The notes under the pieces are model-generated. The model did no database searches, was not told the origin of the DNA, and saw only the letters and a list, made by a program, of their open reading frames with translations. Positions 1 through 64,000 of a stretch of 64,000 bases of DNA are shown here, one piece after another. The position numbers and the translations under genes were made by a program. Source of the DNA: Xiphophorus maculatus (Eukaryota; Chordata; Actinopteri; Cyprinodontiformes; Poeciliidae); NCBI RefSeq assembly GCF_002775205.1, contig NC_036446.1:19220565-19284564 (forward strand). Reading direction: 5' to 3'. Within the stretch, counting starts at the first letter, position 1. Every line of letters starts with the position of its first letter.

Positions 1-370
1 GATACTGTTTGATAAATAGTCATGGAAAAAGTAAAACAATGCCCCCATTTTGTTTTATTTTATTGTATTTACATGTGTAGAGTTTTTGGGTTATAGACTG
101 CTCAGTTTTTCACAACTTGGAAAAAGGACATAACATTACTGATATGCTAGTACCCAGAACTAACAACATGTGTACTTTTGTTACAATCATGCCAGGAAAT
201 ATGATTTAGCATAATTAATGTAAAATACTAACAAATACTAATAAAAAAAATCCAGTCAATGTGAAGTTAAAGTTTAAACCCAAATATCTTAATAATAAGG
301 CCCATTGCAACACAGTCTTTCAAAAGAATCATTTGTTAAAAACTCAGAGGAAAAGGATTGCATCTCCCAC

Positions 371-2681
<2,311 letters not shown>

Positions 2682-3160
2682 GGCTGATGCCCCTCCGTCA
2701 GACCAGCAGCTGTAATAAAGGAACATCTGCTTAGGAACTTCAGCATAATAAACAATCTGTTCCGATAGACGCGGTATAGATCCGTTGCTAATACTGGACT
2801 AATTGCTTACGTTTGCTCAATATGCAAACACCAGAAGACACGTTCAGCAAGATGCCAACAAATTAACAGTTGTTTAGAGTAATTACATAATTAAGAACTA
2901 AATAAAGTGACTTAGAACCAACGATACATTTTGACGCTGACATTTTAGAACACTATTTTGGCTAACAGCAGCTAGCGGTTGGCTAAATCAGCTGTTTAGG
3001 TCAACAACAAATATGAGGGGGAAAAATGAAGGCAAAGTAATAATTGTCTTATCCTTCGATATGAAAACTATTCACATACCGAGACGGTGAACAGGAGAGT
3101 CTATTCAGTCCTCATCCATCGCCGCAGTGAGAGTACAAGGTACAATAACAAAACAAAACG
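2682..3160 (-). promoter_or_regulatory. ext2: ext2 5' UTR (exon 1 plus start of exon 2) and promoter side
   Basis: Exon 2 begins at 2709, after a pyrimidine-rich tract ending in CAG, and carries 28 nt of leader before the ATG. A good donor (G|GTATGTG) at 3080/3079 marks the end of a non-coding exon 1 that would lie upstream at roughly 3080-3160. The transcription start cannot be fixed from sequence; no TATA box is obvious. The exon 1 assignment is inference from the splice signals. Confidence 0.5.
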
Positions 3161-3843
3161 TGTTAATGCTAAGCTATGCAAGCTAACGCTAGCCTTTCCG
3201 GGATTTGAGGGAAGTTCTTCTTCTTTGCCTCTGATAGATTCCTCTCAACCCTAAAGCTAAGGAGAGCACTTCCCTCTGGTTGGAAAGCAGACAAATGTAC
3301 ACTTAACTGATAGTAAAAGCTAAAGTGATGAAAATATATGCACACTTTAAAAAAATATAACTGTGCATAATACCCAATATTATCAAAGGTTTAATGCAAA
3401 ATATTAAACTAATTAAACTGCTTTAATTAGTTTTAATATTTCATGGATGAAATATTAAAACTAATTAAAGTAACATAACTGCACATTCATAATTTAAGTA
3501 ACATAACTGCACATTCATAATTTAAATATTACAAAAGTTAAGGATTACAACATCTGCATTAGTTCTGAAAAGCTGCTACTTTCCAGTAGCTTACCAGCAG
3601 ACACAATTTAGATACACTACATTACAAGACTATGCAAGAAGGAATAGTCCAAAAATGATTAAGAAATGCTAGTTTTATTGATTTATTTTCCTTATAAAAA
3701 AACCTGTTTTTTGTGGGGTCTGTGCAGTATGCTGGAAACTTACCTTAGATGTAATTGAAATTTAAAAATATGATAATTTTACATCTAATGACAATGGCCT
3801 GCAATGCCCATTTGCAACCTAAGTATATCGCTCTGTTTCAATC
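3161..3843. other. Intergenic, AT-rich, nothing recognised
   Basis: Between ext2 and the repeats at 3844 I see only AT-rich sequence. It includes a short imperfect direct duplication near 3475-3525 (two copies of a phrase reading AACATAACTGCACATTCAT). No exon-like reading frame was found. Confidence 0.5.
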
Positions 3844-3979
3844 ATCCATCTATCCATCCATCCATTTTTTAACACCCTTATCCCCAGTGGGGTCGGGAGG
3901 GGTGCTGGTGTCTATCTCCAGCTAACGTTCCGGGCGAGAGGCTGGGTTCACCCTGGACAGATCGCCAGTCTGTCCAGCT
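3844..3979. repeat. Teleost interspersed repeat fragment
   Basis: The segment opens with tandem ATCC units (ATCTATCCATCCATCCATTT). It continues into a GC-richer body with GTGGGGTCGGGAGGGGTGC and CCAGCTAACGTTCCGGGCG, unlike the AT-rich surroundings. I recognise this from many percomorph genomes as a dispersed repeat, but cannot assign its class. It has no coding capacity. Confidence 0.6.
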
Positions 3980-4216
3980 GTCTCAATCAAACTACTGCAA
4001 AACTGTCACATAAATTTATAATTTAACTTATGCATCTGGACACTGGTGATAAACCTTTTATAATTTTCTCTCTACTTCAATATTTTAGGTCAACCAAATC
4101 TGACAAACATAATCTGAGCAACTGCAAATGCAGAATTAATAAAATTACAATTTCTTTCATAATGGAAATTATGGCACCATATGAAAACCTAACAAACTTT
4201 TAAATCAGATTTTTTT

Positions 4217-4640
4217 TTAGAATGAATTGAATGTCCAGACATTTAGTAGCCTTAATTTATACAACATTGAGAGCAGAATTTTTTTGTGTGTGCTTTGAGT
4301 CATTGTCCTGCTGCAAAGCCCAAATGCAATTAAGCTTATAGGATCACAAACATTCTTCCTCTTGATCTCAATTTCCAGGTAGAGAGCAGAAATAATGGAT
4401 GCATTGACTTTAGTAAGTCCTCTCAAATCTGAAGCAGCAAAGCTGCCACAGATTATCACAATCATGTTTGTGTCACTATGATGTTTGGCCTAAAATTATA
4501 CCAGTTTTATGCCAGATGTGTTTGGACAAACATATTTTACAGTCCATAAAATAAGTCTTGAGGATCATCCAGCTTTTCTTTTTTTAAATTAGAAAAACAT
4601 GTCATTTTTTGTCAGATTTTCTAGCTTCCACATAACCCAT
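4217..4640 (-). mobile_element. Degenerate Tc1/mariner transposase relic
   Basis: Read on the plus strand, phrases such as GAGTCATTGTCCTGCTGCAA and GTCTTGAGGATCATCCAG are the reverse complement of a very common fish Tc1-like transposase coding region (the part encoding the catalytic-domain -QDNDP- style segment). Frames are broken by many stops and indels, so it is a fossil. An open stretch of 82 codons at 4217-4465 minus is a remnant, not a gene. Recognition is from memory of teleost Tc1 sequence. Confidence 0.6.
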
Positions 4641-5830
4641 GTTTGCTATTTTGGTAAAGTCATATGTACATACAGTTATTGGTTGTACTACTACAGTGTA
4701 TCCCCCCCTTAATAAATGAAATAATAATCTAAAAAGTGTTTTGCATTTACTCCGGTTATATTTGTCACTTGGTAAATTTAGTTTGATGATTTAAAACATT
4801 GGTGTGACAAAAGAAACAGCAAAAACTGAAGAGATCTATAAGAAGGCATTAATGCCATGTACACACGTTAAAATAAATGGAATCAGCAATGAGCAATTGT
4901 TAGAGAATCATCTGACATTAAAATATGCATAGAAAAGGCTGGGGTTTTTTGTGCATTTTTGCTGTAGCACTGAGTGAAGACAGAGCTTTGACTGTGCTAC
5001 TACAAGTCAGCTTGGGGCAGAGGGCATACATTTCACAGACACCCTTTGTCAGTAATGTAGCAGAGTATGTAACACCGAATGAGGATTAAAAAAAGACGAG
5101 ACTGTTCATGTCTTTAGTGGGTCAAGAATCATAAGAATTCTACTTTTGTGACGCATAATCACTGGCTTCATATAAAAGAAATCCTTTCATCCATGCCAGG
5201 TTTCTCAATAATGTTCTGCAGTATTTCAGCTTGTATTAGTTATAGCGTACAATAATAATATGCTGCACCTACACACTAACTTATAAAAAGCTCCAGCAAC
5301 TCGTGTTGTACTTCACTCAAAATATATCTGCACTCAGCATCTCGAAAACCACTGACACAGCATCAACCAAAACACAAGCTATTTTAGGGAGAAATCGTTT
5401 CCTCATACAAAAGTACAGAGTACTTGGTATCAAAACTCACACGTTTATATGTGCCTCTGCATTTCAGCATGTTTTTAATCTCTTAGTTTACTTCTAGTAA
5501 ACTAAATGATAAATAATATTCAGATATTCATCTTAACCCTGTTAGGGATGCAAGTTGCAGTCAGTAACACACTAAAAGTAATGCATGTACATTTGCATCC
5601 CAAAAAGTAGAATATCATTGTAAAAATGTATTTATTCCAGTATTAATTCCTGCAAAAGGTGTCCTAATATATTGTACAGTGCATGAGGATACTTTTTAAC
5701 AGGCCATCTATTTCTTAATTGGTCTTATGCAATATTTTAATTTAGAATTTAATTGACATTCTGAATTTCTGAGATGCACCTGTTATAAAATAGTTATGAC
5801 AGAAACTTGTGGTTTTCTCTCATAGTTTGT
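4641..5830. other. Intergenic between ext2 and the dagla 3' end, nothing recognised
   Basis: AT-rich sequence with no exon-like frame or recognisable repeat. The 3' boundary of dagla is uncertain, so part of this may still be 3' UTR. Confidence 0.4.
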
Positions 5831-5832
5831 AG

Positions 5833-5838
5833 TTTATT
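5833..5838 (-). terminator. Candidate poly(A) signal for full-length dagla
   Basis: AATAAA on the minus strand (TTTATT on plus), about 2.28 kb after the stop codon. Such hexamers are frequent in AT-rich DNA, so this is one candidate among several. Confidence 0.3.
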
Positions 5839-8116
5839 CCATTACAGGCAGGGCAGTGAGGGAAAGGGTTTAAATACATTCTCATCGTGGGGCAGGAAAG
5901 GAAGGGATGCAAACCAGGTAAACATGGACAAGACAGAGTTGAATTATTTCTTTTTCAATATACTGTAGACGAATTTGTATCTGCCAATAGTCTGAATAAA
6001 TAGCTTCTTTTTCTCCTACATGTCAGTACTGATCTTTTCAGGTAGTCTTATTGTTATATAGTTGTTCTCTACATGACTCTTGGAATTCATCTTACAGACA
6101 TCTGCATAAATAAGTACACATAAAAGACAGTGCTGTACACATCACAATGGAAAAATGGTACTTTCTTTTTGCAGAGTTTAGTGTATGAACAACTGCAAAC
6201 AAAGCTGCTGCTAGAAGGAACTGTCTGGTCCAACAGTAGTGTGTCTATCAGGACTGTCATAATAGTGTAGGTAATGCCTGATTTTAAACTGGCTTGACCA
6301 GTCTACTGCGAGCGATCACAGCAGATATCATTAAAGAAGTTGTGCAGATAGCTAGTGAGACTCGGACTTGGTAGTGGCATGGCACCAAATGTCGGTCTGT
6401 AGCATGCCTCATCACTTTGAAGAATTTGTGAAAACTAAAAAAGAAAAAATAAATAATAATAAAAAAAAAAACATGGTGCGCCAGCTATGGCAAAATGTTT
6501 ACATGCCACTGACAAACATGGGAACAAAGGCTTAATTATAGATAACGTCTTGCATTTAGGAAGAGCTTCCCTAAAAACTGAGATAAGAAAACACTGACAT
6601 CAAACCAATCTGTTGCAGGATAATAAAACCATTAAATATAGCGTTAAATGTGAAAACATTTACTGTACTAAAGAATGCAAAACATGAGCAACTTGTCACA
6701 CCCAAAGTGATATAGACAACTTGATGTCATTCGTGAATTCAGTCCAACTTCATGGATGATGAACCGGATTAAAGGGAAGTAAACACTTTGACCTCTAAAA
6801 CTGAAAGCACCTTCAGAACAGGAAAACAAAATGATGTCCTGATACACTTTAACTTCTAATTAACCTCTCATGATGGCTGAGATATGGTGATTATTTCTGG
6901 ACGCGTTCAGAGCGTATTTACTGTGACTTGATGACAAGACTTGTTCTATACAAGCCATGCTACTTTAAATGCATAAAGCATGCAAACTCTGACCTGGGCA
7001 CATTGCTAAGAGATTTTTAAAGAAAATTACACAGCAATTTTAAGACAATTTGTTATTAGTTCTAAAACAACGTGCAGCTGTCTTGTTTTTTTTTACATGA
7101 AAGGTATGGCAGCGTTTTAATGTCAGGATGACACTGTCTACATGTTTTTGTGTAACAGTCTAGATGGGAACTGATAGAACTTGAAATGAAATATTGAACT
7201 GAGCCTGTTTAAATAAAGTAGTATCCTTAGACATATAGAAAATTACATTTCATAAATACATTTGGCAAGACAATTTGTTATCTTTTCTTTTTTGGCAAAA
7301 GGGGTAAACTGAGCAATATGTGTGCAATAGTAACAAAATGTCAAGTGGCTTAGTGACAAGTTCTCCATCGGAATAACTTAATAAAAAAAAGTTGTCATGC
7401 ATTATAAAGTGTAACCAAAAGACTCTAAAAACATCCATAGGCATCTGTAATAACTTTGTCACAATCACTTTATGTTTAAGACACATGTATTCTCACCAAC
7501 ATAACACACTCTCTTTCTCCAAGTCAGTTCTTTGTAGACCTGAGGAACGTTTCTTATTGTTTTTTCACTTCTGTTTATAAACAAATATGTCCCATCTTCA
7601 CATTCTGGATTTAAAAAAAATAGATAAAACAAAACAAAAGCTGTACAAGCTTTCAGAACTGCTGAAGATGCAGGAAGAGGTCCGTTACACCAACCCAGAT
7701 GATGTGCCTTTGCTAACCGTTTCTACAGCATTAGTTTCAGATTTCCTGCTCAGTTAACGATTCTCCCTTTGCATTTGCTAAATCAGGGACTGGATGAAAT
7801 GCAGAAATGTTCCCATGTGGGTCAGACAATATTGTTCTGGATTGGCATTGTGAAGCTACAGTTGTGAAGCAGCACAGCCCCCTGGCATGCAGAGAGAGGT
7901 ATCTTCTTTTTTGTCATTGCAGTACTGTGAAAATGTCCCCTGAGTTCAAAGGGGACACCTGAAGAATGGATATGGTGTACCTGTTGGTCCCTTAAGTTCT
8001 GTCACTGGATCTCTGATGAGTGATTGCATTCCACTCCATGCGTGTGTTGTGATATGTTTGAAAGTTTGAATCACCAGACCTCTCGACTTAAAGCACAACA
8101 GAGCCTTCAGAGCATA
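5833..8116 (-). other. dagla: dagla 3' untranslated region (extent inferred)
   Basis: The 2.3 kb after the dagla stop (8117-8119) has no further coding exon. The AATAAA read on the minus strand at 5838-5833 is a plausible poly(A) signal, though other AT-rich candidates exist. Mammalian DAGLA also has a long 3' UTR, so a UTR of about 2 kb is expected. The exact end needs transcript data. Confidence 0.4.
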
Positions 8117-11100
8117 TTAAACCATTGATGATAGTGTATTCTCTTCAGGACAGTGACATGGGCTGGATGTTCGTAGGGAGTGAATGGTTGGCGGGGCACC
8201 CTCGCTTGGCGAAAGATCGTTGAGCTCCTCAGAGGATGAGAGAGGAAAAGATGGGGACAATGATATGCCTGAAGAGGGATCAGCAGATCCAGCAAAAGTG
8301 CGTGGAGGCTTGGGAACAAGGTTAGGCTCGAGTGTTGCTCTGGCCAGCAGCTGTGCATCATCCAGGTGCTGTCCATCTCCAAGACATTCACCCTGTCCAA
8401 AAGAACCCCTACCCGACTCTGACTCCCCATCAGACAGGTCCAGAGGAGGTGAGCTGCTGCCGTCCAGTCTGAAGAGAGAATCTAAGTACTGTGCGAACTC
8501 TAGCACAGCCTGACTGGGGTTCCCATTTGTTAGCTGGGGTGGAGCAGTAGAAAGGGCTAGACTGGTTTCTTCACCCAACATGTTCTGTGTCATCTCCAGC
8601 TCCAAGTCCTCGTTTTTGCTATCCATTAGTCTAGAGTCAATCTGTGGGCTAAGTGGAGTATTTGGAGTGCTCCCTGGGCTGTAGACACCAGGTATCTGAT
8701 CCCCATCACTAACCATTGTTGGAGCTGCATTAGACTCATGTTTGAAAGGCTGAACACACTGATTTAAAAGAGCTGGGGAATGGGGTCCACTGTAGCGTGG
8801 TGTGGCAGGAGACAGCCTCATAGGGTAATCTGGAGTGGATCTGGATTCGTGTGGGGTAAAGAAGGGTCCAACTTCACCTAGGTGCTCTGGTGTTGCCGGG
8901 CAGAGGCAATCTGCAGCCAACAATTCAGTACGAGAGCTGAGAGATGGGTTCTCCTCTGGTATTGGGGCATCCAACGGGAAAGGTAGGCTACCCAACATCG
9001 GCGAGCCCCTGAAGGCCGCTGATGAGCGCCGAGAATCCAGGCTGTAAAGAGACTCTGCATCTGAGAGACTCTCCATGACGGCCAGTGGTGCCTTACGGTC
9101 CCTCAGCTCCACCGCAAGGCGCTCGCGTGCTCCACGCAACACTACAGGAACTGGGGGAGGAGGGCACTCAGAGAAACCATCCAGAGATATCTCAGACTGG
9201 GCACACGAACTGGAGGACAGGAAAAGAGAGGGCAGGAGAGGGATGACAAGGACAAGAGGAGAGTGGGGGACCCAGAACACAGGATAGACAATAAAAGTGG
9301 GTCAAAACAACTTTTGGCGGGTTAAAGAAGGGAGGGAAACAGGTGTTAGTATTGGCACTATATCTACATTCTCCAAACTATGTGCCCAAGGCAACATATT
9401 AGGTCGATGGAAGAAAACACACAGACATCAGACTAAAAGGACCAGGGGTGCTGATCATTTTGCTCATGCTTCCTTGTGTCCATGAAGAGGATATTATTTT
9501 TATGACAAAACAACTCAAAGAAAGGATGTTTCATATCATGTCATTTCTTTTAAACCTCCTTACATGGCGTATCTCAAACAAGGATAAACGTTTGCATAAT
9601 GAGAGGCACCCATGGAGCGTGTGCTAGTAGTGCATGTAAGCTCTTGGATTAGCATCATATCCAAAGGGTAAAATCAGATTTCAAACATTACTACTATCAG
9701 AAATTCACACTGACTTGGGACAAGGACTGAACCAGAGAGGGCGAGGTGGAAATTGAATACTACCATACGTTACAATTGCTCTGTGGATAGACAGCGTGCA
9801 GGCGTGCAAGAGAGAGGGGATCATATTGTGCAGAGTTAGTACTAACATGCCTTGCTTACCGTAACAAAGGTTTTTCTCTTTTTTTTTTTTTTTTTTAAAC
9901 AGACAGACAATAATTTGAGAAAACAAAGTAGTAATTAGTATCAGTAGTATGTCTCTTAGCACCACATGGTTAAACTAAAGCTACAGGCTAAGGATGAAGT
10001 TTCACATGTTCTTCGAGGCTCAAGCACACTTAAAACAGTGGCCGGCATACTAACCGAACGCTGCTGTTTCTGCGATGGTGGGTTGTTGTGGGTGTCGGCT
10101 CCTGAGAAGCTGCATCCACGAACAAAGTCTCAGGGTTCAGATCTACTTCTGTGGGGCTCACCATAATCTTGGCTGCCGACAACAAAGCCGTTTTTCCTTT
10201 ATTGTAGTTCTCCAGAACCTGTTATTAGCACAGAGGCACACACACACGCGCACTTCAGAGGACGTCAGAGATAAATGGTGACAGGTTTGGGGGATGTGCA
10301 ATGGAGAAGTTGAAAAAGTGGCCAAGCAAGTGAAAACAGATGAAAATAAAATAGTTTATCACTTGAAATGACAAGGAACTTTCTGAAAACAACCACAAAA
10401 AAACTGGCATATTCATCAAATTACTTATTTTGTTCAAGTCTTTTTTAATAAAAATTAGAAGCAGACTCACTCATAAAAATCCTAAAATGCATTTAAAAAG
10501 CCTTTAGATTACCCCCAGGACAAAAAATGCTTTCAACAAATGTCCCAAAATTACACAAGACCAGACATGTTTGCATCTGATTTTTTTTAAAAAGTAGCAT
10601 TCATACAAATGAAAGTGCAATCTAAAAGATAGCTTACAACCTGCTCAAAATGACATTAACCACACAGAGTAAACGAGATACCTCAGGGAGAACTGTTCAA
10701 GGCCCACAATACTCCTGTGATACAATAACAAAACATATTTCAACTTTGTGTGCTTAAAAAATAAATAAATAAAATCCCTTTTGTCTACAAAGTAGTAACA
10801 GAGCAAACACCAAAATTACATATGTTTAGTAAACTTTAATGAATTAATACATTAAAACAAACATACACACAGAAAAATGAAGTGTTAAAATGACATGCGA
10901 CAGAGATAAAATACAACAGATACGATTTAGTAATTTAAATGCTATTAAAATAAGTCACTTGGTTATATAGAAGGGTAGGGAGCATTAAAACAACATGTTA
11001 TTTGGCAATGTGCAACCCCTATCATTTCAGTCCATCAATAATGATGTATTATTGATGCAAGGGATAAACTACTGCAAATATCCATGACCAATAACAACTA

Positions 11101-14100
11101 TTGCATCACTTGTAACTGAATGCCAAATGAGACAACTGATGGCAGAAATGATGCATGAATGATGAGGTTGTACTGCAGTCCCAGAAGTTGCACATTTGAG
11201 TGGTTCATATTCTAAATGACACAACATTTGAAGTGTTTTTCCACCTTTCAGTATTTAAATATGTAAGTCTAAACATTGAGTTTATACCAAGTCCAAGTAA
11301 GTTTGTATTTTTTAAAGAAACATGTAGACTTTGTGGGAAATGAGCAAAAAAAGCTGATCAGTTTGTTTTTCCACCTTTCTCTGTGAATAAAACTTGATAA
11401 AAGTTGAATATTTGAAAAAATTAAATGAGGGAATAATTATCCAGAAAGAAGCGCTGCACTTACTGAAAAACCTAACCAAGAGTGGTGGAAAAAAAGAGCA
11501 GTTAATGAGGAAGAAATTACATTACCATGGAAACTCTGAACACAATGAAAACTTGTTAGATTGTGGAACAAGCATCACAAATTTTGCACCAAGGCTCTTG
11601 ACTGAATGTACAGTGGCAGACAAAAGGCTGGAAAAGAATCAAAAGTTATTTTTTCCAACGTCACCAGAAAAGATAGAACATAGTTAAAAATGTCTTTAAA
11701 ATAAGTTAGAAGCACATTACAAACGACACCCTAAATTTGTGGCCTAATTTCAAAGCTTTTCCTCACTCACATTTAAAACAGTAATTGCCCAACCCTTGTA
11801 AACTTGTCAGTTAAATCTCCCCACTTTCTACTTTTTCCCCAAAAAAGCTGCGATGCCTTGATGTATTTAACCATTGGTTTATGTGGAAAATGCAGCTAAG
11901 CAATGGACGACTTCTACAAGTTAGTCTCAACTTTACTACCACTGGGGTTCCTCTAGTCTTTTGTTGAGAGGTCTTTTGTTGTTTTTATAGTGGGAGGAAA
12001 GGGAAGGTCTCTCTTTTAAAAAAGTTACTCCGTTCTTCTAAAGTTGCCCTAAAAGCCAACACCAAAACAGTAACAAATCTATCTGGCCTTTTCATCACAT
12101 CACAAGTAAGCAACAATTAAACTAAGTGCTTAAATTGGCATTTGAACTGAGAAATAGCTTTAATACTGAGTGTTATAAAATCTTACAGATTCCCTTATCT
12201 TACAGTAAACTGCAAACCATTGTAATTTGCAAGGAGCTCTGTGATGCTACATTGAGCGAATCATTTTCAGTAAGAGTGGAGTTTGACTCAAAAGACTGCC
12301 CTTCAAAAAGATGGGTAGGCATCACATCTTCATTAGAGTAATGGATGCATGGCACAGATTTGGTTTTTGCTGGTAAGCATGAATCATTTTCATCTGGAAG
12401 AGCTCCTGTGTGAGGGTGTGAGGAGATGTTAGAAAGTGAAACGACAGACATCAAGCACGGCTGGGAAGAAGAGGTGCACCCTGACAAAGGAGGAGGTGGA
12501 GAAACAGACTCGGCATCTGGAAAAGAGAGAGAAGTGTGGTCGGTTGGACGGAAGGGGACAGCTTCATTTTCTGTGTGGGATTCAGTGCCAGACAGGTGTT
12601 TGTGGGCGATGGAGGAAGTATCAGATGGAAGAGGTCTGGGGGTTAGCTCTCTTTGTGGGGTTATAATCAAACTGGTGTTGCAGGATGACTGACTGACTTC
12701 CAGTTCCTCCAGTTCCAAATTTTTCTGCTCTGCAGGGGGACAAAATGGTTCCAGTACCTGTTGAAACACCAGAAATATCACACCAAAAACTGGGAACAAA
12801 AGGCAAATACACATCCAAAATCAAACTAACCTACAGAACTTACAACACCCATACACAGACAGAGATATAAAGTCTCCAGCCACAAAAAGTGCAAACCCCG
12901 TAGTTGGATCCTTCACATGCAGACATACACATTGACATCTCGTTATCAAAACAGATGTTCAACATCCTAGAAGAACCAGAGAAGACCACGAACCAACTGT
13001 GACAGAACAGTTCCCATGCTTTGAGGAGCGACAGAGAAAAAAAAAAAAGACAAAAAGGTGAAGTTGTGGGTTAGGGATTAACATGCACAAATAAACCTAT
13101 CAATAAACTTGAACACTTTCTACTGCTTCTGCATACAGTTAAAAAAATGTGTGGACTAAAACATCAGAAAAGCAAAATCTATCAATTTAAAATATATTTT
13201 AAAGGATTTACTTCCTGTGCGCAATACTAGAAAACATAAGATACAGTTATATTAGAAAGCAACCAGATAATCTTAATGGAATTAAAAGGCTGATCAATCC
13301 TTTTCAGTGCTTTAAGAACATGGTAGATATGTTCAACCTTCTGCTGTATACGACAGTCTGTCATTCTACAACTCAAGTTACTCCCATTTATAGCAAAAAA
13401 AACACATTATCTTTTATGTTAGAAGCATCTGATACATGTTCACCACCAATTTTATTACCCAGCACTGGAAGTCAAGAGCAAAACTGGAAGGACAATTTGA
13501 AAAACACCCTTGGAGAGAAATGTAAACATGCAAAGAATGAAACAGACCTTGTTCAGGCCCTTCATAACCATGTGGGGCATGTGCTCGTTCAGCATGGCCG
13601 GCGATATGATGACCTCGTTGAACCCCTTGTTGTCTCCCCACAGCGCCGAGTATGTCGGCTCTTCCTGTCCACAACTAGAGAGGCAGAAATCCATCAAATT
13701 CACAACACATATCGATTTTCTCAACATATTGAAAAAGGCAAGTACAAACATTTTTGTGAAATTTAGCAAGTATATAGGAAAAAACTATTCAGAGAGGAAT
13801 GTGTTGAAGATTGGATCATAAAACTCTAAAAGGAAGCTTGTTGGGTATTTTTTCTTACTCTGTTCTTACAATCTGCATAATAAATGATCTTGGTGTGAAT
13901 GAGATATGCTCTGAATTGAGACTTGGAGCGTTTACATAAATGTCCAAAAGTATGTGAGTAAAATGAATAAAAGAATGCTTGTCTGAAACAGCAGTAGATG
14001 TTGAGGATATTTTCTACAATGAAAAATGTTTTCAGCAATTTTTTTATTTTTTATTTTACTTCGAAGAATCTCCAGTCGTCCTTTATGTGACATAAAAGCT

Positions 14101-17100
14101 TTCCAAGCTTGAAAGGATGACAGATTTTTCACTCAGTTTCAGTTCAGTTCTTGTATATGGCTACATTCAGAGCATTCATTTTTCCCTTCAACAGAGGAGA
14201 CATGAGCCCCAAACATTGGCAGTGTAGATTAAACAACTGAGACTTGATGTATATCTCATGTCTTCTCTTTGACCTTAGCTGGACTTTCTAAATCCTAAAC
14301 TTTTAGGTTTAGGATTTAGATACTGTTAATGTGTTTTGGACATTATTTTTATGGTAAGCACTCGAGTTTCAAATAAATATTACAAAACCTGGTGCATGTC
14401 TTCATGTTTCAGTCCAAACATACTTGTGAGTTGACAATTTGATTACAAAAGACAGGACATTAAGAAAAAGCACGACTCATGTCCACCAATGCACATCTTC
14501 AAAATCTTCACAAAATGTACTGGAACTGCATTGTTTTTAGAACTTTTTGAATAGTTTTCTGACCATGACTCTGGTGGATGGTTGTGCACCACATGGATGA
14601 TCCTGCCAGGAGGGTAGAGAGGAGTGGAGGCTGAGAGGGCAATGCTCAGGTCACTGGGGTGTAGCCATAGACGACTGCTGGGGGGTGCTGCAGGCTGAGA
14701 TGGAGGATCGTCATCTTCTACTGGAAGCTCTGATTTGGGGATGCATTTGGTGCCTCCCACAATGATCCTCCACTGTCACAAAAATACAGATATTACTTTT
14801 CAAGTTAATACTATTCATTGTTTCTTTATAAAGCAGCTTGTTATATAATTGGTTAATAAAACTGTATTTATGTGGGACTAATTGACCCCCCAAAAAATGT
14901 CAAAGTTAAGTTAGCGTAATCTTTTATACTACAAAAACTGAAATTACCTTTGGCTTGTTACTTTTCTGTAAGACCTCCAGAAGGTGTCTTCTAAAACCCT
15001 CCAACTGGGACAGGCCGAGCCTATGAAAGACAAGAGGCTTTAGCGGTAATACTGTTGGAAATTAATCACAATATATTTGATCCATTAGTAGAAATACCTT
15101 GGTACGAGGTCTTTTCCTAATACCACAGATGTAACAAACTCTTTGGAGTACTCCATGGCATCCTCACTGGGCAAACAAGACAACATGAGAAACTTGAATA
15201 ACGTAAACAACTTGTGTGAAGAGTGGGACGGGTCTGAGCCAAAAGGACAACTTCCTGCTTCTGCAAAACAGTTGCACTTTAATAAATTCATGCACAAAGG
15301 GATTATCTGTTTTTTTACAATACAACTTTAATGAACTTAGACTAATCCAGAATTTGATATGAAACACACTGAAACTGCAGCATTTCTGATTTTCAACAGC
15401 ATAATTTTCTTACTTAAAAGGAACTAAAACTCTGTGAAAAGGTATTTGCCCCACATATGCTTTTCTTCTACTTTTACTTTTTTGTTACTTTATAATTTAG
15501 CAACATTGAAATTTTTTCTTCCAAAAGATTTCGGTCATTTTGTTTAAAACTATTCATAGGTGCAATATAAATAGCTTCATGCTCATATGCAACAGGATCC
15601 CTGTCCTGTTGCATAACCCCAGTGGTCTTAGGTTGGTGTCACAGACTGCTGGCTAGACACTCCAACTTTGGATTTTTTTTTGAGAACTGTCATCACACTA
15701 CTGATCCATGAGCTTCCCCCACCCCCTAATAAAAAAAAATCATAATGCATTATGTATTTACTTTCATTTAAATTTTAGACCATCATGACATAAGCATGAT
15801 CTGAAATGTGTAAAATTGTAAAAAATAAAGAAAAACAGAACCAATCTTGGGGGCAAATAGCTTTTCAATCTCAGTTTCTAACATCACATTGTTCTACATG
15901 GTGCAAAATGAGCTTCGTCATATGTTACTTTTATTACCCCCATTGCACTGGAGTGACACAATTTATAATTTAAAGCATTTGGAGTCTTTATTCTAGCTCT
16001 ACTGAACAATGCTAAGTTCACTGTGCAAGACGCAGTGCAGTGCAATGAGGGTAATGTGATTCTGTACTATGCATCTTTCATCGATAAAAGCATGGATAAC
16101 ATTGCATATTTGTGGCATGCAAAACCTCAAAATCCATTTTCACAGCAGCCAGACTGAAAGTGAACTCATCTAACTGCATAACGTGTTCACAGTCCACTTC
16201 ATTACCACAGAACTGACATGTAGCCCCGTAGACTCTTTATCTAATAAGCGCTAAGGTAACATTAAATGCTCTTCTAGGACGTTAACATGTTTTGGTTGTT
16301 GGTCACAATTCTCTGGTGGTTCTTTCCAAAGTCGTCAACTATTTTTGACAGCTTTAAATAGAACATAAATATAATAGAGATAATTATCTCTACTCACATT
16401 GTTAACATTTCTAAGTAAAAACAGGAAACAATCATGAAGCCTATAGAGGTTTTACAGTTGCCAGCAGTGTTTCACATGCATTTTACATGTGATTATTTAA
16501 ACAAAACATCAAACAAATACATCAGATGAGCTCTTCTAGAGGACATTTCAGAGATTTAGAATTAAGATGCAACAAGCAACTTAAATAAGAGGAGGTGTTT
16601 ATTGTGCAGTAGTGACATGCGAATGGTTCCTTTAAAAAAACAAAAACACTCCATTTCAAAACATAAACATAACAATTCTACCTCATTTAAGCATTGAATG
16701 ACTTCTTTCAATTCTTAGAACAGAACTGGGCTCACTTTTATAAAATGAAACAGGCTAAGTTACCTTAGAAGGCCACCAGGTGGAGAATAAGAGTAGCAGT
16801 GGAGTGTGGGATACTGAGGTCTGAGCAGGAAGGAGAGAATAGCAGCAGTGCCTGCACCAAGAGAGTGGCCGACTATCACCAGCCCATAATGCATGGTGCC
16901 CTTACTCTGTGGGAGACAGAGACATTACACTCACTACAGCACTATCAGCACAGCGAAGAGTCGCACTCACAACAAGCCTCTTTAGCTGTTGGCATGACAT
17001 CTTCTTAGCACAAATGGCATTTTATGGTATTTACACATTTAGCAAAGCTTTGAATAAGGTACAGCAGTTAATGTGAGCACACAATCTACACAGAATCCCT

Positions 17101-20100
17101 ACTGCACCAGTCATATTTTACACTGTATAGTGAGTCACGCACCAAGTCTCTTCCAAAAGCTTGTGACAAGATCATTTCCTGCTCCAATTTCTTCTTAATG
17201 TATTCTGCTGAGTACACCATTCCCTGGAGAGAAATAGAAAAGGATTCAATAGATAGAGGGCAGTAAAAAGATAGAGAAAAATGAAAAGGAAGTCATTCAT
17301 CTCTTTTCACAATATCCAAACCAATTACTGTGCAGTTAACATTTAATATGACCCTTCCCCGCCCCTCGGAAAACAGAGAGGGAAAAAGCGAGGGAGTCTG
17401 AATCGCCTTGGAGTTGTTCAGTCTCTCACCTTGTGACCAAGCCAGGTCCCATGCTGCCCCTCCACAGGCAAACGCTCAGAGTCTCCTGTCAGATCAGTCA
17501 AGGCGTCCTGATTCACACAAGACAAATGAGGTGAAAAGAAAAGGGAAGAAAAAAATATCTAAATCAACGGCAAAGGAAATATAAAGCATGGAACAAAAGA
17601 AGTTGCAAAGAAAATCCCCTCACATAAATGAGCAGAAGGTATAGAAAATGTTTTAAATACACAATTTAAGTTCTTCATCGCCAATTTGTTTGCAACACTT
17701 CTTTAACAAAACAAAACAATAGTGTTGGCTCATATAGCTTGTATTTTAACTTTACGTTATTGAAACCCTTAATATTCTTTCATTAATGGTAGGACATTGT
17801 GTTTTTACTTCATGCTGTATATCTTTGGCCAAGTCGATCATACGTTTCCTCCCTATAAGTATTTTATCTTTGTTACACAATAAATCCATTATAAATTGCA
17901 TGTAGGACATTTCTCTAAGAGCGGACAGTCACGCTCTCGTTCTTTACGTGATGGGTGTGGGAGTTTGAGAGTGTTGCAGCGAAATATGAAAATTTCTCCT
18001 GTTGTTGAAGGTGTTGGAGCTTAGAGGTGCTAAGGAGAGTGGAAGCATCTAACATTATAAAAAAAAAATCTATATCTTTATGATGATGAATAATGGAGAA
18101 AACAAAAGGAAAATCACCTTTGGCGAAAGGGTTCCTCTGATACTGATGACAACTTTCTTCTTCGCATGATCCACCGCCACAAAGAACGGAGTCTCGTAAA
18201 CCTGTTTAAAACATGCACAACACAATAAGTGGTAAATGCAGGTTCGTGTTAGGAAAATTAGGAGACATTCTCATGTCACCACACAACTGAAAATATCACC
18301 GAGCAGTGGCATTAGGCTCCTGGGATGTTTCTCCTTTTTACGTGGCCTGAGTGTGGGCAGAAAGAACTCAATGTAATCAATATGAATTACTACTGCCCAA
18401 ACTTATACTTCGATGAGTTTTATTGGGGGTTTTTTGTGTTAACACCAACACAAAGTAAATCCATGCTCAGTATGAAAGATTATCGACTCGATGTGATCAA
18501 CTGTCCACTGTTGCTACACACTTGGTCAGAAGGAGAAATTGCCGGTAGTCAGTGATGGTTGAGGTTAAATAGTAACCCTTTCACCAGCTGGCATAATAAA
18601 CTGAACTTGACCGTATTAATCTATAACTAGGATCGAACTAGTCTGTGACTGGCTTATTTATTTAGTTTTATACATTTTCATCGCCAACTCTGGCTAATTT
18701 CCTAATAAAAGCATCTTTGAAGCATGATGCTACCACCACTATGAACCAGATTCGACAAGGTGGGTTTCGCTTCTAGTCACCTTGAACCAGAGCACCTGTT
18801 CCACAGACTTCCCTTGCCCCCTACCTGGTTTGTGACAAACTGCAGAAAGTGCAGTATTCTGGTATTCTATCTTCAGCTCTCCAACTGAGCCCAGATTTGT
18901 GGAGTGCATCAGTAATAGTTGTCTTGTCTCCCACCTGAGCTACAGCTCCCCAGAGGCACTTGGTTGCTTCTCTGATGAATGTTCTCCTTGCTTAAGTTTG
19001 CATTTGTTAGTTTTGACATAAAAAATTAACTTATAATTCATAATCAGAAAGCAGCTCTAAAACTGTTGCCTGAAAGTTGTGGACAAACTGTATCTGTCCC
19101 TGTTGCATTAATAAGTAATGATATTTGTTTAGCCTTTTAGAAAGTGAACTTTGAGGAGAAGAGAAATACAATTAATCACAAAAAAGGTAATATGTGCAGG
19201 ACTGCCCAATCCACTGGCATGTGACTCACAGATGGGAAAAAGCAGAAAAAGGAAAAAGTTACCAGCAGATATAATTTGTATGATTGGAGCGCTACAGCAC
19301 ATGTTTAAATGTCAAAAGGAAATCTTGTCGGAATTTCTGCTAAGTCCCATCATTCTAACTTTAATAAAAGAAACATAATATAACCTAGAATCCCCCTCTA
19401 AAGGACGTAAAGCAGCTCTTGAAGCTTTTCAACTGTATATATTCTTTCAGTTTTTTTTTTCTTTTAAAATGTACACACTACAACCTGGTACTAGAACAAC
19501 CGAGTGCAGAGGAAAACAACCTTACCACAAAAGACAAATCAGAGTCTCATTGACAGAAAACCGACCGTTTGCTTGGTATGTCAAAGGCTTAATTATGCTG
19601 CCGCTGCTGGCAGAATAATGAAGGGATCAGAATAAATCGGTCATAGAAAGTGCTTTCAAACTGTAGATTGAGTTCCAGAATAAAATCATCAGCATGCATT
19701 CAAATTCAGCTCTCTGACCATCTCTGTTACTGTCATAAAGGGACATCAGTTCCTCCTCGCTCTGTCCTCACACGTCTCCCACAGAAGAGAATAAAGGTAC
19801 AGCGCTGTGTCGAGCAGGCTGTCTGAAAAGAGTTATAGTTCCAGCAGGAAGCAGACCGGCACCCCCGGCGCAACTCTCTTCTTAGCCATCAAGGCCTTTT
19901 CCATCCTGGCACAGTGCACTGTCTTAAGTCAGTGAATTTATAAATGGAAACACAGTGCTGGTTAACCTCACTGAGAAGCACTGGGCTCTGGAAATTAGTG
20001 GCTCAAGAACAAGTTTTAGTATTGGTATAAAAATATCTTTGCAATGCAATGAGGAAACTATTTCAATATCTTTAATTGACTATTTTAGAATATAAAAAAT

Positions 20101-23100
20101 GGCAGACAAAAAAAAAAAAAAAGCTCAACTTCTCTTCTAATTACGACCGCATTTTACTATGACAACTAAAACTTATTGGACATCACTTTAATTATGTTCT
20201 AAAAATTGTCAGGGCTGTGACAAATTTACGACAAAGGTACATTCATCATCATCTTGTGAAGTGACTCCAGTTACTGCACTCACGCAAAACTGCTGGTCCC
20301 CCTATTCCAAAAGGAGGCGTCAGCATTCAGGTAATTTTGGTAAATGGAGTATGGATGAAGAATAAATTATCTTGTCACATTAACAGTTTGGAACAACATT
20401 CATTTAACTCTGGGCTTCTTCAAATGCTGAGAGCATTTGTAGTTTGCAACCCTTGACTTACGCAGGATGTGAACAGCTCTCACGCAGCCTCCACCATCTC
20501 CGTAACTACAGAGTCGTGCTAATGTAATCAAGACAAGATGCAAACGAAGAACAAAACCCACACCTCAATCCAAGGAGCGATTATGCTGACCCACTGTTTT
20601 ACATAGCATTTGTTAGGCAAAGACTGTGTCTTGTTTACAGGGTTGCATGCGTTTCTGTGTTTTACCATGTGCAAAACTATTCATACCCCTCATTTCATTT
20701 TATTTATTTATTTACATTTTGTCTCATGACATCCACAAGTTCCATTGTATTTTATTGGGACTTTGTTTATCAGACTAACATTGTGAAAGAGAAAAACGAT
20801 ACATGGTTTTTAAAATGAATTGAAATAAGAATCTGAAAGGTGTGGTGTGTATTTGTAGTTAGCCACCCAGAGTCAATACTTTGCAGAATCTACTGTCTCT
20901 GTAATTAAAGCTCCAACTCATGTTGCTCCTAGTCTTACACATCTCTAGAGATTAAATATTTGCACTTTCTTCTTTGCACAACAGCTCAAGATTCTCGATT
21001 GCATTCCATTACAACTTTGGCTGCAACAGAATGATTGCGATGGCTTCTGATAATGTCTTGTAGGTAAGTGAACTCCCACTCTAGGCTAAAGTCTTTCATG
21101 GTCTCCAATTAGCCCCACTAAACCAGTGATCCTTCTTCCACATTATTGCTGTGTCTTCTACAAGGTTGGTTGTAAATTGCAATCTGAATTTTTCTGGCTC
21201 TCTTTAACATTGACCTACCCATTGTCACTCTTATACAGGGGTGGGCAACTCCAGGCCTTCAGGGCCGGTCTCCTGCAACTTTTAGATGTATCTCTACTTC
21301 AACATACCTGAGTCAAATAATGAGGTCATTAGCAGGACTCTGGAAAACTTGACTGCACTTAGGAGGTGATTCAGCTATTGGATTCAAGTGTGTTGGATCA
21401 GCGAGACATCTAAGAGTTGCCAGACACTGGCCCTAAAGGACCAGGATTGCCCACCCCTGCTCTTATATGTCAGGTTTATGAATGCTTTTCTCATATAGGA
21501 AGTGGTCGACTGCACGTTGCTTTAAAATCTATTATTGTGTATGCATTGCTCACTGGCAGAGTAGGGACTATGCTGTGCCAACGTGCGAGCTCTGCCTCAA
21601 ACTTTGAAATTATTTTCCGTGATCTCATATGGGTGGTTCAAATCAAAAGCAAAAAACCATACATGTCCACCAAGACACAGGAAAAGCAGGCAATTTCTCA
21701 GTATGGAGCTAAAACACATGATTAAAGAGATATTGGAACCAATTTCTTTTTTTTTTAAGCTGCTATTTGGATGACCACTTGTGGGTAAAAGGTGACATTA
21801 AAAGGCTATATCAATTAGATGTGTCTTTATATTACAATACAAAATTGTAGCATAAGTGAGTACCAACTGATGGTGAGTCACTAAACTTCTGTCAACATTA
21901 TTACATTAACATATTTGCTTACACCCTGCTCAGCAGTCCTCTGTCCTGTTTTTGACTCTAGTTTCATGGTGAGAGCTGCTTGTTGGATTTCCTATGTAAA
22001 AGCTGCCTCATAATTGGTCCTTCAACAGATTCTGCCACATGAGCTAAAGATCTCTGCAGCTCCTCCAGTTACCTTTAGGATCTTGAATGTTTCTGGCCTT
22101 TGAGGGTATCAGAGCAATAGGAAATGAGACGTTTTGCTTCCATTTCAGTTTGCTGTTATTTTGTGTTGGCTCATTACATAAAATCTCATTAAAATACAGC
22201 GAAGTTTGTGACTGTAACATAACCAGAGTTGCAAGGAAGGCACTCTATATTAACTTAAAAACAGGGGTGACACCACAATTTCCTTCTGCAAGGCATTTTA
22301 AATAAAACATTTGGCTGATATTGTGGAACCCCTGTACAGCATCCATCCCTCATTCAGACAAGGAAATAAATCTTACAACACTTCTGGCTACTTATGGTCT
22401 AGTTGCTGAATTACTCACAGCATCGTGGCAGGATGTGTAGACAATGTGAACCTGCTTGAGATCCCTATCAAGGAAATGTCTCCGTATGGCAAGGACATTG
22501 CAACCGCAACAGTTGTCCTCCTCCACTGTGACGGACTGAGACAACCGTGAGCCAGACACCGATGTGCAGCTGGACACAAAGAGAACGGTAACAGGGGCGA
22601 CAAAACAGACCGGTGTTAAATTGTTCCGCAGACTGCAGATGAAGTGGACAGAATAGAAATGCAGCAACAGCAAGTAAGATAACAGGGATATAATTAGCAT
22701 CCCAGCGCAGGAAATCTGGGTACGAGCATGTGATAAATTCAACACTGCTTGGGTCAGTGAGTGGGTCTAACTGGAGTGGTATTGTCTCGGTGGATTACCA
22801 CTTGGCAAGTGTTGACGCATGCGAAATTTGATCTGGGCTGAAGAGGCTCAAGAGACACAGAAACCAAATAGATATAAATGTGTGGGTGTGTGTTTGAGTA
22901 CTTACGGACAGGAGCTGGCGAGGCGGCACAGCCCACAGCCAGGCTTCCTCATCAGGTACATGGGCCAACCGTACGCAGCCAGGGCAAAGAGCATATAATA
23001 ACACACCTCCTTGTACATATGCATCTCCATCTAGGAGGAGCAAACGCACAAAATTTGCATCAGAGTGAGTGCAACAGGAGAAACAGAATATGTCTTTCAA

Positions 23101-25534
23101 TTACATCAAGTAGAAATGTTATCTTTGTAAACATTTCTACTTGTAAATGTAACAAGACCAGAACATGAGCAAAAATCAGGAAAAGAAACTCACAGAGTTC
23201 TTGAGGTCCAGATACCTAGTACTACGAGTAACTGGTATCCCTGACAAGAATGCTATAATGTCATTGTTGGCCTGTAGACCAAAAAGAAAAGCAAAAGTTA
23301 CGTTTAAATTTGTATTTATTTACTTAGTTCTATAAAAAAAATAAAACATTAATGGAAATCAGAAAGAGTTATACCTGGCCCAGGATATTGGATCTTTTTG
23401 ACCTCTGTGTCTGGCGGAGAAGAACCAGTCCGGCAATAATATCACTGGGCACAATGTCCAGGTCTCTGAAGAATTCTGCAAAAAGGCCGGCCACTTCTGA
23501 ATATGCATCCTGGTCATGAAAGCAACAGATATCAAGATAAGGGGACAATACAAATGAAACGTTTGAAAAAAATCAGTACTGAAGCAGCATAATACTTTGA
23601 TCACAGTAGCATCAATGTATGCAATATTATAATTAGAAACAATTGTTGCAACGTTAAGTAGGCTGTAGTATTTCTGGGGCCATACTTCAAAACTCTCTAT
23701 ACAAAAAATAGATTTGACTAGTGGAAGGGGCCTTTAAAGCCCACAATTTATATAGATTTTGGTGACCAAGATGCTAACTCTTAAGAAGAGTAATAAAGAT
23801 GGAACAGAAAAAAAAGTGAGGAGAATTAAATTTGATTACAATCAATACTATCTTATTCAACAATAATGTTGCAATTTCCTGTTTTCTTTATAATGTGCAG
23901 CTTGGATCAATATGTAACATCTCAAATATCTTGTGTGGTGTAGATTAGCCATCATTGGTCAAGTGGACAATGTAAAACTAATTAATTTAACTTAGTTCGC
24001 ATTGTTGTAACCAACAACATCCTTGGGAGAAAGTCTCGTTCAAAGAAATGTAAAAAGTTATTGATTAGAGAGACATAGGGGCCACTTAACTCAGCATCTT
24101 GCCTCAGTAGCTTCACGGTAAATAAAAACCAAAGAAAAACGTGGCTGGGGTTCACTCCCAAATGCAACTATGTTAACCTCTAGATAAAATTAAAAGGACC
24201 CAGTGCTAAGTTGATGATTTCTAACATCTCCTAGAGACAGCTTGTCTCTGAGATTGCACATATCGCACATATATATTGGAGCCATTATAAACTATTACAT
24301 GTTATTCACATTAGAGCATTTGCCGGATTTCCACACACTGAAGACATTTTGTTGTGACCAAACAATTTATTAAGTGTCACTGGGATTTAAGTCCAACTTT
24401 TTATTCATTTAGAGAATAACGTTTCACTTTTGTTCTCTTAAATTGACTTTACAACAAATAGCGAAGAGGTTCAGGAATTGTTGCGACTCACCGATTGTGT
24501 ATCCTGGGCTCTTGTGCAGCACATGAAGAACTTCAGTCTTCTGCTCCAGCTGCTGGCCTGGCCTTCTTCTAGTCTGTGTCTAACAACAAGAAGAACACAA
24601 AGATTTCTGTTGTAGATTCGTCATACTAAATGAGAGAGAAGAATTTAGGGAGCCTGTTTGAACCTGAGAGTGTATGTGGTTAGGTTCCGCTGACGCCGAC
24701 GGGTTGCTTTGAGTTTGACAAAAGTCCGACCCGTTGGATCGAAGGTGCACATGAGGGTAATGCAAACACTGAGTATCACCAGCCAGTTACACGCAACGAT
24801 TCCTGCAAAGAATGTCAGAAGGACATTTTAATGCCAACATAAAAAGTTTGGGAATTAAATATTTTGCTCTCATTTCTTATATTAAATAATTTTTTCCACA
24901 TACCCAAAGCCAAGTTTTTTGCAGTGACATCAGAGCACGGCTGGTAATACTGGACGAGCCAGGCAATGCCTACTACAGCATACACTAGCTCAACTAGTAG
25001 AATGGCTAAAAAACAACAACAACAACAAAAAACAGAGGATTCATGTTAATCCAATCATATACCATTCAGAACCAAAACTAATTGTGAGCAATAGTCTCTT
25101 ACCTAGTCTGATGTAAATCACATACTGCACAGCTTCCCTGGGCTGTGTGTACAAAATGCTGCCCCTCATACTCAACCACATGATGGCGCTCTCACATATA
25201 AGGCAGCTGACAAGGATGCCCAAGTATCCTCGGCCATGGTCCACCAGAGTGACAGAACACGACAGGTCTGAGCCGTACCGAAGGCCGAAGAGAACCACGG
25301 ACAGAACCACCAACCTGGGTTGGAAAGAGAAGAGAGAACTTTGTCTTTCTGCAGAGATTTACTGGTAGGTCCGATAACCAGATACAACATTCTGTGGAGT
25401 GGAGTGGAGATCCAAACAACTGTTGAAACACTGACTCACCAGATGCAGTGCAGCAAAAAAAGGAAGAGGGCGGGCAACACTAGGTCATCACTGCCAACTG
25501 ACCAGCGCCGCCTAAACATCACCATCCCAGGCAT
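8117..25534 (-). CDS. dagla: Diacylglycerol lipase alpha (sn-1-specific), full-length isoform, 1081 aa
   Basis: Coding exons (minus): 25534-25440, 25314-25103, 25005-24904, 24802-24664, 24579-24492, 23509-23375, 23271-23194, 23030-22906, 22569-22419, 18201-18118, 17507-17430, 17223-17143, 16906-16764, 15166-15098, 15020-14948, 14772-14564, 13674-13548, 10218-10055, 9209-8117; total 3246 nt. The protein opens [20 protein letters not shown], then has four membrane segments (about 18-43, 60-82, 97-121, 137-158). A cysteine-rich insert and EEDNCCGCN precede the alpha/beta-hydrolase lipase domain. That domain carries GHSLGAG with nucleophile Ser471, LGKDLVP with Asp523, and a HVVHNHP segment at about 611-617 that should supply the catalytic His. 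The long serine/proline-rich cytosolic tail contains PPRTF (1019-1023), the PPxxF Homer-binding type. Known: the enzyme sits in the plasma membrane at postsynaptic sites and hydrolyses diacylglycerol to 2-arachidonoylglycerol. Human DAGLA has 1042 residues. The beta paralogue lacks this tail, so alpha is clear. The C-terminus NTLSSMV is specific to this sequence. Confidence 0.96.
10219..12158. other. dagla intron between alternative and standard last-exon groups, nothing recognised
   Basis: AT-rich intronic DNA with a short (CA)n tract near 10232-10252 and scattered poly(A) runs. No recognisable transposon or extra exon was found. The 97-codon plus-strand frame at 11394-11687 is lysine/asparagine-rich and looks like AT bias. 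Confidence 0.5.
12159..12164 (-). terminator. Candidate poly(A) signal (ATTAAA) for the short dagla isoform
   Basis: ATTAAA on the minus strand about 36 nt after the stop of the alternative terminal exon. It is the commonest variant hexamer, but the region is AT-rich and chance occurrence is possible. Confidence 0.3.
12200..12757 (-). CDS. dagla: Candidate alternative terminal coding exon of dagla (short isoform tail)
   Basis: Seen: a pyrimidine-containing acceptor (GTGTTTCAACAG|GTACTGG) at 12758/12757 opens a 186-codon frame ending in a stop at 12200-12202. It joins in phase 0 to exon 13674-13548, exactly as the standard exon at 10218 does, and both begin with Val-Leu-Glu. The product would have 848 residues: the same membrane and catalytic parts, but a new 185-residue tail. 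That tail is serine/threonine/proline-rich ([13 protein letters not shown]... PPPPLSGC), acidic in places and hydrophilic, with no PPxxF motif. An ATTAAA at 12164-12159 on this strand could serve as its poly(A) signal. Inference: alternative last-exon splicing or polyadenylation makes a dagla form lacking the Homer-binding tail. It could instead be a rarely used cryptic exon. Confidence 0.5.
   Translation of the reverse strand, partial: VLEPFCPPAEQKNLELEELEVSQSSCNTSLIITPQRELTPRPLPSDTSSIAHKHLSGTESHTENEAVPFRPTDHTSLSFPDAESVSPPPPLSGCTSSSQPCLMSVVSLSNISSHPHTGALPDENDSCLPAKTKSVPCIHYSNEDVMPTHLFEGQSFESNSTLTENDSLNVASQSSLQITMVCSLL
18670..18990 (-). mobile_element. Tc1/mariner transposase relic (dagla intron)
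   Basis: On the plus strand AAGCATGATGCTACCACCAC, AACCAGAGCACCTGTTCCAC, CCCAGATTTGTGGAGTGCAT and GTTGCTTCTCTGATGAATG are the reverse complement of characteristic blocks of a fish Tc1-like transposase gene (D,D motif region). Indels and stops throughout show an old, dead copy that also lacks recognisable termini. Confidence 0.7.
20666..22120 (-). mobile_element. Tc1/mariner relic split by a younger MITE
   Basis: The left end (GTGCAAAACTATTCATACCC, then TTGTATTTTATTGGGACTTT) is the terminal region of a well-known fish Tc1-like family. Internal blocks follow: TTCTTCTTTGCACAACAGC, CTCGATTGCATTCCATTAC, and, after the nested MITE, GATCTCTGCAGCTCCTCCAG near 22048. The order and orientation match one transposase gene on the minus strand, heavily deleted. 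It is not functional. Confidence 0.65.
21236..21459. mobile_element. hAT-type MITE with perfect 8-bp target duplication (in dagla intron)
   Basis: A 224-bp element starts CAGGGGTGGGCAACTCCAG and ends with the inverted counterpart ATTGCCCACCCCTG. Identical CTCTTATA copies flank it at 21228-21235 and 21460-21467. Its termini and inner block (CTGCAACTTTTAGATGT) are related to the element at 1122-1344, so the two belong to one broad family but different subfamilies. Confidence 0.9.
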
Positions 25535-25541
25535 CACTGCC
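25440..25541 (-). other. dagla: dagla exon 2, carries the start codon
   Basis: The acceptor (CCTTTCCATAACAG|GGCAGTG) at 25542/25541 leaves only seven leader bases before the ATG at 25534-25532. The rest of the 5' UTR must therefore come from at least one upstream non-coding exon. The donor is at 25440/25439 (CATCTG|GTGAGT), splitting the Trp-32 codon. Confidence 0.9.
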
Positions 25542-26604
25542 CTGTTATGGAAAGGAAACAAGAAGTTTCGTCAGTGTCTCAAAATTCATATTAGATCAAT
25601 TTTTAACTCTAATCTTGCATCCAAAATGTTCAATATCACATTATTTCCTATTAAACATTTTCTCCCAGCCTGCATAGTCAACGAGCTAAAAGCAGTGATA
25701 AACGTGCAAAACTGTTATAAACCTTTAGCATATGCTGTCAGAGAATATTTAGATCTAATAAAGTAAAATTGTAGAAGTCAACATTATCAACGTGTTAGGT
25801 ATCCATTTTTTATTAAGATAAATAATATCCAAAAAACTCTACACTGAGAAGCAGAGGTGAGGGAGATGACATTTAGAAAATAATGACACTTTGAAAGGGT
25901 GCAACAGGTTAGGTAAAAAAAAATGAAAGAAAACATAAGATTTAATAAATGATACACTTGTTAGGTGGAAAAGCTGCTTTAATTTCACGCCATCTTTAAA
26001 AAGGCAGATTACTGTTGTTTCCAGCAGGTTAAAAATACATTTAAAGTAACATGTAAACTGACATGTTTCAGACATGCGCTGCTTTCCTTTAGCTGTCTGG
26101 CAACTAAGCATGCTTTTTTTCCCCTCAGTGGTTGAGTAAAATGAACAAGAGATGAAATATGACTATGTGACAACTTGTTAAAGGCTCTTCTATAAACTGC
26201 AGCGATGTTGAAACTCTTACCCTCTTCCTCAGTTTTAACTGCTATGAAGCTCATCAGTTAAACTGAAATACTGGTCAACCTAATATACGTTTTTAATGAC
26301 CAAATGTCAAATCCCCGCTAAAAACTAAACAGACCATGTTTAGACAACCGGCGTTGGTCAGTTGTTTCCTTTATTTGAATTACAGCCTTTTCAAACTGAT
26401 TGAACACTTTAAATGTTGCCAGGCAATAGTTCTATGGTTGGATTTTTTTCTAGACTGTTAACAAACTGACTGTCATTAACAGGACCATTTCTGAAATAAC
26501 ATACTTTCTGTTTTTAAAATAATCAAATTTGAAAACCTACAACCAAGACAACTCTTGGTTAGTTTCAGAAAACAAACATGAAGCTTTCAAACATGTGTTT
26601 ATTA
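25542..26604 (-). other. dagla intron 1, proximal part, nothing recognised
   Basis: AT-rich intronic DNA. Minus-strand open frames at 25839-26254 have no family resemblance and no good splice signals in phase. Confidence 0.5.
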
Positions 26605-26942
26605 TACAGCTCTGGAAAAAATTACAAGACCACTTAAAATGATCGGTTTCTCTTATTTTATTCTTTATAGGTATATGTTTGAGTAAAATAAATATTGTTC
26701 TTTTATTCTACAAACTACTGACAATATGTCTCCAAAATTCCAAGCAAAAATGTAGTATTAATTTGCAGAAAAAGAGAAATGGTCAAAATAACAAGTAAGA
26801 TGCACAACAAGTACATATTCATTTAGAAACAACAATACTAATGTTTTAACTCAGGAAGAGTTCAGAAATCAATATTTGGTAGAATAACCATGAGGTTTTC
26901 AATGGTTCAGTGCAGTGGTCTCTTATTTTTCCCAGAGCTGTA
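26605..26942. mobile_element. Tc1/mariner-type MITE
   Basis: The left terminus TACAGCTCTGGAAAAAATTA and right terminus TTTTTCCCAGAGCTGTA are inverted repeats of about 15-17 bp flanked by TA, the target duplication of Tc1/mariner elements. The inside is AT-rich and non-coding (about 310 bp). The sequence type is very common in teleosts. It may derive from the same family as the transposase relic at about 28860-29620, which I could not prove. Confidence 0.85.
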
Positions 26943-28859
26943 TTTCAGTAAGTGTGATAAATGGTTATTCCTTGTATTTCATCCATAACTTCATTTGTGG
27001 GTCAATTTCTTTGTACATACAGCTCTCAGTAACGTTGTGTAGAATATTACAGAAAACTCTGACATTTGTTGTTCGATAGCTTGGGAGAGAAAAAGATTTC
27101 AAGAATCTTTCATCCATTCTGTTACAAACAATCAGAAAACTGGGCATCTTGTTGTCAGCTAACACATTCCCGAATCCCCTGGTCCATAGTACTTTAAAGA
27201 TGAACCAAATTCACAGTCCAGAGGCTTGGCAAGGGCAAGGCAACACTTCTGTCCTTTGTTTATGTCTAGCTAAAACAAATTTGAATATTTTCTTCAAATG
27301 TGGCTGTTTATGGATCCTAGCACAGATTATATTCTAATTATTTGGGATGGGATAGACAGGAAAATAGAGCTCTAGTATTTTAAGTGCCAATATGCCTCCA
27401 TTTCTTGACAAAACTTCTAGATTGATGACCACATTCATTTTTCTGCCATCTAGGAGATCTAGCATGTGTTCAAAGCCTTTATTCCTGTTCTCTATTGCCA
27501 AACAAATGATCATTTACTACTGTGGTGTCATTGGTGATCACCTCAGGAGACACAATACACCAGAATTTGTCAACAACACAAAAAAGGTAAAAAGAGTCAC
27601 AGTCCATTGTTTTAGTAATCAAAGCAAACTGAAGGTCTTCAGTTTCAACAAACTGAAGACCTTGTGAATGGTTACAATAAAATCCCTTATTTGTCAGAAG
27701 CACAAAAGAATGTTTGGTTCATAGGACAAAATACATGCTGAAAACAATGCATCATAATTTAACTTGCAAAAGATGAGTACTAATTGGCATGCCCTAAAAT
27801 TAAGAGATAACAAAGTAGCAAAGTAGTAACTACACATAAGTTATAACACAATTTTACTTGTTGGTGAGGCTTGAATGTTCTTCATATCTGAGGAACCTGA
27901 GTTATCAAACTCTTTAAAGATTATTTTTAAATAAATAATGACCAAACCAAAAAAAAAAAACTATTGATTTTAGGCAATTTAACCAAAAATGTTTAACATT
28001 TATATACATAGAACACTATACACAGAATTAAATATTTTGAGAATTTATTTCTATTAATAGAAAAAGGATGGCTTCCCTCTAATGAAAGCTCTAAATTCAT
28101 TTATGTAAATTATGTAAATAGCAAGGGATTTCTTTATGCACTTTTGACAGAATAATCACAAAGTGCCTGAGACAGGAAATATAAAAAATGAAAACATAAT
28201 AAAAACAATGAAATCCTACAGATAATTTTTTTTTAAATACTAGAAAGATTTTTAAGAAAAGCATGGCCAATGCCAATAGTCTGCAAATAAGGAAAAGTAA
28301 AATAATGGAGGCTTGTTCTGCACTCGAGTTGCAACAATCTGGAAAGAGTGAGCCCCTTTAGTTTTATATCTGGTCTTTAGAATAACGAGGAGTAGATTTT
28401 AGTTTGAGGACCCGAAGGCTCAACTTGGAGTGTGTTACATTTACCATCTAGTAATAGTAGAAGGGAGCTTAAACATGCAGCACCCTGAATGTTAAAAATT
28501 AATTTTAAAATGAATAGGTAACCAGTGCAAACATTAAAAACAGGAGTGATGTGGCTCCACTGTCGGTTCATGTTCAGACTTTTTCTGCAGAGTTGTGCAC
28601 CAACTGAAAGTGTTTGAGCTTTGTCGTTGACACATCTGAGAAGTGTCCAGAGTAGACAAGAGGAAATAAAAGAATGAAAAACCACCTCCAGTTCCTGTTT
28701 TGACACCAAACTTTTTTAGAACATTTGGAAACATTTCACAATTTAAACATTTTGGTTTGAGTGACCTTCAAGAGAGATTGATTTGTTAAAAACAAGAAGT
28801 ACCAATTTCTAAAAGGATATATTGAATGTCAACCTACTGAAAATTGTTTACGCACCGTC
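26943..28859. other. dagla intron 1: mostly unrecognised, one probable repeat relic at about 28360-28720
   Basis: No exon was found. The 28360-28720 part (CAACTTGGAGTGTGTTACAT, ACAGGAGTGATGTGGCTCC) resembles a dispersed teleost repeat often found near LINE ends; its class is uncertain. A perfect hairpin lies at 27632-27663. Confidence 0.4.
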
Positions 28860-29620
28860 TATGCTCAATACATGATCAGAGCTCCTTTTGTATGGATTAC
28901 ATCATCAATGTGGTATGGTATGAAGGTGATCAGCCTGTCGCTCCGTTGAGGTGTTCAGACACTCCCAGTAGTAACTTATAACTGATCTGCATTGTTGAGC
29001 ATGAAACAATGCCATTTTCATAGAGCGGCTTTGGAATTTAGGTCAAGCCAACTAACTTGCTTGACCTGATCTCATGGTCTCTCATAGCCCAGACTGGATA
29101 CAGTAGACCAACACATAACATGGCTCTTAAAATCATCATTGTCTGAGGAAATATCATGATGGACCTCAAGCAACTTTTATACTTACTCTTCTTCCAGAGT
29201 CTGAGGTCTTGATTAAAAGCAATATTGAGTATTCCAATTCCACTAATTTTCTCCTCAATCCAAGTAAGAAACGACAGATGTAACTTCTGGTAAAGGAGTT
29301 ACTTAAAACTAGGAAGTAAAAGTTGTAGCCTATGTCCAAGATAAGTCTGCATGTGGTGGCTCTTGAAGAACTGAGTCTTGCCAAAGTCAATACCTTGTGA
29401 ATATCCTCCAAATTCTTGAATGGGCAAAGCAGCACAATCCTTTCAAGGCAGCAGTTATTTCAGTTTTTCTTTCAATCACTTTGATTAATAACTCTGAACA
29501 ACAATCTTTGCAAACAATTGCCTTTTGCAGCCTACCCTTCTTGTGGAGTTCTTGTGGAACTGTCTACTGAATCACTGTTATGTCAGGAGTGAGTAGGCCA
29601 ACATAATATCTCTGTCACAA
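28860..29620 (-). mobile_element. Tc1/mariner transposase relic
   Basis: Plus-strand phrases TGATCAGCCTGTCGCTC, TGGACCTCAAGCAACTTTTA, TGCATGTGGTGGCTCTTGAA, CCTCCAAATTCTTGAATGGG and TACCCTTCTTGTGGAGTTCT are the reverse complement of successive segments of one fish Tc1-like transposase gene. Their order is preserved over about 750 bp. The open frame at 29166-29435 is a remnant inside it. Many substitutions and deletions make it non-functional. Confidence 0.75.
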
Positions 29621-30567
29621 AAATCTGTTTATTAATCTCATGTAATATTCTAATACTCTGATCAAATTAAGGTAGGGTTGGATCATTAGCTGTGTGAGTC
29701 ACGATCATCAAAATTAACTAAATATAGCCTTGAAATAAAGCACTATGTGTAGTCTTAATAATATGCACCACTTTTGAACTGAGTTAAATACAATTGCTTA
29801 TTTATATTAGTCTGATTCATTGAGGTGTACCTGTGTTTTACGCTTGTTTCTAATTTAATGTATTCAAATGCCATACTGACATTGCCATGCTGAATTCATT
29901 TCCCCCCACCTTTTTAATAGATACACAGGCATCTGAACAAATACATTAACACATTTGATGAGGTAATAAACTTTACTGCCAATAGCTTCAGACAACTGCA
30001 CTGAAACAGGCTGAGGCAATACACTATAAAACACAGCTATTAAAAAGTAAAAGCAGAAAGAACAGAATGATTTCTCTAGAAAGAGAATGACGTTTCACAT
30101 GTTCAATGAGAAAGATGTAATTTGATGAGTAACACTGAATGTAAAGAATTTTTTTCCACTAACAAGGATATAGATTTTACTCAGTCAGATTAACTGCTCT
30201 GACTACTGTGACGCATTAAACTGGAAATGAGTCACTTCATGGCCCCATATGTGTTATGGATATTAATGTCTACTGTAAAAAGAAATAACAGGAACTTTTT
30301 TCACATAACAGGATGTTGTAACACTTTCCTCCTTTTTGGGCTGCCAACAGGAAGCAGTTACTGATGGACCTAGTTTTGTTGTGAATAATTTTAATCAAAA
30401 CCAGAACCTGCTCGACATCTCATCATCCAACTGAAGCTGGAAAAAAAATGAACACGGACATTTGCCATTTCTGCTTGACAATAGAGTAAACAATAATATG
30501 AGCCATACTACTTGTTTTATTGTATGCTGTATAAAACTGATTGTTTTTATTCAAATTAAGGCAATTA

Positions 30568-31141
30568 AGGGCGATTTCACCAGCCCTGTTTAGTTCACTT
30601 TTATTGAACTCTACTTCATTCACCTAGGAAGTCTGGTTTGTTTGAGGAGGTGAGAATGCACAATTGAACTCTGACAGCACCACAAAAAAGCTAATTCTGT
30701 TCCACTTACAAACCTGGGTCTCGGTTCAGGTAAAGTGAACTCTGGCGCAGTTCAAGTGCATATGTGGATGCAGACAGCTCCAAAAGCAGAAAGGGGATAG
30801 CTCAAGACATTCTGGGTAAATAAAAACGGCTCCTGGTGTTTTACCAAAGACATAAGAGAAATCCTACAACCGCTAAAATTTGATGCCACTCCATTATGTT
30901 TACATTTTACAAAAGAATAAGTTGCCTTCATGTCTTCTTCAGAGGTTTTTGTGTAGTTTCCTTCAGTGGTTCTTGTTGCAGCACCACAACAGGTGAGGGG
31001 GGAACAGGTTTTTCAAAGATTTGGTTTGAAAAACCAAATGGTGCTGCGAAAGAGAACTGCATCAGCTAAAAATGTAACAAATGTAATTTTGGTTCCCAGA
31101 TGGACTGAGTCTACCAGACTATCAGGTGTGAAAACAACCTA
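30568..31141. mobile_element. Probable non-autonomous DNA transposon
   Basis: The left end (GGGCGATTTCACCAGCCCTG, then AGTTCACTTTTATTGAACTC) and the right end (TATCAGGTGTGAAAACAACC) look like degenerate inverted repeats of a GGNNTTTCACACCTG type. The interior (CTGGGTCTCGGTTCAGGTAA, GTTCAAGTGCATATGTGGAT) matches a dispersed fish repeat I recognise but cannot classify. No clear target duplication. Confidence 0.45.
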
Positions 31142-31208
31142 AAAGTCTAAAGCCAAAAAAACAAAAAAGGAAAAGAAAAAAATCCCCAATCTTCTCAAAT
31201 TTACACTC

Positions 31209-31240
31209 TTCCAGTAGAAAAAAAAAAAAAAAAAAAAAAA
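31209..31240. repeat. Poly(A) tract in dagla intron 1
   Basis: A run of about 24 A residues followed by CACATCC. No retroposon body with coding potential could be recognised next to it. Confidence 0.7.
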
Positions 31241-31829
31241 CACATCCTCTCCTAAAAACTCAATTTGGGTGAAGTAACATCAATGAGTCAATGAGGACAA
31301 TTGGAAGAATAAGGTAAGAAAGAAATGGGGAAAAAAAAGAAAAGTTAACAGATAAACTTCTCCAAATGTCTTTTAGGCCAAAACAATCAGGTCAATTACA
31401 CTGTGAGAGTCCACTTTTAAAATAAAAAGTCCACAAGAAATCAGAGACACATTAATCAGCACTCTCCTCTGGGCAGATTGTTGAAACATTTTTTCTTACT
31501 TCCAGCAGAGACCTCAACAGTGAAAAAACAAATTGACATAATTATTAATCAGAGGAGAATTCAGGATTTATGATCCATTCTTTTTCTAGTGCACATCTGC
31601 ACACTTTCCATTGGGAACTATTTAACAACATGAAGACACCCAGTTCATACAGTAGTTTATGTACTTTACTTAAAAGGAATACAAGTTAGTATATTGAAAT
31701 ATAGCTAAATTAATTGTCAGAGTATAGATATACACAATCAAAGATCCATATGCAGTCAGTTGAAAAAGAAACAAACATTTCCATGAAAGTCAATACAGAA
31801 AAAAAAAAAATCTAAGTTATTTTTTTCCT

Positions 31830-32260
31830 GTTTGGCTTAATCAGTCTCTCACAGAACTGTGGAGGAACTTTCATTTGGCCAACCTCCATGTTATTCTCTT
31901 ATTGAATCTTGTTCAACGAGTGAACAACATTTAAATAATGTTGTTCACTCATTGAGGTTTGTAGGTATTAGACCATGTACAGCACTTTTAGGATGAGGTT
32001 TGAACCTTGACTGGGCCACCCACTGTAGATTCGTTGCAGGCGTTTCTTTCAGATCATTCTTTCTTTCGATTTTCAATTTTCACACCTCATGGTCAATTTA
32101 AACTTGCAGTCGTGCCACCACAGATCTTAATTTCTGAGACCAGTAATCTGCCCAAGATACCAGTCAGAGCTGGTCAGACGTGCCGATCATTTAATTAGGC
32201 ACATTTAATCAGCAGCACCTGGCTTTTGCTTTTACTCTTAAATCCTATGGAAGCAGCTAG
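31830..32260. mobile_element. Possible DNA-transposon relic
   Basis: Phrases such as GGATGAGGTTTGAACCTTGA, CTGGGCCACCCACTGTAG and AATTAGGCACATTTAATCAG resemble parts of fish DNA transposons. The copy is too decayed for a class call. A perfect 14-bp hairpin (31918-31950) lies inside. Confidence 0.35.
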
Positions 32261-34310
32261 AGTCACAGCTTCTCCATTGTATTTTGTCATGTGATTTGTA
32301 AAACAAGGTCAAATTTAAGTATTTTTAGAACCTGGATCAGATCAGGTTATGTTTGTTATAATCTGATGCACAAGGCAATAGAATCAAAAGAGGATGCACT
32401 TTTCATCCAACTAGCTCTTGTCTCAAATCATATCTGCAACTGTTTTCACAACTCGAGTATATCACAACCCTTCAAACTCTCCATGAGCAAAGAAGAAAAG
32501 CAATAGTTACTCAATACAACAAAAGTTCTAGTAAGAGTGCTTGCAGCACAAAAGACTGAGTGTGAAAATCAGATTTTCTCCACACGTCTATTAATAATAA
32601 AAGGAGTAGATATGCAGGGACTTGCAGTTTGTGTTAATATCTGTTACTTTCACTTACAATGGTTTTCTGTTGTCAAATCACTGAATTGTCACTGCGCAGA
32701 ATTACCCTACACCAGTATTATCACAAGTGGATTTCTAGCAGTGATTATTAGATTACTGTAAAATATGACTAGAGATTTGTTCCACACTCAATTAGACAAA
32801 ATTCTCTTACCAGGTTAATGTATTGTGGCATTCAAAAATATTTTGTCCTTTTAAAAACACAAAAAAATATGCAACTTATGGAAGCTAGCAAAACATTAGG
32901 AAAATAAATCTATCCCAATTTCTAATGAAATATTTATGCCTTATTAAGCAGCTCTTGCTTTCAGTCAACATAAAATTAAAACTCAGAATCATAAAAAGTT
33001 TGACAAGCACAGGAAGCAAGCACTCAAAGACATGTTTTGATAACTGTAGATTTTGTTTAAATTTTATTAAAATTTATCTACAAAATATTGTCTAGACAAT
33101 ATTTATTTTTGTAATCTACCAGGCCTAACATTACAGTGCCAAATACCATTTACAACTCTAAAACATAATGTACTATTCCAATTACGCTAATTGTGTGCTA
33201 TAATCAACACAAGCCGACCATTTCTCTGCATTTTATTGATTCAGACTCAAACAACATTGGTTCGTGTAATACTATATATGGAACCAATTTCAGAAGGTGC
33301 AAACCATCAGAGGAAAAATACATAAATTAGTCAATCACTGCATCACCAAATTTCATATGAATGGCTGTCATATTAGATTTTGTTGTTGGTGATGTTGGAA
33401 GACCTCCAACCTTCAATGTCATAATTTCAACTTTAGGAGTCATTCAAATTGAATTATCCCAAAAAATGGGACATTGACTCCAATGTCTGATTACACCTTG
33501 AAATCAAATACAAGTCCAAATTTGAACTGGTCATCAAAAGTACAGAGTTTCCTACAAAAGTACAAAATAGTCCCAAAGCATCCCAGAACATTTGCAAACA
33601 TTAAACAGGTGTTTGGAGCAATAATGTGATAAAATAACGATTGTTTATTTTTCAAGTTTATTGCGTGTTCCAAATTAGATTTCAGTATTACATTATGCTA
33701 TGTACTTTATACTGTAATGGTCAATGACAAACTTTTTATGTATCCATCCAAGTAGTGGCTCAGAGAGGCCAATAAAGCACCTGAATAATCCTTACATTGA
33801 TAAATCATCAATTTCTGCAGTGACAACAACAAAATCCAGCCAATCGATCGTGCAATCAGCTTTGAGCAGTCAGTAATGACTATAGGGCTCTTTGAGTCTA
33901 ATTTCACAGAAGACGACTAATGTCTTCGTGTTCCATCCTCACTAATAGCTGTTGCCTCCTCAGGGGCCTTCCCATCCATCAACCAAGAGGATGTCAGCCC
34001 ATTAGTGGTGCAGTTTGGCCGCTACTGTTGACATTAGCAGATGCACTTATTGTTCTCACAAAAGTCAAATGCTTAGATATTATGATGACTTATAAGTGCA
34101 CAGCAATTTGTTTTGTCTTTTCTTTGATCGTTGTTTGATTACAGTAATTCTGCTAAAACTACAAGAAAACCAAAAAGAAATGCAGATATGGGATATTTTT
34201 TACAAAAAAGGTATAAAAATAAGTTAAAGGTGCACCTTATTTAGGAAAGCAACTATTAATTAAAAATAATCCATACTCACAGTAACTATTCAAAAGCCCA
34301 AGCTTAAATT
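32261..34310. other. dagla intron 1, nothing recognised
   Basis: AT-rich DNA without exon-like frames or known repeats. It contains a 22-bp perfect palindrome at 33083-33104. Confidence 0.5.
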
Positions 34311-35597
34311 CAGTGCATTGCAAAAGTATTAATACGACTTAAACTTTTCCACATTTTGGAAAAAACATGTGGATACAGACTTTGGTATCTTTATTAGGTT
34401 GTATATGTGACAGAACAAGTGTTATAGAATAGAGTGCATAATTATAAAGTTGAAGGAATAGGATGCATTGTTTTCAGGATTTTCTTTGTTTTCTGAAAAG
34501 CATGGTAAGGGTTTGCATTTATCACACATCTATCTTTAGCAAAACCATGTTTTGCAGCAAAATAGATTCAGTTCTTTGGTGCAACACCTCTACCACCTAA
34601 GCACATCTAAAGATTGAAACTTTAACTCATTCTTCTTTGCTAGTCTTAAACCAGATGAGACTGGATAGACAATGTCAGGCAATCTAAGATGTAAAAACTT
34701 GCCACAAGTTCTCAGAATGGCCTCGTCAATGTCCAAACACAAATTCTTTTTACAGGTCATAAATATATGACCTGAACCACTTCATTGTAGCTGTAATTTC
34801 ATACTTGGGGTTATTGTTCTGCTTTCAAGGTAACCTTATCCGTCTTTCACATCAACTCGAAACAGGTTTGCGGACGGTGCTGAAAGAAAGCCCCCATGGA
34901 GCATGATTCACCTAATACTATAATGCACTTTCTTAAAAATTATACATTTTTACAGTGCACTACTAACAGTTGTCCTGTCAACAGGTTCTCCCTCCTGTCC
35001 TGTGGATCTGTGCAGCTCCTCCAAGGTTACTACAAGTCTCTTTCTTTCACTATGAAAGTCCTCCTTCCCCAGTCTGTCTATTAGGATAAAAAAAAATCTT
35101 GGTAGGTTTGCAACTTTTATAGTTTTTGATGGCTGAATGATACTCAGAGATTTTTAAAGCTTTAGATATTGTTTCATGACCCAACAATGCTTAAGCCCCT
35201 CTATAACTTTAGACGTGAACAGTCTGATGTGTCCCTTATTCTTCATGATGCCGTTTTCTCACTAATGTTCTCACAAAAGAGCTGGATTTATCCTGAGATT
35301 AAATTATACGCAGGGGGATGCCATGTACCAATTAAGTGATTTGGTAGCACTAGATTTTATAAAGGGGCATCACAGAATACGGAACTAATCACAAATGAAT
35401 GCCACACTTTTTAGATTTTTGTGCAGAAAATAAGTAAAGCTATGAGTACTTTTACATTCATTTTACCGTTATAGTTATATTTTATTTTGGTCCATGATAT
35501 AAAATCATACAGAAACACACTGAAGTTTGTGGTCCTAATATGACAAACTGTTGCAAAGTTCAAAAGGTAGGAATAATTTTGCAAAGTATTGCAAAAT
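34311..35597 (-). mobile_element. Nearly full-length, decayed Tc1/mariner element
   Basis: The left end CAGTGCATTGCAAAAGTATT and the right end AATTTTGCAAAGTATTGCAA are inverted counterparts about 1.29 kb apart. Between them lie reverse-complement transposase blocks in correct order: TTCTTCTTTGCTAGTCTTAA, GGTTATTGTTCTGCTTTCAA, GTGGATCTGTGCAGCTCCTC, CTTGGTAGGTTTGCAACTTT and GAGATTAAATTATACGCAG. Frames are broken throughout, so this is a dead copy of typical Tc1 length, coding on the minus strand. Confidence 0.8.
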
Positions 35598-38199
35598 TAC
35601 TGGTTTAACATTGTGCTTTTACATGTCTTTACCCTACAATAATTCATACACACTTACACAGCACCTTCTATTAATTATCTGTAGCTTGTTTTCTTCACCG
35701 TCATACCCTAATTAGCATTACAGAGAGGCATGGTGTTCATAGTTCATTAAATAAACTTTGACCAGTGAAGTGGCCATTGAGTCTACCACTCTCCTTGCAA
35801 CTTAAAGGTGGTAACTCAGCACCAGAGTTAGATTAGAGTAGATTAGCCAAGAACTTTAAATCTCATCAAGTTATCTAATTGTGTCTGGTCAGTGGTTCAA
35901 GAATGACAGCTAAGATAGAAGAAGAGATAAGGGAAACTGCAAGCCTGAATTTGCTTTTAAAAAGAAGCTTCTCTAACGCAACAATCCAAGTAAATACCAT
36001 TGAATGTGTATTTTTACAAAATAAAAATCAGACTAATTAAATTATTGAATGTCAATGTACATTTTGTTTGCTTTATGATTGCTCTATGTCCCATTGATCC
36101 AAAATGCATTATAACATATTTTGTGTGCAGACACAGAAAGAACAATATGAAGAATAACCTGACCTTACAGTTGAAAGATTGTGATGGAGAACAAAATGCA
36201 TCGATTATTTCAAAAATAGCACCCAACACTTGAATCTTTCTAAAGATGATACTGATCAATAAAACTGAACTGAAAATGGCCAAACACGCTTCCAAGTCTG
36301 GCTCTCCTTCAACTGAACATGGCGCGCCCTCTACTAAATGTGAAAGATAATATATGTCAGCAGAGATCCTGTACTCCAATATGTGATACATACTCTCTGC
36401 ACAAACAACTGAAGATTCGCTCCATGAGTCTCTTTGGTACTGTTCAGTGAAAATTAAAAACCAATTCATTATTGATGTAGTGGGAGTCGGGGAGAAGCTT
36501 CCCAATATTAATAATGAGTTGAAGTTTCACTTTGTATTGAGAACCTTCCTTCTCAAGCAGTGAATAAACCCTGTTCTTATGCCTAAAGCACAGGACACAT
36601 CGTTCTGTCTGCATAAAACCCAAATCTAAATGTATAGAACCTGACCCTCTACGGCAGCTCTACAAAGCAAGCAAACACTTCCATGCTAAACTGCTGCTCT
36701 TGACTCCGCTATGATATGCATTCGGCATGAGTCATCCAAACTAAAACTCCCATCCTGAGTGTCTCCGTCTGCAACCAAATGACATATGTGTTTTTGAAAA
36801 GGCTAGGATATATTGCTGCATGTGAGCAAATGTTTTGTGCCCCAAACACAGTGTGCTCCTGTGTGCCAGGCTGATCCCCACGTGACTACATAACAATGAA
36901 GTAACAACAATGCCAGGGCTCCCAGTATTTCCCGATGGCTTTGTCCCTGATGGAGATAAACAATGACAAGGTATGCTGTGGCTTATCTAGGCTGTTTGAA
37001 ATGGTGCTTGTATTTAAACATCAAGCAAAAAAATAATCAAATTTCTATTTAAACAACGTCTATACATCTCTCAGCTGCTTGATGTAAACAGCAAATATGT
37101 AGTTCTCATTGCTGCAAAGCATTGCATTGAGAACTCCCCGGATCTCAATGCTCAAATATCTACACAGACATGGTAAATAGAGCAATAAACCACAGTGCCG
37201 AGAGAGCCAATGACACTAGATCGGGATCTAAAACCAGGAGCCAGCACTGGTTTCCATTCCTTGTTTTGTTCAAAGTAGGTTGATCTGGTATCACTACCAG
37301 CTGGTGTTTTCGTTTCCCACTCCTCCATCTCACAGAGAGCCTGCTGCAGCAACAGCAGCATCAAGAACAAGCTGTGGCACACAGACTGCTGCTCGCAGCC
37401 TCATTATTTTTACCACATTCCCTACCTGTGTAACCTGCTCATCTATCACCTCAATATGCACGGCAAGTAAACACCCAAGCTGTCCATCAAGCATTTCCAG
37501 ACAAGCAGGTCTTAGAAACTGGTTTGAAAACAAACAAACAGATGACAAATACAAATCCACTATCACAACAGAGGCACACAAGTCTGTACTTTTAAGGATG
37601 TGGAAGATCAAATAAACAGAAGAGTTTTATAATCTTCTAATCTCAAGACATATGCTTGTTGATTAAGATTATGCTCATTACCAAGCATTGCACTCTAATT
37701 TCTGTAATAACATGAAAGTAACACCTATTACTTATATATTTTGAAATGTGTGTACTTATGAATGTTTTTATGTACCTCTTAAAACTAAATATAAAAAAAA
37801 ACAACAAAAAATCTTAAATGTGAGTAAATGCTGCAAAATGATAGTTCAATCACAGACATTTTGACATTTCAATGCCATAAAAATTTGGGTCACCATACAC
37901 CTGTGTCTTAAACTAATGTTAAGAGTCCAGTTAACAGTAAGAATGTGGTTCTGGAGTTTGTTTTAAACTGAGTTATAGCTAAACAGAGTGTGTTGTCATT
38001 TCCTTTGGTTTTTGGTGGTGACAATCTTAAATCCAAACATGCAAATTTGGTCATAGCAGAGGGCTAATAACCCATTCTAAATGAAAAAAGTACTTATAAG
38101 TGTCAAAAACTAAAGTGTAAGTTCTTTAGTAGCTTTTGCAAAAATAAAAAAAATTAAAAAATTAAATTAAATTTAAAAATTTTTAAAAAGCAAATAAAA
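35598..38199. other. dagla intron 1, nothing recognised
   Basis: No exon or known repeat. The 163-codon minus frame at 36014-36505 lacks resemblance to any family I know, and the overlapping opposite-strand frames at 37152-37615 are alanine/serine-biased without splice support. Confidence 0.45.
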
Positions 38200-38860
38200 A
38201 AATAGCATGCTTAGTCCATAAACCCTGCTTATTTCCTGAGGTTTTGTGTAAATGAAAACTGAAGCAAATATTGTACACTTCTTTCAAAATTATTAAATTG
38301 ACTTGAAACTCCTTGGCAATGACAGCTGTAAGATGCCTAGTGTTTGTAGTTCTAGTTTCAGGCATAGCTGAGGCATGGTTTTCATCCATCTTCCACACAA
38401 AATGTCTGCTAACCTAAAAGTATCTGGGGTCTGCTTTCATTCCAACATTCCGACATCAATTCATTCCATTAATAGGACTTTTTTTTTTTTTTGAGATTTT
38501 GGCTCATCATGTTAAAAAATCCACCCTTGTTTTATCTTCAAGCTTTTTTTTCCCTAACAATGTCTCTGTAAACTTCTTAATTCATCCTTCCTTCAATAAT
38601 GGGAAGTATCCCAGTACCACCTGCTGAAAAGACGCCCCACTTACCATGACATTCCCACCTCTAAACAACACTCTTGGTAGTTTGGGGCAATCTGTGTCAA
38701 ACGTCATAATTTTCCATTACTGGGGGTTTTGGCAACAATAAAGTTGAGAGGGGTGAAGAGAGCTCTTTCACATGTATTGTCATGTTTCTTGTTAGGTTGT
38801 TAATGAGAAACCTTTTCCCAGGCCATCGGTTAAAATAAAACTGGTCCAAATTAGGCTGAA
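38200..38860 (-). mobile_element. Tc1/mariner transposase relic
   Basis: Blocks such as CTTCCTTCAATAATGGGAAG, CACTTACCATGACATTCCCA and CCACCTCTAAACAACACTCT resemble the reverse complement of the part of a Tc1 transposase gene that encodes the catalytic region. Strongly decayed, with a poly(T) run at about 38479-38492. Confidence 0.5.
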
Positions 38861-41800
38861 TGAGTCCGATACGGTTTCTAAATACAGACAGATTTTAGAT
38901 ATTTTTATTAGTTTTATTGTGTTTAATTTTATTTATGTTTTAGTGCTTAGTCATTCCACTTTATTACACAATTTGGGGCAAAGTTGTTTCGATTTCTCTG
39001 CATGAAATCATGGGATATATGGCATGAATCTCATGTCAATAGACCATAGGTAAAACTTTACTTTAACCAGTTCCACACTTCTCTCATTGTATGTATGCAG
39101 TGTTTACTTTGTACAACACTGAAATAACTGCACGTGAAATATTTACAGATCGTAATTAGTAATTTGCAAAAACTGTGTGGAACAAGTTGCGACTTGAAAT
39201 TAATGACCAAGTGCATTTCTGTGTCAGTTCAAACAACTGCATATGAAACAGAAACGCAGGGCTAATGCTAATAGAACTTAGTGCTAAACAGTCAAAGGAG
39301 ACAGACAATGTCCTTAACTTAGCCATTGGCTTAAGTACAACCACTGTGAGTCAAGTATCACGTGAAGAGAGCCATCCTGTTCATGACCATACACGGCTTC
39401 CCCACAGTTTGAGAACGTGCCTGCGCTGGTGGGTGTTGTGGATGCAATTTATGCATGTTCCTTTAATACCTCACAAACAGGCAACTCTTTCAAGTTATTA
39501 AGCAAACAAACAGAATAGAATCTCTTGAATACTTCCTGTTTTCCAATCTATTCAAACTTACATTTTGAAAACGGCTCAAAATTTGGTCTTTCTTCATAAC
39601 CCACTAAAAAGCTTATGGAGTAGTTTACAATGTCTGGAAACAATCAAATAAATAAGGCTTGACTGCATATTTTAATATAACCACATAAGAACTGATCACA
39701 GTTTTCCAGGCTGATTCATAACTCTGATCTGCCAATTTCTACTTTCTAATTCTTAAAACTTTAATTCCAACAGAAAATGAAAGGATTACAAGATTATCCC
39801 CATTCATGCACCAAAGCATGTCCCAAAGTTGTTGTTATATATATATATATATCATTGATGTGTCAAAGTAAATCGTCTAGGCTGTTGAAAGAGGAAAACC
39901 AACTTCTGGTTTTTCAGCATCTAACCTAATGATCACCAATCAGAGAAAACCACCCAATTCTGATCTCTGGTTGATTGATGCATCTCAAAACACATTTTTA
40001 TCAAGAGAAGTTGTTTCCCAGTAATGCAACCAGCCTGGCTTATTGTTATAACAGAACGTTATGACTCTAATTTCTGCTCGAGACAGTAAAGGGAGGCTGA
40101 AAATGGCCTGGCATGTTGTCGAGTGCTGGGCAGACAGGCCACTAAGAATCTCTGCAGAAAACGTTGAAGTTATGTTGGTTTGGCATGACTGTGTGTGCGC
40201 AGAGCTGTCCCAAATCTCTACCTCCTCTGCTCACTGCCATCCATCCATCTGCTCCAGTCTGTCTCTTTTGTGCCTGGGTCAGAGTTTCACACTGCTCAGA
40301 TCAAGATTCTCTCCGGCATTTGTCACACTGTTCGCTCTTCTGTTGCTGCCGTCTCTAATTATCCCATCCCTCCCCATTGTGTCACACTAGAGCGGCTTTC
40401 TGTCCATCCTAAAGAATCTCACCCTCTCCTATCTACATCTCACCCTCTTTCTTTCGCATCTTCCTTCTTCCCATCCTCACGCTCGCTCCTACCCACACAC
40501 TCATTCAGTATTCAATATTTTAGAGGACATTTATGAGCATGAAAGTGAGCATGTGCATCTGCACCATTTTTGGTGCAGAGGAAACCTACATTTTCCCCCT
40601 CTAGCCTTCCCCTGACCCCCTCCTCTTCCTTATCTAGCTAATCCAGATTCGGGTTTTGGTTGCGTGCTGCTCATCTTTTTTTAGCCTGAAAGCCATGTGC
40701 CACTCACTCCTACTCTCCCTCTGCCTCTTTCTCCATCTTTTTCTCCCACTACCACCCACTCAATCCCTTTCACCTCTTCCCACTCCATTTTCTCTTCCTT
40801 CAGTCGATGTGATAGTATGCGCAGCAGAGATTGCATGTGCATGCATAAATGTTGTGTTTGCGTGTATTCGACTGTGCGTCAGGATGGCAACATATGTGGT
40901 CTGCCATCCTGTCTGTGCTACGCTGCCCACAAACATGTAGGGCTTTATTTGTGATTTTATCTGGTCAAATACCAAGGAAAAAAAAATGCTGCTTTGTTTT
41001 CCCTCCATGCAACACTTCACTGCAGCTACAGGTTTTCAGCAGTGTGTTGAATTTTTCATATCGCATTGATATTTTTCAATGCAGGTGCTCACAGATTTCT
41101 GCAATTTACAGATTGTGATATACACAGTTAAAGACATCAGTTTGGAAAAAAGATATATGTGCATCATCACAAAAAAACAGTGTGTAATGACTTGTTTGAA
41201 GTAGACATGAGTTGGGATGAAATTCTTACAGAATGACAACCTTGAGTAAAAATACAACAATTTTACAGTATCTGCCCAAAAAACATATACCAATTAAAAC
41301 ATAAGTTAATAATATTATCCATTAAATATACCTGATATTTTATAAACAACCACTAAATTTTGTGATGTCCAAATTCTGTACAATTTTTGTTTTACCTTTT
41401 ACCGAGCCACATAAGTAAACTAACTGATATTGCTTTATCTGGTTAACTAGTAGGTCTATCTGCTCTCGCTGGAGTCTGCAGTCAGCTGCTCAAGCAACAT
41501 TCTACTCAATCCTACCAACAGCACTTCTAAAACAGATCTGCCCATCACCACTCATTACACTGATGAGTGGTTTTCCTTTAGTTTCCCCACCACGACTATC
41601 CATGTGGTTCATGTGGTTCGAGATTTGCTTAAACAAATCTTTCTCAAGTGTGGGAGAATTTTAGTAACCAGCTCTCAGACTGTAACAACAGGTGGGGGAG
41701 GTAAAGAGCTAGAATACCTTTAAAACTAAAAAATAAAATAAGACTATAGGTCACTCCAGCACTTTCTGTGGTATTTTAATAAAATCTTGCAATTTAAACC

Positions 41801-42606
41801 TTAGGTGTGGAATGACAACAAATTGTATCATATTTGGAGCCAAAACTTTTTAAAACATTGGCACACCTTGACATTGACAACTACTGCATGTCTACTTTCC
41901 ATAGTCTTACCTACTCATCGTATTCAAAAGAAATACAAGTAAAAAGTACAGAAATGCAAACTCATGCGATGTAACAGATGATTATTAACTAATGCAAATG
42001 TGTGCATTTTAATAGTGCTTGTAATTGCTTGTGAATATGTATCTCTACATATTTACAAGCATTGAATATGCCTATGACTATTACTGTGCATAGTCTGAGA
42101 TGCACAGTAATCGCTGTTTTTGTTCCCTTACCTTTGAACCCTGCTGCAGAGTTTAAAATTTGGTTCATTTGGGTCATTATAGGGAAAGCATGAAATGTAG
42201 TTTGCAGCGTCTTTGAAAGGAGTACAGATTTCTATTAAAATTTTTGGTCAGATTTTCCTAAAATTTGCATCCCTTGATAGTAGCGAGGATGTCACAAAGA
42301 GGTAAAAAAAAAAAAGTTTTAAATTGCACAAAGGTATTAATCAAGAAAACAGGTTAAAATGTCCAAAAATATGCACATTATCCATAGATGTACTGAACTG
42401 AGTCGTCAATAATTAAAGAAATTATGAAAACACAATGACAAAAGCTGGTCAGGGAGACTGGCAAGAAGCTGACAAAGCCATCAGTAAAGGGACTGCACAA
42501 ATTTCCAACAAGTTCTGCAGTTTTCTATATTTTCCATGAGGCAGTGTAATTGTCTGAACTGAGCAATTCACAAATATATGGTAGAAATTGGACCACAATT
42601 CAAAAA
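38861..42606. other. dagla intron 1; pyrimidine-rich tract at about 40220-40800, otherwise unrecognised
   Basis: No coding exon found. A long C/T-rich stretch (about 40220-40510 and 40640-40800) keeps several frames open by composition. A short (AT)n run lies at about 39836-39852. Confidence 0.5.
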
Positions 42607-42860
42607 TATATGGTAAATGGCACGTTGTCTGTACTTGCATTGCACTATGTTCAGTCCAAGAACTCCAAAGTGCTTTACACTAGAATCAATCATACACCCC
42701 TTCACACACACAGCTTACTTATTAAATATACAATATACATTGCAGCCCATGTATTTTCAACAGACAGGGGACTACATATGCCATAAAATACAGTGCCCAG
42801 GGGTGGTTAGGGTATCTAACTTTTCTTTCAATGGATCTGAAGGTATTTCAAGGTGGCTGA
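42607..42860. repeat. Teleost interspersed repeat relic
   Basis: TATGGTAAATGGCACGTTGT, CCAAAGTGCTTTACACTAGA and CCCCTTCACACACACAGC follow the layout of a very common fish repeat (the 'TGGTAAATGG ... AAAGCGCTTTACA ... TTCACACAC' type). It is decayed and non-coding; class unknown to me. Confidence 0.6.
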
Positions 42861-45800
42861 AAATGTGAACTGCTCTAAATATTAAACATTTTTGGCCCCT
42901 GATCTTCAGGTGTCTGCTGGAAAAAATTATGACAGACAATTAACATAAATCATCAAAACAAATTCCTATCAGGAAAAAAAGAAGGGCTAAGTCAGAGTAC
43001 AGACTTGGATTTAACAGAAACAGGCTTTTCTGTTGAGACTAATAAAAGAAAGTTGATGGTATTGTGCAAGATTAGTCGCATCTGCCCACTTGGAGAAATT
43101 CTATTCAAGATCAATGACATCACATGATTGCCGATAGAATTTCTTTCCCCAAAACATTTTGGCAGTGTGTGAATAACGCCATCTGTTTCTCTCATTTAGT
43201 AGAGCAAACTGAGGATTCATTTCATTAGTAGATGATAAAGTTGAGTTAGTCTATGCAGTCACTGAGCAGTATGGAAACTACTTACTTACATATTCATGAA
43301 CAATATGGTATGTTTATATTCCAGCAACCAAAAATATCAAAAATACAAATTTCCTGTTGGAATCAATGTTCAATACTGCTCTTATACTTAATGTTTAAAA
43401 CCATTCCAATATTGTACACATGGGCTAAGATATTCCCCATCAAAGCCTGACAAGGCAAGAAAGGACAAAAATCCAAAAAACTTCAAGAAAACCTTAAAAG
43501 CAATAGTGATAACTGAAGGGAAAATCTATTAATTCTTGTATTTCAGTTTACAAATCAACAGAAATTTCAAATGACTTCTGTTAAAGGAACTGACTACAGC
43601 CTGGCGAGTTACAGCTCAACTAATCAGTTGTTACGCAACAGTAATATATTTAGTTGCTTTACACCTGTGCTTACTGACCTACTTGTTGATCAAAAAAGTT
43701 ATTAATCTCTGATCTATGGGTGAAACACAACTTCATACACTCAACTATACACCTGCTCAGAGTCAAGGGGGCTCCCGAGAAGAACAAATGAGCCATGATT
43801 TCTTTTTGTTTTAGGCAGCAAACACTGAAAAAGAACCACTTCAATGGCTGATCTACTGCCTGTTACCTCATCTTCAGAGCAGGATCAGTCTTTAATTAGC
43901 TGAGAAGACAAAAACCCGAGCTTGGTCCTGTTAAATCAGATTAAATTAATGAGCAGTGGCGGGCCGTCAGGGCTTTCAAGGTATTCAGAGAAAAAGCCCC
44001 AAGTATACACAGAAATTAAGTAATATTTTATGTAACAATTTTCTACATAATTTAAAATAGTAAATGACTTTCTTATAACATAACTGTGTGAAGTGACCGA
44101 CCTATGTAGCTTTCTGTGTAAATACAACCACCAGGATCACATCAAATAACAGTGATTTTGATTAAACAATAGTTTTTTAATAGTCATCCAATTATATTAA
44201 CAGTGAATCCGATTTTGCTGTTTAATAACCCAAAAACTGAAAATAGTTTGAATTGTTGCTTTTACAGTTAAAAATATGATCATATGCAAATATTGCATAC
44301 TGTTGGAATGAAGTAAGTTTTTTACTGAAGCTGAGTGGATTTTTAGAGAAGTGCTTGTTTGAGGCTCTGATTATATTCAGTGAAAGGCATTTAGCCCAAA
44401 ACAAGTGATGATTGTAAAAATACTTTTTTATTTTGACTTTTATAATAATTGCAATAGATACTACAAATGTTGTCGTCACCCATCCCTAATCATCCGTCGA
44501 TGTTTTGTTTACTGGTTGAAGACATTCTATCTGAGCTAGAGATGATTTTTTTTTTTTTTTTGCCTGAGACAGAGCTGGCACTATACTGGAAGAATCCAAT
44601 CAAATCCAATTCATTGTCAGTTAAAATACAATACAATACAGTAGAATAGAAACAGCTTTCATTGTTCTGCAAAGAGAAATTTAGGTGTTACTAGACTTCC
44701 CTTTTCAAGAAAGTGATGCCATAAAAAATGTGTTAAAATACACTGCATTACTCCAGATTTATAAGCCATTTTCAGGTTTGTAACTGTAAATGATGAACAT
44801 GGCTAATAGTCTCAGTTTTGCTCCAAAACTTCTGCTGCTGGGAGTAGAAAGTGTGGTCCAAGAGGGCTACGGGGATTTAGAAAATCTTTGAGATTAAGTC
44901 TTTTAACTATAGCTGTGTAAAACAGAAAATCAAGATTATAATGACACTTTTGAGAATACAGAGAGATTTTTTCAGATCCATCCTCAAATTGTTTTGAGGT
45001 TTGTTGCTGTTTTTTTCTGTTTGTGCGCCAGACATTTTACTACAGAAGTGCAGCCTGTTTTAGTGAACCTGGTTGTTCCTTTTTTCTCCCCATACACAAA
45101 CACTTGCACTTGCCTTCGTATTGAAGGCTTGCATTCAGTATGTTATTCTCTGCTCTGCAGATAACTGGTATATTTAGGTAAAATGTCCTTACGACAAACT
45201 TTGGGTGGTCTGTTAAGGTGCATTGTGTTGCCAGTAAATTGGACGAGCAATTGTGCACTGAGCTTATCCATTAATGTGTGTTGAACTTAATAAAGTTAGG
45301 AAGGTTGCTTTAGTTAGAACTTATAAAGTCATCAGATCCAACTGTGACCTGCCTGCCTCACTGGTGGTATTGGTGAGGCAGCAGCGTTCCTCAGGAATCC
45401 CGCCATTTGGATGGAGATTGCTTAACTGTGAAAGCCACAGATCGTCACTTTTAATGAGCTACTAGTGAGAAGTGGGAGCTGGTTTGCGGCAGAAGAGGAA
45501 GTGGCATCTGAAATACCCCCTTGTCAGAAACTGACAAAGCAAACATGTCAAGAATGTATGCCTTCTTCCCTTACACTGATGCAATATAAATTGTGCGCTG
45601 TATGTATTCAGACCTACATGACTGCAAGCTCACACAACCAAAAATATAACATAAGCTCTCTATGTAAAGGAACTATCAATTTTAACATACCAGTGAATTT
45701 AACCAGCAGATTGATAAAGAGAGTAAACAGGGTTAATTTTGAGGTCTGACTTGTTAATTACAGGTTTCTTATTCTAACACACTTCAAAGCTATCAGCTAC

Positions 45801-46500
45801 AGGTTTTATTGTGGGACATAGTAATTTGATTTCAAGAGGAAAAAAAATAAAATTTACAAGGTTTTTTCCATTTAAAGTAAATGTCCCTCATATATTGTTT
45901 TTATGAAACTCAAAAGCATGTTGTGTCACTTTTGTAATCTAATAAAAAAAGGGGGGGGGGACTTACAATTTTATAAAATTAAACCTCCCAAATAATCAAT
46001 GGGACCTGATTCAAGGAAAGTTAGCCGATTGATTGGTGCATCTCTAAAATCAATTGATCTACAATCATCCATGCTCCAACACTTTATGAGAGACATACAT
46101 GAACAATATAAGCAGGTGTCACACATTCTCTGCACAAGCTGCAAAAAGATGGGATCTTTACAGATCCAGACTGGAATAACATCCCTTGCTTGACCAGTTC
46201 TGAACAAACTTTAAGCTAAGCTAAAGTTTAGTTGTAAATAAGGGGGCGGGGGGGTCTGCTGATGTTTCAGCATCTTTCACAACTTAAACAATAAAAGAAC
46301 GCGCTTAAGTTGTGGTTAACTGCAGCACTAGGGTGCAGCAGCATTTTTATGTGTAAATCCAACAAGTCGATCTTTGTGAGTCAGTGTCCATTGTAGTCTA
46401 TTCAGCAGGGCATGGAGAAGAGCACAGAAATGTGTTTCAACCAGCCATGAAACTCGGTTTGAAAGCTGGGTCACACTACTTGCTGTGCTGCCTTGTGTGG
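42861..46500. other. dagla intron 1, distal part, nothing firmly recognised
   Basis: AT-rich DNA. A GAGCAGTGGCGGGCCGTCAG phrase at about 43953 resembles the terminus of the element at 48298-49395, but no matching end was found. A poly(T) run lies at about 44546-44562, and an AATACAATACAATACAG microrepeat at about 44626-44642. Confidence 0.45.
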
Positions 46501-46508
46501 GGGCGTGT

Positions 46509-46510
<2 letters not shown>

Positions 46511-46542
<32 letters not shown>
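46511..46542. repeat. (GT)n microsatellite
   Basis: About 16 uninterrupted GT units, 60 bp downstream (in the dagla direction) of the candidate exon 1 donor. Confidence 0.95.
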
Positions 46543-46545
<3 letters not shown>

Positions 46546-46602
46546 CATAGCTAGAGGCAGCGCAACAATGGTCAGTATCGTCATCGTGTTACTGCCGCTC
46601 AC

Positions 46603-47340
46603 CTGTGTTTTGACGATGCCTAGCCGAGACCCACTGCATCGGTGCCGCTCTCTTTCCCATATCCTTCCGACAGTCCTGCTCGTTCGCACACCGGATCACC
46701 GGTCAGGGTGAATTTTGAAATGTCTCACCGTCTGATAGAAAATAACCATGCAGACGTCATTGCAACCACCGACACATGAATGGACCCCGAACACATCAAA
46801 GCCCCGGAGCCTCCTCGGCTATCTGCCGGGTGCCAGATAGACCCGACACATACCATCCAGCAGCCAAATTAATTACACAACCGTGTCGAAGGCGTTCGGA
46901 ACTGACAGCTCGGTCCGCCGCCTGATTTGCAACACGTCTTCGGCTGCGGCTCTTCACGGAGCAGCGTGGATCATTTTCCATTCCCTTTCGTCAGCGCTCG
47001 GCATGACGATTCCTGCTTGATGGGAGATAGAAAATCCCTTGCGTCTTTCACGACCAGGACGAGCTCTTCTCCGGGGTTCTGTGGTGTAGTTTAGTGGCTT
47101 GTGTGTGCCATCAGCCGGACAACTCCCGAATCCTGCCACGGACTAAAACGGAGGCAACCTTATTCCGACAATCAAAGCCCATCCCCTGAGATATTCCCCA
47201 CCGAAATATACGTACTAACTTGCTATTCCCCGTCTGCGGAGAGCTGCGTAAACGCCGTGAATTGCTAGTTTACGCTTAGCTTCATGAACCGTTCACTGTG
47301 GACACTTTGGGAATCTTGCGGAGAAATGGCGACACCAGCG
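46603..47340 (-). promoter_or_regulatory. dagla: CpG-rich block: candidate dagla promoter and non-coding exon 1
   Basis: From about 46560 to 47340 the sequence is GC- and CpG-rich (CCGACAGTCC, CGTGTCGAAGGCGTTCGG, GCTCGGTCCGCCGCC), in contrast with the AT-rich flanks. A strong minus-strand donor (AACACAG|GTGAGCGG) lies at 46603/46602. It has the right orientation to splice to the ATG exon at 25541, which needs an upstream 5' UTR exon. The exon's 5' end is unknown. Alternatively, the island could drive an unannotated plus-strand transcript. Confidence 0.5.
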
Positions 47341-47535
47341 GTTTGTGGACATCAGGGAGCGGTAACTGGTTCAAATAGAGTAGTGTGTTGAGAGGTTGCC
47401 GCTCCCCTCTGTGACGTCATCCAGGAAAACCTATGGAAGATCCGACAACATGTGTTGTTTTTCTGTTCCTTTGTCAGAAAACAAGCTGTCTTTCCTGAAG
47501 GATATGATGAAAAATATGACAGTAAATTGCTTTAA

Positions 47536-47538
<3 letters not shown>

Positions 47539-47593
<55 letters not shown>
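47539..47593. repeat. (CA)n microsatellite
   Basis: About 27 CA units just upstream of the CpG-rich block. Confidence 0.95.
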
Positions 47594-47594
<1 letters not shown>

Positions 47595-48132
47595 CCCTGG
47601 CACAAACCCGTCTTTTTAAAGTTCTGCGCATGCTCATGGCCTATAGCGGTGTTTTTCAGCGTTTGTCGTTTCCACAGTGACAACATAGCGATGCAGGAAG
47701 AATATCAACTGTGATGTGAAAATCAATTTACAAAACTGATTTTTGTTTTTACGTTTTTAGAAACAATCTCATGTGAAATCATGCAATATACTTTGTGTTT
47801 GGGAATTAGGCTACTGTATATTACTAAAGATTAAAGTAAATATTTTGTTGGTGCTCATTCACTGCAAGCCCGATGTACTCCATCTAGAGACTCTTACATC
47901 TGACTAGTCAGGACAACAGATTTTAACAATACCCACCAAAGTGCGTGATTAGAAAATAATATAGAATAGAAAGATTCTTTGTTCCTCAGTAGGAAAATAG
48001 CAGCAAAGTCAAAGGCAACAACACACAAACATACACACTGAGTTATTACAGATATAAAAGGAGAACGCAGAAATGTGATGGGAATTTGTTCAACATCACT
48101 TATCTGTTCTTTTCTTCCAACACGGAGATCGA
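47594..48132. other. Intergenic, nothing recognised
   Basis: AT-rich DNA between the CA repeat and the tetranucleotide array; no gene-like signal. Confidence 0.5.
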
Positions 48133-49395
<1,263 letters not shown>

Positions 49396-49594
49396 CTTTC
49401 TCCCCTGTTTTGAGCAACCAGATGGTACATCCCAGTCTACCCAGCTCTCCTCCCATTGCCCTCCCTCTTGCTTTCAGTGTCCTCCATCTCTCTGGTGTCG
49501 CTCATTTTCCTATATTAAGGACATCTTAACTTCCAGAGCTCTGCCTTTTCATCCATCCATTTATTCTCATAATCTCAACCTAACTGTTTGAAAG
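49396..49594 (+). other. cend1: Candidate non-coding exon 1 of cend1
   Basis: A good donor (TTGAAAG|GTAAGC) at 49594/49595 precedes the acceptor at 50270/50271 that opens the coding exon. The exon's 5' end is not visible in sequence. Inference from splice signals only. Confidence 0.35.
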
Positions 49595-50342
49595 GTAAGC
49601 ACATCAATTTTCCTCTTGGACCGTATCACAGCAGTATTCAGAACAGGAGCCATTTTTGTTAGGATGCTTCTAGCCTGCATTTTGTGAAATTCATACTGTT
49701 GTGATGCAATCTCTCTCGACCTGATTTATTTCTCTCCATTTTCACTGACTTGCTTTTCATTCATTTCTTCCTCCATCGATGGATGCTCTCCTCCATCTTG
49801 GTATCCATTTATAGCACATATGACTCATTAGGTTTTACAGTCAGACAGAGGGCAAGGCAGTGAAATATATTAAATACTTTTCATCTTGCTCATGTCAGGG
49901 GCAACAGAACAAGGATTCATTTAGATGTACATCTTTTAGCACTGTCACTCCTGCCTTCATTACTAAATTACATGATTGCAGAATTTAACCAAAGAAAAAA
50001 ATCCTAACACATGAAGCAGCTCTGAATGTGATCACCGTTTTAGAGGGTGGTTTAGTTACAGTATTTATGGCCAATATAAACATTTTCATGTTCCTACGGG
50101 TATTGAAGTAGTCCCATCAATGCCATTTTTCCCAAGGTCACATTCCAGACTCACACATGGCTATCAGGGCCTCATACATATTTCATTCTAACCACTCACA
50201 TCAGAGCACATAACATGATGACGGGGGCAAATTGGAAAGGATAATCTGTCTGTTTGCTGTTTTTCGCCAGTGAAGCAGCTCAAAGCTGACCTTGTAAAGA
50301 CTCTTACTGACCAGACCATACCACACCTGTGTCCCTGAATCC

Positions 50343-50633
50343 ATGGAAGCCAAAGCCAAGGCAGGGGCTCCAGCACCCAAGGCAGCATCCAAAGCAGACA
50401 AGAAGGAGCCAGCAGCACCACGCAAGGCTGATCACGCCCCTGCGGCCCCTGAGCCCGAGGATCCCCGCTTCTCCTCCGTTCAAGATGGAGCAGCAGAAGC
50501 TGAGTCAGCAGCGGGTGACAAGGCCTCTGGTACAGACTCTGTGGAACATCTCAAGCCTTTTCTTATTGGCGGTGCCATTATCGCTGCAGGAGCCATTTTG
50601 CTGGGAGTTCTGCTGCTGGCAAGGAGAAATTAA
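50343..50633 (+). CDS. cend1: CEND1-like (BM88) small tail-anchored neuronal protein, 96 aa
   Basis: An acceptor (TTTTTCGCCAG|TGAAG) at 50271 leads to an ATG in a fair context and one intact 96-codon frame. The N-terminal 70 residues are low-complexity, rich in Ala, Lys, Pro and Asp/Glu (MEAKAKAGAPAPKAASK). The C-terminus is a hydrophobic segment (about 72-92, FLIGGAIIAAGAILLGVLLL) ending ARRN, as expected for a tail-anchored protein. Human CEND1 has the same plan: a disordered Ala/Pro/Lys head, a motif like NPLLVAGG, and a basic end. The polr2l neighbour matches human 11p15.5, where CEND1 and POLR2L are close. Known role: CEND1 promotes cell-cycle exit and neuronal differentiation. The protein is shorter than the human one (149 aa), and the disordered part aligns poorly, so the name rests on tail plus synteny. 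Confidence 0.65.
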   Translation: MEAKAKAGAPAPKAASKADKKEPAAPRKADHAPAAPEPEDPRFSSVQDGAAEAESAAGDKASGTDSVEHLKPFLIGGAIIAAGAILLGVLLLARRN

Positions 50634-51142
50634 AACCAAATTAAGATAGGAATATTGTTGACTGGTTCACAGACATTTCTGGTTTGATGAGCAATGGGGA
50701 GACACAGCAGTCTGTGTGTATTTTTTTTTTATCTTTGTCTTATTTAGGGTTTTTGTTTTGGCCTGCTTTCATGTGTAGTGCATCAGCCTATGTAACGTTT
50801 GATCAAGGCTTTATATGGAGCATAACTATACTTATTATATGCATGAAGTTGCTACAATACTGCATATAAAATGTAATTAGAACATTTTTTAAAAAGAAAA
50901 AAAAACTACACTGCATTACATAGCCGCCAGAACTCTTTAAATGTGGTTTAATCTAATACTTTTTCCAGTTTGTATAAATATTGATAGAGTTTTGATATTT
51001 ATGCATTCTTGCAGTTTATTTTGCTTAAAAGTCATGAAAAAAAAATTATTTTCTCTATCAATAATGTCCCTGGACTGTCTGAGTTCTATGATTTCAAAGT
51101 AAATGAGTTGGTGAAAGGAGAATGTTCTGAAAGTTTTGGCCA

Positions 51143-51148
51143 AATAAA
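51143..51148 (+). terminator. Candidate poly(A) signal of cend1
   Basis: AATAAA about 510 nt after the stop, within GGCCAAATAAACTAAATAC. Confidence 0.5.
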
Positions 51149-51159
51149 CTAAATACAAG

Positions 51160-53400
51160 GTATATAGTGAATCATAAAGATTGAGATTAATTTGAGTCTG
51201 TGCTCTAGTGAAAGTTTACCTTTGATGTGACCCTGTGGGTTTGGAAACAGAAGCTGACAGTACAGATTTTGATCAGTTTTGGGCTGGAAACAATCAAAGT
51301 GTGTTTAATATATAAAGTATGTAACAAGAGAGGTAAAAAAAACCCCAAATAATTTCTTGTTGAGGTAAAGACATTAGTTTTTTTTAACCCAGAATCAAAC
51401 TTGTATATTTTGGTTGATTCTCGGTTGTTATAGATGCCTTTCCTGAGCTGGGATGTCTTCACTAAGCTCAGGAAAAAATATACTCTATGTTAATGTTCAG
51501 AGATCTAAAATTACTTACCTTTTTTCTTTTTACAATCAGAACATACAATCATGACATGGGTAATGATACAGACTGCAAAGGACTGAAAATGGAATCAAAT
51601 ATATTTTTGGTGTAGATATTTTTTTTTCTTGTCAAATACTAACTCAAATTTATAATCTGTCACATATTTCCAAGCAAAAACACTTTTGATATTTGAATTT
51701 GTTTGCATCTAACATTTGACACTGTGGTATATGTGGGTTACATTAGACTGAAAGACTGCTGTCAAAACATCAGTTGTTTATGTCATTCCTTCGCTCATGT
51801 GGTGTTGTTGAATGCACAAACCGTATAGGTGACATGAAAGCATTTTACATTTACATGAGCATAAAAGTTATGTGGATGTTTGCTCTCATAATTCACTCAC
51901 AGGGAGAGAAAAAACACACTCAGTTGTTCCTGCACAAATTCATCTGTACAGCTGTTCACAGTAATTTCTGCTTGCACTGCATAACTCAAGTTGACTGACT
52001 ATAAAGTAGAAAGATAATTCTCACACACATACACACACTGGTGGTCTTTAATTTAAATAAATTAAACACAGTTTAGAGAAAAAGTTATTCATAAACATTC
52101 ACAACTTCCCTATTATGATCAAAAAAAGTACAAGCCAGTACAAAAATGTCACCTTACATTGTACTATACAGTGTATTTAAAAAAAAGTAGTAGAAGAAGA
52201 AAATTCCTATTTTCATAATTTCAAAAGCGTATAAATGCAATAATTCAAGTAGGAGTCCTCATTTAGCATATGTGCTGTAGCAGATTAAAATACATAGATG
52301 ATGTAATAATGTATGGTGTTACTGATGGCTATGATAGTGATGATATTTTTCATGGTGACTGTAATGATGATACTGATGGATACGATATATACATAAATAT
52401 ATATATATATATTTTTATATACTTTAACATAACTTCCTTATGCACTCTCCCCTCTGCTCTCAACCATTTAATTGTAAAGAAAAGAATTTGAAAATCAACA
52501 TTATTAAAGGCAGTGAACCAGGCAAAGTGATTACTTTTGTTCTTTCTTTTTTTTTTTTTATGTTCTAACTGTGTTAAGGCCTTCTTCGTGTCAACATTAT
52601 GCCCAACAGCAAATCCAAGGAGGGCAAAAATTCTCTAATCAGGAATGAATGAAAAAAGTGTGAAAACTATTTTTGGGCTAAACAAATGTGTGTGACTATC
52701 TTAAAATGGCATGGCAAGATTCAAAAGAAATTTTCTGTATGGGCATATTTAATGTCTTTCATATATCATACTGTATATCAACACATGACAGCTTTTGTCT
52801 TTATTATGAATACTAAGACAGAGTTTATTGTACAAAAGAGACCATATCAGTAATAACTAATATGTAGTTATTACTTTTGTGTGATTAATATTTCTACTGA
52901 ACCATAATAACTATCATTTACTGGGCACTGCTTTGTTGTATCTTTTCTCACCCATGGATGCAGCTAAATGTGAGACAATCTTTTATGTTGTGAAGCAATA
53001 AAGTGGGGCCCTCAAAGAATGTTGAAACATCTTGCCAGATGAGGACTACTGACAGGTTTGAGGTGGCCTCCAAAATCAGAGGTAAAAGAATTTTAGAAGT
53101 TTCCCTATACTATTGTTTTATGAAGATATTGTAAACTTGTGCACATTGACATTAGCATGCATTATATTACCTTCATAAATTAGTTAAATTAAGAAATAAA
53201 AAAAAATATATTCTCTTTTAAATTAATATTAAAGTAAAAATAAACATATTAGAATATCAATATCTGGCCAAGTGAGCCCAGCCATAAGAGGCACCACTGA
53301 ACATAGCGTAGTAGCTTGTTTTAAAAAAAATTGAGATACATTTATAATAAATTTCTGAAACATATATATATTTAATCTAGTAATGTATTCTTTGCTCATC
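51160..53400. other. Intergenic between cend1 and polr2l, nothing recognised
   Basis: AT-rich DNA with a degenerate GAT-rich stretch at about 52280-52390 and an (AT)n tract at about 52397-52412. Open frames here are compositional. Confidence 0.5.
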
Positions 53401-53474
53401 CTTCCGGAAACTAGTCCAACTAGATCGTGTTTTCACTGACGAATATTTGTGCTTTTATCTTGGAAGAAACTGAA

Positions 53475-53482
53475 CCGGAAGT
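53475..53482 (+). promoter_or_regulatory. ETS-type site in the polr2l promoter/5' UTR region
   Basis: CCGGAAGT, the consensus core for ETS-family factors (GABP type), common at TATA-less housekeeping promoters. It lies about 110 nt before the exon 1 donor (TTTGGTTACG|GTAAGTG at 53593/53594). A second GCCGGAAGT occurs at about 53662 inside intron 1. Confidence 0.5.
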
Positions 53483-53593
53483 TGTTACAAAGTCAGGGGC
53501 AAACGGAGTAGCTAACGTGCTGGACTCCGTCTCGTAGAAAAATCTACCTTTTGTTGTGATTTACTGGTTGATTCTTTACCATATTTGGTTACG
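53483..53593 (+). other. polr2l: Candidate non-coding exon 1 of polr2l
   Basis: A good donor (GGTTACG|GTAAGTGA) at 53593/53594, in a GC-richer patch, pairs with the acceptor (TTTTCAG|GTAATCG) at 54076/54077 just upstream of the ATG. The 5' boundary is approximate. Confidence 0.5.
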
Positions 53594-54004
53594 GTAAGTG
53601 ATAAAGTGGAACAAGACTGTGTATGTGTACTGGAAAAAAATTGTTTTATGCACAAGCTATTGCCGGAAGTCAATAAATTTCGCAAAATGTGCGCTCCTGG
53701 TAGGCTAACATTAGCTTAAAGCATTGATTTTACTTGTCCAAGTTATTTCTTACATAACATTAAAACATGTTTTCAAAACTTTTAAGGAGATTCATATCTT
53801 TGTATTTATACTTCTGTTGTATTTATGGCATTGCTTGTGGGCTAGCAGTAGTTGTAATGCTATGGCAGCAAAACAACATGTTAGCAACGCGCACTTCTTG
53901 AGTCGCAAGGATCACCTCGTTTCAGGAGTCACTTTTTAAATTATTTTTTCATTGTTCATTGTAGTTTTCGAAACAATATTATAAACATGTACGATTTTTA
54001 TTGA

Positions 54005-54463
<459 letters not shown>

Positions 54464-54548
54464 CTCCACGAACTTTTAAGGACTATGGCGGGTCAGGTTT
54501 TGGGGCGTGGAATCATTTTATGGCTATTTAGTTATGTTTTTTTTTTTA

Positions 54549-54554
54549 AATAAA
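54549..54554 (+). terminator. Poly(A) signal of polr2l
   Basis: AATAAA 86 nt after the stop, the first canonical hexamer downstream. Confidence 0.7.
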
Positions 54555-54784
54555 CTAAATTAAAAAGTTTGTTTCTTATCATCTTGACTTGTCACACTGC
54601 AGCAATAACAAAACTAACATTTTGAACTGAGTCAATATAAGTGTTTTTAATCAAGCAACATTAAACCACTAGTTAAACTTGTGTACATGATCAACAAAGT
54701 GTTTAAAAACTGGGTAGATATTTCTGATGCTTTTTAAAGGTTTAACGGTGGTCTGATGTCAAGCAAGTAAATTAAAAACACACA

Positions 54785-55989
54785 AATGGTGATCCTTTAG
54801 GTACTTTTAATAAGACTGACAGAACACAAGTTTCTATTTTTTTTTCAATTTGTACAGTTTATACAAAAAGGGAAGAAAACAAACTTAACAGGTGTTCACT
54901 GCATGCAAATGTTTCTATCATACATAAAAAATATTTTACAGGCCTTTTGGTTAAACAAAGTTATACAATGAATGTATTCGAGGAAAAAAAAGTACATTTT
55001 ACACTTTGAAGATCAGATTCCTTGTGATGTTTATACAGCTTGGTGCAAAAACAAAATGCCTTTCCTTTTCTGCTTCAGTCAAAATCACCCTAGAAAGAAG
55101 AGGGAGTGGGGAATAGGGAAGCATTGCAAAGACATGGTTAAATTTCAAATACGGATTGAAAGTAATGCACAAATACAAACATGCCAAATCTTCATAAATT
55201 CTGTGAACTTCATGTGCTAAATCTGGATAATGGCCATGTGTACTAAAACTAGTTAATTCTATCAAATGTGAGCTGACAAAAATGTTCTTGGAGAATTCCA
55301 ATAGCACTTGCAAAGGCTAACCATTTTTGATACAGGTAAATGAGAAATAAACCTATACATACTCCATCCAAAATATTTCACTGCCATAACAGGAATGGTG
55401 CTTATGCTGCATTCCATTTGTAGTTGGAAGTTGGAAATTCAAATATCCTAGTCTGGAAAAAACTGGAACACTGGATATCCTACTGGGAAAGTGGATGCAA
55501 CAGAGACTATGTCCAGTTGTGACCTGTAAGGCCACATTTCAATGCGGTCTTACTATCAACAATAGTAAGATATGGTGGAATCATTTAAAGGACCTATAAG
55601 AGTGTGTCTGAAATCAATGTTGCATATTAAATCTGCAACTCTGAAATTTAAAGTGGTGTTTGCTATAATAAAGTCCCGTAGGCCAGTCTTTCTAAATTAA
55701 GTCATGCTTCTGGAGTAACATTTGAATAAATCACAAAATATACTGCATATAGGAATGATGATATGATAGAAAACATGAGATATTTTGCAGTCTAACACAA
55801 AACATTCTAATGGCAGCAATAAATCTCCAAAACCCTTAAACAGAGAACTTTAAAATTTCAGCACTCTTTTTTTAGTAAACAGCTGAGAAGTCAGACTGTT
55901 TGATCTTTGGAAATTAAGATTTACTCTTGTGATCAGGTAATCAAACCAATAAATCCAGAAGGTTATTGAATTATGAAAACCTTACCAAT
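54785..55989 (-). other. 3' UTR region of the cpsf7-like gene, probably spliced
   Basis: Right after the stop (TAA at 55992-55990) the minus strand reads ATTG|GTAAGG, a good donor. A good acceptor (TCTTCTTTCTAG|GGTGATT) occurs near 55090. A 3' UTR intron of about 0.9 kb and a last non-coding exon of about 54785-55086 are therefore likely. If the donor is not used, the UTR simply runs on. Confidence 0.4.
54806..54811 (-). terminator. Candidate poly(A) signal of the cpsf7-like gene
   Basis: ATTAAA on the minus strand within the inferred 3' UTR exon. It lies about 250 bp from the polr2l signal on the opposite strand, so the two transcripts end close together. Confidence 0.4.
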
Positions 55990-58900
55990 TTAGCGGTATC
56001 GGTCTCTGTGATCTCTGTGTCGTTCCCGCTCTCGTGAACGCTCCCTGTCCTTCTCTTCGCTCCAGGAACGTTCTCTGTATCTTCGAGATCCTCCTGTGCT
56101 TTCCCTGTCATAAGTGTCGCCTCGGTCTCGTTCTCTGTACCGTTCTCTGTCACGCTCCCTGTCACGCTCATGGTCTCTTTCACGTCCTCTGTCCCTTTCT
56201 CTTTCTCTGGAATGACGGCTTGGTCTGAAAAGTGAAGTAAATTGGTTGATAAGGACTGAGACGATAGTTGCTATTGGGAAAAACCTGCTAATACAAATAT
56301 AAATACACACTTGCAGCCATAGTCTCCTTGGATTGAGACTAAGCAGTCTTTGAGTGAGGTGACAAGTGCTTGACAGCTTTTATCTCTGCACACTCTAGAC
56401 TGCTTAATGATGGCAATAGCACTTAATAGTGTTTCCATGGCTGTATTCAGGTTTCCTGCAATGACACAAAGAAGAAAGGTTAAGGATATCAGGTTTATTA
56501 AAATGTCATATTCAGTGCTGCTGCAAACACACCACTTTATTTCCAATTCTTTCTACAAAGTGTTACAAAAAGGTTTCATGTACCAGGAACAAACTGTCCA
56601 AAATGAAGCCACTGTTGCAAATAACCATTTAGTTTTTTTTTTGACAGAAACTTTTCCTGGATAAGTGCTTTTGTGCTTCTTATGTGTAAATACCTTATTT
56701 TTTCAAAACTCCAGTCATAGCAGATGGCTGATCACGCTGTGTCAGGTTCTGCCTGTTTAAGGAGCGTTTTCCTTTCCACTGTCACTATGTGCATGCGCCG
56801 TATAAAAAATTGCTGCAAACTTAAAAGCTCAATGGAATTGGCTGGGTTTCCTTAGAACTAGGATCAAGTTGAAATGCACGAAATTGACTGGATCTGTCAA
56901 TTGACTGGACTGAATTGACTTGTATTGTTAAAGTCCCTTTACATCATATTTTGTTTTGAATTGCCATTATAAAAATAATTCAAATTTAAACTTTTTAAAA
57001 ATGAATTCAATCAAAATGAGTCCTAAATTCTGCATTAGTTTTGAAATTAAGAGAGACATGCATATGGAGTTTGCTTAAGACAAAGAAACAACTTTTGAGA
57101 ATGTGATCCCTCAATCTTCTTTATTGTAATTTTGAAGCTCACCTAGAAAAATGTCTACTAAAGAAATATTTTAGTGGAGGTGGTTGTTAAATTGAAAAGA
57201 CTTTTTTTTTTGTCCAAATGGCTTTCAGTATTTTTAAGATTTCTTTGCATTTTACTTCTAAATTCGACCATCTGTTTTTACCAGCTGTAGCTCCTGAAAT
57301 AGCCTTGGTGATTGCACTGCTGGCAATTGCTCTGTTTCTGTTCATCATCTCCTCAAAATCTCCATCTTCACTTTGAGAGGTTTGTCTGGAAAAACAAGAT
57401 CATTTTTAAGACTCAAGTTACATCATTGAATTAAACCAATTATACATTTATGGTATGCCTTAGACTATTGTTTGTTAATTTAAGCTTTGAAAATGTATAC
57501 ATGTAATGACACCATTGACGTTCCCTCACTTACTTTTGTTCTCTATACAACTTGCTGCTGTGCCCGTCTTGTGTCAGGTTGAAGAAAGGAGGATTTAAAT
57601 GCAGACCCGGAGATGGCTGGCCAGGGATTTGCGCAGGATGTGGAGGAAACATATGAGGTGGCATGAGAGGAGGGACCGGTGGGGCCATGTGTGGAAACAG
57701 AGGAGGTGGCTGTCCGAGAAAACTGGGTGGTGAAGGAAACATGTTTGCAAATGGATGTGATGGGAAAACTGTTGGAGGAGCAGGGAGAGCACTGGATTCT
57801 TGTGATGATAGTACAGTGGGAGTCTTTTCCGCAAAATCCAAGTCCTTGGAACCTGAACCAGCACGTATGGGTATCCCTGTGAAAAACACGTTCTGTTATA
57901 ATCAACAGTCATTCTGAAATTAGGTATGCATTATCTGGATTTGCTTCTGCAGATCTTACGCTGGTTTGCAATGTCTTCAAACACAGAGAGGTTCTGCTGA
58001 GTGGCAAAACGACAATCTATCTTTTCTCCGTTAATATGGCATAGTGGCATTTTTTCCAGCAATATTTTTAATGACTCTTCTGTGGTTACCACCACTTCTG
58101 CATAGCTGGAACACGGGAAAACAATAAGGTGAGTAATGCTGAATTAGAAACATGCAACTTCACAAAATTTTACATTTGTAATATTTTCTCCATAATTATT
58201 AAAATGTATGTTTTTTTAATATTCACCCTCTTGATTGGCCATTAACTTTATTTTCAGCAAATCTGATGTCTGCTATGTCTTTAACACCGAGTCGCAAGGC
58301 CAAACTTGTGAGGTCCTTGTCTGATGTCCACTGTGAGGAAGAGCAGGTTTGGAGGGAGGGAATGACAGGAGGATAGAAGGGATAAAGTCATTTTAAGACT
58401 TGTATGAGAAATATTACACTAACAAATAAATGACAATAAAAATAGAGTAGTGTAAATCTAGAGATGAAAATTGTGTACATTTAAATTTTTACACAGTAAA
58501 TATTTATTCTTACAAACTATTAGGTATTTATTTGAACATATGTCCATGTCAAGTCATTAACCAGGCATTACAAACTGGTTATTATAGCAAAGCTTTTTAT
58601 CCTGTGTTTCCTACCGAACCATGTATCTCATTCAAAATAGATACTTTGCATCTAATGAGGATTCAAAACTTTAAATAGCTGTTAAAAACAAAGTTTAAGA
58701 AACAATTTATGGTAATGGAAAAAACAATGTTGGAAAGTTTACATAAAGCAAATGCTTAGCAATTCCCAAGATGTGGTACAATTATTTTAAAAGCTAAATA
58801 AATAATACAACAAAAAAATTAAAAGCTTTACAAGTTTTTGGATTAATTCAGAGCAAGTGCTGTGTCTGCAGAGATTATCTCTGTAGGTATGCAGAGCTCA

Positions 58901-60999
58901 GAACAAAAAACCATTTAAATGGTGTTAAAACTCATCTTTTTTCCTTGACATTTGATTAGAGCTTGAACTGCTGAATTGTTTTAATATGTCAGTTTATTGT
59001 TTTATTCTGTATTATTGTTTGATAAACCATGGAACACTGCTCAGCATTTGCACTTGTTCTTAAACCATATAAACAAATTTGACATTGCCATCCGTCTTTG
59101 GGTAAGGACCGCTGAAAATCAGCATTCTTGCTGGAAAATCAGGTGACTTTCCTTTGCTCACAGGAAGTTAGTGTGCTCTGTTCATTTTTGTTTTCCAGTT
59201 GAAGTTTCTCTGTTGGCATATTTCCTTAAATAAAATATGTGTGTTTAATTGTAAAACAAAGAACATAGAGAATTCATCCACTATTTTTCAAGATAACCAG
59301 ACACGACTTTAATAAAAAGAGAACGGTACTTACCCAGGGAAAATTCCCAACATATATAGAAAGTTTTCTGGTCATCTTTTGTTTTTTGTGTTTTTTCTCT
59401 TCAGTTGTTTTCCCACCTTCTGAAGCCTTCTTGGTGGAAGCTGTTTTACTTGAAACCTTCTTGTCTTTATCAACCGTTCCCGTTAGAACAGCATCAAAAA
59501 GTTCATTTGCTTCAGAAATTTTATCCAAATCCTGTGTGGGATGAAATGCAAAAACTGAATTCCATAACCTTTGGTTTTCTACATTTCAAAAATCATAGAA
59601 TATGAACACAGGAAACTGCTGTGCCAGCACATAGAAGTATGACAGAACTCGCTGCCCCTCAAAAAGTTATTATTTTATCGCTATTCAATTAAGTTACAGT
59701 GAAAACTCATCCATTTCTACATCTCAGACATCAAACAGAGCATCAAGCCATAAACACAGTGTTTCTGTGGTGAAGGGGCAGGGGCATTAAGAACTTATAT
59801 GACACGAGTTAAAAAAAAAACACAAAAGAAAATCTATAAAGTTGTACAAATCTGATAAAATGACTACGTTTGTTTAAGATGTGCCAGATGATAGCAAGGT
59901 AAACATGGATGGGCTGGAGCTAATTTTGTTTTTTCTTTAATTGTTCTCAGATCAAGACAACTTCCATGGTACATGGTAATTAGCACAAATACTCTTTTTA
60001 GTTTGTACTTTAGTATATTCTGTTGCTCTCGAGGTAATAATACAGCCATCTTTATAATGCATAAACCTCTTTCTTTTACAGTAGGAATGTATGGTATTAG
60101 AGAATACATGCAATGACTACATCAGTGGTGGTAAATTCACATTTTCCTTACTACTTCCTTACTCCTTTGTCATTTCTGTGCATTTAATCACTGTCTAACT
60201 TTTAGCATCTTGAGCACTGATATCTGGGTTTTAGATATATATTCAGACTCCAATAAAAAGGCTTAATTTGGAATAAAAATAGACCTTATTGTCCCAAAGC
60301 AGGACATTGCAAAAGTATATTACTTCTATGCAAATCATAAATTTCTGGTATTTCAAAAATAATAAGCCAACAAACACTGCACTGCAAACAGTGTAACGTG
60401 GTTTTATTTTAGAACAAACAGATACTGTGATTGCGAAATAATTGTGACATACTGTGCAGCTCGCTCTTAAGTTAGAGTCATAGTGCAACCTCAATTGACC
60501 TTCCCAGAAACACAATATGACCCAAATCAAGCATGATGAATATTTATTTTTGGTTTATTCTAAACTCTTGTAGATTCTCTAAAAAGAGTTGAGTCGTCAT
60601 GGCTGCTGTGATTCTGGCCCTAGAAAACTTATATTTACAATAACAATGTGATCATGAGAGAACCATATGTGACATCCCCCCGCCCCTAGAAACACTCACA
60701 CAATCGCGCTTCTAGACGTGAATAGAAAATATAAAAATACTGATTTGCGCAGATCAGAGTATTCCAGTTGCCTAAGGTGTTCAGAGATTTGTACAATGTG
60801 ATTTGTTTTCAGTTAACCGATTTGAATCATGGAAACACTCATTGCAACGCTAATAAATCAATACACTAGCAACCATGAGCTTTTCCTTAAAAAAGGGACT
60901 TCGTGGACTTACCTCATCGCTTGGATACAGGTCACTGTACAGATCTACTTGGTCATTTTTGGAGTTGCTCGGTCCTGCTGCAGATCGTGCAGCAGACAT
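55990..60999 (-). CDS. cpsf7: Cleavage factor Im large subunit, divergent CPSF7-like, 453 aa
   Basis: Exons (minus): 60999-60913, 59531-59334, 58330-58227, 58105-57960, 57876-57534, 57385-57282, 56455-56311, 56224-55990; total 1362 nt, all joins in phase. Order of parts: a short acidic head with DQVDLYSDLY (family DQIDLYDDV motif); a Lys/Thr-rich linker; an RRM at about 87-170 with RNP2 IYVGNF and RNP1-like VNGQSRGYAEVVV, then HINGEKIDCRFATQQNLS; a proline-rich segment (PSHPF...LHLNPPFF); the conserved NRNRAIASSAITKAISGATAG and ETLLSAIAIIKQSR block; and a C-terminal Arg/Glu/Asp repeat domain ending RDHRDRYR. Known: CPSF6/CPSF7 bind NUDT21 and UGUA sites to direct poly(A) site choice in the nucleus. 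The RRM tail and the head-to-head sdhaf2 neighbour point to CPSF7 rather than CPSF6, but divergence is large, so it may be a teleost duplicate. Confidence 0.85.
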
Positions 61000-61741
61000 T
61001 CTGTCGGACTTAGATGCCGACCTTCTGTGAACTGTAGCTTGTTTTTCGGCTTTCTTTCTTGACCAGCTTAGTTTTCCACAGAGACGCTCTGTTAAATTAA
61101 CGATTCATTCATCCAACAGGTGTCCCTGTTTTACAAAAAGCATTAAACACGGCGTTAACGCCTCGTTTTGTTAGCTTACAGTTGGTAACGTTCCACGCAG
61201 GGTTTGCGAAGACAGAAGTGCAGGTGAAATTCGACACTAAAAAACAAGGAAATTATGAACCAGTTTAAGGAATCGAACGTTAAACTTCCACATGCACATG
61301 CACACACGTTTATATTCAGGCTATTGCATGCTCGCTTGCTCGGCTAATGCTATTTTTTTTTTTCAATCGATGAAAATACAAGCCCATAAAGGAAAGCTGC
61401 CGGTGGGGAACAAAATATACAGTTTGGTTCCTACTTTCAAACTCACCCTAGGCTTACTTACGCTGGAACTTTGCAAATCGCCACTAATTCGCAAAATAAA
61501 CAATATATCTTATCTATTTAATTTTGGGAACAAACTAAAATTTTGTCTACCTCGTTTCCTAGCAACAACGAGACATATTAGATTTTTTTGTATCTAGTCG
61601 GCTGGTTTGTTAGGCGCACACGTGGTGACGTAAATGCGTTGTCTTGTGTAAATTATTTTTTATAAAACACCAGGCAGAAACATTCATACAGCGACGAAGG
61701 GCGGCTTTTTTTTATCAAGGTTATCAAGGAAGGATCCTAAA
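61000..61741. promoter_or_regulatory. Shared head-to-head promoter region of cpsf7-like and sdhaf2
   Basis: Only 742 bp separate the two divergent start codons (60999 and 61742). The interval shows scattered CpGs (CACGGCGTTAACGCCTCG at about 61148) and no TATA box at a convincing place. The same pair is divergent in human (CPSF7/SDHAF2), which supports a conserved bidirectional promoter. Confidence 0.55.
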
Positions 61742-64000
61742 ATGTTGTCTTCAATTGTTGCAAAAAGAGTGAGTTGTCCGATTAATAACTATTTCGCGTG
61801 TGTTGGTTGAAATCTCACTTCTGATGCCACCGACTCTTGGCTAAGGTCATCCAAAAATATTCGAGTCAAATGTTAAAGAAAGACAAATTAATAAAAGTTA
61901 TATTTTGAAACACGAGTCTGGGTTTCTAAAGATGCCACATCAAACTTGTTAATATTTCTGTTAGATTAGGTTGTTGTACAACAGGACAGCTGTTGTTGAC
62001 ATTACACAATTCTAGTCTGTTTTTTTACTGCATGGTTTTTGTTGTACATGTTGGTTCAAGCTCGATTCAAACCTAAACATGAAATCAGATATCGTCTTTT
62101 AATCGTCCTTTTTAGCCTTTTAAATTCCAACAACTTTTATTTCAATGCTATTTTTTTCCCAATAACGTCTAATTTATGTAGCAATCTCAATGCACTTTAC
62201 AATACAAATAAGTCAATTTAACACGCATTTCCAGAAACCAAATTAAAGTCAAGTCAATCTCACTTATTCACTTGCATTCTAATGACCTGGTGTAACATTC
62301 AGATTGAGGTACATATCGTTCAGTGCAAACCTAACTGCAGCACTGTACCAGGTCTAACTATGTTGATCATGCTATAATGGTAATTGGTTAAAAAATAATG
62401 CACGGAGTGATTCACTTTGCAGTAGATTAAGCAGAAACCTTTGAATCAGCAACGTATCATATTCATGAGATGTTGAAGTTAGGGACATAACTAAATTGCT
62501 TTTGCTGTATGTCAGTTGGTAACAGGAATGTGCCAGGCAGTTTGGAGACCAGCCTTCACAGTATCATCTCGAGGTTACAAAGGAGAGGCTCCTGACGACA
62601 ACAAAGCTGACCTAATAGAGATCTCTCTGCCACCCTGGGTGGAGAAAACAGATGAGCCCGTTGACATCAAGAGACGACGGCTTCTTTATGAGAGTCGCAA
62701 GAGGGGGATGTTGGAGAACTGTATACTGCTCAGGTTGTTATACACTTTTTTGTTTGTTGTGTTGTTTGATTGGCAATATTTTATTTTAATTTTGTTTGAC
62801 AGTGTAAAGAAATTAGAGTCTAATTGTATGTATTTGTTTAATTTTTAAGAAATGTGTTCTTGTGTCTCTTGCAGCCTTTTTGCAAAGCGGTACCTGAACA
62901 CAATGACTGACAGCCAGTTGCAGCAGTATGACAGATTGATTAATGAACCGAGCAATGACTGGGACATCTACTACTGGGCCACAGGTGACAAATTTGTTTT
63001 TCACTAATTTTTTAATCATAAAAAATTTTAATCATAAAGATGTTGAAATATTACATTTAATTCAACAAATATTTCATAATTATTTTCTGAATTATAAATT
63101 ACATTCTTATTAATTTAGGTAAACTTATTTATGGAACTGAGTGAAATTCTGCCTCCTAATCATACCAAAAATAGTTCTGACCAATCTACTGTTCTTAGAT
63201 ATAATTTGAGTTATATGAGCACATTTCCTACAGACTTTTCAAATAAGAGTGTGGAACGTCTCATGACAGACATCTCCATTGGGTAAATTACGAAAGTACA
63301 CTGTAGTACTCGGTAAACTCTTAACTTTATTCTGAGACGGAAGCTGGTCTCATTGTATGTAGCGTAGGACATTTTACAAGATCTGGAGACAAGACAACTG
63401 AGTGAAAGAAGTGCTGCTCATGAAAACATACAATTGCAGTAGTGCTGCTTAATATAGCGAGGATGATATTGATTTTGATTAACTCAGCTGTTTCTACATC
63501 TTTTGTTTCGTTTTCTTCGTCACAATGCTCCCACCTCTCTTAGTGTATTTTAATATCCCAGGCTCTAAGAGATATTAGACTCTGTGTGGACACTAATAGG
63601 GAACGTGAGCTGGGTTTAGAACGTTGTGAGACAGGTTAGTTTTACCCTTCTGATGATGTGTTGTTGCAATAGTAATCCTGCACACAGAGTCTAATACACT
63701 GTGTGGACAGTGATCACAGACAAATTGTATTCAAGAAGCCAAATATATTATGTGCTTGTAAAATTTGCATATGTGTCTCTTAAAATATAACATCCTAGTA
63801 AATATTGAAACCAAGCACTCCTTTGCTATCGCAGTGTTACACATTTTTATTGCTGTCATCTTCTTTTATTTGTATTTTTTTCCTTTCAGAAGCCCAGCCG
63901 ACACCTGAAGTGTACCAAGGGGAAGTTATGGAAATGTTGAAAGAATTCACAAAAAACAAAAACCATGAACAGAGATTGGATGCACCCAGCTTGGAGTACC
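61742..64000 (+). CDS. sdhaf2: Succinate dehydrogenase assembly factor 2, mitochondrial (3' end cut by window)
   Basis: Exons 61742-61768, 62516-62733, 62875-62984 and 63890-64000 (partial) join in phase to 155 complete codons. The first nine codons (MLSSIVAKR) plus the start of exon 2 form a basic, amphipathic mitochondrial presequence. The conserved SdhE/SDH5 fold follows: [20 protein letters not shown], the family's R-G-M-LEN signature, then [26 protein letters not shown] and [15 protein letters not shown]. Known: SDHAF2 in the matrix helps attach FAD covalently to the SDHA flavoprotein of complex II; the RGML(E) region is important for this. Human SDHAF2 (166 aa) continues only a few residues after LEY, so the missing part is probably fewer than a dozen codons. 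Confidence 0.97.
63574..63695. repeat. Separated 15-bp inverted repeat in sdhaf2 intron 3
   Basis: ATTAGACTCTGTGTG at 63574-63588 and its exact reverse complement at 63681-63695, 92 bp apart. This could be the termini of a small unrecognised MITE or chance plus partial duplication; no target duplication is evident. Confidence 0.5.

Follow-up and report, generated by a model that had tools for sequence, protein, structure and literature searches.

The window analysed here is the whole of a 64,000-nucleotide stretch of Xiphophorus maculatus DNA. On its minus strand, from 25534 to 8204, lie exon matches to the human DAGLA sequence, which served as guide for a 19-exon spliced model of dagla (using donor 22906, not 22930). 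The model encodes 1081 residues and has a single stop, at its end. Pfam Lipase_3 is found in the product at 47.5 bits (cut-off 22), and GHSLG, the motif of the class 3 lipase serine, occupies residues 469-473; the lipase domain with this motif and the exon-by-exon similarity to DAGLA identify the product as sn-1 diacylglycerol lipase alpha. The product of DAGLA, 2-AG, is the main endocannabinoid of the brain. DAGLA has four membrane spans, and a PPxxF motif in its tail is the Homer site. Through Homer, DAGLA is kept near metabotropic glutamate receptors (excerpts of a review, PMC11314389).

The long dagla intron between 13548 and 10218 contains a segment, 12757-12203 (-), of 185 codons without a stop (Table 1). 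The other two sense frames across this segment are interrupted by 6 and 12 stops. The stop-to-stop run to which it belongs starts at 12820 and measures 206 codons; the longest sense runs in the seven other dagla introns of more than 300 bases are 66 to 89 codons. The GC content is 0.464 within the frame, compared with 0.357 and 0.338 in the adjoining intron. Since the dagla exons up to 13548 add up to exactly 663 codons, the frame is entered in phase 0, and the alternative product would have 848 residues in place of the standard 1081. The start of the segment, GTACTGGAA, and that of standard exon 18, GTTCTGGAG, both read Val-Leu-Glu, the two differences being synonymous. (Of the 7973 AGs that the window has on its two strands, 4 stand directly before VLE codons, those of the standard and alternative exons included.) The open frame with its TAA, the phase, the shared Val-Leu-Glu start and an ATTAAA soon after the stop had all been claimed in a sequence-only reading of this DNA, and all are borne out.

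Table 1. Features of the alternative and standard 3' ends of dagla in the window
Feature	Position	Strand	Basis or remark
dagla coding exon 17	13548..13674	-	Spliced model; common to both forms; donor AAG/GTCTGT
UG-rich stretch, possible CELF/TDP-43 type control	12758..13007	-	TGTG/GTGT count; adjoins alternative acceptor
Alternative 3' splice site, TATTTCTGGTGTTTCAACAG	12758..12777	-	AG directly before 12757
Coding part of candidate alternative last exon (185 residues, VLE start, CSLL end)	12203..12757	-	Open frame and statistics
CSLL codons, putative CaaX box of geranylgeranyl type	12203..12214	-	C-terminal four residues
TAA stop	12200..12202	-	Overlaps donor-like ACT/GTAAGA, GT at 12203-12202
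ATTAAA poly(A) hexamer	12159..12164	-	35 bases beyond stop
Standard exon 18, start VLENYNKGK	10055..10218	-	Spliced model
Standard last coding exon, with PPRTF, end SSMV and stop	8117..9209	-	Spliced model

The features expected of an alternative last exon, an in-phase acceptor, a frame open to its stop and a downstream poly(A) hexamer, are all present. The acceptor scores 4.68 on a hand-entered weight matrix, ninth of the 167 intron AGs scored; the standard acceptor at 10218 scores 1.0. Five AGs with scores above that of the alternative acceptor sit within the frame. The only one of these five in phase 0, at 12460 (-), scores 7.67; splicing to it would shorten the tail to 86 residues and leave its ending unchanged. 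The ATTAAA (whose final base, 12159, is where the sequence-only reading began its range) is followed by GT-rich sequence; three further AATAAA or ATTAAA hexamers in the same intron make it weak evidence by itself. Upstream, the stretch adjoining the acceptor contains 12 TGTG/GTGT in 250 bases, compared with 3.85 per 250 elsewhere in the intron, a density that is unsurpassed among 250-base windows taken at steps of 10. Such a UG-rich upstream setting is familiar from exons controlled by CELF or TDP-43.

A frame of this kind could also be a chance opening in a pyrimidine-rich patch of intron that is never spliced in, an explanation that we consider unlikely. Stop codons require purines, so that a C/T-rich stretch easily stays open, and the strong acceptor-like CT tracts within the frame reveal just such a pyrimidine bias. 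In block shuffles of the intron, the longest sense run reaches at least 186 codons in 25 of 3000 cases and at least 206 in 5 of 3000; with the larger dagla introns pooled, 186 codons are reached in 2 of 600 shuffles and 206 in 1 of 600. Shuffles of the whole window, searched on both strands, yield 186 codons in 13 of 60 cases and 206 in 6 of 60, so that open length by itself is only modest evidence at that scale. Against chance stand the local dinucleotide shuffles of the frame, which leave frame 0 open in none of 5000 trials and any frame open in 1 of 5000, and the combination of signals: an acceptor scoring at least as high as this one, followed by at least 185 in-phase open codons, appears in only 1 of 4500 shuffled introns (0, 0 and 1 per 1500 at block sizes of 100, 250 and 1000, respectively).

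Coding signal beyond mere openness also argues against a chance frame. A frame statistic trained on the position-specific base use of the standard last exon favors the correct frame by 17.4 natural-log units, a value matched by 8 of 2000 stop-free null sequences (the same count in a repeat run), and both halves of 12757-12203 favor that frame. The three-base periodicity chi-square of the 185-codon frame, 20.7, is matched by 28 of 3000 nulls, and by 14 of 2000 in a second run; the chi-square of the full 206-codon run reaches only the 0.034 level in one scan and is matched by 65 of 2000 nulls in another. Another 13 long open stretches, chosen by hand, all fall short of 0.05 on both tests, while the stretches assigned to CEND1 and the presumed CPSF7 ones (see below) attain it.

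What the tail-trained statistic can be taken to mean is limited by its behavior elsewhere. The 9 other dagla exons of at least 40 codons, each read in its true frame, all miss the 0.05 level, and in the presumed CPSF7 region the statistic disfavors the presumed frame (1936 of 2000) and prefers another. Because it misses most other dagla exons, the test shows that base use at each codon position is like that of the standard tail exon, and not general coding status; pyrimidine-rich composition of the kind that would keep a chance frame open may partly drive the result. A scan was also made of the 64 open stretches of at least 85 codons that overlap no dagla exon, the 19 that do overlap one being counted apart. 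The tail model gives 0.01 or less for 6 of the 64, with the 206-codon run at 0.004; the remaining five are the CEND1 stretch, 57895-57533, 59585-59277, 56270-55974 and 37626-37333. We take 57895-57533 and 59585-59277 to be CPSF7, and 56270-55974 overlaps a presumed CPSF7 exon in a different frame. On the chi-square, 10 of the 64 reach the 0.01 level, and the 206-codon run is not one of these. Among the 19 dagla-overlapping stretches the standard last exon comes out on top, and the off-frame stretch 13674-13417 reaches 0.01.

Some results on codon use tell against the exon. With a position model built from all of dagla, which is uninformative here, the advantage of the frame is ordinary (equalled in 961 of 2000 nulls). 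The synonymous codon log-ratio against an intron background is -9.58, where draws from dagla codons average +21.27 and neutral draws -24.08; this is lower than in all 2000 dagla-codon draws, and 2.25% of neutral draws are as high. An off-frame background changes these fractions to 0.1% for dagla draws and 1.15% for neutral ones. Synonymous codon use is thus not dagla-like, and only intermediate between coding and intronic. Third-position GC is 0.416 in the frame, compared with 0.549 for dagla overall and 0.465 for the last exon of that gene. Such values would suit an exon that is young or weakly expressed, and would also suit a chance frame.

The proposal of an alternative last exon, as put forward from the sequence-only reading, gains from the statistics on phase, length, periodicity and the joint acceptor test; codon use, the weak chi-square of the full run and the narrow scope of the tail test tell against it. 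With the codon evidence mixed in this way, 12757-12200 (-) is judged to be probably, and not yet securely, a real last exon that dagla can use as an alternative.

Use of the same segment as an internal exon would have other consequences. If the donor-like ACT/GTAAGA that lies across the stop were joined to 10218, the resulting frameshift would expose the transcript to mRNA decay, and the coding frame would be incidental or would matter only in terminal use. The site scores 0.35, which is higher than three of the 18 dagla donors (that of exon 17, at 1.55, is the eighth lowest), and the stop of such a transcript would fall 103 bases ahead of its last junction. Having T at position -1 and ranking 20th of 231 intron GTs, it is nonetheless a weak donor, and splicing from it leaves both the periodicity of the 185 codons and the poly(A) hexamer unexplained, so that a hybrid or poison exon is an improbable account. 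That the intron harbors a small gene of its own, using the run from 12820 with its 21 further open residues ahead of VLE, an early ATG and a hydrophobic stretch as possible signal or anchor peptide, is likewise improbable, as the hydrophobic stretch is the translated T-rich tract of the splice site, the chi-square weakens from 14 to 65 per 2000 nulls once it is included, Pfam gives no match above cut-off, and the exact phase and the VLE start agree with dagla.

The favored reading, an alternative last exon of dagla, would append a tail of 185 residues that is acidic (net charge -16), rich in Ser and Thr (26% together) and rich in Pro as well. Its 16 Glu compare with 5.5 expected for an open null sequence of equal dinucleotide content. 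The tail was said in the sequence-only reading to be unrelated to the standard one and to lack PPRTF, and this agrees with what is found: no PPxxF occurs in the alternative tail, and comparison of the two tails shows no significant likeness, the best local score of 45 being equalled in 511 of 1000 shuffles. The tail exon as a duplicate of the standard one is accordingly unsupported past the first three residues. A repeat or mobile element was considered and rejected, there being 0 tandem repeats in 9000-15000 and no convincing second copy of the segment in the window. Pfam and PDB searches with the tail return nothing convincing (the best are Drf_FH1 at 0.085, far under the cut-off, and 0.82, respectively). 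Relatives of the tail in the viral and prokaryote collections, and of a standard-tail piece in the viral collection, are lacking, as expected, and this is uninformative; the window contains no Rfam match at gathering score and no tRNA.

The C-terminal CSLL has the geranylgeranyl-type form C-a-a-L/I/M at the extreme C-terminus. The box of RAC2 is also CSLL, and is tabulated with a 20-carbon lipid in the excerpted part of PMC7674641; CaaL, CaaI and CaaM are given as targets of geranylgeranyltransferase I in that of PMC11152559. Among the ends of 2133 open frames of at least 20 codons in the window, 28 are CaaX-like and 6 fit C-x-[ILV]-[LF], frequencies at which the box of the alternative tail could be due to chance. 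CSLL is a possible candidate for a lipid-anchor signal. The CSLL end, the weak donor-like site over the stop and the in-frame acceptor at 12460 are additions to the sequence-only reading.

What the alternative last exon might do can be set out as follows. If it is used and the transcript is cleaved near the ATTAAA, all parts encoded upstream, including the lipase domain, would be retained, and 418 residues with PPRTF would be replaced by the 185-residue acidic and probably disordered tail. The terminal form would presumably set DAGLA free of Homer. More conjecturally, geranylgeranylation of CSLL could anchor the end of the tail in the membrane rather than on the Homer scaffold, and 2-AG might then be made away from the metabotropic-receptor complex. 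Because DAGLA already spans the membrane, a lipid would position the tail and not recruit the enzyme. Exon usage may be tuned by the UG-rich stretch ahead of the acceptor and by the weak donor-like site across the stop. The best reading is of a skipped exon that would give up Homer docking in exchange for a tail that is acidic and free, perhaps with a lipid anchor; from the swap of tails we infer that synaptic placement could be altered, as had been suggested. The full scheme, in which some fish would have a second, prenylated DAGLA without Homer docking, and the choice of last exon would set whether 2-AG is synthesised at the scaffold of the metabotropic receptors or at other membrane sites, is put forward tentatively, as possible but doubtful. 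A natural form of DAGLA with another, possibly lipid-anchored tail would, if true, make tail-based placement in 2-AG signalling testable in the animal by removal of either exon.

In the literature matches listed, as titles and the starts of abstracts, no mention is made of DAGLA having an alternative last exon; genome annotation databases and subscription journals lie outside that scope, and an annotated fish isoform may therefore well exist. Partial parallels come from other proteins. The brain and ubiquitous forms of CDC42 are likewise produced by alternative last exons (6 and 7) that alter the C-terminus and its lipid box, and are placed differently in neurons (excerpts of PMC10883850 and PMC6411841). 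In CDC42, however, the change is confined to the final 10 residues and each form has a CaaX box, whereas in dagla 418 residues would give way to 185 and only one form would have the box. The placement of CDC42 reporters is, moreover, credited to the 3'UTR and not to the protein end (excerpt of PMC6411841). With OAS1, as would be the case for dagla, splicing gives a single form, p46, a CaaX box (CTIL), which relocates it to membranous organelles; the p42 form, in contrast with DAGLA, is mainly cytosolic (excerpt of PMC6950736). In the neuro-ocular DAGLA-related syndrome, C-terminal mutations are similarly reported to leave catalysis intact and alter localisation (excerpts of the review PMC11314389). 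These are human disease mutations without a replacement tail, whereas the normal fish gene would encode one.

Several other open stretches of the window deserve mention. The frame 50298-50630 (+) encodes a relative of CEND1 (PF15677 at 26.9 bits, slightly below the cut-off of 27), and 62495-62845 (+) a piece of a relative of SDHAF2 (Sdh5), at 21.1 bits compared with a cut-off of 27. Stretches within 59585-55974 (-) resemble CPSF7 exons, which we take them to be; Pfam gives no match for the two CPSF7-like pieces scanned, 57895-57533 and 56379-55993. A long open frame at 48042-48521 (+) is mostly simple repeat and reads LSIYLSIY. The stretch 37333-37626 (-), with 98 open codons, reaches 0.01 on both periodicity tests and may be the shadow of a gene on the opposite strand.
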